Below are positions 1 through 64,000 of a stretch of 64,000 bases of DNA, piece after piece. The position numbers and the translations under genes are program-made. The stretch is from Halolamina salifodinae (GTDB lineage Archaea > Halobacteriota > Halobacteria > Halobacteriales > Haloferacaceae). The DNA lies in NCBI RefSeq assembly GCF_017874235.1, contig NZ_JAGGLC010000005.1:1-64000 (forward strand). The letters run 5' to 3'. The stretch's first letter is position 1. The number at the start of each line of letters is the position of its first letter. The notes below the pieces were generated by a model that was not told where the DNA came from, did no database searches, and saw nothing but the letters and a program-made list of their open reading frames with translations.

Positions 1-61
1 GAGGGGAGAATATCCGGCTGGAGTGTTGTCGGTAGGTTGCCGGTCCGAGTGTCGGATTCAT

Positions 62-81
62 CCCGCGCCTAAAGGCGCAGG
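62..81 (-). repeat. Hairpin resembling an IS200/IS605 right end
   Basis: Read on the minus strand, an 8-bp stem (CCTGCGCC / GGCGCGGG, one G-T pair) encloses a TTTA loop and is followed by GATGAATCC. The hairpin at 61227-61246 has the same plan: an 8-bp stem starting CCT, a TTTA loop, and a GGG-purine exit. This hairpin could instead be a simple terminator for the small membrane gene, whose stop codon lies in the loop region. Confidence 0.45.
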
Positions 82-413
82 TATTCTCCTTGTTCTTTAT
101 AAACAGGATCCGGAGAGTGTACGTCGAAAAGCACAGCACCGACAGTGGCGATAACGATTCCGGCGAAGACAGTCGAGAGGACCATCCTCAGCGTCCCCTT
201 GTCGTATCGCTTCGCCAGAATCCCTGCTCCGGTAATGGCGCCCCCGAGCAACAAGAGAGCGATACCGTGCCAATGTGAAAGCCCACCCGTAGTTGTTCCA
301 TGCGCAGCGACTGTTCCAGGGAGAACACCCAGTAGGAGCCAGACGGTGGCGAAGGATAGTACTGACGAGAGCACGTCCAACGTTGCGCTCCGACCGGAAT
401 CGTTCATCACCAC
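69..413 (-). CDS. Small membrane protein, probably truncated at its C-terminus
   Basis: I do not recognise the family. The 114-residue product has an N-terminal hydrophobic segment ending in a signal-like Ala-Ala-His (about residues 13-38) and two further membrane segments (about 48-67 and 75-96), so it is probably an integral membrane protein. The reading frame ends in EYLRL, and both that tail and the stop codon lie inside a hairpin (62-81) resembling the right end of an IS200/IS605 element. The natural C-terminus may therefore have been replaced by insertion-sequence DNA. It diverges from the oxidoreductase gene starting near 638. Confidence 0.6.
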   Translation of the reverse strand: MVMNDSGRSATLDVLSSVLSFATVWLLLGVLPGTVAAHGTTTGGLSHWHGIALLLLGGAITGAGILAKRYDKGTLRMVLSTVFAGIVIATVGAVLFDVHSPDPVYKEQGEYLRL

Positions 414-637
414 GGGTTGCCCCGCTAGTCAATTAGTCGTTCCGTTCGACGGTCATTCTCCCGCCGAACGGGAACAAAATGTAGTGCTCCGAAGGAATCC
501 CACCACTGGGAGGGTTGACCTGCTCAGGGGTAGACGAGAACGGAAGTGGGTTAATTCCACGGCAGATGGTCGCATTCGATACCGGCACGTTTGCAGGCTA
601 CCGAACTGCCTGTCGGTTCCCGCCGCCTCGGTTCGGT

Positions 638-1750
638 GTGACGCTTTTCGACTCGTACACGCTGGGGGAGGTAGAGCTGAACAACCGCGTCGGGCTGGCG
701 CCGATGACGCGAGTGAGCGCGACCGAGGACGGCCGCGCGACCGCGGCGATGGCCCACTACTACCGGAAGTTCGCGGCGGGGGACTTCGGCTTCGTCGTCA
801 CCGAAGGCGTCTACCCCGACGACGCCTACGCACAGGGCTACCTCAACCAGCCCGGACTGGCGACCGACGAACAGGCCGAGTCGTGGGAGCAGGTCGTCGA
901 TGCCGTCCACGAGGCCGGCGCGCCGATCTTCGCACAGCTGATGCACGCCGGCGCCCAGACGCAGGGCAACCCCCACACCGACGGCGAGACACTGGGCCCC
1001 TCCGCAGTCGCCCCGAAGGGCGAGATGGCCGAAGCCTACGGCGGCAGCGGCGAGTTCGCGACGCCGACGGCAGCCACCGACGCGGACCTCGAGGAGGCCC
1101 GCGAGGGGTTCGTCGCCGCGGCCGAGCGCGCCCGCGATGCCGGCTTCGACGGCGTCGAGATCCACGGCGCCAACGGCTACCTGCTCAACGAGTTCCTCTC
1201 GACGTACTTCAACGAGCGCGACGACGAGTACGGCGGCGCCCCCGAGAACCGGGTCCGATTCCCGGCCGAAGTCGTCGCGGCCGTCGACGAGGCGACCCCC
1301 GAGGGGTTCGTCGTGGGGATCCGCGTCTCACAGACCGCCGTCTCCGACGACGAGTACGCGTGGCCGGAGGGTGAGGACGCCGCGGCGGTGTTCTTCGAGG
1401 AACTGTCGGCGGCGGGCGCGGACTACCTCCACGTCACCGAGGGCGACGCGACGGCGCCGACGTTCGACAGCGGCCTGACGCTCGCGGGCGCAGCAGCGGA
1501 GTACGCCGACGATGGGACGACCGTGATCGACAACGGCGGCCTCGGCGACCCGGCGGCGGCCGAGGAGAAACTGGACGCCGGTGCGGACCTGGTCACGCTC
1601 GGCACGAGCGCGCTGGCCAACCCCGACTGGCCCGCACGCGTCCGCGAGGACGAGGACCTGACGGCGTTCGACCCCGTCGAGTTCCTCGTCCCGACCGCCG
1701 AACACGCCGACCACGAGGTGCCCGCGGCTGACGCCGCCAGCGACGACTGA
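638..1750 (+). CDS. NADH:flavin oxidoreductase, old yellow enzyme family (YqjM-like)
   Basis: FMN-dependent TIM-barrel oxidoreductase that uses NAD(P)H to reduce activated C=C bonds or similar substrates; the physiological substrate is unknown. The N-terminal NNRVGLAPMTR motif, the central HGANGYLLNEFLS motif (His about residue 176) and the following DEYGG..ENR signature are typical of the family, as is the length of 370 residues. I chose the GTG at 638 because family similarity begins with TLFDSYTLGEVELNNR. The open frame extends to an ATG at 566 and to 515, but that extension does not look like the family. The protein ends in an acidic halophilic tail. Confidence 0.85.
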   Translation: MTLFDSYTLGEVELNNRVGLAPMTRVSATEDGRATAAMAHYYRKFAAGDFGFVVTEGVYPDDAYAQGYLNQPGLATDEQAESWEQVVDAVHEAGAPIFAQLMHAGAQTQGNPHTDGETLGPSAVAPKGEMAEAYGGSGEFATPTAATDADLEEAREGFVAAAERARDAGFDGVEIHGANGYLLNEFLSTYFNERDDEYGGAPENRVRFPAEVVAAVDEATPEGFVVGIRVSQTAVSDDEYAWPEGEDAAAVFFEELSAAGADYLHVTEGDATAPTFDSGLTLAGAAAEYADDGTTVIDNGGLGDPAAAEEKLDAGADLVTLGTSALANPDWPARVREDEDLTAFDPVEFLVPTAEHADHEVPAADAASDD

Positions 1751-1840
1751 GGCTACTCGCGGTAGGCGATGCCGTCGGGGTGGGTCCCGGCGTTCGGGCG
1801 AAGGGGTTCATCACTCGGGTCACGGAACCGTCGGCGTCGC
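1742..1840 (-). pseudogene. Possible 3' remnant of a protein gene
   Basis: On the minus strand one frame reads TFGRRRRRF, then RDPSDEPLRPNAGTHPDGIAYRE, and stops at about 1753. It has no usable start codon before the upstream in-frame stop near 1858. The composition of the last 23 residues resembles a real haloarchaeal C-terminus more than a shadow frame. It could be the tail of a deleted gene or chance in GC-rich DNA. No function is inferred. Confidence 0.25.
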
Positions 1841-1865
1841 CGCCCGAACGTTTACTCGATCAGAA

Positions 1866-2672
1866 ATGTCGGCTAAAGCAGTTAAGGATGATGCGAGTCA
1901 AAACACCGCCGGGATGTCCGAGTATGAACTTCTCGACCTGGCCTGCGAGTCGAAGGCGTTCGAGTCGAAAGAGGCGGCGGACCGAACGATCACCGCGACG
2001 CTTTCGGCGCTGGGGGCGTCGGTCTCCCCCGGCAACCGTCGCGATATCGCGAAGTACCTGCCCGAGCACTATGCGGCGAACATCCGGGAGGCCGAGGGGG
2101 AGGCAACGACGCCACTCGACCTCGAGGCGTTCCTCGACCGGGTGCAGACCGAGGCCGACATCGAGCACCCGAAGCCGAAAGTTCGGGTCGTGCTCGCCAG
2201 CCTGATCGAGGTGGTCGGCGAGGACGTGATCAGTGATGTCCGCGACCAACTCCCGCCCGAGTACGGGACGCTGTTCGAGCCAGCGACCGTCGAACCCGGC
2301 CGGTCGTTCGTCGACGTGGTCGCCGAGAAGGGCGAGTTCGACGACGAGACGGCCGAATCGGCCGCCCGCGAGACGCTCGCGGTGCTCGGCCACCGGCTCT
2401 CCGAGGGCGAAGCGCTCGACATCACCCCGTACCTCCGGGGTGAGGCGTCGTCGTGGCTCTCGGTCCGGGCGACCCACAACGCCGAGGCGTTCTCCCCCGA
2501 GGAGTTCATCGAACGGATCGCCGCCCGCGCGGACGTCTCCGAGGACCGCGCCCGCGAGTACGCCGGCGCCGTCGCCGACGCCCTCGTCGAGACCGTTCCG
2601 GAAGCCGAACGCGAGCACGCCGCGGCCCAACTCCCCGACCAGTACGCCTCGGTCATCGCTCTCGACGGGTAG
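1866..2672 (+). CDS. DUF2267 family protein, two tandem domains
   Basis: Acidic protein of 268 residues made of two related halves (about 20-130 and 145-265). Each carries the DUF2267 pattern of helical segments: an N-terminal AA..t...TLsaLG, then R.diakYLPehYA, then a helix ending in LPpeYgtLF or LPdqYasVI. The molecular role of DUF2267 is not established. The ATG at 1866 has only 10-17 bases to the TTTACT-like box before it. The in-frame ATG at 1914 lies 27 bases after GTTAAGG (1881-1887) and may be the leaderless start, giving MSEYELLDLA. The erythromycin-esterase-like gene follows 5 bases downstream, so the two are probably co-transcribed. Confidence 0.75.
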   Translation: MSAKAVKDDASQNTAGMSEYELLDLACESKAFESKEAADRTITATLSALGASVSPGNRRDIAKYLPEHYAANIREAEGEATTPLDLEAFLDRVQTEADIEHPKPKVRVVLASLIEVVGEDVISDVRDQLPPEYGTLFEPATVEPGRSFVDVVAEKGEFDDETAESAARETLAVLGHRLSEGEALDITPYLRGEASSWLSVRATHNAEAFSPEEFIERIAARADVSEDRAREYAGAVADALVETVPEAEREHAAAQLPDQYASVIALDG

Positions 2673-2677
2673 CCACG

Positions 2678-4018
2678 ATGCCCGACCAGAACCAACGCGG
2701 CTCGTTCCGCGGCCCGGCCGAGACGGACCGCGCCATCGCTGCGGTGAACCAACATGCCCACGCGGTCGACGGGCCCCGCGACCTCGACGTGCTCGTCGAC
2801 CGACTCGTTGACGCCGACTGCGTGCTGCTGGGCGAGTCGTCCCACGGCACCTCGGAGTTCTACCGCTGGCGCGCACAGCTCACCGCCCGGCTGCTCCGGG
2901 ACTACGGCTTCGACTTCGTCGCCGTCGAGGGCGACTGGACGAGCTGTTATGCGGCCAACCGGTTCGTGAAGGACTACCCCGACGCGAACGACGACGCCCA
3001 CGAGACCCTCTCGGCGTTCGACCGGTGGCCGACGTGGATGTGGGGCAACTGGGAGATGGAGGGGTTCTTCCGCTGGCTGCGCACCCACAACGACGGCCGG
3101 CCCGACGAGGAGCAGGCGGGGTTCTACGGACTGGACGTGTACGGCCTCTACGAGTCGCTGGAGGCCGTCGTCGACTATCTCGAGGGGGTCGACCCCGAGG
3201 CCGCCGAGGCGGCCCGGGAGGCCGCCCGGTGTTTCGAGCCGTACGGCCGCGACGCCCAGCGCTACGCCCGGGCGCTGCGGACGGTGCCCGAGTCCTGCCA
3301 GGAGGAGGTGATCGACCTGCTGCTCGACGTGCGCGAGCGCGCGCCGGCGTACGGCGAGGGGACTCCAGACGACCGCTTCAACGCCGAGCAGAACGCGCTG
3401 GTGGCCCACAACGCGGAGGCGTACTACCGCGCGACGGTCACCGGCGAGGAGAACTCCTGGAACGTCCGGGACCGGCACATGACCGAGACGCTGAACCGCC
3501 TGTTCGATCACCACGGCGACGACGCCAAGGGCATCGTCTGGGCCCACAACACCCACGTCGGCGACGCCCGGGCGACGGACATGCCCCAGCAGGACCGGAT
3601 CAACATCGGTCAACTGGTCCGCGAGCAGGAGACCACCGGCGACACGTACGTCGTCGGCTTCGGCACCCACCGCGGCGAGGTCATCGCCGCGAACTCCTGG
3701 GGCTCGGAGATGCGGACCAAGGACGTGCCGCCGGGCCGCGAGGGGAGCTACGAGCACGTGTTCCATCGCGCCGACCCGGAGAACGCGCTGCTGTTCAGCG
3801 ACGACCTACCCGAGGACGGCCCGCTGGCCGAGCCACGGGGCCACCGCGCCATCGGCGTCGTCTACCACCCGAACCACGAATCGGGCAACTACGTGCCGAC
3901 GGTGCTGCCCGACCGCTACGACGCGTTCGTCCACATCGACGAGACCGAGGCGCTCCACGCGGTCGAACTCCACCCCGACCGCGAACGCGTCCCCGAACTG
4001 TACCCACACGGACTCTGA
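2678..4018 (+). CDS. Erythromycin esterase family protein
   Basis: A 446-residue member of the erythromycin-esterase (EreA/EreB) superfamily of hydrolases. The signature LLGESSHGTSEFYRWR near residues 50-65 contains the conserved Glu and His of the active site. AVEGDWTSCYAANRFV and WAHNTHVGDARAT further along match the other conserved blocks. Most members outside resistance plasmids have no known substrate, so macrolide resistance should not be assumed. The ATG at 2678 follows the DUF2267 gene by 5 bases. A dienelactone-hydrolase gene and a phosphoribosyltransferase gene follow, a combination of domains that is fused in some actinobacterial proteins. Confidence 0.85.
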   Translation: MPDQNQRGSFRGPAETDRAIAAVNQHAHAVDGPRDLDVLVDRLVDADCVLLGESSHGTSEFYRWRAQLTARLLRDYGFDFVAVEGDWTSCYAANRFVKDYPDANDDAHETLSAFDRWPTWMWGNWEMEGFFRWLRTHNDGRPDEEQAGFYGLDVYGLYESLEAVVDYLEGVDPEAAEAAREAARCFEPYGRDAQRYARALRTVPESCQEEVIDLLLDVRERAPAYGEGTPDDRFNAEQNALVAHNAEAYYRATVTGEENSWNVRDRHMTETLNRLFDHHGDDAKGIVWAHNTHVGDARATDMPQQDRINIGQLVREQETTGDTYVVGFGTHRGEVIAANSWGSEMRTKDVPPGREGSYEHVFHRADPENALLFSDDLPEDGPLAEPRGHRAIGVVYHPNHESGNYVPTVLPDRYDAFVHIDETEALHAVELHPDRERVPELYPHGL

Positions 4019-4077
4019 GACCGGCGAACACCCAAATCGGCCGCCGCTTTTTCGAGGCAGCCGGCCGAGCTGCCGGT

Positions 4078-4716
4078 ATGACGCGTTTCCAACAGCTCGT
4101 CGAGATTTCGCTGGGCGAGGTGGCGCTGGAGGGTGAACTGATCGTCCCCGAGGAGCCACAAGGAATCGTCCTGTTCGCCCACGGGAGCGGCAGCAGCCGG
4201 CACAGCCCACGGAACAACGCGGTGGCCGACCGCCTGCGCGAGGACGGCCTGGCGACGCTGCTGTTCGACCTGCTGACCGAGGAGGAGGACGTGGTCCGCC
4301 AGACGCGGTTCGACATCCCGCTGCTCACCGAGCGCCTCGCCGGCGCGACTGAGTGGGTCGAGGACCACCCCGAGACGGCCGACCTTCCAGTGGGCTACTT
4401 CGGTGCGAGTACCGGCGCCGCCGCGGCGTTACGGGCGGCCAGCAAGGAGGAACCCGACATCGACGCCGTCGTCTCCCGGGGCGGCCGGGTCGATATGGCC
4501 GGCGACGCCGCGATGGACATCGACGCCCCGTGTCTGTTCATCGTCGGCAGCGAGGACACGGACGTGCTGGAACTCAACGAGGAGACGCTGGCCGAGCTAA
4601 CGGGCGAGAAGCGCCTCGAAATCGTCGAGGGGGCGGGCCACCTGTTCGAGGGGCCGGGCCAACTGGAGGAAGTCGCCGACCACGCGGCCGGCTGGTTCGT
4701 CGACCACCTCGGCTAG
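4078..4716 (+). CDS. Dienelactone hydrolase / alpha-beta hydrolase family protein
   Basis: Compact single-domain alpha/beta hydrolase of 212 residues. The oxyanion-side motif AHGSGSSRHSPRN is near residues 34-46. The nucleophile elbow is GASTG with Ser111. An acidic residue in GSEDTD and His188 in EGAGHLFEG complete a plausible triad. The subfamily is the one often fused to, or encoded beside, phosphoribosyltransferases. It runs convergently with such a gene here; the two overlap by 4 bases (4713-4716). The ATG at 4078 lies 59 bases after the esterase stop. The substrate is unknown. Confidence 0.8.
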   Translation: MTRFQQLVEISLGEVALEGELIVPEEPQGIVLFAHGSGSSRHSPRNNAVADRLREDGLATLLFDLLTEEEDVVRQTRFDIPLLTERLAGATEWVEDHPETADLPVGYFGASTGAAAALRAASKEEPDIDAVVSRGGRVDMAGDAAMDIDAPCLFIVGSEDTDVLELNEETLAELTGEKRLEIVEGAGHLFEGPGQLEEVADHAAGWFVDHLG

Positions 4717-5378
4717 CTACCGTCCGGCTCCCAGTCGAGGTAGTCGGCCGCCTCCTCGTCGGACACCTGCCCGAACTCCCGGTAGTGGGCGCCGACCGCG
4801 CCGAAGCGTTCCGGCTCCTCGACAACGACTACCTCGTCGGCTTCGCGCTCCAGATCGGCCAGCGACTCGGACGGCCCGACTGGCACCGCGAGGACCACTC
4901 GTTCGGCGCCGGCCTCGGTGACCTGTCGAAGGCAGGCCCGTGCGGTGGCGCCAGTCGCGACGCCGTCGTCGACGATGACGACGGTTTTGCCCGCTATCTC
5001 GGGTTCTTCGCGGCCCTCGCGGTAGGTCTCGATCTTTTCTTTGGCGGTCTCGGCCGCCCGCTCGCGTTCGTTCTCGATGTACTCCTCGTCGATGTCGTAG
5101 CGCTCGACCACCTCGTCGTCGACCCACGCGCTCCCGTCGCTCGCGGCGGCGCCGATGGCGAACTCCGGGTTGCCGGGCATCCCCATCTTCTTCGCCGCGA
5201 TGATGTCCAGCGGGACGTTCAGCCGTTCGGCGACGGGCCGGGCGACTGGCAGCCCACCCCGTGGAATCCCGAGCACGAGGTCGGCCTCCGGGACGCGTTC
5301 GGCGACCAGATCCGCGAGCTGTTGGCCCGCGTCGTGACGGTCCTGAAACATGATCCCAGATTCGGCCGCGATCGGCAT
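4713..5378 (-). CDS. Phosphoribosyltransferase family protein
   Basis: Type I phosphoribosyltransferase fold. The PRPP-binding loop is VVIVDDGVATGAT, and the IPRGGLPVARPVAERL segment near the N-terminus forms the other PRPP/pyrophosphate contact. Members of this subfamily are not assigned to a specific purine or pyrimidine. Two starts are possible: ATG at 5376-5378 (221 residues, MPIAAESGIMF) or ATG at 5349-5351 (212 residues, MFQDRHDAG). Many homologues begin close to the second. It is convergent with the alpha/beta hydrolase gene and divergent from the nuclease-like gene at 5434. Confidence 0.8.
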   Translation of the reverse strand: MPIAAESGIMFQDRHDAGQQLADLVAERVPEADLVLGIPRGGLPVARPVAERLNVPLDIIAAKKMGMPGNPEFAIGAAASDGSAWVDDEVVERYDIDEEYIENERERAAETAKEKIETYREGREEPEIAGKTVVIVDDGVATGATARACLRQVTEAGAERVVLAVPVGPSESLADLEREADEVVVVEEPERFGAVGAHYREFGQVSDEEAADYLDWEPDGS

Positions 5379-5403
5379 AAAGTCCGGGCGCGGCCGGCCC
5401 ACA

Positions 5404-5409
5404 CTTATC
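5404..5409 (+). promoter_or_regulatory. TATA-like box of the Cas4-like nuclease gene
   Basis: CTTATC lies 25 bases before the ATG at 5434, the distance expected for a leaderless haloarchaeal transcript. It supports 5434 as the start rather than the longer frame that opens at 5350. Confidence 0.5.
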
Positions 5410-5433
5410 CGCACGAGCGCCCAACGACCCAGT

Positions 5434-6111
5434 ATGGCACCGTCCGAGGCGGCGGACGACGGGCCGCCAGCGCTCTCGCCGGCGCGGCTGAACCTCCTCG
5501 TAGACTGCGAGCGCTGCTTCTGGGTCCGGATGCAGCGAGGGGAGACCCGGCCGGAGGAGGCGTTCCCGTCGGTCGTCTCGGGCGTCGAACGCGAGGTGCG
5601 GGCGGCGTTCGAACGACATCGCGAAGCAGGAACCCTCCCGCCGGCGCTGCGGACCGCCCGCCTCGATGCGACGCTGGTGGACGACGACGCGTTTCTGTCG
5701 GCCTGCCGAACGTGGCAGCGAGACCCGACCGTTACGGACCCCGACACCGGCGCGGTGCTCCGTGGCGCGATGGACGACCTGCTCGAACTGGCCGACGGCG
5801 CGTTCGTCCCACTCGACTACAAGACCCACGGCACGCCGCCCGAGACGGTGTATCCAGGCTACCAGCGCCAACTGGAGTGTTACGGCCACCTGCTGGCGGA
5901 GAACGGCCACCGGACGGCGCCGTTCGGACTGCTGCTGTACGTCTACCCGACGGGCGACGGGCCGATCACGTTCGACACGGAACTCCGCTGGGTTCGGTTG
6001 CGACCCGGCCGGCCACGGGCGCTGATGCGGCGGGCGGTGCGGGTGCTCGCGGGGTCGGTCCCGGAGTACTCTGAGGACTGTGAGTTCTGCTCGTGGGCAG
6101 AAACGGCGTGA
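5434..6111 (+). CDS. PD-(D/E)XK nuclease superfamily protein, RecB/Cas4-like
   Basis: A 225-residue stand-alone protein with the RecB/Cas4-type nuclease core. Asp114/Asp115 in GAMDDLLEL and Asp128-Tyr-Lys130 in PLDYKTHG match the catalytic D..DxK pattern. GYQRQLECYGHLL matches the later QxxxY helix. Two cysteine pairs, C25xxC28 near the N-terminus and C216xxC219 near the C-terminus, could hold an iron-sulfur cluster or zinc, as Cas4 and AddB do with four cysteines, though the 2+2 spacing differs from the usual 1+3 of Cas4. There is no CRISPR array or cas gene nearby, so a DNA repair role is more likely than adaptation. Confidence 0.75.
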   Translation: MAPSEAADDGPPALSPARLNLLVDCERCFWVRMQRGETRPEEAFPSVVSGVEREVRAAFERHREAGTLPPALRTARLDATLVDDDAFLSACRTWQRDPTVTDPDTGAVLRGAMDDLLELADGAFVPLDYKTHGTPPETVYPGYQRQLECYGHLLAENGHRTAPFGLLLYVYPTGDGPITFDTELRWVRLRPGRPRALMRRAVRVLAGSVPEYSEDCEFCSWAETA

Positions 6112-6129
6112 GCGGCCGGGCGTCGACGC

Positions 6130-7266
6130 CTACCGGACTTTCCCGCGGGCCTGCACCTCCCAGAGGTCCGCCACCTCGGCCTCGCGGACGCCGACGATCA
6201 GGTCGTGGAGGTTGATCGTCGTACAGACGTGCGGCACGATGAACTCCAGTCGGTCGCCGACCTCGAACGTCTCGTCGGCCTCGCTGGTGTCGATCCAGCC
6301 GTGCTCCTCGCTGGCGTTGACGTACTCGATGTCGTCGCGGTGTTTGGGCACCGGCATCTGGGGCTTGTCCAGCGAGAACGTCTTGCTGCCGCCGTCGACG
6401 ACCAGCCGGTCGTCGTCGGGAACCGCGATCACGGTCGTCAGGACGGTTGCGGTGCAGTCGGCCTCACTCACTTCCCACGACCGGAGTTCGAGTTCGCCCA
6501 CGTCGTTGAACGGGTACATCCCGGGGTTGATCTCAGTGACGACGGGGTGCCGAGCGCTGTAGCGCGAGGTCGCGGTGCCGCCGACTTTCACCTCCTCGAC
6601 GGGGACGCCGGTGGCCTCGATGTCGTCGACGACTTCCTGCGCCAACTCCATCGCCGCCCACGCTTCCTCTTCGAACTCTGCCTCGGTCGACGCCCGACTC
6701 TTGACGTGGGCGTCGTAGGCGAGGATGCCGTCGAAGGCGAGCGAATCGGCGTCGGCGATGCGCTGGGCGAGCGCGGGTGCGTCCCCGGGCGCGACGCCGG
6801 TCCGATTGAGCCCCATGTCGACCTCGAGAACGGTGTGGAGCGTACGGTCGTTGCGCTCGGCGGCCGCGTGGAGCATATCGACCGTCGCGTCGGAGTCGAC
6901 AGTGGTCGCCAGCGCGTCGACTTTCCCGTCGATCCAGCAGAGGCGGTCGAGTTTCGACTCGCCGACCACCTGGTAGGAGAGGTAGATGTCGTCGAGACCG
7001 TTGCGGGCCATCGTCTCCGCCTCGCCGAGGGTTTGACAGCAGATGCCGGCGTCGCCGGTGAGGTCGTTCTCCATCGCCGCCAACTCCGCGTTCTTGTGGG
7101 TCTTGACGTGCGAGCGCAGGTCCACGTCGTGTTGGTCGGCGACGGCGGCGTACTCGCGGATGTTTCGCTCCATCGCGTCGACGTGTGCGAGCAGCACGGG
7201 CGTCTCGAGGGCGTCGACGGACTCGCCGAGGCGGGGGCCCATCTGGTCGCTGGTCCACGTGGTCAT
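6130..7266 (-). CDS. D-serine dehydratase-like / D-threonine aldolase family enzyme
   Basis: PLP-dependent fold-type III enzyme of 378 residues. RSHVKTHKN near the N-terminus contains the PLP lysine in the family motif (R.HVKTHK). The C-terminal metal site reads His346-Val-Cys348. To my knowledge, eukaryotic D-serine dehydratases use His and Cys here to bind zinc, whereas D-threonine aldolases have His and Asp. I therefore favour D-serine dehydratase-like chemistry, but the substrate is not proven. The ATG at 7264-7266 gives MTTWTSDQMGPRLGESV. The archaemetzincin gene lies 58 bases upstream on the same strand. Confidence 0.8.
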   Translation of the reverse strand: MTTWTSDQMGPRLGESVDALETPVLLAHVDAMERNIREYAAVADQHDVDLRSHVKTHKNAELAAMENDLTGDAGICCQTLGEAETMARNGLDDIYLSYQVVGESKLDRLCWIDGKVDALATTVDSDATVDMLHAAAERNDRTLHTVLEVDMGLNRTGVAPGDAPALAQRIADADSLAFDGILAYDAHVKSRASTEAEFEEEAWAAMELAQEVVDDIEATGVPVEEVKVGGTATSRYSARHPVVTEINPGMYPFNDVGELELRSWEVSEADCTATVLTTVIAVPDDDRLVVDGGSKTFSLDKPQMPVPKHRDDIEYVNASEEHGWIDTSEADETFEVGDRLEFIVPHVCTTINLHDLIVGVREAEVADLWEVQARGKVR

Positions 7267-7324
7267 ACAGGAGAGGCCGCCGGGAAGGGCAAAAACGGGA
7301 CGGAAGGGGAAAGGCGCCGACCGA

Positions 7325-7846
7325 CTAGCCGAGCAGCCGCGAGCAGGAGCCACAGAGGTTCTCCTCTTTCACGTCGACCTCACGCACCGTCGGGGAGAAG
7401 GACATCACGCATTTGCTGTTGTCGCAGTGCTCGAGGCCGAAGTTGTGGCCCATCTCGTGGACCACCTCCTTCCGAACGCGGTCGGCGAACACCTCCGAGG
7501 TGGGTTTCGTGGAGATACCGCCGTCAGAGGAGGTGTTGAGTCGGTGGGTCGAGATGACCGACCCGCGGCCGTTGAGGTACGCCAGCCCGAACACGTAGTT
7601 GCGCTGGCGGTAGTAGAGGTCCTCGGTGGTGATGGCGATGTTCTTCTCGCCGGTGCCGGTGTCGCTGGCTACCTCGATGAACCGCTCGGCGCGGTACTGG
7701 TTCCGGCCGCGGTCGAGCGCGTCCTCGGGGATCGGCTGTTCGCTCCGAACGCCGACCTCGCAGCCGTAGACGGACCGCAGCGCCTCTGAGGCCTCCCGCT
7801 TGGCGCGACTTGGGACCGCCCCCACCGGAACGATGTCGACGTGCAT
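7325..7846 (-). CDS. amzA: Archaemetzincin family zinc metalloprotease
   Basis: A 173-residue protein with the complete archaemetzincin signature. HEMGHNFGLEH (His130, Glu131, His134, His140) supplies the catalytic zinc ligands. Cys141, Cys146 and the CGSC pair (165-168) form the second, structural zinc site typical of the family. The protein is cytosolic, and its natural substrate is unknown. The leaderless ATG at 7844-7846 is supported by a TTTATA box 25-30 bases upstream. It is divergent from the UPF0146 gene. Confidence 0.92.
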   Translation of the reverse strand: MHVDIVPVGAVPSRAKREASEALRSVYGCEVGVRSEQPIPEDALDRGRNQYRAERFIEVASDTGTGEKNIAITTEDLYYRQRNYVFGLAYLNGRGSVISTHRLNTSSDGGISTKPTSEVFADRVRKEVVHEMGHNFGLEHCDNSKCVMSFSPTVREVDVKEENLCGSCSRLLG

Positions 7847-7870
7847 ATGGCGAGTCACGCCGAGAAAGAG

Positions 7871-7876
7871 TATAAA
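7871..7876 (-). promoter_or_regulatory. TATA box of amzA
   Basis: TTTATA on the minus strand lies 25-30 bases before the amzA ATG. It is only 9-14 bases from the ATG of the divergent UPF0146 gene at 7885, so it cannot serve that gene as a normal box and is assigned to amzA. Confidence 0.55.
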
Positions 7877-7884
7877 CCCTCGGC

Positions 7885-8313
7885 ATGGAACGCGCAACTG
7901 ACCTCCTGATCGTCCGACGGCTCCGGGATGCCGACCGACTGCTGGAGGTCGGCATCGGTGATCGAACCGGCGTCGCTGCCGGCCTCGCTGCTGCCGGCGC
8001 GGACGTACGTGCGACCGACGTGGTCGAGATTTCGGTCCCCGAAGGCGTCCAGTTCCGCGTCGAGGACGTGACGACCGTCGACGACCCCGACGCGTTCCAC
8101 CAGGTGGACACGATCTACGCGCTCAACTGTCCGCCGGACCTCCACCGACCGATCCGGGACCTGGCCGAGCGCGTGGGTGCGACGTTCTGTTTCACGACCC
8201 TGGGGTTCGACGAGCCAGCGATCCCCGTCCGCCGCGAGTCGCTGCTGGAGGGAGACATTAGAACGACGTTCTACACCGCAGAACCCGTACGGAACCGGGA
8301 AAGGAGCCGGTAG
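7885..8313 (+). CDS. UPF0146 family protein
   Basis: Archaeal UPF0146 protein of 142 residues with a Rossmann-like core. LLEVGIGDRTGVAAGLAAAGADVRATDV resembles the S-adenosylmethionine-binding loop of methyltransferases, followed by IYALNCPPDLHRPI. No activity is established for the family. The 3' end overlaps the end of the convergent HExxH protein gene by 43 bases (8271-8313). Confidence 0.85.
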   Translation: MERATDLLIVRRLRDADRLLEVGIGDRTGVAAGLAAAGADVRATDVVEISVPEGVQFRVEDVTTVDDPDAFHQVDTIYALNCPPDLHRPIRDLAERVGATFCFTTLGFDEPAIPVRRESLLEGDIRTTFYTAEPVRNRERSR

Positions 8314-9683
8314 CAGCCCCGCAGGAGCACCCACCCTATCACCACGAAGGCACCCAGCGCGGTGAGCAGCCCCGAAAGCTCCGCGAGCGGGATCCCGTCC
8401 AAGCCATCGTTCGTCCCGGAGAACCGCTGCTCCGCGCCAGGGGTCCCCGTCGACGCCGACGACCCCGCAGCGTCGTCCAGCCCTGCCGAGCTACCGGCAT
8501 GCTCCTGGAGCCACGTCGCCGTCGCCTCGTTGCTGGCGGCGGTGACGGCCGCATGGAGCCTCTCGGAGTCGATTCGCTTGCTCGCCGAGAGGGCTGCCAA
8601 CACCGTCGATACCGAGCGCTCGCCGTCGGTCGCTCGACGGATGCGCTCATCGAGATGTGCGATCACCGCTGCCCCCTTGCGGTAGGCGACGCTGGCGCCG
8701 CCCCACGTCTCACGGTCCGCGAGCACGGCGTCTGGCTGGGTCACCCGTGCGGTGAGCACCCCGACGGTATCTTCGGGGCCGGCGACGCGGTAGGCGACGT
8801 ACTCGGCGCTCGCTTCGCCCAGCCACCGGGTTCGGTCGGTCGTCCTGAGCGCAAGCGCAGTGTGGCCGAACTCGTGGGCGACGGTACGCTTGCCCGCGTC
8901 GGCCCGGACCCAGAGATCGGTGCTGCTGGCCGCACCGCCGGCCCGAACCGCCCGTGGGAGGACGAACGCCGTCACTGGCCCGTCGGGGTCGCTGCCGACC
9001 ACGCCATAGCTCTGGTCGGCCAGCGAGAGCGCTCGGTCGACGCCGACGGCGAAACGAGCCCGCTCGGGGAGGATCAGGCGCACGTCGCCGGATTCGTGGA
9101 CACGGTGGGCGCCGATGAAGACGAACCGCTTGCCGACGCTGACGTTCGCCTCGTCGGCAGCGGCGCCCGGCCCGAACCGCTGGTCGAGGATACGGCCGTC
9201 CTCCCGCCACGAGAGGTGGAACCGCGGCGAAGGAGCGAACGCCCAGCCCTCGCCCGCCTGGAACGGGCCGTTCTGGCCGATTTTGCCCAGGGGCGTCTGG
9301 CGGGAGTTGCTCAGGTCGATGGCGGCGACGAGCGTTCCCTGCTCGCGGCCCTCGCGGAGGCGGTAGCTCCCGTCTACCTTCCGGAAGCCGTCGCTCTCGG
9401 AGACTGTCAACAGCCCGAACGCACTGTCGAGGCGGACGTCTTCGGCGGCGTCGGCGGCGTCGACGCTCGCCCGGAACCGAACCGTCTCGCTGTCGCGTTC
9501 AACGGCGACCGAAAGCGACGCTGCCCCGTTCGTGGTCGTGGGCGAAGTGGCGTCGGCGCCGCCTGACGCGACGGCCGCGCTGACACCCCCAGCAGGCGCT
9601 GAAACGCCAGCGAGCAGCACGCAGAAGACCAACACGGCGGTTGCCGCCCGCCTGCCCGGGGCGGGGCGTATGCCCGAAGTCAC
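8271..9683 (-). CDS. Secreted, membrane-anchored HExxH metallopeptidase-like protein
   Basis: A 470-residue protein with an N-terminal signal segment (about 12-37) and a C-terminal membrane span (about 437-458), so the body should be outside the cell. HEFGH (His270, Glu271, His274) followed by WLGEASAEY (Glu290, Glu294) is the arrangement of a gluzincin-type zinc peptidase. About 90 residues before the anchor are low-complexity Ser/Gly/Thr. The N-terminal half looks beta-rich. I cannot assign a peptidase family. It starts at GTG 9681-9683, with CTTATC about 24-29 bases upstream supporting a leaderless start. Confidence 0.75.
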   Translation of the reverse strand: MTSGIRPAPGRRAATAVLVFCVLLAGVSAPAGGVSAAVASGGADATSPTTTNGAASLSVAVERDSETVRFRASVDAADAAEDVRLDSAFGLLTVSESDGFRKVDGSYRLREGREQGTLVAAIDLSNSRQTPLGKIGQNGPFQAGEGWAFAPSPRFHLSWREDGRILDQRFGPGAAADEANVSVGKRFVFIGAHRVHESGDVRLILPERARFAVGVDRALSLADQSYGVVGSDPDGPVTAFVLPRAVRAGGAASSTDLWVRADAGKRTVAHEFGHTALALRTTDRTRWLGEASAEYVAYRVAGPEDTVGVLTARVTQPDAVLADRETWGGASVAYRKGAAVIAHLDERIRRATDGERSVSTVLAALSASKRIDSERLHAAVTAASNEATATWLQEHAGSSAGLDDAAGSSASTGTPGAEQRFSGTNDGLDGIPLAELSGLLTALGAFVVIGWVLLRGCYRLLSRFRTGSAV

Positions 9684-9816
9684 GATTTATGCTTCCCCTA
9701 GCCGAGGATAAGCCTGATGAGCCAGTTATTAACTTTGAGAGTTGTCGGCCGTGGTGGCGCTCCGGCGGCCGTCGCGAGCCGCAAACGCCTTTCACCCCGG
9801 TCCCGGAGAGCCGGGT

Positions 9817-10692
9817 ATGCACGCGGACGCGGTCGTCCTCGACGTCGACGGGGTGCTCGTCGACGTGGCCGACTCCTACCGGCGGGCGATCATCGAGACG
9901 GTCGAGCGACGCCACGGCGGGACAATCGAGCGCGCGACGATCCAGCGCTTCAAGGACGCCGGCGGCTTCAACAACGACTGGGAACTCACCGACGCGGCGG
10001 CGCTGTTCGTGCTCGCCCGGGAGGCGGGCTACGCCGGCGATACTGCGGAGTTCACCGACGCCATCGCCGCCCACGAGGAGAGCGGGCTCGCGGGCGGCCG
10101 TGCAGTCCTGCGCGAGGCGGCCGAGCGCGACGGCTTCGATGCCGATGCCATCGAGGCCGAGTGGGACCCGGAGGGCGTCAGGGAGACGTTCCAGGCGCTC
10201 TACCTCGGCGCCGATCTCTACCGCGAGATCGAGGGCGGCGAGCCACCGTTCGACGCGCCGGGCTACATCCACGACGAGCCAGTGATCCTCGAACCCAGTA
10301 CGGTCGAGGCGCTCCAGTCCCGCTTCTCGGTGGGTGTGCTCACTGGGCGGCCCGAGGCGGAGGCCGAGATCGCGCTGGAGCGGGCGGGGCTCTCGGTTCC
10401 CGAGGACCACCGCTTCACGATGGACGACTGGGACGAGGGCAAACCCCACCCGCACGCGCTGGTCACGCTGGCCGAGCGCTTCGGGGCCGAGTCGGCCGCG
10501 TTCGTCGGCGACACGCTGGACGACGTGCGGACCGCCGTGAACGCCGCCGAGGCGGACGACTCGCGGACGTACCACGGCGTCGGCGTCCTCACGGGCGGCC
10601 TCACGGGCGAATCCGGGCGCCGGAAGTACGAGGCCGAGGGCGCCGCGGCGGTGGTGGACTCCGTGAACGACCTGCCGCCCCTGCTGGACTGA
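9817..10692 (+). CDS. HAD superfamily hydrolase (TIGR01548-type)
   Basis: A 291-residue HAD-IA phosphatase-like protein. Motif I is [30 protein letters not shown] fits motif II, and [14 protein letters not shown] supplies the acidic motif IV. The long insert after motif I ([16 protein letters not shown]) is characteristic of the haloarchaeal/cyanobacterial TIGR01548 group. The substrate is unknown. The ATG at 9817 fits the family start ([12 protein letters not shown]). Confidence 0.85.
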
Positions 10693-10749
10693 CGGCGGCG
10701 CGCTGTTGGTGACGGAACGCTTACCACCGAACCGGACGGACGCGTAGCC

Positions 10750-11418
10750 ATGGATATCGCGCTGCTGGGCGGCACCGGCGACATCGGCGAGGGGCTGGCC
10801 CTCCGGTTCGCCTACCACACGACCCACGACGTACTGATCGGCTCCCGGGACGCCGGGAAGGCCGAGACCAAAGCCGAGGAGTACGAAGTCGAACTCGACT
10901 CCCGCGGCGTCGAGACGACCGTCGAGGGTGGCACCAACGCCGACATGGCGGCGCTCGCGAACGTGGTCGTCGTCGCCGTCCCGCCGTACTACGTCGACGA
11001 CACCATCGAGGCCGTCGCCGACGAACTCGACGAGGGCGACATCGTCGTCTCGCCCGCGACGGGGATGGACCGCGACGAGGACGGCTTCCACTACTCGCCC
11101 CCGCCCGCCGGCAGCGTCACCGAACACGCCGCCAGCGCGGTGCCCGACCGCGTCGAACTGGTCGGCGCGTTCCACAACCTCGCGGCCGGGCGGCTGGCGA
11201 ACTTAGACGCGCCGCTGGACATCGACACGTTCGTCGTCGGCGAGGACGCCGACGCCAAATCCATCGTGACCGACCTCGCGGAGGGCATCGACGACCTGCG
11301 GGCACTCGACGCCGGCGGCCTCGCGAACGCCGCCGAGGTGGAGTCGTTGACGCCGCTGCTGGTCAACGTCGCGATGCACAACGAGGGGCTGCACGATCTG
11401 GGGCTGGAGCTGAAGTAG
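10750..11418 (+). CDS. npdG: NADPH-dependent F420 reductase
   Basis: Transfers hydride between NADPH and coenzyme F420. The 222-residue protein starts with the dinucleotide-binding loop LLGGTGDIGEGLALRFA, has IGSRD for NADP phosphate recognition, and continues with VVVAVPPYYVDD and VGAFHNLAA, all typical of the family. It lies 57 bases after the HAD gene in the same direction. The presence of F420 chemistry supports an archaeal host. Confidence 0.9.
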   Translation: MDIALLGGTGDIGEGLALRFAYHTTHDVLIGSRDAGKAETKAEEYEVELDSRGVETTVEGGTNADMAALANVVVVAVPPYYVDDTIEAVADELDEGDIVVSPATGMDRDEDGFHYSPPPAGSVTEHAASAVPDRVELVGAFHNLAAGRLANLDAPLDIDTFVVGEDADAKSIVTDLAEGIDDLRALDAGGLANAAEVESLTPLLVNVAMHNEGLHDLGLELK

Positions 11419-11500
11419 TCGGGGGTAGCGGGATTCTCGGCTGGTGATTCGTCTGGAAGGGAGATCAGCAAGTACAGACGAACTACTGACTGACGTAATG

Positions 11501-11506
11501 CTTATT
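11501..11506 (+). promoter_or_regulatory. TATA-like box of the antitoxin gene
   Basis: CTTATT lies 24 bases before the ATG at 11530 but only 9 bases before the ATG at 11515. With leaderless transcription, 11530 is therefore the better start for the antitoxin. Confidence 0.45.
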
Positions 11507-11529
11507 CGTACACAATGTCAACACAAAGT

Positions 11530-11817
11530 ATGGCAGAAGCGGAGTCTCCCCCTGATAAGACGACGGTGAATATCCGGATGACAGAGATGTTCCTCGAAGA
11601 TGTCGATGCGACGTGGGAGGAACAGGGGTTCAACAGTCGAAGCGAATTCATCCGATTTGTGCTTCGGGACGCACTCAAACATCCCGAATTCAACCGTGCG
11701 GATCTGAAGGCGATGCTCACCAGTGAAGCCGAAATTCGAGAAGGCCGCACCCACAGTAGCGACGATGTGAAGGCTGACTACGGGCTCGAGACGCCGGCAC
11801 GCGACAGCGATGAGTGA
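11530..11817 (+). CDS. Ribbon-helix-helix antitoxin (ParD/CopG-like)
   Basis: A 95-residue antitoxin of a type II module. TTVNIRMTEMFLEDVDATWEEQGFNSRSEFIRFVLRDAL (about residues 11-49) is a ribbon-helix-helix domain: a beta strand followed by two helices with SRSEFIR at the helix turn. The acidic, probably disordered tail would bind the toxin. An ATG at 11515 gives five more residues (MSTQS), but the TATA spacing favours 11530. The toxin gene overlaps by 8 bases. Autorepression through the RHH domain is typical but not shown here. Confidence 0.85.
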   Translation: MAEAESPPDKTTVNIRMTEMFLEDVDATWEEQGFNSRSEFIRFVLRDALKHPEFNRADLKAMLTSEAEIREGRTHSSDDVKADYGLETPARDSDE

Positions 11818-12091
11818 GTGGGACTGGGAACTCACTGACACCGCACGGCGTGATTTTGACGGCCTCGACGAGCACGCACGTGACCGTATCGCCAGCAAAC
11901 TCAACGAAATTGTGACCGACGAATGGCGAGATCCGCCTGATCATCTCGAACCGCTGCAGGGGACACCTCACCAAAAGCTTCGTGTTGGGCCGTTCCGACT
12001 CGGATGTCGTACCGACCGAACCGAGCACGTCCTCTACGTCCTACGGATCCGAAAACGCGGTGGCGATGCGTATCGCAGTGACGACGATTGA
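11810..12091 (+). CDS. ParE/RelE-family toxin
   Basis: A 93-residue protein of the ParE/RelE fold. WELTDTARRDFDGLDEHARDRIASKL matches the two N-terminal helices. LQGTPHQKLRVGPFRLGCRTDRTEHVLYVLRIRKRGGDAYR matches the four-strand sheet with basic residues at the active face. RelE-like mRNA cleavage and ParE-like gyrase inhibition cannot be told apart here. The start codon overlaps the antitoxin stop region by 8 bases, implying translational coupling. Confidence 0.85.
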   Translation: MSEWDWELTDTARRDFDGLDEHARDRIASKLNEIVTDEWRDPPDHLEPLQGTPHQKLRVGPFRLGCRTDRTEHVLYVLRIRKRGGDAYRSDDD

Positions 12092-12339
12092 TGATACAGA
12101 CGAACCTCTTTTCGCCTCGGGTGCGCTTCGCGCACCGCTCGACGAAAACCCGTTCATGCCAAAAAGCCGGTCTCGCTACGCTCGACCGGGGAATCGCGCT
12201 CACTACCGGGTCCTTCGGACCCCTCGTTCGCGCGAACGCTCGTGGTTACTGCACATACCTACTTACTGCACATACCTACTTACCGGCTGTTTCACTACAG
12301 CCCGTTTCGTACGAATAGGGGTCAAGAGGGCCGAACAGT
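12092..12339. repeat. Gene-free stretch with hairpins and a 17-bp tandem repeat
   Basis: There is no credible gene between the toxin and hisE. The stretch contains perfect short hairpins with tiny loops: 12120-12136 (7-bp stem GGTGCGC, TTC loop), 12208-12222 (6-bp stem GGGTCC, TTC loop) and 12225-12238 (6-bp stem CGTTCG, 2-base loop). A 17-bp unit TTACTGCACATACCTAC is present twice in tandem at 12246-12262 and 12263-12279. Open frames crossing the region are of the arginine/proline-rich shadow type. Confidence 0.6.
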
Positions 12340-12657
12340 CTAAAACCGCGACTCCAGCTCCTCCCGCAGGTCGTCGGGATCCATCTCCTTCATCGAGAGC
12401 AGGACGAGCAGGTGGTAGATGAAGTCGGCGCTCTCGGCGGCCAGTTCCTCGTGGTCGTCGTCTTTCGCCGCGAGGATCAGTTCCGTCGACTCCTCGCCGA
12501 GTTTCTCCAGTACTGCGTTCTCGCCTTTCTCGTGGGTGAACAGCGAGGCCGTGTAGCTGTCCTCGGGCAGGTCCCGTTTCCGGTCCTCGATGGTCTCGAA
12601 CAGGTCGTCGACGACCGACTCGAAATCGGCGTCCTCGACCGAATCACCGTCGCTCAC
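12340..12657 (-). CDS. hisE: Phosphoribosyl-ATP pyrophosphatase
   Basis: Second step of histidine biosynthesis: hydrolyses PR-ATP to PR-AMP. The 105-residue stand-alone HisE has the all-alpha MazG-like fold with metal-binding acidic residues in KLGEESTELILAAKDDD and ELAAESADFIYHLLVLL. Its ATG overlaps the TGA of pdxT by 4 bases (12654-12657), so the two form a coupled operon. Confidence 0.93.
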   Translation of the reverse strand: MSDGDSVEDADFESVVDDLFETIEDRKRDLPEDSYTASLFTHEKGENAVLEKLGEESTELILAAKDDDHEELAAESADFIYHLLVLLSMKEMDPDDLREELESRF

Positions 12658-13334
12658 TGGCCGCTCACCTCCACGGTGTCGAAAAAGGCCAGATCGTGGA
12701 TCCGGGAGTCCGACGTGAGTTCGGGGTGGAACGAGGTGCCGACAACGGGACCCTGCCGGACCGCGACGGGGTCGCCGTCCCAGCGCGCGAGCACCTCGAC
12801 TGACTCGCCGTCGTTGACCGGCGTGCCCTCACCGTCGCCGGTGCTCGCGGGTTGTTCCTCCCCACTCGCTTCCGGGGCGCTCCGCGCCTCGCCCACCTCG
12901 TCGATCAGGGGCGCGCGGATGAACACCGCCGGGAACGGCGAGTCGAGGCCGCTCACGTCGAGTGGCGCCTCGAAGGAGTCCTTCTGCCGGCCGAACGCGT
13001 TGCGGTCGACGGTCACGTCCAGCAGATCCAGTGTCTCCACGCGTTCGTCTTTCGCGTCGGTGGCGGCGACGATGAGGCCGGCACACGTCGCGAGCACGGG
13101 CTTGCCCGCGGCGACGTGGTCGCGGATCTCCTCGTCGATCCCCTCACGCCGGAGCAGTCGGGAGATGGCCGTCGACTCGCCGCCGGGCATGAGGAGCACG
13201 TCGCAGTCGGGCACGGTGCCGGACTGCCGGATCTCGACCACGTCGGCCGCCTCGCCGTGGGCGCGTGCGGCGCGCTCGATGGCGGCGGCGTGTTCGCTCA
13301 CGTCGCCCTGGACCGCGATGACGCCTGCTTGCAT
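12654..13334 (-). CDS. pdxT: Pyridoxal 5'-phosphate synthase glutaminase subunit
   Basis: Class I glutamine amidotransferase that feeds ammonia to PdxS in PLP synthesis. The 226-residue protein starts MQAGVIAVQGDVSEHA. It contains the PGGEST oxyanion motif, the catalytic Cys in LATCAGLIV and the HPE of the triad in SFHPELTSD. An acidic/Gly/Ser-rich insert of about 25 residues (near APEASGEEQPASTGDGEGTP) before the last strands is longer than in most homologues and is probably a halophilic surface loop. pdxS is not in the window. The gene is translationally coupled to hisE. Confidence 0.92.
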   Translation of the reverse strand: MQAGVIAVQGDVSEHAAAIERAARAHGEAADVVEIRQSGTVPDCDVLLMPGGESTAISRLLRREGIDEEIRDHVAAGKPVLATCAGLIVAATDAKDERVETLDLLDVTVDRNAFGRQKDSFEAPLDVSGLDSPFPAVFIRAPLIDEVGEARSAPEASGEEQPASTGDGEGTPVNDGESVEVLARWDGDPVAVRQGPVVGTSFHPELTSDSRIHDLAFFDTVEVSGQ

Positions 13335-13382
13335 GGCTGTCGGTGGGCGGGCGGCGCGCAAAAAGGGTGCGTTCGGCCCGGC

Positions 13383-13538
13383 TCAGAGCGCCCGGAGCAC
13401 GAGGACGACGACGCCGAACAGCATCCCCGCGGCGACGACGGTGCGGGGGTCCAGTCGGATGGCGTTGCGGTCCTCGGCGTCGAAGTAGCGGACCAGCCCC
13501 GCGCTGGACATCAGTCCGCCGCTGTCGCTTCCGCTCAT
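13383..13538 (-). CDS. secG: Preprotein translocase subunit Sec61-beta
   Basis: A 51-residue tail-anchored subunit of the archaeal SecYE-beta translocon. [35 protein letters not shown] is the conserved cytoplasmic part, followed by a single C-terminal membrane segment (about 33-49). The start at 13536-13538 is preceded by a TTTAGG-like box about 27 bases upstream. The gene is divergent from the thioredoxin gene. Confidence 0.92.
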
Positions 13539-13678
13539 ACTGCTAAATCGCTCGGTCAACGGCCTAAACCTTCCGGAAGCGAAGCGGGGGAGTAGCGGGC
13601 GTCTCGACGCGGTACTGCGTCGCCGACGAACACGTGGGAAACCCTTATGCGCGGTCATGGCCAATTTCGAACCACGCT

Positions 13679-13942
13679 ATGACCGTTCGACTCAAGGACT
13701 TCTACGCCGACTGGTGTGGCCCGTGTAAGACCCAGGACCCGATCCTCGAAGAGCTCGAATCGGAGTACGAGGACGTGGTCTTCGAGAAGATCGACGTGGA
13801 TCAGGACCAGGAGACCGCCAACGAGTACTCGGTCCGCTCGCTGCCGACGCTGGTGATCGAGAACGACGACGGCGTCGTCGAGCGCTTCGTCGGCGTCACC
13901 CAGCGCGACCAGCTCGAGGACGCGCTGAACCAGGCCGCGTAA
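13679..13942 (+). CDS. Thioredoxin
   Basis: An 87-residue minimal thioredoxin with the redox motif WCGPC (near residues 11-15), the cis-proline region SLPTLV and a C-terminal helix. It should reduce protein disulfides in the cytoplasm. CTTATG at 13644-13649, 30 bases upstream, supports the leaderless ATG at 13679 over the longer frame from 13634. Confidence 0.9.
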
Positions 13943-14045
13943 TCCGGCAGCGCCACTTCCCCCGTTTTCACCGACCGACCAGCCGTGGCGCCCGCGGCCA
14001 GCGGCGCGCTCGGCCCGAGGAGGCCGATGGTTTCGCCTCGCAAGC

Positions 14046-14052
14046 GTTAAAC
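14046..14052 (+). promoter_or_regulatory. TATA-like box of rpl40e
   Basis: GTTAAAC lies 24-30 bases before the ATG at 14076, giving a leaderless transcript. Confidence 0.45.
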
Positions 14053-14075
14053 GCCCGCCGACAGAACTCGCACGT

Positions 14076-14225
14076 ATGGCCAAGTCCGACGAAGCGGCGA
14101 AACGCATCCTCGACAAGCAGATCTGCATGCGCTGTAACGCCCGCAACTCCCCGCGCGCCGAGGAATGCCGGAAGTGCGGCTACGGGAACCTCCGCCCGAA
14201 GGCGAAAGAGCCCCGCTCGGCCTGA
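14076..14225 (+). CDS. rpl40e: 50S ribosomal protein L40e
   Basis: A 49-residue zinc-ribbon ribosomal protein translated from this segment. [20 protein letters not shown] is followed by a second cysteine pair in [17 protein letters not shown]. The CxxC...CxxC spacing and basic ends match archaeal/eukaryotic L40, without the ubiquitin fusion of eukaryotes. It lies just downstream of the thioredoxin gene. Confidence 0.93.
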
Positions 14226-14273
14226 CACTCCCCGCTTTTCCCGTTCTCCACCCGCTCCAGCGGCGCCGCCGCG

Positions 14274-14897
14274 CTACGCCTCGGGGTACTTCGGCTCCCG
14301 GCGCTCGGCCCGCTCGAGCGCTCGCTCGATCACGTCCCGCACCGTCTCCCCCTCGGTCGCCTCGAAGGTGTCGCCGTGGCCGGCGTAGAGCCCCTCCACG
14401 GTGTCCGGGAGCCGATCCAGAATCGTCCGCAGGCTCTCGATCAGTCGCTCGCGATCCCCCGCAGCGTGATCCGTCCGGCCGAAGCTCCCGTTCTCGAACG
14501 CGCCGTCGTTGTACACCACCACGTCGCCGCTGAACAGCGTCGTCTCGCCGACGAACGCGACGTGGTCGTCGGCGTGGCCGGGCGTGTAGACGACCTCGTG
14601 AACCTCGTCGCCGATCTGGACCTCGTCGCCGTCCTCGATTTCGTGGGTCCGGTGCGGGTGGTCGTCGTAGGCGAACAGGTCCGCATCGAACGCGTCGAGC
14701 ACGGCATCCAGTTGCTCGACGTGGTCGCCGTGCTGGTGGGTCAGCACCACGCGGTCCACGTCGTCGACGTGCTCCCGGATCTCGTCGACGACACCGGGCA
14801 TCGCGCCGGCGTCGACCAGCGTGGTGACCTCGCCGTCGACGAGGTAAGCGTTGCAGGTGAACTGGTCGGCGTCGGCAGTGACGTTGATCGGTTCCAT
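14274..14897 (-). CDS. Metallo-beta-lactamase fold hydrolase (glyoxalase II-like)
   Basis: A 207-residue MBL-fold enzyme. The metal motif is LTHQHGDHVEQ, with downstream metal ligands in TPGHADDHV, LFSGDVVV and YAGHGD. The overall layout is that of small glyoxalase II-like hydrolases. The substrate is unknown. The ATG at 14895-14897 gives MEPINVTADADQFTCNAYLVDG. Confidence 0.82.
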   Translation of the reverse strand: MEPINVTADADQFTCNAYLVDGEVTTLVDAGAMPGVVDEIREHVDDVDRVVLTHQHGDHVEQLDAVLDAFDADLFAYDDHPHRTHEIEDGDEVQIGDEVHEVVYTPGHADDHVAFVGETTLFSGDVVVYNDGAFENGSFGRTDHAAGDRERLIESLRTILDRLPDTVEGLYAGHGDTFEATEGETVRDVIERALERAERREPKYPEA

Positions 14898-14987
14898 ACC
14901 TGGGCTTCGGGCGGCCGGAGTAAAACGGCGGCGTCGACGGCGGACAGCGACCGACTGCCGTCGGCGCGTCAGCGGTGGCCTGCCGAC

Positions 14988-17318
14988 TCACTCGCTCGTC
15001 GGCCCCCGCGCCGGATCGAGCAGTTCCACGGGATGGGTCGCCGGCCGGTCGAGGAGGTCGGTCAACTGCTCCTCGCAGGAGGTCCCGCTGGCGACGACCC
15101 GGCGGTCAGTATCGTCGTTGGCGCCTTCGCCGGCGCCGTCAGCCGCCTCGACCTCCGCGGCCAGCGACTCGCCGACGGCGACGCTGAGGTCGTAGTAGTC
15201 GGCCTTGTAGCCGAAACTGCCGGCCATCCCGCAACACTCCGCCTCGGTCGTCGCCACGTCGTAGCCGAGTCGGCCCAGCACCGCCTCGGTGTGGGCGTCG
15301 AGGCCCAGCGTGCGCTGCTGGCAGTGGGCGTGGTAGGTCAGTTCCTCGCCGTCGCCCCGCGTGAGCGGAGCCGGGTCGACGCCGTTCTCGAGCAGGCCGT
15401 AGACGTACTCCAGCACCTCGAAGCTCCCGTCGGCAAGGTTCTCGGCCTGCTCCGCGGGGAGCAGTTTGTCGTACTCTGCGCGGACCATCGCGAGGTCCGA
15501 GGGTTCGACGAAGACGAGGTCTCGACCGGCGTTGACGGAAGCTTCGCTCCCGTCCGCCAACCGGAACCGCTCTCCAGCGGTTCCGGTGACGTTGAGGTGC
15601 GGGGCGAGCGCGTCGGCGACGGCCTCTGCCTTCTCGCGGGCGGTCGCGATCATCCCCTGCGAGAACGGGGCACGGCCGGTACCGGTCACGTCAGCGACCC
15701 GGACCGGCACACCCAGTGCTTCGAGCGTCCGGACCGCCGCCTTACCCCGGTCCACGTCGACGTGGTTGGTGAACACGTCCGGGACGAGCACCGCCTCGCG
15801 GTCGGTCAGGGGCGATGCGACCCCGGGGGTTCGGCGCTGGTCCCAGTCCCGGAGCGTCTCGCGCCGGAACTCCGGGAGGTCGCGCCGGGCGTCGATACCG
15901 AGACCACGTTCCAGCAGCGCCCGGGCCGGGGCGCTGTCGGCCAGCCAGTTCGAAACCGGCGCGGTCGCGCTTCCGAGACGCGCGAGCGTGTCGATGTTGC
16001 CGAACGCGCGCTTGCCCCAGTCCATCCCCGCCGACTCGGAATCGGGGACGAGGCCGTCGGCGAGGCTCTCGATCCCGCTTGGGTCGGCGCCGCGGTTGCG
16101 GCGGTCCCGGACGACGGTGTTGATCCACGGCACGTCGATCTTCACGGGGCAGGCGTTCACACAGCGCGAACAGCCGGTACAGAGATCGTTGAACTCGACG
16201 GACGCCGGCGATATCGAGCCGGCGTCGGTGCCGTCCGACGCCTCGCCGCCGGTTCCGGCCTCCCACCCCGTCGCGATGCCGCCGGTGTAGGTTTCGCCGC
16301 CGAACGCGTGGCCGCCGACGTGCTGGAAGTTCGCACAGGAGTTGCTGCAGGCGCCACAGCGCACGCAGTAGAGCGTCTCCTTGAGGTCCTCGTCCTCGCG
16401 CATCTCGAAGCGGCCGTTGTCGACGAGCACGAGGTGGAACTCGCGGTCCTCGGCGCCGCCGCCGATTGGCTCCTCGGAGTCGAAGTCGATGGTCGGGGAG
16501 TCCGTCGGCGGCGTGAGGAGGGAGACGTACTGGGCGATGTCCTGGCCCGTCGCGCTGCGGGCCAGCAGTTCGATCATCGGTCCGAGTTCGTCGACGGAGG
16601 GGATGAGTTTCTCCACGCCCGCGACGGCGACGTGCGTGTCGGGCGTGACCGCACACTTGCGGGCGTTGCCCTCGTTGGTCACCAGCGCGAGCGTCCCGCT
16701 CTCGGCCAGCACGAAGTTCGCGCCGGTCATCCCCACGTCAGCGTCCCGGATGCGCTCGCCGAGGTGGTCGCGAGCGAACGCGGTGAGTCCCTCCGGTGTT
16801 TCGAGCGGTTCCGCGGGGTCGAACCGGGCGTTGAACAGGTCGGCGATCTCGTCGGTCGACTTGTGGAACCCCGGCGCGATCAGGTGGGAGGGCGCCTCGT
16901 CGGCCACCTGCAGGACGAACTCCCCGAGGTCGGTCTCGGTCACGTCGATGCCCCGCGCGGCGAGGTGTTCGTTGACGTCGAGTTCCTCGGTCGTCATCGA
17001 CTTCGACTTCACGAGGCTGTCGGCGTCGCCACAGACCTCGGCGATGTGCTCGTTCGCGTCGGCGGCGTCGTCGGCGAGGGAGACCGTGCCGCCGTTCGCC
17101 TCGACGCACTCGCGGACCGTCTCGATCAGTTCCGGCAGGCGCTCGATGGCGTCCTCCTTGATCTCGCGGGCCTCGGTTCGGAGGCGCTCGCCGTCCACGT
17201 CGGCCATCGCGGCGTAGCGCCCCTCGTTGAACCCCTGCGCGTTCTGCTTGACCGTGGGGCCCTCGGTTTCAAGCAGCCGTCGGATGCGCTCGGCACGGCT
17301 CTCGTTGTCGGCGCTCAT
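14988..17318 (-). CDS. Fused LutB-LutA-type iron-sulfur oxidoreductase (L-lactate utilisation)
   Basis: A 776-residue fusion. Residues about 30-300 form a LUD domain as in LutB. Two [4Fe-4S] ferredoxin motifs follow, CVRCGACSNSCANF and CTGCSRCVNACPV. The C-terminal third is a LutA/GlpC-like CCG region with HAHCQQ and ECCGMAGSFGYK. In bacteria LutA and LutB are separate subunits of the LutABC L-lactate oxidation complex. Here they are one chain, and lutC lies just upstream with a 4-base overlap. The electron acceptor is unknown. The first CCG repeat has lost its cysteines (VLVPDVFTNHVDV). Confidence 0.87.
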   Translation of the reverse strand: MSADNESRAERIRRLLETEGPTVKQNAQGFNEGRYAAMADVDGERLRTEAREIKEDAIERLPELIETVRECVEANGGTVSLADDAADANEHIAEVCGDADSLVKSKSMTTEELDVNEHLAARGIDVTETDLGEFVLQVADEAPSHLIAPGFHKSTDEIADLFNARFDPAEPLETPEGLTAFARDHLGERIRDADVGMTGANFVLAESGTLALVTNEGNARKCAVTPDTHVAVAGVEKLIPSVDELGPMIELLARSATGQDIAQYVSLLTPPTDSPTIDFDSEEPIGGGAEDREFHLVLVDNGRFEMREDEDLKETLYCVRCGACSNSCANFQHVGGHAFGGETYTGGIATGWEAGTGGEASDGTDAGSISPASVEFNDLCTGCSRCVNACPVKIDVPWINTVVRDRRNRGADPSGIESLADGLVPDSESAGMDWGKRAFGNIDTLARLGSATAPVSNWLADSAPARALLERGLGIDARRDLPEFRRETLRDWDQRRTPGVASPLTDREAVLVPDVFTNHVDVDRGKAAVRTLEALGVPVRVADVTGTGRAPFSQGMIATAREKAEAVADALAPHLNVTGTAGERFRLADGSEASVNAGRDLVFVEPSDLAMVRAEYDKLLPAEQAENLADGSFEVLEYVYGLLENGVDPAPLTRGDGEELTYHAHCQQRTLGLDAHTEAVLGRLGYDVATTEAECCGMAGSFGYKADYYDLSVAVGESLAAEVEAADGAGEGANDDTDRRVVASGTSCEEQLTDLLDRPATHPVELLDPARGPTSE

Positions 17319-17821
17319 CTGTCCGAAAGCACGATGACGCGTACCTCGCGCGGGCCGTGGACGCCCTCGACGGTGGCGCCCATGTCCGCCGTCGCGCTGA
17401 CACCCGTCGCGAGCACTGCGCTGTCCCGGCCGGCCTCGAACCGCTCCCGGAGGTAGTCGGTCGCATCATCGACGCCGGCGACGAGGTCGCTCTCCCGCAG
17501 GACCGCTACGTGGCGCTCGGGGTAGAGCGCGACCAGTTCATCACCTTCAGGACGGGATTCGACCACGACAGAGCCGTACTCGGCGATGCCGCCGAAGACT
17601 GGCGTGACGCCTGTTTTCGCGGTCCGGAGTTGGTCCGGCGTCGGCGGCACGGCCACGTCGGCGCCGTCGAGCGAAACGCCGTCAAAGGGGAGCGGCGTCC
17701 CGACCGCAGGTCCCTCGACTGTTGCCGCCAGCGCATCCGGGAACCCTGCTGCCGTCGTGCGCGTCGATTCAACGCCGAGGCCATCCAGAGCGTCGGTGAA
17801 CGTCGCGGCGAGCGTACTCAT
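17315..17821 (-). CDS. lutC: LUD domain protein, LutC-type
   Basis: A 168-residue LUD-domain protein acting with the downstream LutB-LutA fusion in L-lactate oxidation. GVTPVFGGIAEYGSVVV and the C-terminal ATADMGATVEGVHGPREVRVIVL match the family. It is the first gene of the operon. The ATG is at 17819-17821 with CTTTATG 25-31 bases upstream. Confidence 0.88.
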   Translation of the reverse strand: MSTLAATFTDALDGLGVESTRTTAAGFPDALAATVEGPAVGTPLPFDGVSLDGADVAVPPTPDQLRTAKTGVTPVFGGIAEYGSVVVESRPEGDELVALYPERHVAVLRESDLVAGVDDATDYLRERFEAGRDSAVLATGVSATADMGATVEGVHGPREVRVIVLSDR

Positions 17822-17845
17822 GCGCGAGGGGTGGGCTGGTCGGCG

Positions 17846-17852
17846 CATAAAG
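17846..17852 (-). promoter_or_regulatory. TATA box of the lut operon
   Basis: CTTTATG on the minus strand lies 25-31 bases before the lutC ATG and fits a leaderless transcript that would carry both lut genes. Confidence 0.5.
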
Positions 17853-17931
17853 CCTCCCAAGGTCGTGTGGTATGGTACCAACCCGTATCTCCCAAGCGTT
17901 TATCCACCCACACCCACAAAGTTTAGATGTA

Positions 17932-18105
17932 ATGGGCTTCGGGAGCTACGATGAATCCGAGCAGGAGAATCAGCAGCTCGACATGAACGACGGCGACGAC
18001 GCGGTTGACGCCGACGGCGGCACCCACGAAGGGACCGTCGAGTTCGACAACGGAGCCTCCAACGACGAGCTCCTGGATCGGCTACAGGACATCAAGGACG
18101 ATTAA
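17932..18105 (+). CDS. Small acidic conserved haloarchaeal protein (DUF5786-like)
   Basis: A 57-residue, strongly acidic protein beginning MGFGSYDESEQENQQ and ending NDELLDRLQDIKDD. The N-terminal G.G.YDE.E pattern resembles DUF5786, a haloarchaeal family of unknown function. TTTATC about 28-33 bases upstream supports the ATG at 17932. The DUF99 gene follows at once and may overlap its stop codon. Confidence 0.75.
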   Translation: MGFGSYDESEQENQQLDMNDGDDAVDADGGTHEGTVEFDNGASNDELLDRLQDIKDD

Positions 18106-18733
18106 GGCGGGCCGTCGCGCGCTCGGCGTGGCGTTCTCCGACGCCGAGTCCGTCGCCACCTGTGCCGGCGCCGTGGTACGCGCCGACCGGGTGGTCGACG
18201 GACTCGCGTACGGGCGCTGTGCCGTCGGCGGCGACGACGCCACCGATACCGTCCGCGACCTGATCGAACGCATCGACAGGCCAGACGTCTCAGCCCTCCT
18301 GCTCGCGGGCGTCGCGCCCGCGTGGTTCAACTTCCTCGACCCGGAACTGCTGTTCGAGGAAACTGGACTCCCGACCCTCTCACTTTCCTTCGAGGCCAGT
18401 CCCGGCCTCGAACCCGCCATCCGCGAGCAGTTCGACGGCGACGCCCGCGAGTGGCGACTCGACGCCTACCGATCCCTGCCGCCGCGGCGCTCGCTGACGG
18501 TCAACGACGAACAGGTGTTCGTCCGCGCCATCGGCGTCGACGCGCCGGTGGAGGATGGGGCCGAAAGTGGCGACAGCCCTGTCCCGCCGCTGGCCCCGAA
18601 CTGCGAGGCCGCACGGATCGTTCGCGGCTTCACGCCCGAAGGTGGCCGTCCCGAACCACTCCGGGTGGCGCGACTGGCCGCCCGGGCCGGGCGTGAACTG
18701 GGCGACCGACTGACCACGGAGCGACGCCGATAA
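18101..18733 (+). CDS. DUF99 family protein with a non-canonical start
   Basis: DUF99 (UPF0215) is an archaeal family with an endonuclease V-like fold and no settled function. KAGRRALGVAFSDAES...AGAVVRADRVVDGLAYG and IRGF-like RIVRGFTPEGGRPEPLRVARLAA match it. Homologues normally start M-K-x-G-x-R-A-L-G. Here the base triplet at that position is ATT (18101-18103), overlapping the upstream stop codon. The next canonical codon is GTG at 18128, which would remove nine conserved residues. I give the ATT start, 210 residues, as the better fit. Confidence 0.75.
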   Translation: MKAGRRALGVAFSDAESVATCAGAVVRADRVVDGLAYGRCAVGGDDATDTVRDLIERIDRPDVSALLLAGVAPAWFNFLDPELLFEETGLPTLSLSFEASPGLEPAIREQFDGDAREWRLDAYRSLPPRRSLTVNDEQVFVRAIGVDAPVEDGAESGDSPVPPLAPNCEAARIVRGFTPEGGRPEPLRVARLAARAGRELGDRLTTERRR

Positions 18734-18758
18734 GCCCCGCCACACCCAACGGCCCTCG

Positions 18759-19049
18759 ATGAGCGAGGAGCCACCCGAAACCTCGGTCGCGCCGCTGCTC
18801 GAGGCGCTGTCGGTGCGGCGCAACGCCACCATCGGCGCCGTGGCGGGCGTCGTGCTGGCGGTGCTGGCCTACGTGTTCCGCCTCGGCCGGGCCGCCGGCC
18901 CCTTTGCCGGCACCCGACAGTTCCCTGTCCTCGGGGAGACCGGTTGGTTCCTCCTGCTGTCGTTCGTCCTCGCGAGCGCCGCCGCGCTCTTGGTGGCGAC
19001 GCTGCTGACCCTGGTCTCGCTCGTCCTGTTGCTCCGAGAAGAAGCGTAG
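18759..19049 (+). CDS. Small membrane protein, two transmembrane segments
   Basis: A 96-residue protein of no recognised function with two membrane spans (about 24-42 and 63-91). A short loop rich in Gly/Pro (AAGPFAGTRQFPVLGETG) lies between them. The protein starts with an acidic cytoplasmic stretch. Its stop codon directly abuts that of the convergent PhoU-TrkA_C gene. Confidence 0.7.
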   Translation: MSEEPPETSVAPLLEALSVRRNATIGAVAGVVLAVLAYVFRLGRAAGPFAGTRQFPVLGETGWFLLLSFVLASAAALLVATLLTLVSLVLLLREEA

Positions 19050-20273
19050 CTACGTGTCGAACGCCAGGGGGTCGCCCGCCAACGCAGAGAGCCGTTCGCC
19101 GCCCGCGCGGGTCCCCTTCGCGACGAGCACGTCGCCGGCCGCGATGTCGGTGCTCGCGTCGGGCGAGATCACCCACGACGTCTCGTCGCCCGGCCGCCGG
19201 ATGGCGATGACGCGCATCCCCGTCTCGGTGCCGAGTTCCAGTTCGCCGAGCGTGTGGCCCGCGATTTCGGCGTCCGCGTCGACGGTGAGCCGAACGATCA
19301 CCTCGTCGCTCTCCTCGACGGCGGCGGCGACGACGGGGTGGGCGTCGAGGCCGCGGAGCACCCCCTCGCTGATCTCCAGGGCGGCGTCGCTGATCACCTC
19401 CGTCGCGGAGGCGAGGTGGACCAGCCCCCGGAGCTCCACGGGATCCTCGACGCGGCTGGCGGCCTGCAGCGTCCACGCCTCGAACCGGGACTTGAGTGCG
19501 TCGACCTCCGCTTCGAGTTCGGCCACCTCCTCGGCGACGCCCTCGCTGTTGAACAGCATCGAGCCGTACGCGAGGTCGACCGCGAGTTCGCTCATGTCCT
19601 TCATCGTGACGATGGAGTCGACCGCGCGCTCGAGGTCCTCGATTGGCTGGTCGGCCGGCGCCGGCAGCTCGTAGGGTTCGCCGGTGGCGGTCTCGTACAC
19701 CGTCTCCAGCCCCTCGTCGAGCCCCCGGAGCAGGAGCACGTCGCCCGCGGTGATCTCGGTATCCTTGTCGGGGTTGGTGATCCAGGCGCGCTTGCCCGTC
19801 TGGCTGGCCCGGCGCACCGCGATCACGCGGACGCCGTTCTCGGTCTCCATGTTGATCCCGCCCAGCGTCCGCCCGACGTACTCCGAGTCGGCGTCGACAA
19901 CCACGCGCACCAGCGCCTCGGTGGCCTCGGGGATCGCCGCGCGCATCGCGTCCGGGAGGCCGATGTCCTCCAGGACGACTTTCGCGATGTCGCCAGCCGC
20001 GTCCGCGATCTTCTCGGCGGCGCCGACGACGCCCAATACGGGCGCCAACTGCTCGGCGTCCTCCGGGCTGCGGGCGGCCATCAGGAGGCTCATCCGGGCC
20101 TGTAGCTGGAGCACGTCCATGCGCTCCTCGAGAGCGAGCACCTCCTGGGCCACCTCGTCGCTGCCCGACAGCACCGCCGAGTACGAGAGGTCGATGAGGA
20201 GCTCCGCGGTGTCTTTCATCTCGGACAGCACGTCCTTGACGCTGACCGGCTCGTACGCCACGTCGGGCTCCAT
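19050..20273 (-). CDS. Tandem PhoU-TrkA_C domain regulatory protein
   Basis: A 407-residue soluble protein with two copies of a PhoU-like helical domain followed by a TrkA_C (RCK-C) domain. The copies cover about residues 8-200 and 215-400. The TrkA_C repeats read VVDADSEYVGRTLGGINMETENGVRVIAVRR and TVDADAEIAGHTLGELELGTETGMRVIAIRR. Such proteins are thought to regulate cation channels or transporters by ligand binding, but no channel gene is adjacent. The ATG at 20271-20273 is preferred over the GTG six bases upstream. Confidence 0.82.
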   Translation of the reverse strand: MEPDVAYEPVSVKDVLSEMKDTAELLIDLSYSAVLSGSDEVAQEVLALEERMDVLQLQARMSLLMAARSPEDAEQLAPVLGVVGAAEKIADAAGDIAKVVLEDIGLPDAMRAAIPEATEALVRVVVDADSEYVGRTLGGINMETENGVRVIAVRRASQTGKRAWITNPDKDTEITAGDVLLLRGLDEGLETVYETATGEPYELPAPADQPIEDLERAVDSIVTMKDMSELAVDLAYGSMLFNSEGVAEEVAELEAEVDALKSRFEAWTLQAASRVEDPVELRGLVHLASATEVISDAALEISEGVLRGLDAHPVVAAAVEESDEVIVRLTVDADAEIAGHTLGELELGTETGMRVIAIRRPGDETSWVISPDASTDIAAGDVLVAKGTRAGGERLSALAGDPLAFDT

Positions 20274-20397
20274 ACACACCGCTTCAGCGGGATGGCGGAT
20301 AAGGGTTGTCGGCGCGAGCGCGGGTTCGGGTCGAAACTACCGGATCGTTCGTGCGGAACGGCAACGCTTTTTCGTCGACCGATCTAATCGCTAGCCT

Positions 20398-21549
20398 ATG
20401 TCAGGTGACGTTCAGAAAGGGTTGGAGGGCGTCGTCGTCGCGGAGTCGAACCTCAGCTACATCGACGGTGACGAAGGTCGGCTGATCTATCGGGGCCACG
20501 ACATCGAGACGCTGGCCGCGGAGGCGACCTACGAGGAAGTGCTGTATCTGCTCTGGTACGGCTCGCTCCCCACCGCGGAAGAGCTCTCCTCGTTCAGCGA
20601 CACCATGGCCGCCGAGCGCGACATCGACGACCGCGTGCGCTCGGCGCTGGCCGACCTCGCGGCCGCCGACGAGGCGCCGATGGCCGCGCTCCGGACCGCG
20701 GTGTCGATGCTCTCGGCCAGCGACCCCGAACCCGACGCGGACCCCGTCGAGCCGGCGTCGACGCTGCGGAAGGGCCGCCGCATTACGGCCAAGATTCCGA
20801 CGATCCTCGCGACCTATCAGCGGCTCCGCGACGGCGAGGAGCCAGTCGGCCCACGCGAGGACCTGAGCCACGCCGGCAACTTCCTCTACATGCTCACCGG
20901 CGCCGAACCGGACGACGTGGCCGAGGAGACACTGGACATGGCGCTGATCCTCCACGCCGACCACGGCCTGAACGCCTCGACGTTCGCGTCGATGGTCGTC
21001 GCCTCCACGCTCGCGGACACGTACGCCTCCGTCACCGCGGGCGTCGGCGCGCTCTCGGGGTCGCTCCACGGCGGCGCGAACCAGGACGTGATGGAGACGC
21101 TCATCGAAGTCGACGAGTCCGCGAAGGACCCGATCCAGTGGGTCAAAGATGCCATCGACGACGGCCGCAAGATCCCCGGGTTCGGCCACCGCGTCTACAA
21201 CGTGAAGGACCCACGGGCGGTGATTCTCGAGGAGAAGTCCCGCCAACTCGGCGGCGCCTCCGGCGAGCGGAAGTGGTACGACCACGCCAACACCATCGAG
21301 GCGTATCTCGTCGACGACGCCGGCTTCACGGAGAAGGGGCTGGCGCCAAACGTCGACTTCTACTCCGGCACGGTGTACTACCAACTGGGCATCCCCGTCG
21401 ACATGTTCACCCCCATCTTCGCGATGAGCCGCGTCGGTGGCTGGGTCGCCCACGTCCTCGAACAGGTCGAGGACAACCGCATCTTCCGCCCGCGGGCGAA
21501 GTACACCGGCGAGACGGAGGCGGAGTGGACGCCGATCGAGGAGCGATAG
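20398..21549 (+). CDS. gltA: Citrate synthase
   Basis: Condenses oxaloacetate and acetyl-CoA to citrate at the entry to the citric acid cycle. The 383-residue archaeal/Gram-positive type II enzyme has the active-site blocks HADHGLNAS, GSLHGGANQ, PGFGHRVY and APNVDFYSG, which carry the catalytic His and Asp residues. A CTTTTTC-like element lies about 25-32 bases before the ATG. A T-run at about 21566-21570 shortly after the stop could terminate transcription. Confidence 0.95.
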   Translation: MSGDVQKGLEGVVVAESNLSYIDGDEGRLIYRGHDIETLAAEATYEEVLYLLWYGSLPTAEELSSFSDTMAAERDIDDRVRSALADLAAADEAPMAALRTAVSMLSASDPEPDADPVEPASTLRKGRRITAKIPTILATYQRLRDGEEPVGPREDLSHAGNFLYMLTGAEPDDVAEETLDMALILHADHGLNASTFASMVVASTLADTYASVTAGVGALSGSLHGGANQDVMETLIEVDESAKDPIQWVKDAIDDGRKIPGFGHRVYNVKDPRAVILEEKSRQLGGASGERKWYDHANTIEAYLVDDAGFTEKGLAPNVDFYSGTVYYQLGIPVDMFTPIFAMSRVGGWVAHVLEQVEDNRIFRPRAKYTGETEAEWTPIEER

Positions 21550-21920
21550 TTCGGAGCTGAGTGCGTTTTTGAGCGGGTCGAAGGAGTGTTTCGTGGTCGA
21601 GAGTGGGAACACGGTGGCGACGGAAGGGCCTTCACGAAAACCGCGAACAGCACCGCGGAGTTCCCTTGACTACTTGTGACCGCACCGCCCCGCACAGCTA
21701 CTGCGCCGCAGCCACGTCCTCCCCAGCCGACTCGCTCGGGCTTAACCCTCGCTCGTCCCTCGCACGCTCGTTCGCGCACGGAGGCGCTCACGTCGCGCGC
21801 CACCGCGGCTCGGGTCACAATTTGCCAACGACAGAGACGCCGTTGCTGTCGCGGGAGCAGTACCAGTAACCAACGACCAAGTTCCCAACGAACACCCCGC
21901 GACCTCAATACCCCAATCAG
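21550..21920. other. Gene-free stretch after citrate synthase
   Basis: About 370 bases between the convergent citrate synthase and MFS genes. A short T-run near 21566 may act as a terminator. The rest includes a segment with GCTCGTTCGCGC-type imperfect palindromes around 21730-21800. I see no credible gene, RNA or complete repeat. Confidence 0.5.
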
Positions 21921-23099
21921 TCACTCCCGGCCGCGCAGCACGATCACCGTACTACTGATCAGCAGACAGCCCACCAGCCCCACGAACGCGGTGTCGTAGT
22001 CGACGTACTGGGCGACGACGCCGACGTAGGTGGCGCCCAGCGAGCCGATACCGATGTAGACGCTGCGCATCGCCCCCAGATCGCCGCCCATGCTGTCGCC
22101 CGGGAACGAGTCCATCAGGTATGCTTGCATCACCGGCGGGTAGGCCATCAGCCCCGCCGCGAAGACGGCGATGCCGCCCAGCGCGATGGCGGGCGTCGTG
22201 GAGACGACCACCACGACCAGCGCGCCGGCGGCGACGACCAGCACACCCGGCGCGAGCAGCCCTCGCGGCACGCGGTCGCCGAGCGTCCCAGCCAGCGGCT
22301 TCACCACGGCGCCGACGACGAACAGCACCGCCAGCCCCGCGTTGGCGACCGCCGGCGAGAGCTCCTTGGCCCGGAGATACGTCGGCAGGAAGCCGGTCGC
22401 GGACTGCCACGTGAACGCGTACAGCGCGTAGGCAACGAGCAGCCAGCGCAGGCGCGGCACGCCCAGAATCCGGCGGAACGTGTCGCCGATGGCGAGATCC
22501 ACCGAGCCGAGTTCGTACCCCTCGTTGCTCCAGCCGTGGAGCAGCAGCGCGATCAACAGCAGCGCGGCGGCGACGGGGGCGAACGCCGCGCGCCACGTCG
22601 CCACCACGAGCACGACCGTCCCGATGCCGGCCGCGAGGATGCCGCCCACGTCGCCCGAGGCGGTGTGGAGGCCGAACGCGCGGCCCCGCTTGGTCACGAA
22701 CAGGTCCGAGACCAGCCCCCGTGCGGGGGTCGGGTAGAGGCCGACTCCGACGCCGATCACGACCGCGCCGAACAGGAACAGTGGGTACGTCGGCGCCGCC
22801 GAGAGCGTGAGGAAGCCGACAGCCGCGAGCGAGAGGCCGCCGACCAGCAGCGTCGTGCGCGAGAGGCGATCCGAGAGCCGGCCGCTGGGGTACTGGAGGA
22901 TGGCGTACGTGCCCCAGACGACCGTGATGGCGAACCCCGCGGCGCCGCTGGAGATCTGTAGCTCCGCGCCGATGGCGGGCAACAGCGGCGAGATGCTCAG
23001 CCGGCCCGCCTGCAGCAGCGCCCACCCCAGCGAAATCACCAGCAACAGGCGGCCGGAGTAGCCACGGAACAGGCGCTCCTCGTCGGTCTCGTGACTCAC
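21921..23099 (-). CDS. MFS transporter
   Basis: A 392-residue protein with 12 predicted membrane segments and the MFS loop 2-3 signature in YPSGRLSDRLSRTTLL. GTLGDRVPRG marks the equivalent loop in the second half. The transported compound cannot be told; the nearest general resemblance is to drug or organic-anion exporters. It starts at GTG 23097-23099 (MSHETDEERLF). Confidence 0.85.
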   Translation of the reverse strand: MSHETDEERLFRGYSGRLLLVISLGWALLQAGRLSISPLLPAIGAELQISSGAAGFAITVVWGTYAILQYPSGRLSDRLSRTTLLVGGLSLAAVGFLTLSAAPTYPLFLFGAVVIGVGVGLYPTPARGLVSDLFVTKRGRAFGLHTASGDVGGILAAGIGTVVLVVATWRAAFAPVAAALLLIALLLHGWSNEGYELGSVDLAIGDTFRRILGVPRLRWLLVAYALYAFTWQSATGFLPTYLRAKELSPAVANAGLAVLFVVGAVVKPLAGTLGDRVPRGLLAPGVLVVAAGALVVVVVSTTPAIALGGIAVFAAGLMAYPPVMQAYLMDSFPGDSMGGDLGAMRSVYIGIGSLGATYVGVVAQYVDYDTAFVGLVGCLLISSTVIVLRGRE

Positions 23100-23163
23100 G
23101 GTTCAGTCGCCGCCGCGGACGCACTTGAACGCGGTCGTTCCGGCCGTTCTCCCCCCTATCGCC

Positions 23164-23643
23164 CTACGACGGCTCGTACCGGTAGCGCCGGGTCGTCTCG
23201 CCGCGGAATCGGGGTCCGGGACCCGCCTCCGTGAACCCCACGGCCTCAACGGCCTCGCGCATCGCGTCGTCGCCGGCTGTTCGCGTCGGCGACCCTTCGT
23301 CGTCGCCGGCTGTTCGCGTCGGCGACCCTTCGTCGTCGGCGTCCCGGAGCAGCATCTCGACGGGGAACGCTTCTCGCTCCGCGAACCGAAGGGGTTCGGC
23401 GAGCAGGCGCTCGCAGGCCGCGCGGTCGCCGCCGAACTCGGTGACGTGGACGGCGTCCTCGCGGGCGTCGAAGCTCACGAACCCGAGGACTTCGTCGTTC
23501 TCCTCCTCGTCTGCCCCACCGCCCTCCTCGACCAGCACGCGCACGCTCCGGTCGTGGACGAGGTTCCGGAGCACCGACTCGGGGGCGTCGCCGAGGCTCG
23601 CCATCGCCGGCGCGTCGCGCTCGACTGCGTCGCGGACCTGCAT
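23164..23643 (-). CDS. GNAT-like N-acetyltransferase with an internal repeat
   Basis: A 159-residue protein starting MQVRDAVERDAPAMASLGDAPE, with EVLGFVSFDARED and a C-terminal MREAVEAVGFTEAGPGPRFRGETTRRYRYE, in keeping with the GNAT fold. The acetyl-CoA pyrophosphate loop is not classical, so the assignment is moderate. An 11-residue unit DDEGSPTRTAG occurs twice in tandem near residues 105-126, from a 33-bp DNA duplication. Confidence 0.65.
   Translation of the reverse strand: MQVRDAVERDAPAMASLGDAPESVLRNLVHDRSVRVLVEEGGGADEEENDEVLGFVSFDAREDAVHVTEFGGDRAACERLLAEPLRFAEREAFPVEMLLRDADDEGSPTRTAGDDEGSPTRTAGDDAMREAVEAVGFTEAGPGPRFRGETTRRYRYEPS
23265..23330 (-). repeat. 33-bp tandem duplication inside the GNAT-like gene
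   Basis: Two identical 33-bp copies, 23265-23297 and 23298-23330, with the first bases of a third. The duplication keeps the reading frame and adds 11 residues. It looks recent because the copies are identical. Confidence 0.9.
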
Positions 23644-23692
23644 TCGCCCAGGGTTTCCGGCCGACGGGGCATAAACGCCCGGCCCGGGATTC

Positions 23693-24469
23693 ATGTCGCC
23701 CGCGACCAAGGGTCGGCTCATGTCGGGCCCTCCCAGCCGGCCGGTCGCGCTCGTCGTTGCACTCACGCTCGCTATCGGCGGCCTCGTCATCAGCGGCATC
23801 AGTGGTTTCGTCGGTGGATTCGTCGGCGCGCTCCTCACCGTCGGCGCCGGTGCCGGCGAGTCGACTGTCGCGACAGCGCTGCTCGTCGCGGTGCTGTTGG
23901 CGGCCACCGAAGCAGGGTTCATCGTCGTCGGCTACGCGTTCCGCCAGACCGACGACGGCGCCGGGATCCGGGTCGACTGGCTCCCGTCGAACGGGCCGAC
24001 CACCCGCGACGCCACGCTGATCGTCGGCGCCACCGCGGCGCTGGTCGCCGTCAATCGGCTGAGCTTCTGGGCGGGGTCGCTGGTCGGTATCGACCCCGTG
24101 ACCGCCGTCACGACACCCGAGCAGTTCTCTGCGACGCTGCTGGCGCTGCTGGTGCCGACGATGCTGCTCGCGGTCGGGCCCGCAGAGGAGTACCTGTTCC
24201 GGGGCGTGGTGCAGGGCTACCTCGAGCGGACGTTCCCGGCCCGGCGCGCGCTGGGGCTGAGCGCGGGGCTGTTCACGCTGGTGCACCTGCCGAACCTCAT
24301 CTCGAACCCTGAGGCCGGGACCGTCTCGGTGCCGCTCTGGCTTGTGATCGGCGTCGTACTCGGCTGGCTCTATCAGCGAACCGAAGCGCTGCTGGTGCCG
24401 GTGCTGGTCCACGGCTGCTACAACGTCGCGGCGCTCTCGCTGCTGTTCGCGGAGTTAGGCGCGGTGTAG
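23693..24469 (+). CDS. CPBP family intramembrane metalloprotease (CAAX protease-like)
   Basis: A 258-residue membrane protein with seven or eight hydrophobic segments and the three Abi/CPBP motifs: AEEYLFRG (double Glu), HLPN in FTLVHLPNL, and HGCYN near the C-terminus, which form the intramembrane metal site. Substrates of archaeal members are unknown. Starts at ATG 23693 or 23720 (MSGPPSRP) are both possible. ATAAAC about 21 bases before 23693 mildly favours the first. Confidence 0.85.
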   Translation: MSPATKGRLMSGPPSRPVALVVALTLAIGGLVISGISGFVGGFVGALLTVGAGAGESTVATALLVAVLLAATEAGFIVVGYAFRQTDDGAGIRVDWLPSNGPTTRDATLIVGATAALVAVNRLSFWAGSLVGIDPVTAVTTPEQFSATLLALLVPTMLLAVGPAEEYLFRGVVQGYLERTFPARRALGLSAGLFTLVHLPNLISNPEAGTVSVPLWLVIGVVLGWLYQRTEALLVPVLVHGCYNVAALSLLFAELGAV

Positions 24470-24483
24470 AAGGGGACCGGGAG

Positions 24484-25314
24484 TCAGTCGAGCAGTTCGT
24501 CGAGCCCCCGGGCGGGGTAGCCGACGATCTGATCGACGCCGACACCGTGGAGGCTGTCGACGCGCGCCTCGACGGTCTCCTCGTCGCCGACGATAGCGAA
24601 GTCCTTGCTCGCGGCGAGCAGTACGTCGCGGGCCCGGCCCGTCGCCGCGGAGTCGGTCTCGCAGCCGTCGGGCAGCGCGCGACGAACGGGTGCGCGCCGG
24701 GAGACGTACGCGCCGACGGCGTCGAGGATCGCGTCCTCGTCGTCGCTCAGCACGGTGGGTGCGTACACCGCGATTTCGCCCTCGAAGCCGGCGGCCCGCA
24801 ACGCGCGCACGTCGCGCTCGGTCGAGCGCGAGAGGAGTTCGAACTGGGTCGCGCCGGTCGCGAGCGCGGCGCGTTCGACGCCCTCGGTGCCGACCCAGGC
24901 GTCGGGGTACTGCTCGCTCCCCTCGCCAAACCGGGGCGCGACGGCGCGTTGGCTCTCCGCCTCGGAGAGGTAGGCGCCGTGGCCCGCGACGAGCACACGC
25001 CCGACTTCCGCGGGGATCGACTGCGCAAGCGAGTCGTCGCCCATCGGGTCGAGGCCGTCGGCGCGGACGGGCGTGGTGACCCGGACCTCGGCCGTCTCGG
25101 CCAGCGCGCGGAGCGTCCCGTCGTCGGGGAACGCCTCGCGGCCCTCGTAGTCGATGACGAGTGTCGACGCCGCCAGGTCGGTGGCTCGCGAGAGATCGAC
25201 CTCGGTGGGTTTGAGCGCGACGGCGTCGATTCCGACACGCGGGAACGGCCCGATGCTATCGCTCGTGGTTCGCTGGGCGGTGCTGTCGGGCGTGATGGTG
25301 TCGGGCGTGTTCAT
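24484..25314 (-). CDS. Conserved haloarchaeal protein, barrel-like
   Basis: A 276-residue protein I cannot place in a named family. It alternates strand and helix segments (VGIDAVALKPTEV, STLVIDYEGREAF, EIAVYAPTVLS), as in a TIM barrel. The C-terminal FAIVGDEETVEARVDSLHGVGVDQIVGYPARGL is reminiscent of the last segment of luciferase-like F420 enzymes. That resemblance is weak, and I would not infer a reaction from it. It is convergent with the CPBP protease gene. Confidence 0.65.
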   Translation of the reverse strand: MNTPDTITPDSTAQRTTSDSIGPFPRVGIDAVALKPTEVDLSRATDLAASTLVIDYEGREAFPDDGTLRALAETAEVRVTTPVRADGLDPMGDDSLAQSIPAEVGRVLVAGHGAYLSEAESQRAVAPRFGEGSEQYPDAWVGTEGVERAALATGATQFELLSRSTERDVRALRAAGFEGEIAVYAPTVLSDDEDAILDAVGAYVSRRAPVRRALPDGCETDSAATGRARDVLLAASKDFAIVGDEETVEARVDSLHGVGVDQIVGYPARGLDELLD

Positions 25315-25446
25315 AGCTGAAGCTCGTGGGTACTGCGGTAGCTGTACGAGAACTGCGCGGATTTAGAATCGCGGAATGCGATCCATCGCCTGTGCGGCCA
25401 TGCAGGCTTCGGTAGCCCGGTCAACGGCATAAGCGTGTCGTCGTGA

Positions 25447-25729
25447 TCACTCCAGCAGCAGCGTGAACCCCCCGTCGACCGACTGCTCGCCAGCGCTGAG
25501 GTCGTCGGGGCCCGAGTCCCGGGAGATCATGGTCTCGAACCGGTGCTCGCCGACCGGCAAACAGGCGTCGGCCCCGACGCCGGCGGCGGAGAGCGCGAGG
25601 GCGGCGTCGAGGGATGTGCCGGGCGCGAGCGTCGGTCCGGTACTCCATCGTCGTCGCCACCGGTGCGTCGAGTCGCCAGCAGCCCGGGTCGGTGGGTGGG
25701 AATACCCCCGATTGGGCGGCAGGGAGCAT
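25447..25729 (-). pseudogene. Frameshifted gene of unknown function
   Basis: Two protein-like halves lie in different minus-strand frames. The first runs from ATG 25727-25729: MLPAAQSGVFPPTDPGCWRL, then DAPVATTMEYR. The second continues as TGPTLAPGTSLDAALALSAA, GVGADACLPVGEHRFETMIS and ends GGFTLLLE at the stop 25447-25449. The halves join near 25625-25645 if one base is added or lost, giving about 94 residues. The family is unknown. It lies 32 bases after the Nudix gene in the same direction. A sequencing error at this point would restore an intact gene. Confidence 0.6.
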
Positions 25730-25761
25730 GAAAACAGTGTAGGCAGAAACCCCGGCTTGTC

Positions 25762-26361
25762 CTACACCGGGAACTCGGCGCCGGCCGGCACGACGCGGTC
25801 GACAGACTCGGGGGCGCACCAGTCGGTCGTGAGTTCGAGCAGTTGGACGAGCATCCGGCCGGTCGCGCCCCAGACGGTGTAGTCGCCGACGTGGAAGTAG
25901 TGGACGCGCGTGTCGCCGACCTCCGGGCGCTCGCGGCGCTCGGACTCGTAGTTCGCGAGATCGGTGAGATCCGCCACGGGGAGGGTGGTCACCTCGGCGA
26001 CCTCGCGCTCGTCGGGGTCGTAGGTGCGGTCGGGCACCTGCGCGACGTAGGGCCGGATGGCGTAGCCGGAGGTGGTCGTGGTGTCGTCGAGTTGGCCGAC
26101 GATGGACGGTTCGGATCGGTCGAGGCCGATCTCCTCGAACGCCTCCCGTCGGGCGGTCTCCTCCAGATCGAGGTCGAACGGCTCGTGACCGCCGCCGGGG
26201 AACGCCATCTGGCCGGGGTGCGAGCCCAGATGCTCCGCGCGCTTGATGAACAGGATCGAGGGCTCGCCGTCGCGCTCGACGACCGGCGCGAGCACGCTGG
26301 CCCAGCGCTCCGCGTCGGCGACGGTGATCGGCTCGTGGCCCAGTAACCCCGACAGCTCCAT
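25762..26361 (-). CDS. Nudix hydrolase, coenzyme A pyrophosphatase-like
   Basis: A 199-residue Nudix enzyme. The Nudix box starts at GGGHEPFDLDLEETARREAF and continues EEIGL. It is preceded by LFIKRAEHLGSHPGQMAFPGG, which matches the CoA pyrophosphatase subgroup (LL.KR...L..H.GQ.aFPGG). It probably cleaves CoA or related nucleotides at the pyrophosphate. TVWGATGRML near the end is also typical. The ATG is at 26359-26361. Confidence 0.88.
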   Translation of the reverse strand: MELSGLLGHEPITVADAERWASVLAPVVERDGEPSILFIKRAEHLGSHPGQMAFPGGGHEPFDLDLEETARREAFEEIGLDRSEPSIVGQLDDTTTTSGYAIRPYVAQVPDRTYDPDEREVAEVTTLPVADLTDLANYESERRERPEVGDTRVHYFHVGDYTVWGATGRMLVQLLELTTDWCAPESVDRVVPAGAEFPV

Positions 26362-26404
26362 ACTCGAGAGAGGGCGCCAGCCGGCTAAAAACGCTTCGTC
26401 GGCC

Positions 26405-26893
26405 TCAGTCCACGAGGCCGAGCAGCCGCTCCCGTGTTTCCGCGAGATCGACCGAGCCCCACGCCTCCGCGTCGTAGGTCACGTCGACGAGCATGGATGC
26501 GCGGTCCTCGTTTCCCTCCGCGACAGCCGTCTCGGCCTCCTCGCGCAGGCGCTCGGCCACGTGCTCGGCCGCGGCGGCGTGGTCGACAGCGCGATCAGAA
26601 ATATCGAGGATGTGGGGCAGGTCTTCCCCCTCGGCGGGCAGCATCGGGAACGCGACGGGGCCGACGACCAGCGCCTCCTCCGCATCGACGTCGCCATCGA
26701 CTGCCGACGCCGGGAGCGCCACGAGGTAGTACTCCCGGACCGCCTCCGCGACGGCCTCGGCGACGACCTCGTCGCGCACGTCGGCGCCGCGACGATAGGC
26801 GAGTTCGACCAGCGCCTGCTTCAGTTCCTCGCGGGTCAGCGCCTCGAACAGGTCGACGACGCCGGCGAGTTCGTCGTGGGTGGCCTCCTCCAT
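26405..26893 (-). CDS. Conserved haloarchaeal protein of unknown function
   Basis: A 162-residue, highly acidic and mostly helical protein (MEEATHDELAGVVDLFEALTREELKQALVELAYRRGADV...). It has a central VGPVAFPMLPAEGEDLPHILDISDR segment. There are no catalytic motifs or membrane segments. It is co-directional with the Nudix gene 43 bases downstream and with the lipoprotein gene upstream, so the three may be transcribed together. Confidence 0.7.
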   Translation of the reverse strand: MEEATHDELAGVVDLFEALTREELKQALVELAYRRGADVRDEVVAEAVAEAVREYYLVALPASAVDGDVDAEEALVVGPVAFPMLPAEGEDLPHILDISDRAVDHAAAAEHVAERLREEAETAVAEGNEDRASMLVDVTYDAEAWGSVDLAETRERLLGLVD

Positions 26894-26939
26894 GCCCCGG
26901 AGTGGGACGCCGGCCGGCAAAAGCGCGCGGGGTCTCTGC

Positions 26940-27830
26940 TCAGGCCGACTCGTTGCCGCTGGAGGAGTCGGACTCGATGGTGACCGAGACCGATCCCTGC
27001 CCAGCGGGGGTTCGGATGCCGTAGTCGATCTCCTGCCCCGGATCAGCATCCTCCGTCGACGCCTCGACGCTCTCGGTGCCCGATTCGCCGGGATCGAGGG
27101 CGATATCGAACCCTTTCGGCCTGTAGAGCGGGTACGAGAAGTTCACCGCGCCGCGGAAGGTGCCGGGCCCGTCGCCGACGTTCTCGGCAGTGATCGCGAT
27201 GTCGAACGTCGTGTCCGGCGCAACCGTCTCGGGAGTGTCGACGGACCACTCCCACGCGGGCGGGGGCGACGTTGCGAGGTCGACGTCGAGGGCCCACTCT
27301 GCCGGCGCGGGGTCGCGGTCGAGCCGAAGCGTCGGCGCCGAATCGAGTTCGGCGGGTATCCCGAAGACGAGCCAACCTCGGGGTTCCGCGTCCTCGTTCT
27401 CGGGCCAGTACTGGCTGCCGGGGACGGCGAGGTCGACAAGGTAGCCGTACTCGGGTTCGATTGGCGCGTACGACTCTCCATCGGCGACGAGCGTGAACGC
27501 GGACTTCGCGGGCGCCGAGTCCGCCGGCCGGGCCTCACCAGAACGCGTTGCGTTCTGGTTGCCCGCAGAGCGTGGCTCTGCGACGTCGACGGTGACGAAC
27601 ACGAACTGGCCGTCCGCGGCCCGGATGCCGTTCCAGTCGACCTGCTCGATGTGGCGGTAGGCGTACTGGACGGCGGCGGCCTCGACGATGACGTTCGACG
27701 GGGCCGCGGTTCCGGGTGCGGTGGTCGTCGGCGGCGATTCCGAGTCGGTTCCCGTTCCGGGCGTCTCGCCGACACAGCCGGCGAGCCCCGCGGCTGCGAG
27801 GGTCGCGAGATACGTTCGTCTGGAGGGCAT
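26940..27830 (-). CDS. Tat-type lipoprotein of unknown function
   Basis: A 296-residue secreted protein. The N-terminus MPSRRTYLATLAAAGLAGC has twin arginines at 4-5 and a lipobox with Cys19, so it should be exported folded by the Tat pathway and lipid-anchored. A Ser/Thr/Pro linker follows, then a beta-rich region with a CARDB-like part (FDIAITAENVGDGPGTFRGAVNFSY). Residues about 84-98 (NQNATRSGEAR region) are encoded by two perfect hairpins of the same type as the intergenic array just upstream of the gene. Confidence 0.8.
   Translation of the reverse strand: MPSRRTYLATLAAAGLAGCVGETPGTGTDSESPPTTTAPGTAAPSNVIVEAAAVQYAYRHIEQVDWNGIRAADGQFVFVTVDVAEPRSAGNQNATRSGEARPADSAPAKSAFTLVADGESYAPIEPEYGYLVDLAVPGSQYWPENEDAEPRGWLVFGIPAELDSAPTLRLDRDPAPAEWALDVDLATSPPPAWEWSVDTPETVAPDTTFDIAITAENVGDGPGTFRGAVNFSYPLYRPKGFDIALDPGESGTESVEASTEDADPGQEIDYGIRTPAGQGSVSVTIESDSSSGNESA
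27538..27581. repeat. Two perfect hairpins inside the lipoprotein gene
   Basis: 27538-27558 has 9-bp arms CCAGAACGC around GTT. 27565-27581 has 7-bp arms GCAGAGC around GTG. Both have the arm-3-base loop-arm plan of the array at 27877-28183, and both lie in coding sequence without breaking the frame. Confidence 0.85.
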
Positions 27831-27876
27831 CAGTCGACGTTCGGTCGTTCGGGGTAAGTGCTTTCTGCGGACCGAC

Positions 27877-28183
27877 CTTTTGCTGCGGGCCCCGGAGGGC
27901 CCTTGCAAAAGCTCGACCATCACCGGAACGCTTCGCGTTCCGGTTGGTAGACGAGAGCTTGCTCTCGTCGACATCACCAGAAGCCGGAGGCTTCTGGTTA
28001 GCAGCCAGAAATCTTCGATTTCTGGCGACAAAAGCCTGCGTCGGCCCCTCCGAGAGAGCGAAGCTCTCTCGTGCTCCCGCTCACTCCGTTCGCGGGAACT
28101 ATCGGGGCCTCCTTGGCCCGCTCACTTCGTCGCACGGGCGACCCGTGCGTCGCCCGTGCTGCCTGCGGGGCCTTCGGCCCCGC
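27877..28183. repeat. Array of nine perfect hairpins in a gene-free region
   Basis: Nine inverted repeats follow one another in about 307 bases. Most have 8-10-bp perfect arms and 2-4-base loops: 27877-27911 (nested), 27922-27944, 27950-27969, 27976-27998, 28004-28026, 28051-28071, 28075-28097 (6-bp arms, 11-base loop), 28132-28159 (11-bp arms) and 28165-28183. The arms differ in sequence, so this is not one repeat copied; it is the structure that recurs. The remainder of the gap, 28184-28403, holds nothing I can identify. Confidence 0.9.
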
Positions 28184-28403
28184 TCTGTTCGCGGTGAGAA
28201 AACCCTTGAGCAGTATCCGCGAGCGAAGCGAACGGCTACCGGGAACGAAAAACGGGAGAATCGGCAGTCAACGGAGCGGTTCGTGGGGCGGTGGGGACGG
28301 CTGTGAAGTTAGTCTCCTAACTCCATCTCGCGGGTCGCGCGAAGCGCTCCCCGCTCGATATCGAGGCGGTTTGCCTCGTCGGAGGCGAGTTTTCCCGCCT
28401 CGC

Positions 28404-30059
28404 TTACATCGCGCCGCCCATGCCACCCATACCGCCCATGCCGCCGGCGCCGCCCTGCTCCTCGTCGCCCGAGGTCGACAGGTCGCCGGCCGCGATGATG
28501 TCGTCGATTTTGAGCACGAGGTTCGCGGCCTCGGTGGCGCTGGAGAGCGCCTGCTCCTTCGAGTGGGCCGGCTCGACGACGCCAGCCTCGTAGGTGTCCT
28601 CGACCTCGCTGCTGAACACGTTCAGCCCCGCGGTCTCGTCGCCGGCCTCGTGGGCCGCGCGCAGGTCGACCAGCGTGTCGATGGAGTCCAGCCCGGCGTT
28701 CTCGGCGAGCACGCGGGGGACGAGTTCGAGCGAGTCCGCAAACGCCTCGACGGCCAGCTGCTCGCGGCCGGAGACGCTGTCGGCGAACTCGCGCAGGCGG
28801 CTGGCGAGTTCGACCTCGATGGCGCCGCCGCCGGCGACCACGCGGCCGTCCGAGACGGTAGTCGCGACGACATCGAGCGCGTCGGAGACGCCGCGCTCGA
28901 GCTCGTCGACGACGTGGTCGGTGGAGCCGCGCAGCAGGAGCGTCACGCCGTGGGAGTCCTCGCCCTCGACGTAGAACAGCTCGTCGCCCTCGTCACGGCG
29001 GATGGAGCCGTGGCCGAGGTCGGCGCTGGAGAGGTCCTCGAAGTTGGAAGCGACGGAGCCGCCGAGCACGTTCTTCAGGAAGCCGATATCCGAGGACTTC
29101 ACGCGGCGGACCGCGAGGATGCCCTCCTTGGCGAGGTAGTGCTGGGCGAGGTCGTCGATACCCTTCTGGCAGAACACCACGTCCGCGCCGGTGGCGGCGA
29201 TGGCGTCGACCTTCTCGCGAAGCTCCTGCTCCTCCTGGTCGAGGAACGACTGGAGCTGATCCGGCGAGTCGATGGAGACGTTGGTGTCGACGCCGGCCTC
29301 CTCGACCTCGATGGCGGCGTCGAGGAGGAGCGTGTCGGCGTCCTCGAGTTCGCTGGGCATGTTGTCGTGGACCGGGTCCTTCGAGACGACCGCGCCGTTG
29401 AGCAGGTCGCTCTCGGAGACCGCACGGCCCTTCTGGGTCTCGATCTTGAGGTTCGCGAGGTCGACGACGTGGCTGCCGTCCTCGGCCTCGACGGTGACGG
29501 CCTCGACGGCCTCGATGATGAGCTCGGCGAGATGCTCCTTGTCGAACTCCGCGCCCTTGCCGGTCATCGACGTCTCGGCGACGCTCGCCAGCAGGTCGGT
29601 GTCGCTCGGGTCGACGTCACGCGAGATGTCCGCGACCTCCTCGCGGGCCTGCTCGCTTGCGAGGTGGAACCCCTTGATCACGGCCGTGGGGTGGATGTCC
29701 TGCTCGAGCAGGTCCTCGGCGTTTTTCAGCAGCTCGCCAGCGATGGCGACAGCGGTGGTCGTCCCGTCGCCGGCCTCCTCCTCCTGGGTCTCGGCGACTT
29801 CGACGATCATCTCGGCCGTCGGGTTGTCGATGTCCATCTCCTCGAGGATGGTGACGCCGTCGTTCGTGATGGTGACGTCGCCCATCGAGTCGACGAGCAT
29901 CTTGTCCATCCCTTTCGGGCCGAGCGTGGATCGGACGGCTTCGGCCACTGCGCGGGCCGCGGAGATGTTGTACTCCTGTGCGTCCTTGTCCTTGACTCGC
30001 TGGGAGTCCTCCCCCATGATGATCATGGGCTGGCCGCCGCTTCGCTGTCGTTGACTCAT
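28404..30059 (-). CDS. ths: Thermosome subunit (group II chaperonin)
   Basis: ATP-driven protein-folding chaperonin subunit of 551 residues. TLGPKGMDKMLVDSMGDVTITNDG and the GDGTTTAV motif bind and hydrolyse ATP. The C-terminus is the flexible Gly-Met tail ending GGMGGMGGMGGAM. Other paralogous subunits are not in the window. The ATG at 30057-30059 is preceded by a strong TTTATATA box. Confidence 0.96.
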   Translation of the reverse strand: MSQRQRSGGQPMIIMGEDSQRVKDKDAQEYNISAARAVAEAVRSTLGPKGMDKMLVDSMGDVTITNDGVTILEEMDIDNPTAEMIVEVAETQEEEAGDGTTTAVAIAGELLKNAEDLLEQDIHPTAVIKGFHLASEQAREEVADISRDVDPSDTDLLASVAETSMTGKGAEFDKEHLAELIIEAVEAVTVEAEDGSHVVDLANLKIETQKGRAVSESDLLNGAVVSKDPVHDNMPSELEDADTLLLDAAIEVEEAGVDTNVSIDSPDQLQSFLDQEEQELREKVDAIAATGADVVFCQKGIDDLAQHYLAKEGILAVRRVKSSDIGFLKNVLGGSVASNFEDLSSADLGHGSIRRDEGDELFYVEGEDSHGVTLLLRGSTDHVVDELERGVSDALDVVATTVSDGRVVAGGGAIEVELASRLREFADSVSGREQLAVEAFADSLELVPRVLAENAGLDSIDTLVDLRAAHEAGDETAGLNVFSSEVEDTYEAGVVEPAHSKEQALSSATEAANLVLKIDDIIAAGDLSTSGDEEQGGAGGMGGMGGMGGAM

Positions 30060-30085
30060 GTGTACTCAAAGATTGTCCGTGGTTC

Positions 30086-30093
30086 TATATAAA
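30086..30093 (-). promoter_or_regulatory. TATA box of the thermosome gene
   Basis: TTTATATA on the minus strand lies 27-34 bases before the start codon and is the best TATA match in the window, as expected for a strongly expressed, heat-inducible gene. Confidence 0.65.
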
Positions 30094-30224
30094 TCTGTCG
30101 CTGGCGCCGGTCGGCCCGGAGACCATCGATTGCCGGTGGAATCATGAAAACCGATGGATGGAGCACCGATTCCGCAAAACCATGTGCTTGTGTAACGTGG
30201 CACAAAACAGTCGGGGCTGCAGTC

Positions 30225-30231
30225 CTTTATG
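30225..30231 (+). promoter_or_regulatory. Orphan TATA-like box between thermosome and glutamate synthase genes
   Basis: CTTTATG sits in a 300-base gap (about 30070-30370) without a convincing gene. A transcript starting near 30256 would run into an inverted repeat (GACGAC...GTCGTC, 30262-30287) and then antisense to the 58-residue gene. It may drive a small RNA or be chance. Confidence 0.2.
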
Positions 30232-30370
30232 TGCGAACGGACCAGCGACGCGACGTCGACGACTACCCCAGCGAGGTGTCGTCAACGGCGTGCGGACTCG
30301 CCCGCGAGCGCAATCGCTGGCGAGTGGTGGGAGAAAGAGGAGAAAGAAAGGTCGGTCGTTCGGCTGGTGG

Positions 30371-30547
30371 TCAGTTTTCGGTGGGCTCACCTCCCTCCGG
30401 GTCGAGATACTCGGCATCGGCCGCGTCGGGCTCGGGGAGCTCCCCGGACTCGCCGCGGACTTCCACATCGCGGGAGGCGAGCCGGGTTTCCAGCTGCCGG
30501 CGTTTGTTCCGCCCTTTCCGTTCGCGACCACTTTTCGTATCTGGCAT
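30371..30547 (-). CDS. Small conserved haloarchaeal protein
   Basis: A 58-residue protein with a basic N-terminus, MPDTKSGRERKGRNKRRQLE, and a strongly acidic C-terminus, DAADAEYLDPEGGEPTEN. The charge split and the MP.TKSGRE.KG.NKR start look like a conserved small haloarchaeal family of unknown function, possibly nucleic-acid or ribosome associated. I chose the ATG at 30545-30547 because the conserved motif begins there. Upstream ATGs add only five residues. Confidence 0.6.
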   Translation of the reverse strand: MPDTKSGRERKGRNKRRQLETRLASRDVEVRGESGELPEPDAADAEYLDPEGGEPTEN

Positions 30548-30650
30548 CTCCAACCATGGCAAGCCCCCACATACCTATGAACGTTTCGGGGGTATGCGGG
30601 TCGCTACGGCGGTTCTTCACGAAAGTTCGGGGTGCTACGAGGGACAGAGT

Positions 30651-30656
30651 AATAAA
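30651..30656 (+). promoter_or_regulatory. TATA-like box of gltB
   Basis: AATAAA lies 27-32 bases before the ATG at 30683, supporting a leaderless gltB transcript and that start rather than 30659. Confidence 0.5.
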
Positions 30657-30682
30657 CTGTGGGTTGTTCGCATGATACAACC

Positions 30683-33600
30683 ATGACAAAGCTTGTCACG
30701 GACGATCATCACGGGCTCGGTGACCCCAGCGACACGCGGGCGAACTGCGGGGTCGGCGCGGTCGTCGACCTCGAGAGCGGCGCGTCGCATCGGACCGTCG
30801 CGGACGCACTGGAGCTACTGGGCAACCTCGAACACCGCGGCGCGACCGGCGCCGATCCCGATACGGGGGATGGCGCGGGCATCATGATCCAGCGCCCGGA
30901 CGCCTTCTTCGACGCCGTCGTCGACGCCGACCTGCCGGAGACGTACGCGGTCGGGACCGTGTTCATGCCCGACGACGCCGACGCCCGCGCGGGCCTGATG
31001 GAGCGCTTCGAGGCCGGACTCGCGGCCAACGACATCGAGACGCTCGCGTGGCGCGACGTCCCCACCGACAACAGCGAACTAGGCGAGACGGCGCTCGAAG
31101 CCGAACCCGACGTCTGGCAGGTGTTCGTCGCGCCGGACGGCCTCGACACCGAGGCGTTCGACCGCGCGCTCTACGTCGCGCGCAAGGAGGTCGAACACGC
31201 CGTCGAGGACGACGACCCCGCCGGCGCCGAGCGCTTCTACATCCCCTCGCTCGACCGCAAGCGCGTCGTCTACAAGGGTCTCCTCACTAGCGAACAGCTC
31301 CCCGGCTACTACCCGGATCTGCAGGACGAGCGCATCGAGTCCGCCATCGCGCTCGTGCACGCGCGCTTCTCGACCAACACGCTCGGCGCGTGGCATCTCG
31401 CCCACCCCTACAGGGGGATCATCCACAACGGCGAGTTCAACACGATTCAGGGGAACGTCAACTGGATGCGCGCCCGCGAGACCGACCTCGCGGACCCCGC
31501 GTTCGGCGACGACCTCGAGCGCCTGAAGCCCATCGTCGACGACCCCGAGCAGTCAGACACCGCGAGCGTCGACAACACGCTCGAACTGCTCACCAGCATG
31601 GGTCGCAGTGTCGAACACGCGCTCCGGATGCTCATCCCCGAAGCCTACCGCGGCGACGAGGAGATGAGCCCGGAACGCACCGCGTTCTACGACTACCACG
31701 CCAGCCTGATCGAGCCGTGGGACGGCCCCGCACTCGTCGTCGCCACCGACGGCGAGAAGGTCGCCGCCGCGCTGGATCGCAACGGTCTCCGCCCCTGTCG
31801 CTACGACGTGACCAGCGAGGGACGGCTGATCATGTCCTCGGAGGTCGGCGCGCTGGACACCGATCCCGCCGACATCGAGCAGCGCGAACGCCTCTCGCCG
31901 GGCCAACTGCTCGTCGCCGACCCCGAGGAGGGCCGCGTCGTCCCCGACGACGAGGTGTTCGCGGACCTCGCCGACGAGAAGTACGCCGAGTGGGTCGAAC
32001 AGGAGCAGCGCCGCCTGCCCGAGCGCGACGCCTTCGACCCCCGGAGCGACGCCGACCCGCTCCGCCCCCGACAGGCCGCGTTCGGCTACACCCACGACAG
32101 TATCGACCACATGATCGAGCCGATGGCCCGCGACGGCAAGGATCCCGTCGGATCGATGGGCGACGACACGCCCATCTCGGTGCTCTCGGACCACGAGCGC
32201 CCGCTCTTTAGCTACTTCAAACAGCTGTTCGCGCAGGTCTCGAACCCGCCGATCGACTACATCCGCGAGGAGCTCGTGACCTCGCTCGAGACTCGAGTCG
32301 GCCACCAGCGCAATCTGCTGGACGAGACGCCCGAACACGCCCGCCAACTGGTGCTCGACTCGCCGGTCCTGACTGACGACACTACTCAGCGTATCCGGGA
32401 CCTCGGCGGCGGCGAGAGCGGCGATGGCGGCGAGGGCGGCGAGGGCGGCGACGGCGGCGACGGCGGCGACGGCGACGACGAGGGGCTCACGAGCACCATC
32501 GTCGACACCACGTTCGACCCCGAAATCGACCTCGAAACGGCCGTCGAAGACCTCCGGGCCGACGCGACCGCAGCCATCGAGAACGGCGCCGACATCGTCG
32601 TGCTCTCGGACCGCCTCGTGGGCTCGGATCGGCTGGCGATTCCGGGCCTGCTCGCGACCGGCGCGGTCCACCACTCGCTGGTCCGGAACGGCCTGCGGAA
32701 CCACGCCGGCCTCGTCGTCGAGTCGGGCGATCCGCGCGAGGTCCACCATCTCGCGACGCTGGTCGGCTACGGCGCGGACGCGGTGAACCCCTACCTCGCC
32801 TACGAGACCATCGAGGACGTCGTCGCCGGCCCCGACGGCGCCGAGGTCGACGAAGCCGTCGCGGCCTACATCGAGGCGCTGGAGGACGGCCTGCTCAAGA
32901 CGATGGCCAAGATGGGCATCTCGACGGTCGAGAGCTACCAGGGCGCCCAGGTGTTCGAGGCCGTGGGGCTCGACGACGACCTGATCGCCGAGTACTTCGA
33001 GAGCACCCGCATCCGGACCGGCGGGATCACGCTCGACCAGATCGAGGACGACCTCCGCGGGCGCCACGCGGGCGGCTTCGGCGACGGCGGCGACGGTCCG
33101 GGCCTCGAGCGCCAAGGCGAGTACGAGAGCCGGACGGGCGGGATTCGCCACGGCTGGAACCGCAAGACGGTCGGGACGATCCAGCAGGCGGTGCGGCAGG
33201 GCGACTACGGGATCTACGAGGAGTTCGTCGACCTCGTCGAGGGCGGCGACGACCCGCCCGAGAGCCTGCGCGGCCTGCTGGAGTTCGACAGCGACCGCGA
33301 CCCCGTCGATATCGAGGACGTGGAGTCCATCGAGTCCATCGTCGAGCGCTTCTCGACGGCCGCGATGAGCCTCGGCAGCCTCTCGCCCGAGGCCCACGAG
33401 AACAACGCCAAAGCGATGAACCGCGTCGGCGGGAAAGCGAACACGGGCGAGGGCGGCGAGCCACCCGAACGGTTCGACACTGAGCGCTCCTGCTCGGTCA
33501 AGCAGGTCGCCTCGGGCCGCTTCGGGGTCACCGCCGACTACCTGCGGGACGCCGACGAGATCCAGATCAAGATGGCCCAAGGCTCCAAGCCCGGCGAGGG

Positions 33601-35269
33601 CGGCCACCTTCCGGGGAGCAAGGTCAACGAGATGATCGCCCACGTGCGCTACGCGACGCCCGGGGTGGGCCTCATCTCGCCGCCGCCGCTGCACGACATC
33701 TACTCCATCGAGGACCTGAAACAGCTGATCTTCGACCTGAAGTCGGCCAACCCCGACGCCGACGTGAACGTGAAACTGGTCTCGGAGGACGGCATCGGCA
33801 CCATCGCCGCCGGCGTCGCCAAAGCCAACGCCGACGTGCTCCACATCTCGGGCCACGACGGCGGCACCGGCGCGTCGCCGAAAACCTCGATCAAGAACGC
33901 CGGCCTGCCGTGGGAGTTGGGGCTCGCCGAAGCCAATCAGTTCCTCCGGCAGACCGGGATGCGCGACCGCATCCGGGTCAGCGTTGACGGCGGCTTCAAG
34001 ACCGGCCGCGATGTCGCCGTCGCCGCCGCGCTGGGCGCGGAGGAGTACGTGTTCGGCACCGCCTCGCTCGTCACCTCCGGCTGCGTGATGGCTCGCCAGT
34101 GCCACGAGAACACCTGTCCGGTCGGCGTCGCGACGCAGGATCCGGACCTCCGGGATCGCTTCCCGGGCGAACCCGAGCACGTGGTGAACTACGTGACGTT
34201 CATCGCCAAACAGCTTCGGGAGATCATGGCCGAGTTGGGGTTCACCGAGGTCGACGAGATGGTCGGCCGCCCGGAGATCCTGAGCCAGCGCGAGACCGAC
34301 CATCCGCGGGCCAGCCAGCTCGATCTGTCGCCGATCCTCGCCGATCCGGGCCCGGGCCCGCGCCGCAAGGTACGCGAGCAGTCCCATCCGGGCGTCGAGA
34401 ACCACTACGACCGCGACCTGATCGACGCCGCCGAGCCAGCACTCGAGAACGGCCGAGCGGTCCACCTCGACCGCGAGGTGACCAACGCCGACCGCGCGGT
34501 CGGGACGTTGCTCTCCAGCGAAATCGTCGAGCGGGCCGGGCTGGAGGGGCTCCCGGAGGACTCGATCCGAGCCGAACTCACGGGCACCGCGGGCCAGTCG
34601 TTCGGCGCGTTCGCCAAGCAGGGGGTCACGCTGGGGCTGACCGGCGCCGCCAACGACTACGTCGGCAAGGGGCTCTCCGGCGGCCGACTCGTGGTCCGGA
34701 CGCCCGACGACGCCGGGTTCGTCCCCTCGGAGAACGTGCTCGCGGGGAACGTCGCGCTGTACGGCGCGACCGACGGCGAACTGTACGTCGAGGGGATGGC
34801 CGGCGAGCGCTTCGCGGTGCGGAACTCCGGCGCCACCGCCGTCGTCGAGGGTGTCGGCGACCACGGCTGTGAGTACATGACCGGCGGCATCGTCGCCGTG
34901 CTGGGCGAGACGGGGACGAACTTCGCCGCGGGGATGTCCGGCGGCGTCGCCTACGTCCACGACCCGGACGGCGATCTCGAGCGCCGGGCGAACACCGGAA
35001 TGGTGACGCTCTCGGGCCTGAGCGAGAAGGACGAGCGCGTGCTCCGCCGCCTCGTGGAGAATCACGTCGCCCACACCGACAGCGCGCGCGGCCGCGAACT
35101 GCTCGCTGACTGGGAGGCGACGCTGACGGAGTTCACGAAGGTGATGCCCGACGCCTACAGCCGGGTGATCCGGGAGGAGGGTCGCGAGGACGCACGCGAC
35201 AGCCCGCCGGCAGCCACCGACGGGGAGGTTCCCGCTGAACCGCCGCGTTCGGCGTCGACGGGCGATTGA
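30683..35269 (+). CDS. gltB: Glutamate synthase large subunit
   Basis: Transfers the amide of glutamine to 2-oxoglutarate to give two glutamates in ammonia assimilation. The 1528-residue protein begins with a class II glutaminase domain whose nucleophile is probably Cys22 (NCGVGAVVD) after removal of a 21-residue propeptide. A central domain and the FMN/TIM-barrel synthase domain follow (AMSLGSLSPEAHENNAKAMN, HISGHDGGTGASPKTS). The 3Fe-4S cysteines are Cys1134, Cys1140 and Cys1145. The C-terminal gltB/FMDH beta-helix ends near 1480. An unusual Gly/Asp/Glu-rich linker lies at about residues 574-601. No small subunit gene is adjacent, so the electron donor may be ferredoxin or a distant partner. 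Confidence 0.95.
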   Translation: MTKLVTDDHHGLGDPSDTRANCGVGAVVDLESGASHRTVADALELLGNLEHRGATGADPDTGDGAGIMIQRPDAFFDAVVDADLPETYAVGTVFMPDDADARAGLMERFEAGLAANDIETLAWRDVPTDNSELGETALEAEPDVWQVFVAPDGLDTEAFDRALYVARKEVEHAVEDDDPAGAERFYIPSLDRKRVVYKGLLTSEQLPGYYPDLQDERIESAIALVHARFSTNTLGAWHLAHPYRGIIHNGEFNTIQGNVNWMRARETDLADPAFGDDLERLKPIVDDPEQSDTASVDNTLELLTSMGRSVEHALRMLIPEAYRGDEEMSPERTAFYDYHASLIEPWDGPALVVATDGEKVAAALDRNGLRPCRYDVTSEGRLIMSSEVGALDTDPADIEQRERLSPGQLLVADPEEGRVVPDDEVFADLADEKYAEWVEQEQRRLPERDAFDPRSDADPLRPRQAAFGYTHDSIDHMIEPMARDGKDPVGSMGDDTPISVLSDHERPLFSYFKQLFAQVSNPPIDYIREELVTSLETRVGHQRNLLDETPEHARQLVLDSPVLTDDTTQRIRDLGGGESGDGGEGGEGGDGGDGGDGDDEGLTSTIVDTTFDPEIDLETAVEDLRADATAAIENGADIVVLSDRLVGSDRLAIPGLLATGAVHHSLVRNGLRNHAGLVVESGDPREVHHLATLVGYGADAVNPYLAYETIEDVVAGPDGAEVDEAVAAYIEALEDGLLKTMAKMGISTVESYQGAQVFEAVGLDDDLIAEYFESTRIRTGGITLDQIEDDLRGRHAGGFGDGGDGPGLERQGEYESRTGGIRHGWNRKTVGTIQQAVRQGDYGIYEEFVDLVEGGDDPPESLRGLLEFDSDRDPVDIEDVESIESIVERFSTAAMSLGSLSPEAHENNAKAMNRVGGKANTGEGGEPPERFDTERSCSVKQVASGRFGVTADYLRDADEIQIKMAQGSKPGEGGHLPGSKVNEMIAHVRYATPGVGLISPPPLHDIYSIEDLKQLIFDLKSANPDADVNVKLVSEDGIGTIAAGVAKANADVLHISGHDGGTGASPKTSIKNAGLPWELGLAEANQFLRQTGMRDRIRVSVDGGFKTGRDVAVAAALGAEEYVFGTASLVTSGCVMARQCHENTCPVGVATQDPDLRDRFPGEPEHVVNYVTFIAKQLREIMAELGFTEVDEMVGRPEILSQRETDHPRASQLDLSPILADPGPGPRRKVREQSHPGVENHYDRDLIDAAEPALENGRAVHLDREVTNADRAVGTLLSSEIVERAGLEGLPEDSIRAELTGTAGQSFGAFAKQGVTLGLTGAANDYVGKGLSGGRLVVRTPDDAGFVPSENVLAGNVALYGATDGELYVEGMAGERFAVRNSGATAVVEGVGDHGCEYMTGGIVAVLGETGTNFAAGMSGGVAYVHDPDGDLERRANTGMVTLSGLSEKDERVLRRLVENHVAHTDSARGRELLADWEATLTEFTKVMPDAYSRVIREEGREDARDSPPAATDGEVPAEPPRSASTGD

Positions 35270-35392
35270 CGGTGTCGTTCTAAGCCTTATACGGGAGTAG
35301 CGTTGGAGGGGGTTACGGCACCCGAACGTACTCACCTTCAGCCACTACGTCAGATTGCGGGTTTCAACAGAGCCCGGGTTTTACCACGATGT

Positions 35393-35407
35393 ATTCCTAA
35401 TAGGAAT
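35393..35407. promoter_or_regulatory. Operator-like palindrome of the HEPN-MNT module
   Basis: ATTCCTA-A-TAGGAAT is a perfect 7-1-7 palindrome. It sits between a TTTTAC box (35379-35384) and the ATG at 35411, so a bound repressor would cover the transcription start. AATAGGAA recurs 18 bases on, at 35417-35424 inside the coding region. The antitoxin has a DNA-binding domain, which suggests autoregulation. Confidence 0.5.
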
Positions 35408-35410
35408 AGT

Positions 35411-36082
35411 ATGCCCAATAGGAACGAGAGGACGAAAATTGCTCTGGAGTATCCGTTTCCGGAGGAGCGTGTCTTCCGGTATCAGGCGATGCAAGACGTT
35501 CTCGCCCTCCTCGTTGAGGAACCCTACAAGGAGTTTACCGTCAACCAACTTGCAGAGATGATCGATGCGAATCAGGCAACCGTCTCGAAAGCCGTTTCGC
35601 TCTTGAAAAAACTCGGGCCGATTCAGACTCGGAGAGACGGACGAAAACAGTACGTTAGTGTCAATCGTGGCCGGCTGCGGAAATCAGATCCAGTGCTTTC
35701 GATCCCGCAGACAGAGTTTCAGAAACCGGTTCGTGCATTCGTTGAACGGGCCGAGAACGAGATCTCGGAGTTAATCGGGATCGTTCTCTTCGGCAGCGTT
35801 GCCCGTGGTGAGGCCGACCGGGCGAGCGACATCGACCTCCTCCTGTTCGTTACTGCCGACCGGACGCAGGCACGCAGTACCGTCCAAGATATTGTGAGCG
35901 ATCTGGAAGAGACGAAGTTCGACGGCGACCGGTTCGAGTTCGAGACACTGGTCGAATCAACGGATAGCGCGAAACGGATCGGTGACCGACTCCGCGAACA
36001 GTTCGAAGACGGCATCACCATCATGGGATCGGACGAACTGTCCGACATTCGTGCGGGGGTGTTCTCTGATGGAGAGCAGTGA
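35411..36082 (+). CDS. MNT-type nucleotidyltransferase antitoxin with N-terminal winged helix
   Basis: A 223-residue two-domain protein. Residues about 20-85 form a winged helix-turn-helix (FTVNQLAEMIDANQATVSKAVSLLKKLG...RRDGRKQYVSVN). Residues about 105-215 are a minimal nucleotidyltransferase with GSVARGEADRASDIDLLLF, the GSx10DxD active site. In MntA-HepT systems the MNT protein inactivates the HEPN toxin by AMPylating it. Here the same protein could also repress the operon. The HEPN gene overlaps by 14 bases. The ATG is at 35411, 27 bases after a TTTTAC box. Confidence 0.85.
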   Translation: MPNRNERTKIALEYPFPEERVFRYQAMQDVLALLVEEPYKEFTVNQLAEMIDANQATVSKAVSLLKKLGPIQTRRDGRKQYVSVNRGRLRKSDPVLSIPQTEFQKPVRAFVERAENEISELIGIVLFGSVARGEADRASDIDLLLFVTADRTQARSTVQDIVSDLEETKFDGDRFEFETLVESTDSAKRIGDRLREQFEDGITIMGSDELSDIRAGVFSDGEQ

Positions 36083-36554
36083 CGCTGGAGATGCGTTGGA
36101 CGCAGCCGAGCGCAGCTTTGAGCGATCACCGGAGAACATCGAAGCGGGGCTCGATGTCGAAGAAGCTGAACTAGTCCAACTCCGCCGGGCCTGTCGGCTG
36201 TTGGCGGCTGCTTCTCGCTTGCTCGACGACGGCTACTTCACCGTCGTCATTGAATCGTCGTTCGTCGCAGTAGAACGGTCGATCCAGTTCCGACTTATTC
36301 ACGATGGCGCAATGGAACCCTCCGAGGTGATTAGTAGTCACCGGCGACTGTACCAGCGGGGCTCCGAAGTTGGCCTGTATAACGAGGCGTTCGGTACGCG
36401 ACTCGCTGAACTGTGGAACCAGAACCGAACAAAGACGTACTACAGACTCGGGACTGCCACCGAAGCACAAGCGAAGGCGATGCACGAACTTGCCTCGAAG
36501 ATCCATCATACCCTGGTCAACAGAAGTCAGGTACGACACGAGTGTATCTGCTGA
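36069..36554 (+). CDS. HEPN domain toxin
   Basis: A 161-residue all-helical HEPN-like protein (AELVQLRRACRLLAAASRLLDDGYFTVVIESSFVAVERSIQFRLI...). The usual catalytic Rx4-6H is not obvious. At its place stands NRTKTYYRLG, with an Arg and a Tyr pair but no His. HEPN toxins are RNases. In HepT the AMPylated residue is a Tyr by this motif, and a Tyr is present here. The gene starts inside the end of the MNT gene (ATG 36069), so translation is coupled. Confidence 0.75.
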   Translation: MESSDAGDALDAAERSFERSPENIEAGLDVEEAELVQLRRACRLLAAASRLLDDGYFTVVIESSFVAVERSIQFRLIHDGAMEPSEVISSHRRLYQRGSEVGLYNEAFGTRLAELWNQNRTKTYYRLGTATEAQAKAMHELASKIHHTLVNRSQVRHECIC

Positions 36555-36749
36555 TCAGTTCGTTTAGACCCCTTCTCCGGTTTGTTAGCAGGCGTTACCT
36601 TGTAGCCGAGTTCAACGACACGAGTGAATTGCCCGACTCGGAACGACCATAGCCGGAGGAGCTGCGCCACCCACTTCTCGTCCGTATCGGAACACAACCG
36701 TGGTAACTCCCCACACACTTAACACGGTTGCCACCCATTGCTCACGTGC

Positions 36750-37061
36750 ATGGCGCGCACGGTTCCACCGAACGACGAAGCACGGAGCGTCTTCGAACGC
36801 CTCGGCTACGCGATCTCCGGCGACGGGCCGGAGTTCATCGCCCAGCGGAAGTGGCGATCCGTCCGGGTACGCACACTCTGCGCGGAGGATGCGGCCCGGC
36901 CGGGATCGCTCGACGGGGAGTATGGCCTCGAATGCCTCGTGACGTGGACCGACTGCGTGGACGAACTCGACGAACGGCTCAGCGAACAGTCGCCCGAGGG
37001 CGAGTGGGCGATCATCGGCGTCGACGACGACGGGAATCACGAAGTTCACAGAGCAGCATAG
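36750..37061 (+). CDS. Conserved small haloarchaeal protein
   Basis: A 103-residue soluble protein starting MARTVPPNDEARSVFERLGYAISGDGPEFIAQRKWRSVRVRTL, with Cys in YGLECLVTWTDCVDEL and ending EGEWAIIGVDDDGNHEVHRAA. It looks like a compact alpha/beta domain, and I recognise no active site. ACTTAAC 27-33 bases upstream (36717-36723) supports the ATG at 36750 rather than the one at 36738. Confidence 0.65.
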   Translation: MARTVPPNDEARSVFERLGYAISGDGPEFIAQRKWRSVRVRTLCAEDAARPGSLDGEYGLECLVTWTDCVDELDERLSEQSPEGEWAIIGVDDDGNHEVHRAA

Positions 37062-37062
37062 C

Positions 37063-37126
37063 CGATCACGGCTCGCGACCTGTCGGGCCCTCCGTGGCCC
37101 GACATCGGACCCTATTGCCGTGATCG
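37063..37126. repeat. Nested inverted repeat (cruciform-like)
   Basis: Outer arms CGATCACGGC (37063-37072) and GCCGTGATCG (37117-37126) enclose an inner pair TGTCGGGCC (37081-37089) and GGCCCGACA (37096-37104) with a 6-base loop. Both are perfect. It begins 2 bases after the stop of the preceding gene and ends about 40 bases before the TATA-like box of the MscS-like gene, so it may be a terminator or an RNA structure. Confidence 0.75.
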
Positions 37127-37193
37127 TGCGTAAGCAGATTCGCGACCTGCCGCCGCTGCCACCTTTTTACGACTGAGGATCGACGCTTCGCGT

Positions 37194-37778
37194 ATGCAAC
37201 CGCTCCAGTTCGGCGTCGTCGAGGAGGGGATCGACCAGTTCGTCGGCAACATCGCCGCCGCGATCCCCAAGCTTCTCTCGGGGCTGATCTTCCTCGTCCT
37301 CGCCGCGATCTTCGCGAAGATCGTCATGCTGCTCGTCGGCGTCGCCCTCAAACGGGCGTTCTCCGACGAGTCGACGGTCTACCGCCGGTTCATCGGCGCC
37401 ATCGTCGCCGCGTTCCTCTGGTTCGGGATCGCGCTTTCGTTCCTCTCGATCATCGGTCTCGACGAGATCGCGACCTCGATGGGCACCGCGGCCGGCTTCC
37501 TCGCGCTGGGGGTCTCCTACTCGCTGTCGAGCATGATCGCCGACGCCGTCGCCGGCGTCTACCTCCTGCGCGACCCCGATTTCATGCCGGGTGACCGCGT
37601 GAAAGCCGGCGACGTAACGGGGACGGTCGAGTCAATCGAACTCCGCAAGACCCGGTTCGTCGACGAGAGCGACGACACCGTCGTCCGGGGCAACGCCGAA
37701 ATCGAGAAGAAGTGGACCAAACTCGAAGAAGGGGCGGCGGAACCCGCCCGGGAGCCTACGGGCGAGAGCGAGGACTGA
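37194..37778 (+). CDS. MscS-like mechanosensitive channel domain protein, short form
   Basis: A 194-residue membrane protein with three membrane spans (about 24-48, 64-87 and 93-120). The third is followed by DAVAGVYLLRDPDFMPGDRVKAGDVTGTVESIELRKTRFVDESDDTVVRGNAEIEKK, which is the start of the MscS beta domain. It stops there, so the large cytoplasmic C-terminal cage of MscS is missing. It may act in osmotic release or be a regulatory paralogue. TTTTTAC at 37164-37170 supports the ATG at 37194. Confidence 0.82.
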   Translation: MQPLQFGVVEEGIDQFVGNIAAAIPKLLSGLIFLVLAAIFAKIVMLLVGVALKRAFSDESTVYRRFIGAIVAAFLWFGIALSFLSIIGLDEIATSMGTAAGFLALGVSYSLSSMIADAVAGVYLLRDPDFMPGDRVKAGDVTGTVESIELRKTRFVDESDDTVVRGNAEIEKKWTKLEEGAAEPAREPTGESED

Positions 37779-37817
37779 GCCGGGGCGTGCGAGCCCGGCG
37801 CACGGCCGGGCGAGAGA

Positions 37818-37823
37818 CTTATG
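37818..37823 (+). promoter_or_regulatory. TATA-like box deciding the start of the YdjM-like gene
   Basis: CTTATG overlaps the upstream ATG at 37821 and lies 25 bases before the ATG at 37848. Leaderless spacing therefore favours 37848. Confidence 0.55.
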
Positions 37824-37847
37824 ACCGGCAGTCGCGAAGTTCTGGCA

Positions 37848-38792
37848 ATGTTCGTCGGCCACGCGATGCTCGCGTTCGCGCTCGTCGGTGGCGGAGCCGC
37901 GCTGCTCCGCGACCGCGAGGCAGGCCTCAAACTGGGCCTGGTCGCCGCAGCGTTCGCCACCGTGCCCGATGTGGACATGGTGTACGCGCTGGTCGGCCTC
38001 GCGAGCGCCACCGGCGGCGTGATGGGCACCGTGAGTTCGTTCTGGGCGGCCAGCACGGCCGTCCACCGCACCATCACCCACTCGCTGGTCGTCGCGCCCG
38101 TCGCCGCCGCGCTCGCGGCCGCGTGGCTCCACGGCCGGCAGACCGACGCTCGGGGGTGGCTCGCCGTCGCCGCCCTGCTCGGCGCTGGGCTCGGCGTGGT
38201 CGCGACAGTCGTCAGCGGCGCGCTCGGCGGCGTCGTGATGGCCGTCTTCATCGTCGCCGCCGTCGCCGTCGCCGAGGGGGCGGACCGCTACGCCCCCGCC
38301 GATTCCCGGGCGACGTTCGCCGTCGCCCTCGTCGGCCTCGTTTCGCACCCCTTCGGCGACCTCGCGACAGGTGAGCCGCCAGCCTTCCTCTACCCGTTCT
38401 CGGCGCCGCTGGTGACCGAGCGCGTCGCGCTCTCCGCTGACCCGACGCTCCACCTGCTGGGCGCCTTCGGCGTCGAACTCGTCGCTATCTGGGCCGGCCT
38501 GCTCGTCGCCGTCTACTTGCTGGAGCGGTCGGTCCGGGCCGCTATCGACCTCCGGGCGGTCGTCGGCGTCGGCTACGCGCTGGCCGCGCTGGCCATCCCC
38601 GCGCCGACGCTCGAGTTCTCCTACCCGTTCGTGCTCTCGGTGCTCGCCGTGGGGATGGTCGGGGCTGTCCCGCGGTTCCGCCTCCTCGACGCACGGATCG
38701 AACGCCCCGGCGCCGTCGGCGCCGCGCTGACGGGACTCGCGGCCGTGACTGTCGCCGGCATCGCCTACGCCGCCGCGTACGTGTCGCTCTAG
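37848..38792 (+). CDS. Metal-dependent hydrolase of the YdjM/DUF457 membrane family
   Basis: A 314-residue protein with eight or more membrane spans. MFVGHAMLAFAL, PDVDMVY and STAVHRTITHSL hold the His/Asp pattern of the YdjM (LexA-regulated in bacteria) membrane hydrolase family. GLVSHPFGDLATGEPPAFLYPF supplies the later His and Asp. The enzymatic activity is unproven. The start is at 37848 because of TATA spacing and the family start MFVGHA. It is convergent with the TctA-like gene, with a 4-base overlap at the stops. Confidence 0.8.
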   Translation: MFVGHAMLAFALVGGGAALLRDREAGLKLGLVAAAFATVPDVDMVYALVGLASATGGVMGTVSSFWAASTAVHRTITHSLVVAPVAAALAAAWLHGRQTDARGWLAVAALLGAGLGVVATVVSGALGGVVMAVFIVAAVAVAEGADRYAPADSRATFAVALVGLVSHPFGDLATGEPPAFLYPFSAPLVTERVALSADPTLHLLGAFGVELVAIWAGLLVAVYLLERSVRAAIDLRAVVGVGYALAALAIPAPTLEFSYPFVLSVLAVGMVGAVPRFRLLDARIERPGAVGAALTGLAAVTVAGIAYAAAYVSL

Positions 38793-40045
38793 AGCCCCAA
38801 CGCTAGTGGGCCGAGCAACACCCCCATGAGGTAGACGCGCCGCGCGCCGATCCTGACCGCGATCAACCCGACCAGCGTCGCCAGCGCGAACACCGCAATT
38901 CCTGCGAGGCCGGCGAACAGGGCCGAGAGAACGATCAGGAGTCCCAGCACCGCGAGCGCCAGCCGTCGCTGATCGAGTCGGGAAACTGTCCGGAACGCGG
39001 CGTCACCGAGGACGCCGACCAGGACGAACCCGACTGCCGCGGCGACGATCACTGCGGGGAGCAGCACCGTGAGCGCCAGCGGCGTCCCGGCGTCGTCGAC
39101 GGCCACGAGCACGCCCGAGCGGGGTGATCCGAGCGCCACGAGCGCGAACAGCGCGAAGATGGCGGTCGAACTGTTCGCACCGCTGGTGGCGACGACGAAC
39201 CCCCGGAGGTCGCTCCGGGCCGGGACCGCGGGGAGCGAGACGGTGGCCGCGACACCGGCCGAGACGCCCGGGAGATAGCCCACCGCGGCGCCAGAGAGCC
39301 CGCCCGCCGCGGCCGAGATACCCAAGTCGAGGGGTGGGATCGCCAGTTTCGCGTCGGCCTGCTCGGGCACGCCGCCGCCGTCGAGGGCGTCGAGGAGCAC
39401 GGGCGCGCCGAACAGGCCGCCGAACAGCGGTGCGAGCACCCCGCCCGCGAGCGGGCCCGAGAGCGAGAGGCCGAGGACGGCGGCGCCCAGCGCAGTTGCG
39501 AGTGCGAACGCGAGCAGGCCGGCGATCCGGGCGCTGTGGGACGGTTCAGTCAGGAGCAGGAGCGCGAGCACCGCGGCAGCCACGAGCGGGAACCACGCCG
39601 TCAGCGTGGGTGCGAGCCGGCGCATCGCCACCGTGGCCGGGAACGCGAGCGGCGTGGCGATAGCGACTGCGGCGCCCGAGCCGAGTGCGGAGAGTCGGAG
39701 TGCTTCGCGGCCCCTCCCGCGGAGGACGAGTCGATGCCCGGGGAGCGCGGCGGCCGCCATTGCGCCGTCGGGGACGCCCAGCGCGAGCGAGGGAACGATG
39801 TCGAGGAACGTATGGACGACGCCGGCCGCGAGCATCGCCGCGCCGAGGACGAGCGGGTCGACAGCGACGTGGGGCGCGGCGCCGGCGAGCAGGAGCGCGA
39901 AGTTGTTGGCGTGGAGGCCGGGCACCAGCCCCGAGCAGGTGCCGAGCAGACAGCCAGCGAGCGTCGCGGCGGCGACCGGGAGAAGCAGTTCTGGGTCGAC
40001 CTGCGGGCCGAGCGGGACGCCGGCGACCGACTCGAGCGTCGCCAT
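38789..40045 (-). CDS. TctA/DUF112-like membrane transporter
   Basis: A 418-residue membrane protein with many spans. The motif GLVPGLHANNFALLL near residue 40 and the pseudo-repeat AAVGYLPGVSAGVAATVSL in the second half match the duplicated gly-pro motifs of the tripartite tricarboxylate transporter large subunit (TctA, DUF112). Archaeal members occur without TctB or TctC, as here, so the substrate and coupling are unknown. The ATG at 40043-40045 gives MATLESVAGVPLGPQVDPEL. Confidence 0.78.
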   Translation of the reverse strand: MATLESVAGVPLGPQVDPELLLPVAAATLAGCLLGTCSGLVPGLHANNFALLLAGAAPHVAVDPLVLGAAMLAAGVVHTFLDIVPSLALGVPDGAMAAAALPGHRLVLRGRGREALRLSALGSGAAVAIATPLAFPATVAMRRLAPTLTAWFPLVAAAVLALLLLTEPSHSARIAGLLAFALATALGAAVLGLSLSGPLAGGVLAPLFGGLFGAPVLLDALDGGGVPEQADAKLAIPPLDLGISAAAGGLSGAAVGYLPGVSAGVAATVSLPAVPARSDLRGFVVATSGANSSTAIFALFALVALGSPRSGVLVAVDDAGTPLALTVLLPAVIVAAAVGFVLVGVLGDAAFRTVSRLDQRRLALAVLGLLIVLSALFAGLAGIAVFALATLVGLIAVRIGARRVYLMGVLLGPLALGL

Positions 40046-40107
40046 TTCGGCAGGGAACCGAGTCGGGCTGGGCCACATCCGGGCCGGACTGGTCCCGGTT
40101 TCCTACT

Positions 40108-40551
40108 TCAACTCTCGGTCTCGGCCTCAGCCTCGTTCCCGCTCTCGCCCTCCGCGGAGACGGTGATGACGGTGCAGTCGAGTTTGTCCTCCAGATACTG
40201 GCCCACGTCGGGCGACTGGAACAGTTTGTTGAGCATCTTCCGCCAGCGGCCGGCCTGCTTCGAGCCGATGACGACCACGTCGGCGTTCTCGGCGGCGACC
40301 TCCTCCATGATCGTCTCCTCGACGAGGAACCCCTGCCGGACGACGTAGCGCGCGCGGTCGATCCGGCCGAGTTCGGACTCGACCTCGCGTTTGAGTTGGA
40401 CGCGGCTCACGTTGCGGTTGTCCTGAAACAGGTCGACGTGGAGCACCGTGAGTTCGGCGTCGCGCTCCTCGGCGATGCGGATCGCCTCCTGCAGCGTCGC
40501 CTCGGAGTGCTTCGAGAGCGGGTAGCGAACCGGGACGACGACAAGCGTCAT
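40108..40551 (-). CDS. Universal stress protein (UspA family)
   Basis: A 147-residue single Usp domain starting MTLVVVPVRYPLSKHSEATLQEAIRIAEERDAELTVLHVDL. It has VVIGSKQAGRWRKMLNKL, a variant of the G2xG9G(S/T) ATP-binding motif, and ends with an acidic tail. Its role is probably stress or ligand sensing. It is co-directional with the 5'-nucleotidase-type gene 48 bases upstream. Confidence 0.85.
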   Translation of the reverse strand: MTLVVVPVRYPLSKHSEATLQEAIRIAEERDAELTVLHVDLFQDNRNVSRVQLKREVESELGRIDRARYVVRQGFLVEETIMEEVAAENADVVVIGSKQAGRWRKMLNKLFQSPDVGQYLEDKLDCTVITVSAEGESGNEAEAETES

Positions 40552-40599
40552 GGAGGAAACTGCGACGCCGGCCGACAAATGCGTACCCCTTCCAGCCAC

Positions 40600-42000
40600 T
40601 CAGGGCTCGAACGCGAGACGTCCCTCGAGGTCGATATCGAGGCCGCCGTTCCGGGCGTGGTCGGCCAGCACGTCGTGCTGGATCCCGACCTCGCCCGCGC
40701 GGTGGCGCTCCCCGATAGTCGGGAACTCGTGGTCGGAGTGCAGCAAGTACTCGGCAGTCGCGACGCGGTAGAGTCGGTCCGGATCGATTGGATCGCCGTC
40801 GACGCGGGCGTCGAGCAGTTCGCCCGCCTCGTCGTCCCAGCGCAGGCTGGCGCCGCTGAGGTGGGCGTGCCACCAGTCCGGTTCGCCGAAGTCGAGTTCG
40901 CCGCCGTCGGCCTCGCTGAACACCTCCAGTAGCTCTCTCCCGGTGACTTCGACGACGACCACCGGCTCCTCGAAGGGGAGCACGCTCACCATGTCCGCGA
41001 GGGTCACCTCGCCCGCGAGTGGCTCGCCCTCGCGGATGCCGCCGCCGTTCTGGAGCCCCACGTCGGCGTCGCCGGCGGCGCGGTAGGCGTCGGCGACGAA
41101 GTTCCCGATCCGGGACTCGCCGCCGAACGTGGTCTCGTCAGTCCGGTAGAGCGGCTCGTCGACGGTGGCGACCGTCTCGTTCAGCCCCGCGGCTTCGCGC
41201 CGGCGACGGAGCGCCTCGGTCAGCCCCTCGTGTATCGGGCCGTCGCTCGGGTCGAGCACGCGTGCGCTGGCACGGGTGCCGCCGTCGCCGCGGGCTGTCG
41301 AGGCTCCACCGCCGTCCGCTCCCAGTTCGACCTCGACGAACTGGTGGCCGTTGACGCCCGTCCGGGTGCAGAGCGTCCCGTCGACGTAGTCGGTGCGGAC
41401 GCTGTGGACGTGGCCGCCGAGGATGGCGTCTACGTCGACCCGGCGCGCGAGATCGTCGTCGCCGCCGCCGAGGTGCGAGAGCGCGACCACGTAGTCGACG
41501 CCCTCCTCGCGGAGTTCCGCGACGGCCTGCTCGGCGGCCTCGTAGGGATCGGTGAAGGTCAGCGGCGCGGCCGCCGGGTTGATCGAGTCGGTCGCGGGGT
41601 CCGTGAGACCGAAGAGGCCGACACGCTCGCCGTCGGCCTCCGCGATGATCCACGGCGCCGTGCCCTCGTCGGCAGCGAACCGTTCGCCGTCCTCGCCGCG
41701 GGCGTTGGCGGTGACCCAGGTGAACTCGCTGTCGGCGACGATTTCGCGGGTCGCATCCGGGCCGTAGTCGAAGTCGTGATTGCCGAACGTGTCGGCGACG
41801 GTGTCGACCGCGTCGGCGAAGTCGAGCACCTGCCGGCCGTTGGCGGCCAGCGAGACGACGCCCGGCGCGGTGGTGTCGCCGGTGCCGACGACGAGGGCGT
41901 CCGGGCCATCGAGTTCGCGGATCCGGCCCGCGAACCGCCCCGCCCGCTCGGCGTCGTCGTAGAGGTTCTCGATATCCGAGTAGTGGAGGAGACGAACCAT
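40600..42000 (-). CDS. 5'-nucleotidase / metallophosphoesterase family protein
   Basis: A 466-residue two-domain enzyme. The N-terminal metallophosphoesterase domain has LLHYSDIENLYDD, VVGTGDTTAPG, TFGNHDFDYG, ALSHLGGGDDD and GGHVHS as metal ligands. The C-terminal 5'-nucleotidase domain has SRIGNFVADAYRAAGDADVGLQNGGGIREG. No signal peptide is visible, unlike most periplasmic members, so it is probably cytosolic. The first ligand block reads HYSDIEN rather than the usual HTND. Substrates are probably nucleotides or related phosphoesters. Confidence 0.85.
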   Translation of the reverse strand: MVRLLHYSDIENLYDDAERAGRFAGRIRELDGPDALVVGTGDTTAPGVVSLAANGRQVLDFADAVDTVADTFGNHDFDYGPDATREIVADSEFTWVTANARGEDGERFAADEGTAPWIIAEADGERVGLFGLTDPATDSINPAAAPLTFTDPYEAAEQAVAELREEGVDYVVALSHLGGGDDDLARRVDVDAILGGHVHSVRTDYVDGTLCTRTGVNGHQFVEVELGADGGGASTARGDGGTRASARVLDPSDGPIHEGLTEALRRRREAAGLNETVATVDEPLYRTDETTFGGESRIGNFVADAYRAAGDADVGLQNGGGIREGEPLAGEVTLADMVSVLPFEEPVVVVEVTGRELLEVFSEADGGELDFGEPDWWHAHLSGASLRWDDEAGELLDARVDGDPIDPDRLYRVATAEYLLHSDHEFPTIGERHRAGEVGIQHDVLADHARNGGLDIDLEGRLAFEP

Positions 42001-42065
42001 TGAGTAGGTGTGAGAAGCCGGTCGGCAGGCAAGAAGCCGTCGGGAGCGGATCGACTGGCAACGCG

Positions 42066-42071
42066 TTTATG
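42066..42071 (+). promoter_or_regulatory. TATA box of the 42095 lipoprotein gene
   Basis: TTTATG lies 24-29 bases before the GTG start at 42095 and supports that leaderless start. Confidence 0.5.
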
Positions 42072-42094
42072 GATCCTTCCTGAGTAGAACCGCT

Positions 42095-42658
42095 GTGAAG
42101 AAGCGCCGTGCCTTCCTCGCGTCGGCGGCGGCCGTCGCCGGCGGCGGCTGTCTCGGCCGGATCACCGCCGACCCAATCTACACCCTCAGCGCGAAGACGG
42201 TGAAGCGGACCGAGAGTGCGCTCGTTCCGCGGGTGACTGTCGTCGACGAGGAGGTGACAACCGAGAGCCCGGCGACAATTCGGGTCGCGCTCTACAACCG
42301 GTCGTTCCATACCGTGAAAGTGACGGCTTGGAGCTCCGGAGGGGGAGGCCGCTGGGGAGAGATCGACTCCGCTGTCAGTAAGGATGGGCAGATGCGGCTA
42401 ACTGAACCGGGGGTAGCAGAGCGAGTCGGGGAACCGCCGTGTTGGTTTGCACGGCTCCCCTTGAGCAGGGGAATGCATGGGGGAGTCCCGGTGCCGGCAC
42501 TCCGAAGCCAGCGACGCACGTTCGCCGTCGGCGCAGCGAATCACGGCGGGTGTCTCGAACCGGGGAGCTACCGGTTCGAACACCGCTACGACACTGAAGA
42601 CGGCGTCACCGACGTGGACTGGGCGTTCGAACTGATACTGTCCAAGCCGGATTCCTGA
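42095..42658 (+). CDS. Small Tat-type lipoprotein of unknown function
   Basis: A 187-residue secreted protein. MKKRRAFLASAAAVAGGGC carries twin arginines (4-5) and lipobox Cys19. The body is beta-rich (TIRVALYNRSFHTVKVTAWS..., CLEPGSYRFEHRYD), as in immunoglobulin-like haloarchaeal lipoproteins. Initiation is at GTG 42095. Confidence 0.72.
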   Translation: MKKRRAFLASAAAVAGGGCLGRITADPIYTLSAKTVKRTESALVPRVTVVDEEVTTESPATIRVALYNRSFHTVKVTAWSSGGGGRWGEIDSAVSKDGQMRLTEPGVAERVGEPPCWFARLPLSRGMHGGVPVPALRSQRRTFAVGAANHGGCLEPGSYRFEHRYDTEDGVTDVDWAFELILSKPDS

Positions 42659-42672
42659 AAAACGTCGCGCGC

Positions 42673-42873
42673 TTAGCCCTGCAGTTCGAACGCGACTTCG
42701 ACCTCGGCCTGATACTCCCGGCCGTCGGCGTTGGCGATTTCGACGCCGAACTCCTGTACCTCCGCCCACTTCACGTTGTCCAGCGTGTCCTCCGCACGGT
42801 CGATGGCGTCGTCGGCGGCGGCGTCGAAGCTCTCGGTACTCGATCCGATCAGCGTGATCTTCTTGTGAACCAT
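42673..42873 (-). CDS. Dodecin, flavin-storing protein
   Basis: A 66-residue protein starting [46 protein letters not shown]. It is nearly collinear with the structurally studied Halobacterium salinarum dodecin. The Trp in NVKWAEV is the residue that stacks with bound riboflavin, and a Gln follows in AEVQEFG. It forms a dodecamer that stores riboflavin or FMN. The start at 42871-42873 has CTTTATG 26-32 bases upstream. Confidence 0.93.
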
Positions 42874-42898
42874 CGCAGGGAAGTTGTACCAGCGGGCA

Positions 42899-42905
42899 CA
42901 TAAAG
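42899..42905 (-). promoter_or_regulatory. TATA box of the dodecin gene
   Basis: CTTTATG on the minus strand lies 26-32 bases before the dodecin ATG. Confidence 0.5.
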
Positions 42906-42988
42906 CAGGTGGCCGGTTCGAGCGTCGCGGGCGTCGACGCCGCCGCGATAGCCGACAGTTTTTGCCGCTCCTCGCCCGAACTGGGGGT

Positions 42989-43333
42989 ATGGCGACCGAC
43001 AATCTCTACGTCAACGCCCTCATCGGCGCCGCGGTGACCGTCGTCTTCTCGTTTCTCGGCGTCTCGCCGCTGCTGGGCGGCGCCGCCGCGGGCTACCTCG
43101 AACGCCGCGATGGCGGCCGCGTCGGCGCCATCGCGGGCGTGTTCGCGACGGTCCCGATGCTCGGCGTCCTCGCGCTGTTCGGAGTCCTGCTCAGCGTTCT
43201 CGGCCTCGGCGACCCGTTCAGCGCGTTCGGACTCCTCGTGATCGCGGCGCTTTTCGCTGCGGTCTACACCGTCGCGCTCTCGACAGTGGGCGGCGTCCTC
43301 GGTGTCTATCTCGCCGAGGAGTTCCGGGAGTAG
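42989..43333 (+). CDS. DUF5518-like membrane protein
   Basis: A 114-residue membrane protein with three or four spans. [34 protein letters not shown] is the glycine-rich hallmark of DUF5518, a haloarchaeal family of unknown function. The ATG at 42989 gives [20 protein letters not shown]. Confidence 0.78.
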
Positions 43334-43375
43334 GGCTGCTGGTGACACGGAGCGAAGCAGTCTCGAAATCGGCGG

Positions 43376-43789
43376 CTATGGGTTCGTGCTCTTCGCCGGC
43401 AGACGCCGATAGCGGACGTAGCGCTCCGTGAGGAGCCAAAGCCCGCCGACGAGTGTGCCGACGGTGTTCGCGAGCAGGTCAGCGAATCCGAAGTATCGGC
43501 CGGCGAGTTGACCCTGAACGAGTTCGATCCCGAGGCCGTAGGCGAAGACGGCGAGCAGGATCCCGAGGCCGCGTCGAACTGATCGACCCCGCCACTTGGC
43601 CGTCGCGTACACCGCTGCCGCGGAGAGGCCGGCATAGGCGAGGAGATGGAGCTGCTTGTCCCACCACGGGGACGGCGACGGCGCCGAAACGCTGTCGAGA
43701 AGGGAGAAGTAGAAGATCACCGCGACGACGGCGACGACGCCCACCAGCCGGATGGCTCGGGGGAGCAGCGGGATAGGGAGTTTCCGCAT
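43376..43789 (-). CDS. VanZ-like family protein
   Basis: A 137-residue membrane protein with four spans. DKQLHLLAYAGLSAAAV and YGLGIELVQGQLAGRYFGFADLLANTVGTLVG carry the VanZ pattern (D..lHf..y, E..Q.....R..d..D...N..G). The role in archaea is unknown. It could relate to the surface-glycan locus that starts just downstream on the other strand. The ATG is at 43787-43789. Confidence 0.82.
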   Translation of the reverse strand: MRKLPIPLLPRAIRLVGVVAVVAVIFYFSLLDSVSAPSPSPWWDKQLHLLAYAGLSAAAVYATAKWRGRSVRRGLGILLAVFAYGLGIELVQGQLAGRYFGFADLLANTVGTLVGGLWLLTERYVRYRRLPAKSTNP

Positions 43790-43870
43790 TGGCGGAAAGG
43801 ATCGTCCCAGCTTGGAAAAATCACTCGGCTGCAAGCCGGCTGGAGTGGTGCCGTCCCTGTGAAAGGGAGG

Positions 43871-43876
43871 TTTATA
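43871..43876 (+). promoter_or_regulatory. TATA box of the STT3/AglB-like gene
   Basis: TTTATA lies 26-31 bases before the ATG at 43902, a good leaderless promoter at the left edge of the glycan locus. Confidence 0.55.
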
Positions 43877-43901
43877 CCCGACGAACCAGACCGTTCATCC
43901 A

Positions 43902-46268
43902 ATGAGCGACGTGTGGGAGGCGACAGATACCCTCCTGACGGACCGCCCTCCGGTCGAAGCCGACCTCCGGGCCGTACTCGATGTCGACGCCGATACCGAG
44001 ACCTGGAGCTTCGAGGACGTCCCCCTCGATTCCGGGACGTTCGGCGAACTCGTCTCCCGCGGCATCGTGGAGAACGTCGACGGCGAGTACCGACTCGCGG
44101 ATCCGGATGCAACTCGGGCGGCGCTCGAGGGTGAGGAGCCGGCGACGGCAGCGGCGAGTTCGCTGTCGTTCGAGGTCGATTTCGATCTCCCGCCCCGGCG
44201 TGTGACGCTCGCGTTACTTGGTGCGTTCGCACTGGTCGCCGCCTTCCGACTGTTCGCCTACCCATCCGTGTTCAGGGGTGAGCACGTGGTGTTCCTCGGG
44301 AACGATCCGTACTACTACCGCTATCTCCTCCTCGAGTCGCTGGAACAGGGGGCGACTGTCACCTCCCTTCCCGATTCAGTACTTCTGGGCGAACCGCTAT
44401 TGACAGCGACGCTGCTTGCCGTGACCAAGCTATTCGGCGGGACTGTCGAGACGGCCGATCTCGTCCTCGCGTGGTACCCCGTCGTCGCCGGCCTCGTGAC
44501 GGCCGGGCTGGTCTACATGCTCACCGTGAAGCTGACCGAGGAGCGACGGGTGGGGCTGGCGGCCGTCGTGGTACTCGCGGTGACGCCAGTCCACGCGTAT
44601 CGGACCGCGGTCGGCTTTGCCGACCACCACGCGTTCGACTACGTCTGGCTCGCGGTCACGGCCGTCGCGGCCGTGACGCTGCTTCAACGGACGGATGACT
44701 TGGGGGGACGGTGGCTACGCGACCCATGGTTGCTCGGCTCGGGTGCCGTCGTCGCCGTCGGCGTCGCCGCACAGGTGCTCGCGTGGAACGCTGGGCCGAT
44801 TCTCCTCCTGCCGCTGGCGCTCTACGGCGTGTTGCGCGTGACGGCCGCCGTCGACGCCGGCGAATCGGCGCTTCCCGATCTCCTGCTGGCTACGGGTATA
44901 GGGCTCGGCGGTGGGTTGGCTGTGGGGGTGCATTCAGCGCTCGGGTGGCAGGAGCTCTACATCGTCGCCACACCGCTCCTGCTTGCGGCCGGACTGGTGT
45001 CGGTGGTTCTGGTCGGAGAGGTCGCACAGCGACAGGGGGTTTCGGCCCGGGTGACTGCTGGGGGTGTTGCCGTGGCCGGTGCTGCCGTCTTCGCCATCGC
45101 GTACGTCGCCGTTCCAGGTTTTGCGACCGAGTTCAGTCAGGAGATCAATCGTCTGTTCATCGGCAGCTCTGTCGAAGGAGTCGCTGAATCAGCCTCGCTG
45201 TTCGGGACGCAATATGGGACCGTCACTGGACCCTTCTTTTTCTTCGGGTTGAGTCTCTTCTTTGCCCTCCCATACCTCGGTTGGTGTCTCGTCGTCGGAT
45301 GGACCCGAAACCGTCCCGTCTGGCAGCTCCTCGGAAGCTATGGAGGAGCGCTGTTCGTCCTTTCGCTGCTAGAGGTCAGATTTGCGGGACAGCTCGCGTT
45401 GTTTGCCGCTGTGTTCGGAGGTATCGCACTCGTCCACCTTATCTCGGTTACAGGCGCCGCTGCGCGGCCCGTAATACTCTCCGAGAACGAATCGGTGCGC
45501 CCATGGCGCACTCAGGAGCGTGAGGAGTCGGATTTCTCGCTGACAGACCGCGAAACCGCAATCTCCATTGTCCTCATCTTCCTGCTCGTTGGGGGACTTG
45601 GTGCGGTGATGACGCCCGCTCGGACCAGCCTCCTTACGGTGAACGACGACAGCTACGAGGCCGCATCGTTCATGGCGGAATACTCAGCCGAGGAAGGGTG
45701 GGAGTATCCGCAGAACTACGTGTTCAGTGAGTGGGGCGATAGCCGTATGTACAACGCTATTGTGAACGGGGAGTCACGAGGTTACGGGTATGCGCAGTCG
45801 AACTATGAGGACTTCCTCGCGTCGACGAATGCTTCGGCGTGGTACCAACGGATCGATGGCCGAGTCGGGTTCATCGTCGTCGAACAGTACAGTGAACTGG
45901 AAACCGGGGCCGAGTCGGCGATCTACAATCGCCTACAGAACTGGGGCAAAGAAACTGGACACTATCGGGCGATCTGGGCCAGTGAGGATGGGTCAATCAA
46001 AGTGTTCACGCCCGTGCCGGGAGCGACTGTGAGTGGCTCGGCCGAACCAAACTCCACGTTCACTACGACGACGACGGTCAACGTCGCAGGCCAAGGGGTG
46101 ACGTACTCCCGGACAGTTACCGTGAATGAATCCGGACGATACTCAACACTCGTTCCGTATCCCGGTACGTACGTATTTGCGGGAGAGGAGGTGACTGTTT
46201 CGGAGGAGGCCGTCAGGTCGGGCGGTAACGTTCGGGCCGGGAACGGGTCCAGTAGCAGTAGTCCGTGA
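43902..46268 (+). CDS. STT3/AglB-like oligosaccharyltransferase with N-terminal winged-helix-like domain
   Basis: A 788-residue protein. Residues about 1-78 look like a small winged helix (LRAVLDVDADTETWSFEDVPLDSGTFGELVSRGIVENVDGEYRLADPD). About 12 membrane spans follow (104-540), then an extracellular domain. GNDPYYYRYLL (Asp135) and FADHHAFDY (Asp241) match the two acidic motifs of STT3/AglB catalytic loops. The usual WWDYG sequon-binding motif is replaced by FSEWGDSRMYN (Glu610-Trp-Gly-Asp613). It could N-glycosylate surface proteins or use another acceptor. The C-terminus is a beta domain with Asn/Ser/Thr-rich stretches. Confidence 0.75.
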   Translation: MSDVWEATDTLLTDRPPVEADLRAVLDVDADTETWSFEDVPLDSGTFGELVSRGIVENVDGEYRLADPDATRAALEGEEPATAAASSLSFEVDFDLPPRRVTLALLGAFALVAAFRLFAYPSVFRGEHVVFLGNDPYYYRYLLLESLEQGATVTSLPDSVLLGEPLLTATLLAVTKLFGGTVETADLVLAWYPVVAGLVTAGLVYMLTVKLTEERRVGLAAVVVLAVTPVHAYRTAVGFADHHAFDYVWLAVTAVAAVTLLQRTDDLGGRWLRDPWLLGSGAVVAVGVAAQVLAWNAGPILLLPLALYGVLRVTAAVDAGESALPDLLLATGIGLGGGLAVGVHSALGWQELYIVATPLLLAAGLVSVVLVGEVAQRQGVSARVTAGGVAVAGAAVFAIAYVAVPGFATEFSQEINRLFIGSSVEGVAESASLFGTQYGTVTGPFFFFGLSLFFALPYLGWCLVVGWTRNRPVWQLLGSYGGALFVLSLLEVRFAGQLALFAAVFGGIALVHLISVTGAAARPVILSENESVRPWRTQEREESDFSLTDRETAISIVLIFLLVGGLGAVMTPARTSLLTVNDDSYEAASFMAEYSAEEGWEYPQNYVFSEWGDSRMYNAIVNGESRGYGYAQSNYEDFLASTNASAWYQRIDGRVGFIVVEQYSELETGAESAIYNRLQNWGKETGHYRAIWASEDGSIKVFTPVPGATVSGSAEPNSTFTTTTTVNVAGQGVTYSRTVTVNESGRYSTLVPYPGTYVFAGEEVTVSEEAVRSGGNVRAGNGSSSSSP

Positions 46269-46304
46269 CAGATCTAGTCGGTATTCCGACCGGAGTAACG
46301 TAGT

Positions 46305-46311
46305 CCTTATA
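46305..46311 (+). promoter_or_regulatory. TATA box of the sugar transferase gene
   Basis: CCTTATA lies 27-33 bases before the ATG at 46338. Confidence 0.45.
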
Positions 46312-46337
46312 CGAAGTCAACGACGTGTCTTGTGTAG

Positions 46338-47741
46338 ATGACGACGGGATGGCGCTACCGGACGCTATCGATAGGCGGCGTAGCCGGACTTGCCGCCGTA
46401 GCCGTACTTATAGCAAATCACGCCATCCCACAGTATCTCTTCACGACGTACATTCCGTTTTTCAAGAATCTAGAGGCGACGGTGATGGAGGGGCGCTATC
46501 TTCGACAGGTCCTCCTACTGAGTGTGACTATCACTGTTGGAGCACTCATTCCGATGTACAAACCCCGCCCGCGGAGGATTCTCGATACGGTGCTGCTTAC
46601 GCAGAAGCGGGTTCTCGTGAGTGGATTAGCGTTGGCAACCCTCGGGTTCTTTCAGTGGTCACATCGACTGCCGCGGGCAACACTAGTAATGTTCACTGGG
46701 GTGCTGATCGTCGTGTTACCCCCATGGTTCGTTGCAATACGGCGTCCGCCGAACGAATCCCAGAACCGGACGATTCTGATGGGCGATGACGTCAGTCAAA
46801 TGCGGTCGATTCGTGGATCTATCGATGGAGAACTCGTCGGATATCTATGCCCAACTGCTGCGTTGCCCGTAGAAGATCCACGGCAGGTTATTGCCGATGG
46901 TGGCACTGTCGACGGTCTAGAGGACTTGAACTATCTCGGTGGGCTGTCACGGGTTGAAGATGCGCTCGTCAACCAAGACGTAGATACAGCAGTGCTGGCA
47001 TTCAAAGATACAGATCGAGGGGAGTTCTTCGGAATACTAGACGCCTGCTACGAACACGGTGTCGCAACCAAGGTCCATCGCGACTACGCCGACTCTCTAC
47101 TCACCGCCGACACCGAGGTTGGACCGCTGGTCAATGTACAGGTGGAGCCGTGGGACTGGCAGGATTACGTCCTCAAACGAGGGTTTGATCTGCTGTTCGC
47201 CGGTACTGCGCTATTAGCACTGTCTCCCGTTATTCTCTGTATCGTAGCTGCGATCAAACTGGAAGGGGAGGGCCCTGTACTGTTCAGTCAGAAGCGGACA
47301 TATCTGTTCGGAGAGACGTTTACGGTATACAAGTTCCGGACACTGAAACCGAAAAAGGGCGGCGAGGTCGGGACGACAATCGAGGAAGACCGCCACACGC
47401 CGCTCGGACAGTTTCTCCGAACAACGCATCTGGACGAGATACCTCAACTCTGGTCGATTCTGGTCGGAGATATGAGTGTCGTTGGCCCACGACCAGCGCA
47501 AACAGAGCTCGAGGGGGAATTTGAAACAGCAGAACCGAAATGGCGTCAGCGGTGGTTCGTTAAGCCTGGACTCACCGGGCTGGCCCAAATCAACGACATG
47601 ATGAGTACTGAACCTGCCGAGAAGTTCCGCTATGATCTCCAGTATATTCGGAATCAATCACTATGGCTAGACGTTAAGATCGTCATCCGGCAAGTGTTCA
47701 AAGTCTTCATCGACGTGGCGGGGTTGTTCAGCGACGACTGA
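46338..47741 (+). CDS. Polyprenyl glycosylphosphotransferase (initiating sugar transferase)
   Basis: A 467-residue WbaP/WcaJ-type enzyme that attaches the first sugar phosphate to a dolichyl or polyprenyl phosphate carrier. Four N-terminal spans and a CoA-binding-like middle region lead to the C-terminal catalytic part, KRGFDLLFAGTALLALSPV (membrane re-entrant helix), FSQKRTYLFGETFTVYKFRTL and DEIPQLWSILVGDMSVVGPRPA. It is the likely first committed step of the glycan made by this locus. Its 3' end overlaps the convergent dehydrogenase gene by 14 bases. Confidence 0.9.
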   Translation: MTTGWRYRTLSIGGVAGLAAVAVLIANHAIPQYLFTTYIPFFKNLEATVMEGRYLRQVLLLSVTITVGALIPMYKPRPRRILDTVLLTQKRVLVSGLALATLGFFQWSHRLPRATLVMFTGVLIVVLPPWFVAIRRPPNESQNRTILMGDDVSQMRSIRGSIDGELVGYLCPTAALPVEDPRQVIADGGTVDGLEDLNYLGGLSRVEDALVNQDVDTAVLAFKDTDRGEFFGILDACYEHGVATKVHRDYADSLLTADTEVGPLVNVQVEPWDWQDYVLKRGFDLLFAGTALLALSPVILCIVAAIKLEGEGPVLFSQKRTYLFGETFTVYKFRTLKPKKGGEVGTTIEEDRHTPLGQFLRTTHLDEIPQLWSILVGDMSVVGPRPAQTELEGEFETAEPKWRQRWFVKPGLTGLAQINDMMSTEPAEKFRYDLQYIRNQSLWLDVKIVIRQVFKVFIDVAGLFSDD

Positions 47742-49080
47742 CTGGAGACTTCAGGGAACTCGACGAGACCTCACTATTCCCATCGCCAAGTCTGACAACC
47801 GGCGTGTCATTATATTCGGGTACTGCATTCTGTGCGTCAAAAATGAGATTTGAATCCTCAGCAATTTTGTCAGTGTCAAACTTATCGTGATTGACTAAGA
47901 AGAGAGCAATGTCAGCCGAGCGAAGAGTTCCTCTATCAATAGCCGATGCCGGCTCATACCGCTCATCCACGATTACGGCCTCATCGACGTGAGGGTCGAC
48001 AGGGTGTATCGACGCCCCAGCGTTAATCAGCAATTCACAAATGTCGAGTGCCGGTGAGTTCCGAATATCGCCGACGTTCGGCTTGTACGACATTCCAAGA
48101 ACGACTACTGACGCGTCGTCAAGATCGGTGCCATGAGCAGAAAGCGCGGTCTTAATTTGGCCAAATACGCGGCTAGGAACTGCCTCGTTGACCTCTATAG
48201 CGTTATCAACGAGTGAAAGCCCCGTTCCAGTTTGTTTTGCGCGCCAAGTGAGGTATTGCGGGTCAACCGGTATGCAGTGCCCACCAACCCCTGGACCAGG
48301 AGTAAATTTCTGGAAACCAAATGGCTTGGTCCCGGCGGCATCAATCGCCTCCCAAGCGTCAACTCCTGCGTTCTCCGCAAATTCTGCGAACTGATTGGCG
48401 AATGCAATATTAACCATTCGGTAGGTGTTCTCGATCATCTTCGCCGATTCAGCAGTAATTGTCTCCCCTACAGGGACTGTTTCAGCCACGACAGAGTCAA
48501 ACAGCGCCTGAGCGGTTTCCCGTTCACGAACGCTGTCTGCGCCAACGACAAGCGGGATTTCCTCAAAGTCATACTCGCCACCGGGGTTAAGCCGCTCGGG
48601 AACAACAGAAACGAGAATATCGTCACCGGGTATTCGGCCGCTGTTTTCGAGCGCAGGGCGAATTACTTCATCTGCGGCACCGGGGTAGACGGTGCTCGAA
48701 CAAACGAACAGGACATCACGGTCTGGAGCGTATTCTGCGACAGTTCGAGTTGCCTGACGGACGGCCCCCATATCAGGGGTTCCTGATTCGACTCCAGTAG
48801 GAACAGCCAGTACGAACGCATCACAGCCCGCGAGTTTTGCTGGATCTGCAGTTGGTCGGAAGCCTCGGGCTACAGTTTCGGTAAGAGTGTCGTCGTCGAC
48901 GTCATCAACGTAGCTGTCACCCACTCGTAGCCGAGAAACCCGTTCTTCGTCCACGTCGAACCCGACAACATCGAATCCAGCATCGGTGAAGTGCTGGCTA
49001 AGCGGCAGCCCGACGTATCCAAGACCGATAACGCCGACTGTCGCAGTTCGATCGGCGATCTTGTTTTGAAGCGAACTCAT
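47728..49080 (-). CDS. Nucleotide-sugar 6-dehydrogenase, WbpA/WecC type
   Basis: A 450-residue UDP-sugar dehydrogenase that oxidises C6 to a carboxylate using NAD. VGVIGLGYVGLPLSQHF is the Rossmann loop. KMIENTYRMVNIAFANQF and GPGVGGHCIPVDPQYLTWRAK hold the catalytic Lys and Cys. The GGHCIPVDP.YLTW form resembles UDP-N-acetylglucosamine dehydrogenases (WbpA) more than UDP-glucose dehydrogenase. With glmS and a glmU-like gene nearby, UDP-GlcNAc to UDP-GlcNAc-uronate is the most economical reading. The ATG overlaps the upstream epimerase stop by 4 bases. Confidence 0.88.
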   Translation of the reverse strand: MSSLQNKIADRTATVGVIGLGYVGLPLSQHFTDAGFDVVGFDVDEERVSRLRVGDSYVDDVDDDTLTETVARGFRPTADPAKLAGCDAFVLAVPTGVESGTPDMGAVRQATRTVAEYAPDRDVLFVCSSTVYPGAADEVIRPALENSGRIPGDDILVSVVPERLNPGGEYDFEEIPLVVGADSVRERETAQALFDSVVAETVPVGETITAESAKMIENTYRMVNIAFANQFAEFAENAGVDAWEAIDAAGTKPFGFQKFTPGPGVGGHCIPVDPQYLTWRAKQTGTGLSLVDNAIEVNEAVPSRVFGQIKTALSAHGTDLDDASVVVLGMSYKPNVGDIRNSPALDICELLINAGASIHPVDPHVDEAVIVDERYEPASAIDRGTLRSADIALFLVNHDKFDTDKIAEDSNLIFDAQNAVPEYNDTPVVRLGDGNSEVSSSSLKSPVSRR

Positions 49081-50054
49081 TCCGGAACCACCGCCTGTTC
49101 GCGTTCCTCGATTATATCCAAGAGGATTCGATCGAGATCCGTCGATGGGTACCATCCAAGCGTCGCCTCAAGTTTGGACACGTCCGGCTCGCGTTGCTGG
49201 GGTTCCTCGAAATTCTCGTTATACGCCTCTTCGTAAGGAATGTGCGTGATATCGGAATCAGATCCAGTGAGTTCGATGATGCGCTCAGCAAGAGCATTAA
49301 TTGAGGTTGGATCGGGGGCACCGATATTGATCACTTCGCCGTGGGCCTCGGGCGTCGTCAAGAGCTCATAGGTCGCCCTGACTGCGTCGGCGACGTGCGT
49401 GAAGCTCCGAGTCTGTGTCCCATCACCGTATACCGTAAGTGGCTCGTTTGCCAGGGCTTGCTCAACGAACCGGGGGATAACCATACCGTATTGACCAGTC
49501 TGCCGCGGTCCGACGATGTTGAAGTAACGGCCTATTGCCACTGGAAGGTCGTGGTCACGGTGATACGCGAGTGCAAGCGACTCGTCGATGGCTTTTGCTG
49601 ACGCGTAACTCCAGCGCAGCGAGGATGTCGGGCCGAGTACACGGTCGTCTGATTCGGCGAAGGGTACATCCTCAGACTTGCCGTATAGTTCGGAGGAAGA
49701 GGCGATGAAGACCGGCGTCCGGTCGTCGACAGCCGCCTCGAGAACGTTCTCGGTTCCGACAAGATTGGTACGCATCGAACGGAGCGGCTCGTCGACGATG
49801 CGCTGGACGCCGACGGCAGCCGCGAGGTGGAAGACGCGGTCGGAGCGTTCGACGAGTGGTTCGATCGTCCCAGTCTCGATTACGTCGCCTTGGATGAGTT
49901 CGACCCGGTCGTGGTCGATGAGGTGGGACACGTTCTCCGGGTTCCCAGTCGAGAAATCGTCGAGGAGAAGAATATCGTCCTCTGTTTCGTCAAAGAGGTA
50001 GGTGGCAAGGTGGGAGCCGATGAATCCTCCACCACCGGTGATGAGCGTGAGCAT
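49077..50054 (-). CDS. NAD-dependent sugar epimerase/dehydratase
   Basis: A 325-residue extended short-chain dehydrogenase. TLITGGGGFIGSHL is the NAD loop. IASSSELYG and SYASAKAIDE hold the Ser and the YxxxK pair. RYFNIVGPRQTGQYGMVIPRFV with TRSFTHVADAVRA resembles UDP-glucuronate decarboxylase and GalE-type enzymes. The product sugar is unknown. It forms a two-gene operon with the UDP-sugar dehydrogenase, which suggests consecutive steps on the same nucleotide sugar. Confidence 0.85.
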   Translation of the reverse strand: MLTLITGGGGFIGSHLATYLFDETEDDILLLDDFSTGNPENVSHLIDHDRVELIQGDVIETGTIEPLVERSDRVFHLAAAVGVQRIVDEPLRSMRTNLVGTENVLEAAVDDRTPVFIASSSELYGKSEDVPFAESDDRVLGPTSSLRWSYASAKAIDESLALAYHRDHDLPVAIGRYFNIVGPRQTGQYGMVIPRFVEQALANEPLTVYGDGTQTRSFTHVADAVRATYELLTTPEAHGEVINIGAPDPTSINALAERIIELTGSDSDITHIPYEEAYNENFEEPQQREPDVSKLEATLGWYPSTDLDRILLDIIEEREQAVVPE

Positions 50055-50125
50055 TGGAGTATATGTAGGTTTGTAAGGTTAGTGCAGATAAGGTCACCGA
50101 TGGATTCAAAATGTGACTTAAATAG

Positions 50126-52027
50126 GGTATAGCTGGTGAAGGGGTTGTTCTCTACGCCATCGAGTGGGAGACGCGCGCCGCACGTGTCGTCGAGCAGTGG
50201 ACATCGACGCTCTACATCGCCGACTACCCGGACTACCCGAGTGACGGCTACCTCAGCGACCTGTTCGAACTGGCCGACGTCCAGTTCGACCTGACCGCAC
50301 ACATCACGCCGAAGAATCAGGAGCGGGCCCGGACCGAACTGCAGGAGATCGCCGACGACCTGCAGGTGGACGCCGACCTCGAACAGAGCGTCCGGAGCAC
50401 GTATCTCCAAGAACGGGCGAACGAAGCGGCGGCGACGTACACGGCGGTCGAGAACGGGGCGAGCGTGTTCGACCAAGGCGTGTTCGTCACGGTGCGGGCA
50501 GACGATCCGGATATCCTGGAGGACAACGTGCAGCAGGTCAAGAGCACGCTCCGGGACGAGCCGGCAAACCTGACGCCGAGGACGGCGATCTGCCGGCAGG
50601 ACGTGGCGCTGCAGTCCGCGGCGCCCATTGGCGCGAATGAGTTTGGGCGGGGGTCAATCGCGCTCGGCGGCGCCGTTGGGGCACTGCTGGCGTCGCCGCA
50701 CAACGCGACGATCCTCGAGGAGGGCGGCATCGAGTTCGGAATGCACAAGGACACGCGGAGTCCCGTGGTGATCGATCCGTTCGCGCGGGACAACGGCTAC
50801 GCGATGTTCACCGTCGGCGACACCGGATCGGGGAAGTCGTTCAGCTCGAAGCAGAACTTCATCCGCTCGATGGAGCAGGATCGCGACCGGATCGGCGTCA
50901 TCCTCGAACCGCTGAACAACTGGGCTGGCGTCGCCGAAGCGCTGGATGCGAAGCGGATTACGGTCGGTGGGACGCTGGGACTGAATCCTCTAGAGATCCG
51001 CGAGACGCCCGAGCACGTGCAGCGCGCGATGGGGGAGGACGCCAGCCCGTTCAACGAGAAGCTCGACGACGCGATGAGTTTCCTCACCAACTTCTTCGCG
51101 CTGCGGGGGATCTCGCTTGGTGATCGGCGGACGACGCTGGAGCTCGGCCTCAAGCGGGCGTACAAGCGCCGGGGGATTACGGACGACATCTCGACGCACG
51201 GCAATCAGAGCCCGACGATCCGGGACATGCTGGACGTGTTCGAGGACATGATCGACGATCCCGAGGCGTTCGTCGTTCGTGCCGACGAGGAGGCGGGGAA
51301 GATCAAGGAGGACGCCACGTGGTTGCTCGATCAACTGCGACCATTCGAGGATGGTGGGCGATATGCGAATCTCGGGACGGAGTCGGCGTTCGACATCCGC
51401 GACGAGAAGGTGATCTACCTCGACCTCGCCCAGCAGGAGGGGAGCGTCGACAGCAGTACGGCGCTGACGATGCAGTTGCTAATTTCGTTGGTGTACGAGC
51501 GGGCAAAAGTCTCGGAGAAGGAGGTGGTGTTCTACATCGACGAAGCCCGGTACATCATGCAGGACGCCGCGAGCCTAGCGTTCCTCGAGACGGTGTTCCG
51601 GCACCACCGCCACCACGACCTTTCGATTCGGCTGGTTACGCAGACCGTCGACGAGTTCTTCGAGCACGCCGAGAGTGAGGCGATTCTGGATCAGTGTGCG
51701 GTGAAGCAGTTCCACCGGTTGGACGGGGTGGACGAGGAGTGGGCCGAGGAGTTCGGGCTCAACTACGCCCAGATGCGGTTTGTGCAGGATGCGGTGCCAG
51801 GGAACGAGGACGCCGGGTTTGCTGAGGCGCTCGTCGGCGTCGATGGGGAATGGCGCGGGATTACTGTTGAGGCGATGCACAAGGAGAAACAGGTGATCGA
51901 TTTCGATCCGACGGCGGAGGGGCGGTCGTCGCTTCCCGGGGCGAGCGATGATGCGGTGGCTGGGGTGCAGACTGTTCGGGAGGCGCTTGCCGATCGGGAT
52001 CGTGAGGATGGTTCTACCGACGAGTGA
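50126..52027 (+). pseudogene. 5'-truncated VirB4/TraC-type conjugation ATPase
   Basis: The frame opens right after a stop at 50123-50125 and has no ATG, GTG or TTG before the conserved body begins (VVLYAIEWETRAARVVEQWTSTLY). The true N-terminus is therefore missing. What remains is otherwise intact: Walker A GDTGSGKS, Walker B VVFYIDEAR, and RLVTQTVDEFF. Haloarchaeal VirB4-like proteins carry extra N-terminal sequence and belong to integrative or conjugative elements. An internal ATG at 50366 could give a 553-residue product. There are no other transfer genes nearby, so this is a stranded fragment inside the glycan locus. Confidence 0.8.
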
Positions 52028-52255
52028 TGCCGGTGAGGGTTCGATCAGCGGGCGGTTCGTGGCGGCGACGCCGGTCAGTACTGGCTCGATGAGTCGGGAC
52101 GGAGTTCGGGATCTCGAGCGCGCGCAGTCTTCCCCGAGACTCCGCGCCTATCGTCGGGATCGGTATATTAATCTGCCTCCCCGTCGCTGGGAGCGCTCAA
52201 TCGGGACTCCCGACGGTCGAGAGGGAAGAGAACCGGGCGGTCGGCGAAAGGTGTG
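52028..52255. other. Gap after the VirB4 fragment
   Basis: About 230 bases with one TATA-like element, TATATTAA (about 52163-52170), facing right but followed by no open frame. It is probably leftover mobile-element DNA. Confidence 0.35.
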
Positions 52256-52390
52256 CTAGTCTTGGCCGCCGATGACCGCTGTGCCACACTCGACGCAGAC
52301 GTATGCGCCGTCGATGGTTTCTGCAGCGGGGGCGTTGCACGGGATACACTTCACACGGGACGATCGGACGGATCGTGGGTAGCGGCTCAT
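52256..52390 (-). CDS. Short zinc-ribbon protein
   Basis: A 44-residue protein, MSRYPRSVRSSRVKCIPCNA, continuing to VCVECGTAVIGGQD. Two CxxC pairs (Cys15/Cys18 and Cys33/Cys36) make a one-knuckle-pair zinc ribbon with a basic N-terminus. Short zinc-finger proteins of this size are common in haloarchaea, and a few influence swarming or biofilm growth. The function of this one is unknown. It lies just downstream of the epimerase gene on the same strand. Confidence 0.75.
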   Translation of the reverse strand: MSRYPRSVRSSRVKCIPCNAPAAETIDGAYVCVECGTAVIGGQD

Positions 52391-52396
52391 CGGGAG

Positions 52397-53329
52397 TCAG
52401 TTCTCCGCGGACGCCGAGTCCTTGTACGGCTCACAGACACGCTTGACGCCTTCCTCAAAGTCGATCGTCGGCTCCCAGCCGGTCGCCTCGTGGAGTTTCG
52501 AGTAGTCGGCCATCGTGTCGTGGACGTACACCTCTAGGGGGTTCTCGATGTACGCCGGCTCAATATCGGTGCCGAGTTCGTCATTGATCATTGCGACCAT
52601 CTCGTTGAACGTGTAGCTTTCCTCAGTTCCGACGTTGTAGATGCCCTGCAGTTCGTGCTCGGCAGCGAGTTCGCAGGCACGGACGACGTCGTCGACGTGC
52701 GTGAAGTCGCGCGTCTGGCTGCCGTCGCCGAACAGCTCCGGACGTTCGCCGTTCGCAATCTTGTCGGTGAACTGTGCGACGGTGTTGGCGAACTCGCCTT
52801 TGTGTTCCTCGGCACCGCCGAAGCCTTGGTAGACGGAGAAAAAGCGCAGACCGGCGAGAGTCATATCGTGGAAGTTGTGGAAATACTCCGCGTAGCGCTC
52901 CCGTGCAAGTTTTGAGGCTTCGTACCCGGTTCGGGCCTCCACATCCATGCTTTCGGGGGAGGGTTCCGTGCGGTCCCCGTAGATCGAAGAGGTGGTCGCG
53001 TAGACAACCGTATCACAGCCGTCCTTCCGGGCCTGTTCGATCGTGTTCACGAACCCTTCGACATTGACACGGGCGCCTTTCGCGGGGTCGTCCTCATGCA
53101 TCTTGTACGAAGAGAGTGCGGCGAGGTGAAACACGATATCGACGTCGGTAGGGAGGTCCTCATCGACGACTGAGGCGTCGACGAACTCGACGTCGTCGTT
53201 GAGGTTGTCGGGGGTACCGAGGTACTGATCGTCGACTGCCACGACTTCATTCTGCTTTGCGAGGTGGTTCGCGAGGTTCGACCCGATGAAGCCGGCGCCA
53301 CCGGTGACGAGGACGCGTTGGTTCTGCAT
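52397..53329 (-). CDS. NAD-dependent epimerase/dehydratase (UDP-glucose 4-epimerase-like)
   Basis: A 310-residue extended short-chain dehydrogenase. VLVTGGAGFIGSNLANHL is the NAD loop. YATTSSIYGD and TGYEASKLARERYAEYF supply Ser/Thr and YxxxK. LRFFSVYQGFGGAEEHKGEFANTV and TRDFTHVDDVVRA are the substrate region. It is GalE-like, but the sugar is unknown. The adjoining sequences on both sides are mobile-element remnants. Confidence 0.87.
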   Translation of the reverse strand: MQNQRVLVTGGAGFIGSNLANHLAKQNEVVAVDDQYLGTPDNLNDDVEFVDASVVDEDLPTDVDIVFHLAALSSYKMHEDDPAKGARVNVEGFVNTIEQARKDGCDTVVYATTSSIYGDRTEPSPESMDVEARTGYEASKLARERYAEYFHNFHDMTLAGLRFFSVYQGFGGAEEHKGEFANTVAQFTDKIANGERPELFGDGSQTRDFTHVDDVVRACELAAEHELQGIYNVGTEESYTFNEMVAMINDELGTDIEPAYIENPLEVYVHDTMADYSKLHEATGWEPTIDFEEGVKRVCEPYKDSASAEN

Positions 53330-53460
53330 GACTGTTCATGTTCGGGAGTTGGGGGAAAGCGTTGCGATCGGAAGCGGCAATCGTGCTACCGATTCAGGAC
53401 TGTGAGTGAAAGGGCTGCATCTCGGTCGATCCGGAAGAGACACCATCGTTTCGCGTGATA

Positions 53461-53797
53461 CTAGGAGGTTGAGCTGTGGTCAACCCAGAACTCTTCCACT
53501 ACGGTCTGCCCGTCTGGACTGTCGAGATCGATTCCTCGCTGGACGAAGTTGGGGGCGTCCATATACCCACAAGACGAGGCATACGCTTCCCAGAAGTCGA
53601 AATCCTGCTCGGTGGCCCCCTCGTGTTTCTCTTCGACGGTTTTCTCGCGGTGCTCCCCGTTCGCGTCCTAGTAACCGCGCCATCGACGAGAGTTTGTACT
53701 GCTGCATCGCCGGGCGGCCGATCTGCTTCGTCTCCCATTCGATCTCGGTCGGGCTCCGGGTATCGGGGAACTTCGGTAGTTCGACGCCGTCAGCCAC
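53461..53797 (-). pseudogene. Frameshifted gene, probably mobile-element derived
   Basis: From GTG at 53797, one frame reads VADGVELPKFPDTRSPTEIE, then WETKQIGRPAMQQYKLSSMA. The next frame reads DANGEHREKTVEEKHEGATE, QDFDFWEAYASSCGYMDAPN, FVQRGIDLDSPDGQTVVEEF and WVDHSSTS before the stop at 53461-53463. A TAG stands at the junction near 53670-53680, so a one-base change has broken the gene. The halves make a protein of about 112 residues. I do not recognise it. With the VirB4 fragment it suggests a decayed element on both sides of the epimerase gene. Confidence 0.6.
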
Positions 53798-53812
53798 GAG
53801 CAGGTCGGAAGG

Positions 53813-53818
53813 TTATTA
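53813..53818 (+). promoter_or_regulatory. TATA-like box of the flippase operon
   Basis: TTATTA lies 28-33 bases before the ATG at 53846, at the head of four co-directional glycan genes. Confidence 0.4.
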
Positions 53819-53845
53819 CACAGATCAGCAGTATGCTTGTTTTGA

Positions 53846-55318
53846 ATGGGGGAGTCTAGGGGAAGCAAAATAAAAGACGTTTTCCAACGGTTCTCACAAG
53901 ATTTTGGGCTTTATTCGATCGCTGAGTTCGTTCCGGCGTTACTCGGTGTCGCTGCGCTGATGATCTTTACCCGTATCTTCCCGCCCGTTGCATACGGACA
54001 GTATGCGCTGGCGATGACGTTCGTCGCCGTGTTCAGTACGCTCACATTCGGCTGGTTGGAACAGGCAATCCTGCGCTTTGAGCCACAGATCGATACGGAG
54101 GAGTTGGTCGGAAATGTTGTCTCTATACTCGTCGGTTGTTGCCTGATTATAGCAGTCCTTGTTACTGCTGGATATGTGCTGTTCGGTGGTGCACTCGGCG
54201 AGTACCGAGCGTTCTATCTCGCAGCGGGAGCGCTGACGATCGCACAAGGATTGTTTAACACGTTCCGGTCCCTTTTCCAGGCACGGCTTCAGCCGGGATC
54301 AGTTGCGACATATAAAATACTCCGGTCGGTTGCGAAGCTGGCGTTCGCGTTTGTGCTCGCCGTAATAGTTTTTGATGACATCGTCGGATGGCTCTGGGGC
54401 GGCGCATTCGCAACGACCATCACTGTCGCCGTGATGGCGTACCGCTCGAACGTGATGCGGTTCTCGCCTCGCATCCAGTCTGCACTGGGGGCTCGTTTTC
54501 TCCGATACGGTTTTCCGATGATTGGCTGGCTACTCGGGTTGACGCTACTCAACTTCGCCGACCGTGTTCTCATCGAATTCATTCAGGGAAGTAGCGCCGT
54601 CGGGGTTTACTCCTCAAATTACAGCCTAGTCAATCGGGGGCTGCTTCTCGTGTTCACGCCGCTCATTCAAACCATCCATCCGATACTGATGAACAGATGG
54701 GACGGCGAAAACGTGAGCGAAGTAGAAGGCCTCATGACCGATTTCACGCGGTATTTCCTGATTATCGGTGTCGCTGCGACGATATTTGCTGGTGTCGTAA
54801 GCCGACCACTCAGTACGATCTTACTCGCTCCGGAGTACCGGGATGGCTACGTTCTCATTCCCATCGTCGCCGCCGGGCTGTTCCTCTGGAACATCTCGAT
54901 GATCGGCCACAAAGGCCTGGAGATCCAAGAACGAACGCGGCTGATGTTTTTCGGCGTGAGTGGCGCTGTCGTCTTGAACGTCGCGTTGAACGTCCCGCTG
55001 ATCAGGCTGTATGGCTATCTCGGGGCGGCGGTTGCGACGCTGGTAAGCTTCGGGGCCTACGCCGTATTTGCCTACGTGAGCTCGCTGTGGAGCATTCAGT
55101 GGCGATTCCCCCTTCGAACTGTTCGCAACACCGCTATCGGTGGTGTAGTCATGATCGCTCCAGGAGCGATACTCTATACGTCCTCGGCGTACACGGCACT
55201 CCGTGCCATCGTTGTGGCTGGCGTCGGCGTTGTCATGTATGGAGCAATACTCTATGCCCTGGGCGAACTCGAATCGAACGAATTAACAGCCGCAGCCGAG
55301 TTGGTTCGGAGGAACTGA
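53846..55318 (+). CDS. Oligosaccharide flippase, Wzx-like (MATE/MVF superfamily)
   Basis: A 490-residue membrane protein with about 14 spans. FGLYSIAEFVPALLGVAALMIFTRIFPPVAYGQYALAMTF is the typical first repeat, followed by FLRYGFPMIGWLLG and KGLEIQERTR. It should flip lipid-linked sugar chains across the membrane. The next gene starts directly after its stop codon, so the operon flippase - glycosyltransferase - ligase/polymerase - glycosyltransferase is tightly packed. Confidence 0.88.
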   Translation: MGESRGSKIKDVFQRFSQDFGLYSIAEFVPALLGVAALMIFTRIFPPVAYGQYALAMTFVAVFSTLTFGWLEQAILRFEPQIDTEELVGNVVSILVGCCLIIAVLVTAGYVLFGGALGEYRAFYLAAGALTIAQGLFNTFRSLFQARLQPGSVATYKILRSVAKLAFAFVLAVIVFDDIVGWLWGGAFATTITVAVMAYRSNVMRFSPRIQSALGARFLRYGFPMIGWLLGLTLLNFADRVLIEFIQGSSAVGVYSSNYSLVNRGLLLVFTPLIQTIHPILMNRWDGENVSEVEGLMTDFTRYFLIIGVAATIFAGVVSRPLSTILLAPEYRDGYVLIPIVAAGLFLWNISMIGHKGLEIQERTRLMFFGVSGAVVLNVALNVPLIRLYGYLGAAVATLVSFGAYAVFAYVSSLWSIQWRFPLRTVRNTAIGGVVMIAPGAILYTSSAYTALRAIVVAGVGVVMYGAILYALGELESNELTAAAELVRRN

Positions 55319-56464
55319 ATGTCCGAAACGAAACGGGTCGCGGTTGCTCATCACAATCTGATGGAAAAGGGAGGTGGTGAGGCCGTAGCGATGAATGTAC
55401 TTGAGGCACTTCAGGATCATTACGCCGTTACACTGCTCACACTCACCGAGCCGGATCTCCCGGAGCTGAACTCGTACTACAACACGAACGTCAACAAGGA
55501 AGCGATAGAAATAAACCGGCTCAGCGCACTTTTCGAAAGAATATATGATCATTCAAAACGGTTTCATCTTTTCAAAAACGCTGTTTTATCCCGATTGGTG
55601 CAACGGGAGCAATACCGATTTGATCTCGTATTCAATACGTACAACGAGTTCAGTCTAGGGGACTGTTCTCTTCAATACATCCATATGCCGCAGTTTCGTC
55701 GATGGTTGACGGAAAATGAAAAGAGCGGCCCGCTGTTTGGGATCTATGATAAACTGTGCATGAGTATTGAAAACTTTGACCCGGCGCGTATCCAGTCTAG
55801 CGAACTACTCGCCAACTCCGAGTGGACGGCTGAAGTCGTTGCAGAGTCTTATCACACTACGCCCCGGGTGATCTATCCACCAATAGATACGGCTGAATTT
55901 TCCGGCACGGTGGCGGAGCAGCGGGAGTCCGGTTTCGTCACTATCGGTCGGTTGATGCCTCATAAGAACGTGTTACGAACCATACGAATAATCGACCAGC
56001 TTCATGATCGCGGTCATGATGTTCACGTCCACGTCATCGGACCGACAATCAATAGCGATTACGCGAAACGAATCGAAGCGGTTGCAGATTCCCGTGAGTT
56101 CGTTCACCTCGAAGGGGAAGTCAGTCGAAATCGATTAGTCGACCTGATATCGACACACAAATATGGGATTCATGGAATGGATCACGAACATTTCGGAATG
56201 GCGGTCGCGGAGTTAGCTGCTGGTGGAACGATTCCATTCGTTCCGAACGGGGGCGGCCAGCGCGAGATCGTCCACAAGCGCGAGGAGTTGTTATACGAGT
56301 CAGTGGAGGAAGCAGTCGAAAAAATCGATCGCGTTCTCTCTGATCCAGAACTCCGGCGGGAGCTCCGGGCACAACTGGGTGACATCGAGGAACGCTTCGG
56401 TCGGGAACGTTTCAAAACAACCATACGCGAAACAGTAGAACAAGCACTTTATGGATCTGTATAG
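55319..56464 (+). CDS. Glycosyltransferase family 4 protein
   Basis: A 381-residue GT-B fold enzyme. VAVAHHNLMEKGGGEAVAMNV is the N-terminal glycine-rich loop. VIYPPIDTAEF, GRLMPHKNVLRTIRIID and GMDHEHFGMAVAELAAGGTIPFVPNGGG (the E-x7-E region) bind the nucleotide sugar. It uses nucleotide-activated sugars on a lipid-linked chain. The codon pattern is less GC-rich than in the rest of the window. Confidence 0.87.
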   Translation: MSETKRVAVAHHNLMEKGGGEAVAMNVLEALQDHYAVTLLTLTEPDLPELNSYYNTNVNKEAIEINRLSALFERIYDHSKRFHLFKNAVLSRLVQREQYRFDLVFNTYNEFSLGDCSLQYIHMPQFRRWLTENEKSGPLFGIYDKLCMSIENFDPARIQSSELLANSEWTAEVVAESYHTTPRVIYPPIDTAEFSGTVAEQRESGFVTIGRLMPHKNVLRTIRIIDQLHDRGHDVHVHVIGPTINSDYAKRIEAVADSREFVHLEGEVSRNRLVDLISTHKYGIHGMDHEHFGMAVAELAAGGTIPFVPNGGGQREIVHKREELLYESVEEAVEKIDRVLSDPELRRELRAQLGDIEERFGRERFKTTIRETVEQALYGSV

Positions 56465-58148
56465 CCGGATTGAGTTCCTTCCTCGGATTGAAACCGATTA
56501 CTCGGATCACAGGGAAGCACTCTTGATAGCCACAGGGCTGATCGTCGGTCTCACGTTTCTCGCGCCGACTCTTTCGATCGTTCTCGGTGTTCCCGCACTC
56601 GTCTTCGTGATCGCCATCGGGGGAATCTACGGCGTCCTCATTCTCCTGCTACGGCGATTATTAGTCGGTTTGATCATCGGACTCGTTGTCACGTCGCCGT
56701 TCGCTGCGAACGTGCCACTAGCCGGCGAAGCCTATCTGAAGTCGTTTCCTGGCCATCTCGGCCCGGAGCTATGGTTGGTACAAGTTCCACTCGTATTGTC
56801 GGCGGTGCTTGTACTTGCGACGGGTCCACGGAAGCTATTGGCTGGGGCCACGCGAACTGAGGGGCTCTTTACGGTATTCGTCGGCTGGACAGTAGTCGCG
56901 GCGGTGTTCGGCGCAACAGCGCGACTCGATACGGCCCTGTATTTCTCGTTGCTGATGGCTCAAGCGCTCGCCGCCTTCATTTTGCTTCGGTATACGGTTC
57001 AACAACGGATACTGTCGTTCCGAACGGTTGTAGAGGTCTTCGTCGGAACGGTGCTGGCACAGAGTCTCCTCGCTGTTACACAATTCATTCACGGGGCGAA
57101 TCTCGGAGTTACTACGCTTGGTGAGAGTGATAGTATCCCTCTCTCGACGCTCTCGTTTGGGCCGTTTGGGGAGTTCACTACTGGAACTTATGTCGCTGGG
57201 TTTACAGGAATGTCTTTTATTTTAGCAAGTCTTGTCATTTTGGCCGCACCAATGGTGATGATGATCGCCGTTCGGGTTAATGGGATCAGACGGGCGGGAC
57301 TGTTGATGTCCACGCTCATTATGATAGGTGTTCTGCGTGCCACCGGAAGTGATGCGGCCCGAGGCGGATTAATTATCGCACTCCTCTTGCTAGGCGTTTT
57401 GTACCTCTATGCGTCACGAGAAGCGATTCGTGAGAAGATCTCAATAACAGGCACACGAGTTCTTTTCAATATAAGAAATAATATTAAATATTTTATATAT
57501 AGAATAGGAATAACAGTTGCGACCGTTGTGGTACTGTTTTACCCCTCTTCAGCGTCAGGCTCGTCATCAGCGATTACCAATGTCGATCCGGAAACTGAAT
57601 CCGGCGCAAGTAGCACGTCCGAAACGACCGCTATGAATAATACAAGTAGCACTGCGGGGACCCCCCAGGATATGGAAAAATTGTTGGGAGATCTATCAGT
57701 TCCGCATTTCGATCTAGCAAATCTTGGAGTTCGACTTCGGCAATACGTTGGTGGCCTTGATTTGTTCCTCCAACATCCAGTATTTGGTATCGGAGGCGCG
57801 AACTACGTTTACTACGCTACCCAGTATGATCCTTCCAGGCCTTATCCACTACATAATATCTATATCGGCCTACTGGCGGAGACTGGTTTTATAGGATTCC
57901 TACTCTATATTGTAGTGCTTGGATCGGTACTTTGGTACACGTGGAAAATTGTAGGCAGTTCTAACAGCGACGCCCTACTATTCCTCGGGATTTTTTGTGG
58001 AATGTTAGGTTACCTTGCATTTGGATTCTGGGATCACCTACCACTTACTAGAGTTACTTCACTCATCCCTTTCTGGCTACTGGCGGGGACCGTTGTTGGA
58101 GAATATATGAAAATAAAAAAGAACAATACAGCGTCAAATACACACTAA
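56451..58148 (+). CDS. O-antigen ligase / Wzy polymerase-like membrane protein
   Basis: A 565-residue protein with about 12 spans and one large extracellular loop (about 365-450). The loop is Ser/Thr/Asn-rich before PVFGIGGANYVYYATQYDPSRPYPLHNIYIGLLAETG. The HN.Y...L.E.G block is the O-antigen ligase (WaaL/Wzy) signature. It would polymerise repeat units or ligate the glycan to an acceptor. Around 57470-57515 the DNA is very AT-rich. It overlaps the preceding glycosyltransferase gene by 14 bases. Confidence 0.83.
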   Translation: MDLYSRIEFLPRIETDYSDHREALLIATGLIVGLTFLAPTLSIVLGVPALVFVIAIGGIYGVLILLLRRLLVGLIIGLVVTSPFAANVPLAGEAYLKSFPGHLGPELWLVQVPLVLSAVLVLATGPRKLLAGATRTEGLFTVFVGWTVVAAVFGATARLDTALYFSLLMAQALAAFILLRYTVQQRILSFRTVVEVFVGTVLAQSLLAVTQFIHGANLGVTTLGESDSIPLSTLSFGPFGEFTTGTYVAGFTGMSFILASLVILAAPMVMMIAVRVNGIRRAGLLMSTLIMIGVLRATGSDAARGGLIIALLLLGVLYLYASREAIREKISITGTRVLFNIRNNIKYFIYRIGITVATVVVLFYPSSASGSSSAITNVDPETESGASSTSETTAMNNTSSTAGTPQDMEKLLGDLSVPHFDLANLGVRLRQYVGGLDLFLQHPVFGIGGANYVYYATQYDPSRPYPLHNIYIGLLAETGFIGFLLYIVVLGSVLWYTWKIVGSSNSDALLFLGIFCGMLGYLAFGFWDHLPLTRVTSLIPFWLLAGTVVGEYMKIKKNNTASNTH

Positions 58149-58152
58149 TATC

Positions 58153-59433
58153 ATGTCACACGCAAACCAAATTCCAGAGATGAACGATAGATTGACCGTA
58201 CTAGTCGTGACAGATGTCTTTTGGCCCCAACGGACCGGTGGGATCAGCAAGTCGCTTCTCACAGAAGTCGAGGGACTCGTAGATAGGGGTCACGAAGTCG
58301 TCGTAATCACTCGAAAGGTTGATTCTGAATTGCCGGACCACGAGGAACGACCAGGATACGACCTGTTCAGATATGACAGTCCACCCAAAGACAGAATATA
58401 CTATCAGTTATATCCGCTGTACAGCGTCTACCGATTGGGGTCGCTCGTCGAGGAGTTACATCGACAGTACGACTTCGATGTCGGATACGTCCATAATCCG
58501 TTTCAGGCAGCAGGTCTCTCGCGGGCAGCCGCCGACTTCCCCTACGCGAACGTATTCCACGCGCCGACCCCCCGAGAGATCGAACTCGACCTCGAACGGG
58601 GAAAGTACGGCTGGAAAGCGCCATTTGCCCAACTCGTCAACGGACTCATCGAACGAACCGAAGCCAATCAACTCGAAGAGGCGAATAGCGTCATAGTGCG
58701 AAGCGAATTCATGCAAACACAACTGTTCGATCGCTACGAGCGAATCGATAGATCGAAGGTAGAACGGATACCACTCTGTGTCGATACAGATCGGTTCGCT
58801 TTCAGAGAAGACCCTCGGAAAGTCCGGGAGGAGATCGGACTTCCGACCGACCGACCGATTGTTTTGACGGTACGCCGGTTGGTCGCACGAATGGGTATAG
58901 AGAACCTGATCAAAAGCATCGCGTCGGTGACTGAGCAGTATCCAGACGTACTCCTGGCGATCGGTGGGAAAGGGTATCTCCGTTCCAAGCTGGAATCAAC
59001 CGCGCACTCACAGGGAGTTGCGAATAACGTGGAATTCCTTGGATTCATCCCTGAGGAAGATCTCCCGAAGTACTATGGTGCGGCGGATATATTCGCCATG
59101 CCGACGGAGCAACTTGAAGGGTTTGGCCTTTCGACTATCGAATCGCTTAGTTGTGGGACGCCTGTGGTCGGGACTCCCGTTGGTGCGAATCCCGAGGTCA
59201 TCGGAGGACTCGACGATGAGTTGCTCTCTGCGGACGCTTCAGTAGAATCGCTCGCTCATTCGATCAGCCGATGGCTTCAAAACGCTTCTGTCGATCTCCG
59301 GCATCGTTGTCGGGCGTACGCTGAGTCAGAATTCGCGGTCGAAACCGTGGTTCCACGGATCACGAATCACTTCCAAGAGCTCGTCGAGGAACAATCTACT
59401 CGTCCGTCGGACGGTCCTCAGTCTCCCAGGTGA
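58153..59433 (+). CDS. Glycosyltransferase family 4 protein
   Basis: A 426-residue GT-B enzyme. VVTDVFWPQRTGGISKSLLTEVEGLVDRGHEV is the acceptor-side loop. VLTVRRLVARMGIENLIKSI and MPTEQLEGFGLSTIESLSCGTPVVGTPVG hold the donor site with the E-x7-E pair. ATG 58153 follows the previous stop by 4 bases. An ATG at 58180 (MNDRLTVLVV) is an alternative start nearer to the family beginning. Its end overlaps the convergent GT2 gene by 38 bases. Confidence 0.87.
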   Translation: MSHANQIPEMNDRLTVLVVTDVFWPQRTGGISKSLLTEVEGLVDRGHEVVVITRKVDSELPDHEERPGYDLFRYDSPPKDRIYYQLYPLYSVYRLGSLVEELHRQYDFDVGYVHNPFQAAGLSRAAADFPYANVFHAPTPREIELDLERGKYGWKAPFAQLVNGLIERTEANQLEEANSVIVRSEFMQTQLFDRYERIDRSKVERIPLCVDTDRFAFREDPRKVREEIGLPTDRPIVLTVRRLVARMGIENLIKSIASVTEQYPDVLLAIGGKGYLRSKLESTAHSQGVANNVEFLGFIPEEDLPKYYGAADIFAMPTEQLEGFGLSTIESLSCGTPVVGTPVGANPEVIGGLDDELLSADASVESLAHSISRWLQNASVDLRHRCRAYAESEFAVETVVPRITNHFQELVEEQSTRPSDGPQSPR

Positions 59434-60568
59434 CGATGTTATTCCGACGTAATACAGCGACTATCGCCTGAGCCATCCCGTAGTTCGAGACGAGAAAGTA
59501 GTACGGAACATGAAACAACAGAGAGGTCTCCATATCGAAGCGGTCACCCAAAGCGCCGACTACTGCACAGCAGTAAAACAGAATCTGAAACCCGACGAGA
59601 AGAGGATACAACGGTCCATGCGTCACTACTGCCAACGCGACGCTCGCAACAAACATGCAAGACAGGAAAACCGGCGAAAGCCACCTGAGGACTTTATGTG
59701 AAAGCAGTTTGAACCCGAACAAGGGGTACTGTAGTACATTCAATAACTCTAGGTGGTCAAACAGTGTATTCCACGAGCGAGTAACGATCCGAATTCGCCG
59801 CGACAGTTCCGATTCGGTGGATTCGCCGGTCTGTTCTCGGGCTATCGCACTCGAAACGTATGCAACGCGATGTCCGTTCTCGATAAGTGAAAGCGGTTCA
59901 GCGAAGTCGCTGATTGCCTCCCGAGCAAGCGGAACGTATGCCGACGCACGGACCGCATAAATCGATCCGTTGGCGGTGGTGACGGAACCAAACTGTGATT
60001 CAAAGCGTTTGATCAGGCGTTCATACTGCCAGTAGATCGATTCGCCTTCGACATTACCGTCATCTCCATACCGCAATTCCCCAACAACACACCCGACACC
60101 TGGCTCGAACGCTCGAATCAATTCTAAGATAGCGTCGGATTCGTACATACTGTTGGCATCGGAAAACACAACGATCTCACTGTCAAGCTCCCTAACGACA
60201 ATATTTTGACATTCTGTTTTTCCGACCCGTCCCTCGATTCGGCGAAGTTTGACCCCATCCGTGCAATATGATGAGACGATCTCGTCAGTCTTGTCTGAGG
60301 ACGCATCAGAAAATACTATGATTTCTAATTTTTCCGATGGGTAGTCAATATCGAGGCTGTTCTCTATTTTCTCAGCAATGATTTCTTCCTCGTTGTAGGC
60401 GGCAATAACCAACGAAACGGTCGGCAACTCGGATGGCAGATTGTTTTCCTGTACCCTGCTGAATTGCCCGATGACCGCAACCATCGCAGGATACAAGAAG
60501 TAGGTGTGGACAAGCAGGAACCCACTGATCCAGAGGATGAATGATAGTACTATATTTTCCACTGCCAT
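59396..60568 (-). CDS. Membrane glycosyltransferase family 2 protein
   Basis: A 390-residue processive-type GT2 enzyme. An N-terminal span (about 8-33) leads to the GT-A domain with VSLVIAAYNEEEIIAEKIENSL, IVFSDASSDKTDEIV, VVFSDANSMYE (DxN/DxD metal site) and SRRIRIVTRSWNT (the R.RR.W-like acceptor motif). C-terminal spans follow at about 285-375. It resembles cellulose/hyaluronan-synthase-like GT2 proteins without the full QxxRW. It is divergent from the remnant region before glmS. Confidence 0.86.
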   Translation of the reverse strand: MAVENIVLSFILWISGFLLVHTYFLYPAMVAVIGQFSRVQENNLPSELPTVSLVIAAYNEEEIIAEKIENSLDIDYPSEKLEIIVFSDASSDKTDEIVSSYCTDGVKLRRIEGRVGKTECQNIVVRELDSEIVVFSDANSMYESDAILELIRAFEPGVGCVVGELRYGDDGNVEGESIYWQYERLIKRFESQFGSVTTANGSIYAVRASAYVPLAREAISDFAEPLSLIENGHRVAYVSSAIAREQTGESTESELSRRIRIVTRSWNTLFDHLELLNVLQYPLFGFKLLSHKVLRWLSPVFLSCMFVASVALAVVTHGPLYPLLVGFQILFYCCAVVGALGDRFDMETSLLFHVPYYFLVSNYGMAQAIVAVLRRNNIVTWETEDRPTDE

Positions 60569-61089
60569 TCTTGTGTAGTGCTCACTGGTTGATTATACCG
60601 AACGTATATCACTCTGTCCAAAAGGAATCCTTCTCTAGCTCAGGCCAAAACTTCGGCTACTGTATTGCGTCTCAGGTAAGCAGAGGGTCGGGCAACGAGG
60701 CTATGAGATCTAGTCTCGTCTCCATGATCCTGCCGATATCCGCCTCCGAAGGGTGGTATCCTTTCTGGCTGCTGCAAGGGGTAGTGTTCACAAAAGCAGT
60801 TTCCAGCAGTAGAGTTGGGAGGAACAGTTGAAAGCCCTCGGCTGTCTCGGCTTCTACTCGCGGGCCGAAGGCCCGCTCGTACGGCCCGAGGCGCTTAGCG
60901 CCTCGCTGCGCACGTTCGCTCCTTCCAGTCGCTCTCATGCTTGCGTCGCCGGAGTTCGCCGAGGCGCCTCGCCCTTTCAATCCAGCAGGAATACCGGCTG
61001 TACCAGAGTGCGACTAGCTAGTTTCAGCCCTTATCTGAACACCGCCCAGCGGGGGAAGTGTGGGCGCGCAACGGTTGTGGTGCCGAGTC
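60569..61089. other. Gene-free stretch with hairpins before the structured-RNA-like segment
   Basis: There is no convincing intact gene. Two perfect tiny-loop hairpins lie at 60860-60876 (7-bp arms GCGGGCC, GAA loop) and 60887-60905 (8-bp arms CGAGGCGC, TTA loop). A minus-strand segment around 60690-60830 reads TAEGFQLFLPTLLLETAFVN and then TTPCSSQKGYHPSEADIGRI. It could be a transposase scrap but is not recognisable. Confidence 0.45.
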
Positions 61090-61255
61090 CGACGTAAGAT
61101 ACGCACTCCACGCGGAGGGAGATGAAGCCCGCTATCTCGCGGGGGCCGCACTGGCACGGCCCACAACTCCACCGCGTCCGAGTGGAGAACCTCCAGTCGT
61201 GGGATACCCGATCTGTGACCGGAACCCCTACGGCTTTAGCCGTGGGAGGATATCA
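61090..61255 (+). ncRNA. Possible orphan IS200/IS605 right end with omega-RNA-like fold
   Basis: Five stem-loops follow one another on the plus strand: CTCC...GGAG near 61109-61120, CCCGC...GCGGG near 61128-61143, GGCCG...CGGCC near 61144-61161, CTCCAC...GTGGAG near 61166-61186, and the last at 61227-61246 (CCTACGGC / GCCGTGGG, TTTA loop). The segment ends GGGAGGATATCA exactly at the glmS stop codon. This is the layout expected at the 3' end of a TnpB element, where the transcript serves as guide RNA, but no tnpB gene remains upstream. Confidence 0.45.
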
Positions 61256-63052
61256 CTCCACCGTCACACTCTTCGCCAGGTTCCGCGGCTTGTCGATACT
61301 CCGAGCCAGCTGCTTCGCGACGTGGTAGCTCACCAGCTGCAGTTGCACGTTCGCCAAAACAGGCCCCAACCGAGGATCTGCCGCCGGCACCTCCAACACC
61401 TCGTCGGCGTACCGTTCAACATCGGTCCGCCCATCCGTAACCGCAACCACGGGGGCGTTCCGCGCCTCGACTTCCTTCACATTCCCGACGGTCTTCTCCG
61501 AGCCCGTCTCACCGGTCACGACCGCGAACACAGGCGTATTCCCAGTAACCAACGCCAGCGGGCCGTGCTTGAGCTCGCCGGCCGCGAACCCCTCGGCGTG
61601 CTCGTAACTGATCTCCTTCATCTTCAGGGCTCCCTCTAACGCAACGGGGTAGTCGTACCCGCGGCCGATGAAGAAGAACGCGTCCGAATCGACGAACTGT
61701 CGAGCGACTGCCTCGGCGTTCGTCTCGTCGAGCACCTGCTGTACCTGTCCCGGGAGATCTCGGAGCGCACTCACGAACTCGTGTTTCGTATCGCCGTTCC
61801 CGAGAACGGCCGCAATCAGGTTCACGGCGACGACCTGCGCGGAGAACGTCTTCGTCGCGGCGACACCGATCTCCGGGCCCGAACGGATGTACAGCACGCC
61901 CTCACACTCCCGCGCAGCCGTGCTACCGACGACGTTCGTTACGGCGAGCGTCTCCACCCCGCGGCGCTGTGCGTCACGGAGCGCGCTTAGCGTGTCGGCG
62001 GTCTCCCCACTCTGGGTGATGCCGACGACGAGCGTGTCCTCACTGTGGGGCGGCGGCGACGTGACGTACTCGCTGGCGACGAACGCCTGCGCGGGCACGC
62101 CCTGAGAGCGGAACAGCTCCGCAGCATACAGCGCCGCGTGGTAGGAGGTTCCACATGCGACCAGTTGGATGGATCCCGCATTCCGAACGGCGTTCGCGAT
62201 GTCGTCGCCGAGATCGACGCGCCCCGAGAGTTCGTCGACGCGCTCCTGCAGACACTGGCGGAGCGCCTGGGGCTGTTCGTGGATCTCCTTGAGCATGAAG
62301 TGCTCGTAGCCACTCTTCCCCGTGTCCTCGGACTCCCAGTCGACCGTATTGACCTCCTTATCCACAGCGACGCCGGCAAGCGTCGTCACCGTCCAGCCAT
62401 CCGGGGTGAGTTCGGCGACTTCGCCGTCCTCGAGATACACCACGCGGTCGGTGTGCTCCAGGAACGCCGGCACGTCGCTCCCGAGGTACGTCGCCGTATC
62501 GTCGACGCCGAGGACGAGCGGCGAGTCATTCCGGGCAGCGAACACCGTGTCGGAGCCCTCTCGGACCGCGGCGACCGCATAACTCCCCTCGAGTCGACTC
62601 ACTGCCTGCCGGAACGCCGTCTCGAACGACGCGCCCCCGGCCTGAATCGCCTCGATCAGGTGCGGAACGACCTCCGTGTCGGTCTCGCTTGCGAACTCGT
62701 GGCCCGCAGCCTCGAGCTCCTCGCGGAGTGACTCGTAGTTCTCGATGATCCCGTTGTGGACGACAGCGATGTCGCCCGTACAGTCCATGTGCGGGTGGGC
62801 GTTCTCGTCTGTTGGCGGGCCGTGGGTCGACCAACGCGTGTGGCCGATACCCGCGTTCCCCGTCAGCGACCACGGCTGGAGCGCGCCTTTGAGCACGTCC
62901 AGTTCGCCCGAGCGCTTACAGACCGAGAGTGACTCACCGGAAACCGCGACCCCGGCAGAATCGTACCCGCGATACTCGAGATTGGTGAGGCCGTCGACGA
63001 GGACGTCGAGCGTCTCGCTGCCTCGGCCGACGCTCCCGATGATCCCGCACAT
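61253..63052 (-). CDS. glmS: Glutamine--fructose-6-phosphate aminotransferase (isomerizing)
   Basis: Makes glucosamine-6-phosphate from fructose-6-phosphate and glutamine, the entry to UDP-GlcNAc. The 599-residue protein has the N-terminal nucleophile Cys2 in MCGIIGSVG, glutaminase motifs GIGHTRWSTHG and HNGIIENY, and two SIS domains (ACGTSYHAAL, GITQSGETADTLSAL, GRGYDYPVALEGALKMKEISYEHAEGFAAGELKHGP). It ends in the conserved AKSVTVE. The start codon overlaps the stop of the GlmU-like gene (TAATG). The downstream flank is the IS-like right end. Confidence 0.95.
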   Translation of the reverse strand: MCGIIGSVGRGSETLDVLVDGLTNLEYRGYDSAGVAVSGESLSVCKRSGELDVLKGALQPWSLTGNAGIGHTRWSTHGPPTDENAHPHMDCTGDIAVVHNGIIENYESLREELEAAGHEFASETDTEVVPHLIEAIQAGGASFETAFRQAVSRLEGSYAVAAVREGSDTVFAARNDSPLVLGVDDTATYLGSDVPAFLEHTDRVVYLEDGEVAELTPDGWTVTTLAGVAVDKEVNTVDWESEDTGKSGYEHFMLKEIHEQPQALRQCLQERVDELSGRVDLGDDIANAVRNAGSIQLVACGTSYHAALYAAELFRSQGVPAQAFVASEYVTSPPPHSEDTLVVGITQSGETADTLSALRDAQRRGVETLAVTNVVGSTAARECEGVLYIRSGPEIGVAATKTFSAQVVAVNLIAAVLGNGDTKHEFVSALRDLPGQVQQVLDETNAEAVARQFVDSDAFFFIGRGYDYPVALEGALKMKEISYEHAEGFAAGELKHGPLALVTGNTPVFAVVTGETGSEKTVGNVKEVEARNAPVVAVTDGRTDVERYADEVLEVPAADPRLGPVLANVQLQLVSYHVAKQLARSIDKPRNLAKSVTVE

Positions 63053-64000
63053 TATCGCACGACCTCCGTGCCCCGCAGTACGCGACCGGAGATGTGTGCG
63101 CCGACACCCAGCGCGGCAGCCGTCCCGACAATCGTCCCGGAGTCGAAGCTCACGCCACCGCCAACGGTTGCCCGGTCGGCGAGAACGGCTCCGACTTCCT
63201 GCCCTTCGATGACGTTCCCGGCGACAGGGATATCCGCGGGGCCGCTCGGTGCGATCACGCCGGCGCCGATGTCGACGGCTCGGCCGGCGACGACGTCGAG
63301 GAGCGACGAGTTCGGTCCGACTCGTGTATCGACGTCAAGGACAGACCGTCGAACGGTCGCGTTCGCCCCGATCGTGACGTTCCGACCGAGCGACGCGTAC
63401 GGGCCGACAACAGCATTCGGCCCGATGACGGCGTCCGCACCGATCGCGACCGGCCCCTGTAGTACCGCAGATTCGTGCACCTGCGCGGAGTCGGCCAACC
63501 AGACACCGTCCTCGTGCCCATCAGCCTCGATCCACTCCTCGTGCAACAGTCGCTCGGCGACGGTGAGGAGGTCCCACGCGTACGTCGCGTCGACCCACAG
63601 GCCCTCAGTCTGCACCGCGTGGATCGACCCTACGTCGGCATCGTCGACCAGATACTGGAACGTCGCCGGGAGCGAGAATTCGCCTTCTTCTCGGGGCGTC
63701 TCTTCGATCGCGTCGAAGATCCGGTCGTCCACCGCATAGATGCCTGCGTTTAGCTGACGGTGCCCGTTCCCAGCCATCCCCTCGTACACCGCAGTCACCT
63801 CTCCGCCCTCGATTTCGACACTACCGTAGCGCGCGATGTCCTCGTGTTCGATGGCCCCGATGGCGCCGAACGGCTGGTCGGACTCGTAGGCGTCGACGAC
63901 GTCCTGAACCATCTCTGGAGCGACGATCTGGTCGCCGTTCAGGACGAGGAACGGCCCCTCGACCTGCTCGCGAGCTTGGAGGAGGGCGTGACCGCTACCG
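63052..64000 (-). CDS. glmU: GlmU-like sugar nucleotidyltransferase/acetyltransferase, 5' part outside window
   Basis: A partial gene: the frame continues past 64000 (GSGHALLQAREQVEGPFLVLNGDQIV is already in frame). The visible part covers the end of the nucleotidyltransferase domain (LVLNGDQIV, MAGNGHRQLNAGIYAVDDRIF) and a left-handed beta-helix of hexapeptide repeats (ADAVIGPNAVVGPYASLGRNVTIGANATV). It probably acetylates glucosamine-1-phosphate and forms UDP-GlcNAc, in operon with glmS. Archaeal homologues of this type vary in substrate, so the symbol is provisional. Confidence 0.85.
   Translation of the reverse strand, partial: GSGHALLQAREQVEGPFLVLNGDQIVAPEMVQDVVDAYESDQPFGAIGAIEHEDIARYGSVEIEGGEVTAVYEGMAGNGHRQLNAGIYAVDDRIFDAIEETPREEGEFSLPATFQYLVDDADVGSIHAVQTEGLWVDATYAWDLLTVAERLLHEEWIEADGHEDGVWLADSAQVHESAVLQGPVAIGADAVIGPNAVVGPYASLGRNVTIGANATVRRSVLDVDTRVGPNSSLLDVVAGRAVDIGAGVIAPSGPADIPVAGNVIEGQEVGAVLADRATVGGGVSFDSGTIVGTAAALGVGAHISGRVLRGTEVVR

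Follow-up and report, generated by a model that had tools for sequence, protein, structure and literature searches.

A hairpin array in Halolamina salifodinae as a probable pile-up of very small mobile double-hairpin elements

The dense hairpin array at positions 27877 to 28183 of the window (the whole 64,000-nucleotide stretch of Halolamina salifodinae DNA analysed here, positions 1 to 64,000 of contig NZ_JAGGLC010000005.1) is best read, with a probability of roughly 0.85, as made up for the most part of stacked insertions of a tiny mobile element, a non-autonomous double hairpin that duplicates 2 bp of its target. Dispersed copies, empty sites in congeners, matching flanking dinucleotides, class-wide spread, tandem copies, and copies within genes that are read in one frame are all observed directly. 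No dedicated host function is expected for the array.

The hairpin array

Seven perfect inverted repeats (arms of at least 7 bp, loops of 2 to 4 bases) occur in 27877-28183, all of them within 27922-28183:

27922-27944, loop TTC
27950-27969, loop TT
27976-27998, loop GGA
28004-28026, loop TTC
28051-28071, loop GAA
28131-28149, loop CGA
28165-28183, loop TTC

Shuffling these 307 bases 500 times with dinucleotides preserved gave a mean of 0.08 and a maximum of 1; the hairpin density is real and far above chance. The original prediction had counted nine perfect hairpins with arms of 8-11 bp and loops of 2-4 bases. The dense array stands, with arms of 8-10 bp and loops of 2-3 bases, but the count is lower: an eighth hairpin (27887-27902, 6-bp arms, loop CGGA) surfaces only at a 6-bp threshold, there is no ninth perfect hairpin in 27877-28183, and the longest arm there is shorter than 11 bp.

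The excess over shuffled sequence extends beyond the array, as the prediction had proposed to check. In 443,533 bases of the same genome, a biased sample of stretches mostly picked for holding matches and compared with a single shuffle, repeats with an arm of exactly 10 and a loop of exactly 3 numbered 42 against 0 in shuffled sequence. Loop-3 repeats with arms of at least 8 bp numbered 106 against 12, and other loop lengths (0-2 and 4-6) were 1.4- to 3.4-fold above the shuffle. Such a spike at one size points to a discrete unit superimposed on a broader surplus of short inverted repeats. For loops of 1 and 4-6 bases, perfect short repeats number about three times those in one shuffle, and the double-hairpin element does not account for them.

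Layout of the locus

The features of the locus, and one further element copy in the window, are as follows (HP1 and HP2 are the two hairpins of an element):

27877..27917, no strand, element A, an older dispersed hairpin repeat (TTTTGC...GGGCCC cgga GGGCCC...GCAAAA), host of the insertion
27918..27919, plus strand, target dinucleotide CA, left copy (empty site in congeners G004 and G005; CA again at 27972-27973 and 28029-28030)
27920..27971, plus strand, first double-hairpin element: TC, HP1 (27922-27944, loop TTC), spacer, HP2 (27950-27969, loop TT), GA
27974..28028, plus strand, second, tandem element: TC, HP1 (27976-27998, loop GGA), TAGCA, HP2 (28004-28026, loop TTC), GA
28029..28030, plus strand, target dinucleotide CA, right copy (total insertion against the empty site, 27920-28030, 111 bp)
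28051..28071, no strand, single hairpin CGAGAGAGC gaa GCTCTCTCG, inside another genome-recurrent stretch
28128..28184, plus strand, candidate diverged double hairpin as read from the sequence: CGTC, GCACGGGCGA/TCGCCCGTGC, TGCC, GCGGGGCC ttc GGCCCCGC
26940..27830, minus strand, lipoprotein-like host gene, no Pfam family
27535..27585, plus strand, element copy in frame in the lipoprotein gene, 51 bp or 17 codons, VAEPRSAGNQNATRSGE on the minus strand (covariance model, 48.5 bits)
28404..30059, minus strand, gene upstream of the intergenic region
15529..15592, minus strand, element copy with one 10-nt loop in an apparently coding gene (49.9 bits, E 1.4e-12)

The gene at 28404..30059 is, judged by eye, what we take to be a thermosome subunit gene, and the order of this gene, the intergenic region and the lipoprotein gene is conserved in five congeners. 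Named relatives of the window lipoprotein are Halovenus species, two relatives coming from a scan of genome contigs. Element A matches nine places in the genome, the window copy included. It is regarded as the host and target of the insertion, and both G004 and G005 already have it, nearly identical, at the corresponding position. At two other places in the same genome (L015 and L016) this older repeat is found without an insert.

A covariance model of the double-hairpin element matches the first copy, 27920..27971, only in part (26.8 bits). The second, 27974..28028, scores 72.7 bits (E 3.4e-19), and this copy belongs to the alignment from which the model was built. Folded as single-stranded DNA, the two tandem elements form four hairpins, with a DNA fold z of -9.9. 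The suggestion of cruciform-prone DNA thus holds as far as folding goes and explains neither the origin nor the distribution of the hairpins. Several places in the genome match 28029-28126 or parts of it. The candidate at 28128..28184 is absent in G004 and G005 and gives no match to the covariance model; from its sequence it might just possibly be a further, diverged double hairpin of the same grammar.

Hairpins of the same form had also been noted at 12120-12238, at 60860-60905 and within a coding region. The last of these is probably 27537-27582, the element copy in the lipoprotein gene. The other two lie within stretches that match other places in the genome. Positions 12050-12300 are 97.8% identical over about 180 bp to another locus (L023), so that the hairpin site there is also part of a dispersed repeat. 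Positions 60800-60960 match three loci (L024, L014 and L018) at 82-89% and, by sequence, appear to be another hairpin-bearing repeat family. At L023:13601-13862 the hairpin CGCCACGC nnn GCGTGGCG occurs four times, 81 bases apart, with loops TCC, TTC, TCC and TCC.

The repeat family and its spread

The arms had been described as unrelated in sequence, with only the form recurring and no repeat family. This does not hold, and a mobile repeat family had not figured among the possibilities raised. The array hairpins are members of a repeat family, and four of them make up two tandem copies of a dispersed 55-bp element. The region 27500-28420 matches 47 places in the 2.75-Mb genome (itself included), the best other match having 88% identity over 228 bp. 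The element has a simple grammar of about 55 bp: TC, a 10-bp stem with a 3-nt loop, TTGGC, a second 10-bp stem with a 3-nt loop, and GA. The 10-3-10 hairpins use a small set of arm words, for example ACCAGAACGC, ACCAGAAATC and GACGAGAGCC, and are often paired, with loop centres 28 bases apart and a shared spacer of TTGGCA, TAGCA or TGCC. Of the outer word CCAGAANNCNNNGNNTTCTGG alone the genome has 65 copies; two congeners have 23 and 27, and another four have 3-5 each. Its reversed-pattern control occurs in none of the 7 genomes.

Among 55 fetched copies the loop is GNA in 17, TNC in 19 and another triplet in 19, and a C-G pair closes each of both hairpins in 35 of 36 copies. GNA loops on G-C pairs form extraordinarily stable DNA mini-hairpins, as reported in PMC4686876. 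The features that are kept are the stems, the closing C-G pairs and GNA-type loops; on this basis the element would be mobilised in trans by a putative enzyme that probably recognises single-stranded foldback DNA.

The covariance model finds the element in 7/7 genomes of the genus and in 108/116 genomes, representing 45/45 genera, of the class Halobacteria. Among 80 genomes drawn from across the phylum, 11 belong to the class, and 9 of these match. Outside the class (n=69) there are 4 matching genomes, all in one family (f18, 4 of 5 genomes), and the other 64, a set uncontrolled for base composition and so without a high-GC control, give 0. Model matches were counted on both strands among the matches listed, and such counts are rough rather than copy numbers. 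The strict word CCAGAANNCNNNGNNTTCTGG is rarer than the model, occurring in 87/292 class genomes and 33/77 genera (reversed control 0). The array DNA itself, 27860-28110, matches 86/119 genomes of the family.

Copies in f18 have AT-rich stems with the grammar intact; one of them (L245) consists of two 10-bp stems with triloops and TGGCA between them. The stretches from this family, which belongs to the same phylum (L245-L255), hold AT-rich hairpin pairs, with up to 41 listed model matches per genome. In one scan of viral contigs a 23-bp word was found in 3 stretches, one with perfect arms and a model score of 29 bits; none of the three holds the canonical element. No report of an archaeal element family of this kind was recognised in the main texts of the open-access literature, supplements and subscription papers lying outside that scope.

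Empty sites and target duplication

Alignment of the orthologous intergenic regions, another check that had been proposed, gave a divided answer: gene order is kept in all five congeners, and an empty site is seen in two. In G004 and G005 the site reads CTCGAC-CA-AAAGCC. The window has a 111-bp insert there, composed of TC, hairpin, spacer, hairpin, GA and CA, and then the whole series again. G003 and G006 have different sequence between the two genes, and the intergenic region of G002 is short; all three are without the element and give little information on the insertion site. Two copies would thus have landed in tandem inside the older hairpin repeat, in the interval between the thermosome and lipoprotein genes, and another copy would have landed in the lipoprotein gene itself. 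The 51-bp insert in the latter is missing in G003, G004, G005, G006, Halovenus aranensis and H. salina (L031 and L032), and G002 has no readable segment at that site.

Mapping of 54 element loci of the genome to relatives, in a sample that covered at most about 29% of G005 and small portions of four more, gave further empty sites, as insertions in Halolamina salifodinae relative to G005 DNA. About six are clean to the base by eye, and the remainder are ambiguous or lie within other repeats. For the copy at 15529-15592 no ortholog of the gene was found in the sampled relatives, and this copy is a candidate insertion.

A 2-bp target duplication, mostly of CG, is supported by the dinucleotides that flank the element. 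From 86 detected pairs, 44 canonical copies were drawn (40 from the genome and 4 from G005; spacing 27-28, TC on the left and RA on the right, with four of other right end set aside), and the ends TC and GA/AA were removed before comparison. Flanking dinucleotides are identical in 32/44 copies (CG/CG 24, CA/CA 5, TG/TG 3); the shuffled mean is 21.6 and 0/20,000 shuffles reach 32, a test that overstates independence because some of the copies lie in paralogous composites. The other 12/44 mismatch, seven having GG on the left and CG on the right and five being other combinations. The duplication is just 2 bp long, and CG is frequent in the host DNA. The bases duplicated at insertion would be CG most often, and also CA and TG. 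A first reading as a 5-bp target duplication was dropped; 2 bp together with the TC and GA ends explain the 5-base overlap seen in alignments.

Mobilisation and related elements

Two transposase families were considered as mobilisers. The IS110 (DEDD) recombinase is found in 0/7 genus genomes (4/14 control genomes are positive), and on that ground it was rejected as mobiliser. Y1 transposases occur in 5/7 genus genomes; their presence does not follow element number, and the two genomes without any Y1 transposase still bear elements. At six Y1 loci, of 19 matches, the covariance model finds no full-length element. Neither element number nor these loci fit a Y1/IS200 mobiliser, which is judged improbable rather than rejected outright.

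The same observations bear on the possibility that the element is a PATE, an IS200/IS605-derived remnant with near-terminal palindromes mobilised by Y1, as in Haloquadratum walsbyi. The two are alike in size, some terminal-only PATE remnants in that organism being 52 bp (PMC3119063), and in having palindromes, and Y1 genes are present in most of the genus genomes. PATE, MITE and SMR of Haloquadratum walsbyi are, like the present element, small mobile haloarchaeal repeats without a transposase. As described there, PATE and SMR lack target duplication, PATE is reportedly tied to a short targeting sequence, and SMR are about 80-110 bp with inverted terminal repeats (PMC3119063). In contrast, here the TC to the left of HP1 is missing from empty sites, 2 bases are duplicated, and full-length elements are lacking at the six Y1 loci. 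Set apart in this way, by comparison with published descriptions, an origin as PATE is unlikely. A MITE has target duplication and terminal inverted repeats in common with an autonomous transposon; here the 2-bp duplication is supported, the ends consist only of TC...GA, and no autonomous partner was found among the IS110 and Y1 families searched.

The closest published kind appears to be the CGTC-tagged REP super-family (Di Nocera et al. 2013, PMC3733652), which includes Rickettsia conorii RPE-4 and RPE-6, hence some Rickettsia palindromic elements, and Neisseria dRS3. In that account no dedicated transposase is reported, mobilisation is left open, and the hosts given are Bacteria only. Both have an unpaired CGTC (variants TGTC and CCTC) at the foot of the hairpin, and both have short stems. 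In both, units mostly come as dimers, some copies are intragenic, and an associated transposase is lacking, for which two families were searched here. In 36 distinct copies the TC of the tag is present in 36/36, being a selection criterion, the preceding G in 31/36 and the C in 27/36; variants are TGTC, CATC and GGTC, with CCTC in the lipoprotein copy.

Several details differ from the published description of CGTC REPs (PMC3733652). Stems are 10 bp rather than 8-9, and loops 3 nt rather than 4-5. The first and second pairs of CGTC REPs are A-T; here the first pair of HP1 is A-T or G-C and the second mostly C-G. Their short unpaired tail is mostly CCA, to which the TTGGC or similar sequence after HP1 and, seen from the opposite end, the TGCCA or TGCTA after HP2 in many copies may or may not correspond. 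The spacer between partners is about 5 nt and the hosts are haloarchaeal rather than bacterial. The empty sites further suggest that, here, the CG in the tag comes from target duplication and only the TC is part of the element, another point of contrast. By that definition the element is not a plain member of the CGTC REPs, yet it works like one.

Other comparisons rest on published descriptions as well. Like Rickettsia palindromic elements, the present element is palindromic, lies in frame in unrelated genes and encodes a peptide (PMC10969869, PMC3733652). In contrast, those elements are about 150 bp, and this one is about 55 bp, archaeal, and built as a double 10-3-10 hairpin with concerted arms. 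Yeast mitochondrial GC42, a 42-nt hairpin, shares short flanking repeats, constrained stems, variable loops, and merger or shuffling of units (PMC4478555); it differs in being mitochondrial, whereas in-frame gene insertions are also found here. The repetitive hairpin elements of sponge mitochondria are likewise sometimes double, with conserved stems and variable loops (PMC2800124), and differ in being organellar.

Concerted changes in the stems

The stems vary almost entirely in matched pairs. In an ungapped alignment of 37 copies (33 from the genome and 4 from G005; 36 distinct), 98.8% of 720 stem cells are paired, and two-sided change occurs at 17/20 pairs. Between copies, 150 stem cells are changed on both sides, 1 on one side, and 9 are unpaired. 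Shuffles of the 3' letters are 78.5% paired; none equals the real alignment in pairing, in two-sided changes or in covariation score, though they give more pair types (28.4 against 24 observed). With slid partners as controls, pairing falls to 28-42%. Because copies were chosen partly for pairing, the inner 2 bp, which are free of the outer pattern, were tested separately: they are paired in 53 of 55 copies (the part of the 65 CCAGAANNCNNNGNNTTCTGG copies that lies in fetched DNA), with a shuffle mean of 19.5 and a maximum of 31. Only 1/720 stem cells holds a G-U pair. In two cases between related copies the loop is inverted from TTC to GAA, beside other loop changes.

Stem changes that are two-sided and barely ever one-sided favour copying of arms at the DNA level over selection on RNA, which would be expected to leave G-U intermediates, of which a single one was found. 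We infer that one arm is rewritten from the other, judging from the pattern among copies rather than from an ancestor-descendant pair at one site. Template switching at replication could do this, the loop inverting or mutating at the same time, and stems would then stay perfect while their sequence drifts. In yeast, template switching gives just such arm homogenisation and spacer inversion (PMC8604942).

Palindromes generated by replication or repair were among the possibilities first raised for the array, and could in principle be the whole story, with template switching making perfect hairpins de novo at quasi-palindromes and the array as a hot spot. The concerted arms with almost no intermediates, the two loop inversions, the yeast precedent and the general excess of short inverted repeats all fit such a process. 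It does not supply the fixed size of 10-bp arms and 3-nt loops, the same arm words in 33/77 genera, or the shared spacer and clean insertions with empty sites, which need a copied element. Template switching accounts for stem maintenance, not dispersal, and would act on an existing mobile element; as sole cause, a mutational origin is already contradicted by the empty sites and is very improbable.

A functional RNA has still less in its favour. In this reading the hairpins, transcribed with the 3' region of the thermosome gene, would terminate transcription, stabilise the RNA or mark sites of processing. The array does lie in an intergenic place after a gene and folds strongly, and a role at the RNA level has been proposed for bacterial CGTC REPs (PMC3733652). 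The earlier idea of a structured untranslated RNA is nevertheless opposed by the near absence of G-U pairs, by copies within coding genes, by congeners without an insert at the locus, and by the lack of any Rfam match up to E = 1 over 27000-28600. A simple scan found no terminator-like site, using a bacterial consensus on an archaeal host. The probability of this reading is very small.

Copies inside genes

At 12/54 element loci of the genome there is coding DNA on both sides in one frame. Of the six possible frames, a single one is used for the element at all of these (12/12), and it yields a peptide of the ..NQNAxRSGD type, for example VDESRGDSSANQNAPRSGD. These calls use a codon model trained on 116 open frames; the remaining loci were left uncounted (7 whose strands conflict, 8 with coding DNA on one side, 27 other). 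Two earlier approaches were set aside. A first small codon model, now superseded, had given 17/54 loci as coding, and choice of frame by acidic residues had given 21 loci, of which the later model puts two on the opposite strand and one is intergenic. A second script, which finds elements in its own way, agreed on the frame for nine copies of the genome, one copy in G002 and three from other genera; the few entries it lists on the plus strand are the same elements seen from the opposite end.

In the in-gene copies inspected, the target CG spans a codon boundary (e.g., GAC GTC). The peptide frame is open in 37/37 aligned copies, the other five frames in 4, 27, 30, 30 and 31. This openness is not universal, since a stop interrupts it in 15 of the 44 copies examined from other genera. 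Pfam families are found in 15/17 scanned host proteins, mostly enzymes: FtsJ (twice), AA_kinase, shikimate dehydrogenase, M32 peptidase, FAA hydrolase, NIF3, phosphomannomutase, DHDPS, aldo/keto reductase, Usp, DUF58, UDG, SDR and ABC. Within genes, it would be mainly the frame-keeping copies, encoding a hydrophilic peptide of 17-19 residues, that survive.

Individual copies illustrate this and its exceptions. A gene for an FtsJ-type methyltransferase holds two tandem elements in the genome (L018:9769-9871) and one in G002 (L087); the single element is made of the outer parts of the tandem pair, which looks like merger of units or deletion. The 15529-15592 copy uses a different frame from the remaining copies. 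Near the start of another gene, presumably surE-like as judged from that start, the copy L138:6562-6608 brings a stop and a frame change, and a congener has the empty site; this copy appears to break its gene. The peptide motif NQNxxxSGD is also seen within protein sequences of other haloarchaeal genera (L105, L110 and L118), whose hosts we take to be glutamate synthase and histidine kinase.

That the array might be an old protein-coding repeat, decayed in the intergenic region, draws on the peptide frame being open in all aligned copies, intergenic ones included, and can be dismissed almost entirely, as in-gene copies sit in unrelated genes and the original prediction's alternative of a decayed gene in relatives meets, in G004 and G005, an empty non-coding site and no gene remnant.

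Implications

Short palindromic repeats inside genes were already known from Rickettsia and several other bacteria (PMC3733652). Here the same kind of repeat is seen throughout a class of archaea; empty sites are present, a 2-bp duplication of the target is probable, and one frame is strongly preferred. A broader proposal is speculative, and it is rather doubtful that all its parts hold together. In it, one family of about 55 bp would have colonised nearly all Halobacteria by way of a single-stranded foldback in which arm templates arm. Stems would be rewritten and triloops re-drawn, drifting to AT-rich forms in low-GC relatives under a kept grammar, and one preferred hydrophilic peptide of 17-19 residues would be carried into enzymes of core metabolism. 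The bacterial CGTC tag would also be target CG plus element TC, and CGTC REPs and RPEs together would form one trans-domain class of 2-bp-duplicating hairpin transposons.

The movement of CGTC- and RPE-type repeats becomes testable in haloarchaea that can be cultured and modified. Stems that vary almost only in matched pairs are a natural record for measuring template-switch mutation, and they carry the caution that compensatory changes need not mean selection on RNA. The insertions themselves are ready-made experiments on the tolerance of core enzymes for a foreign peptide.
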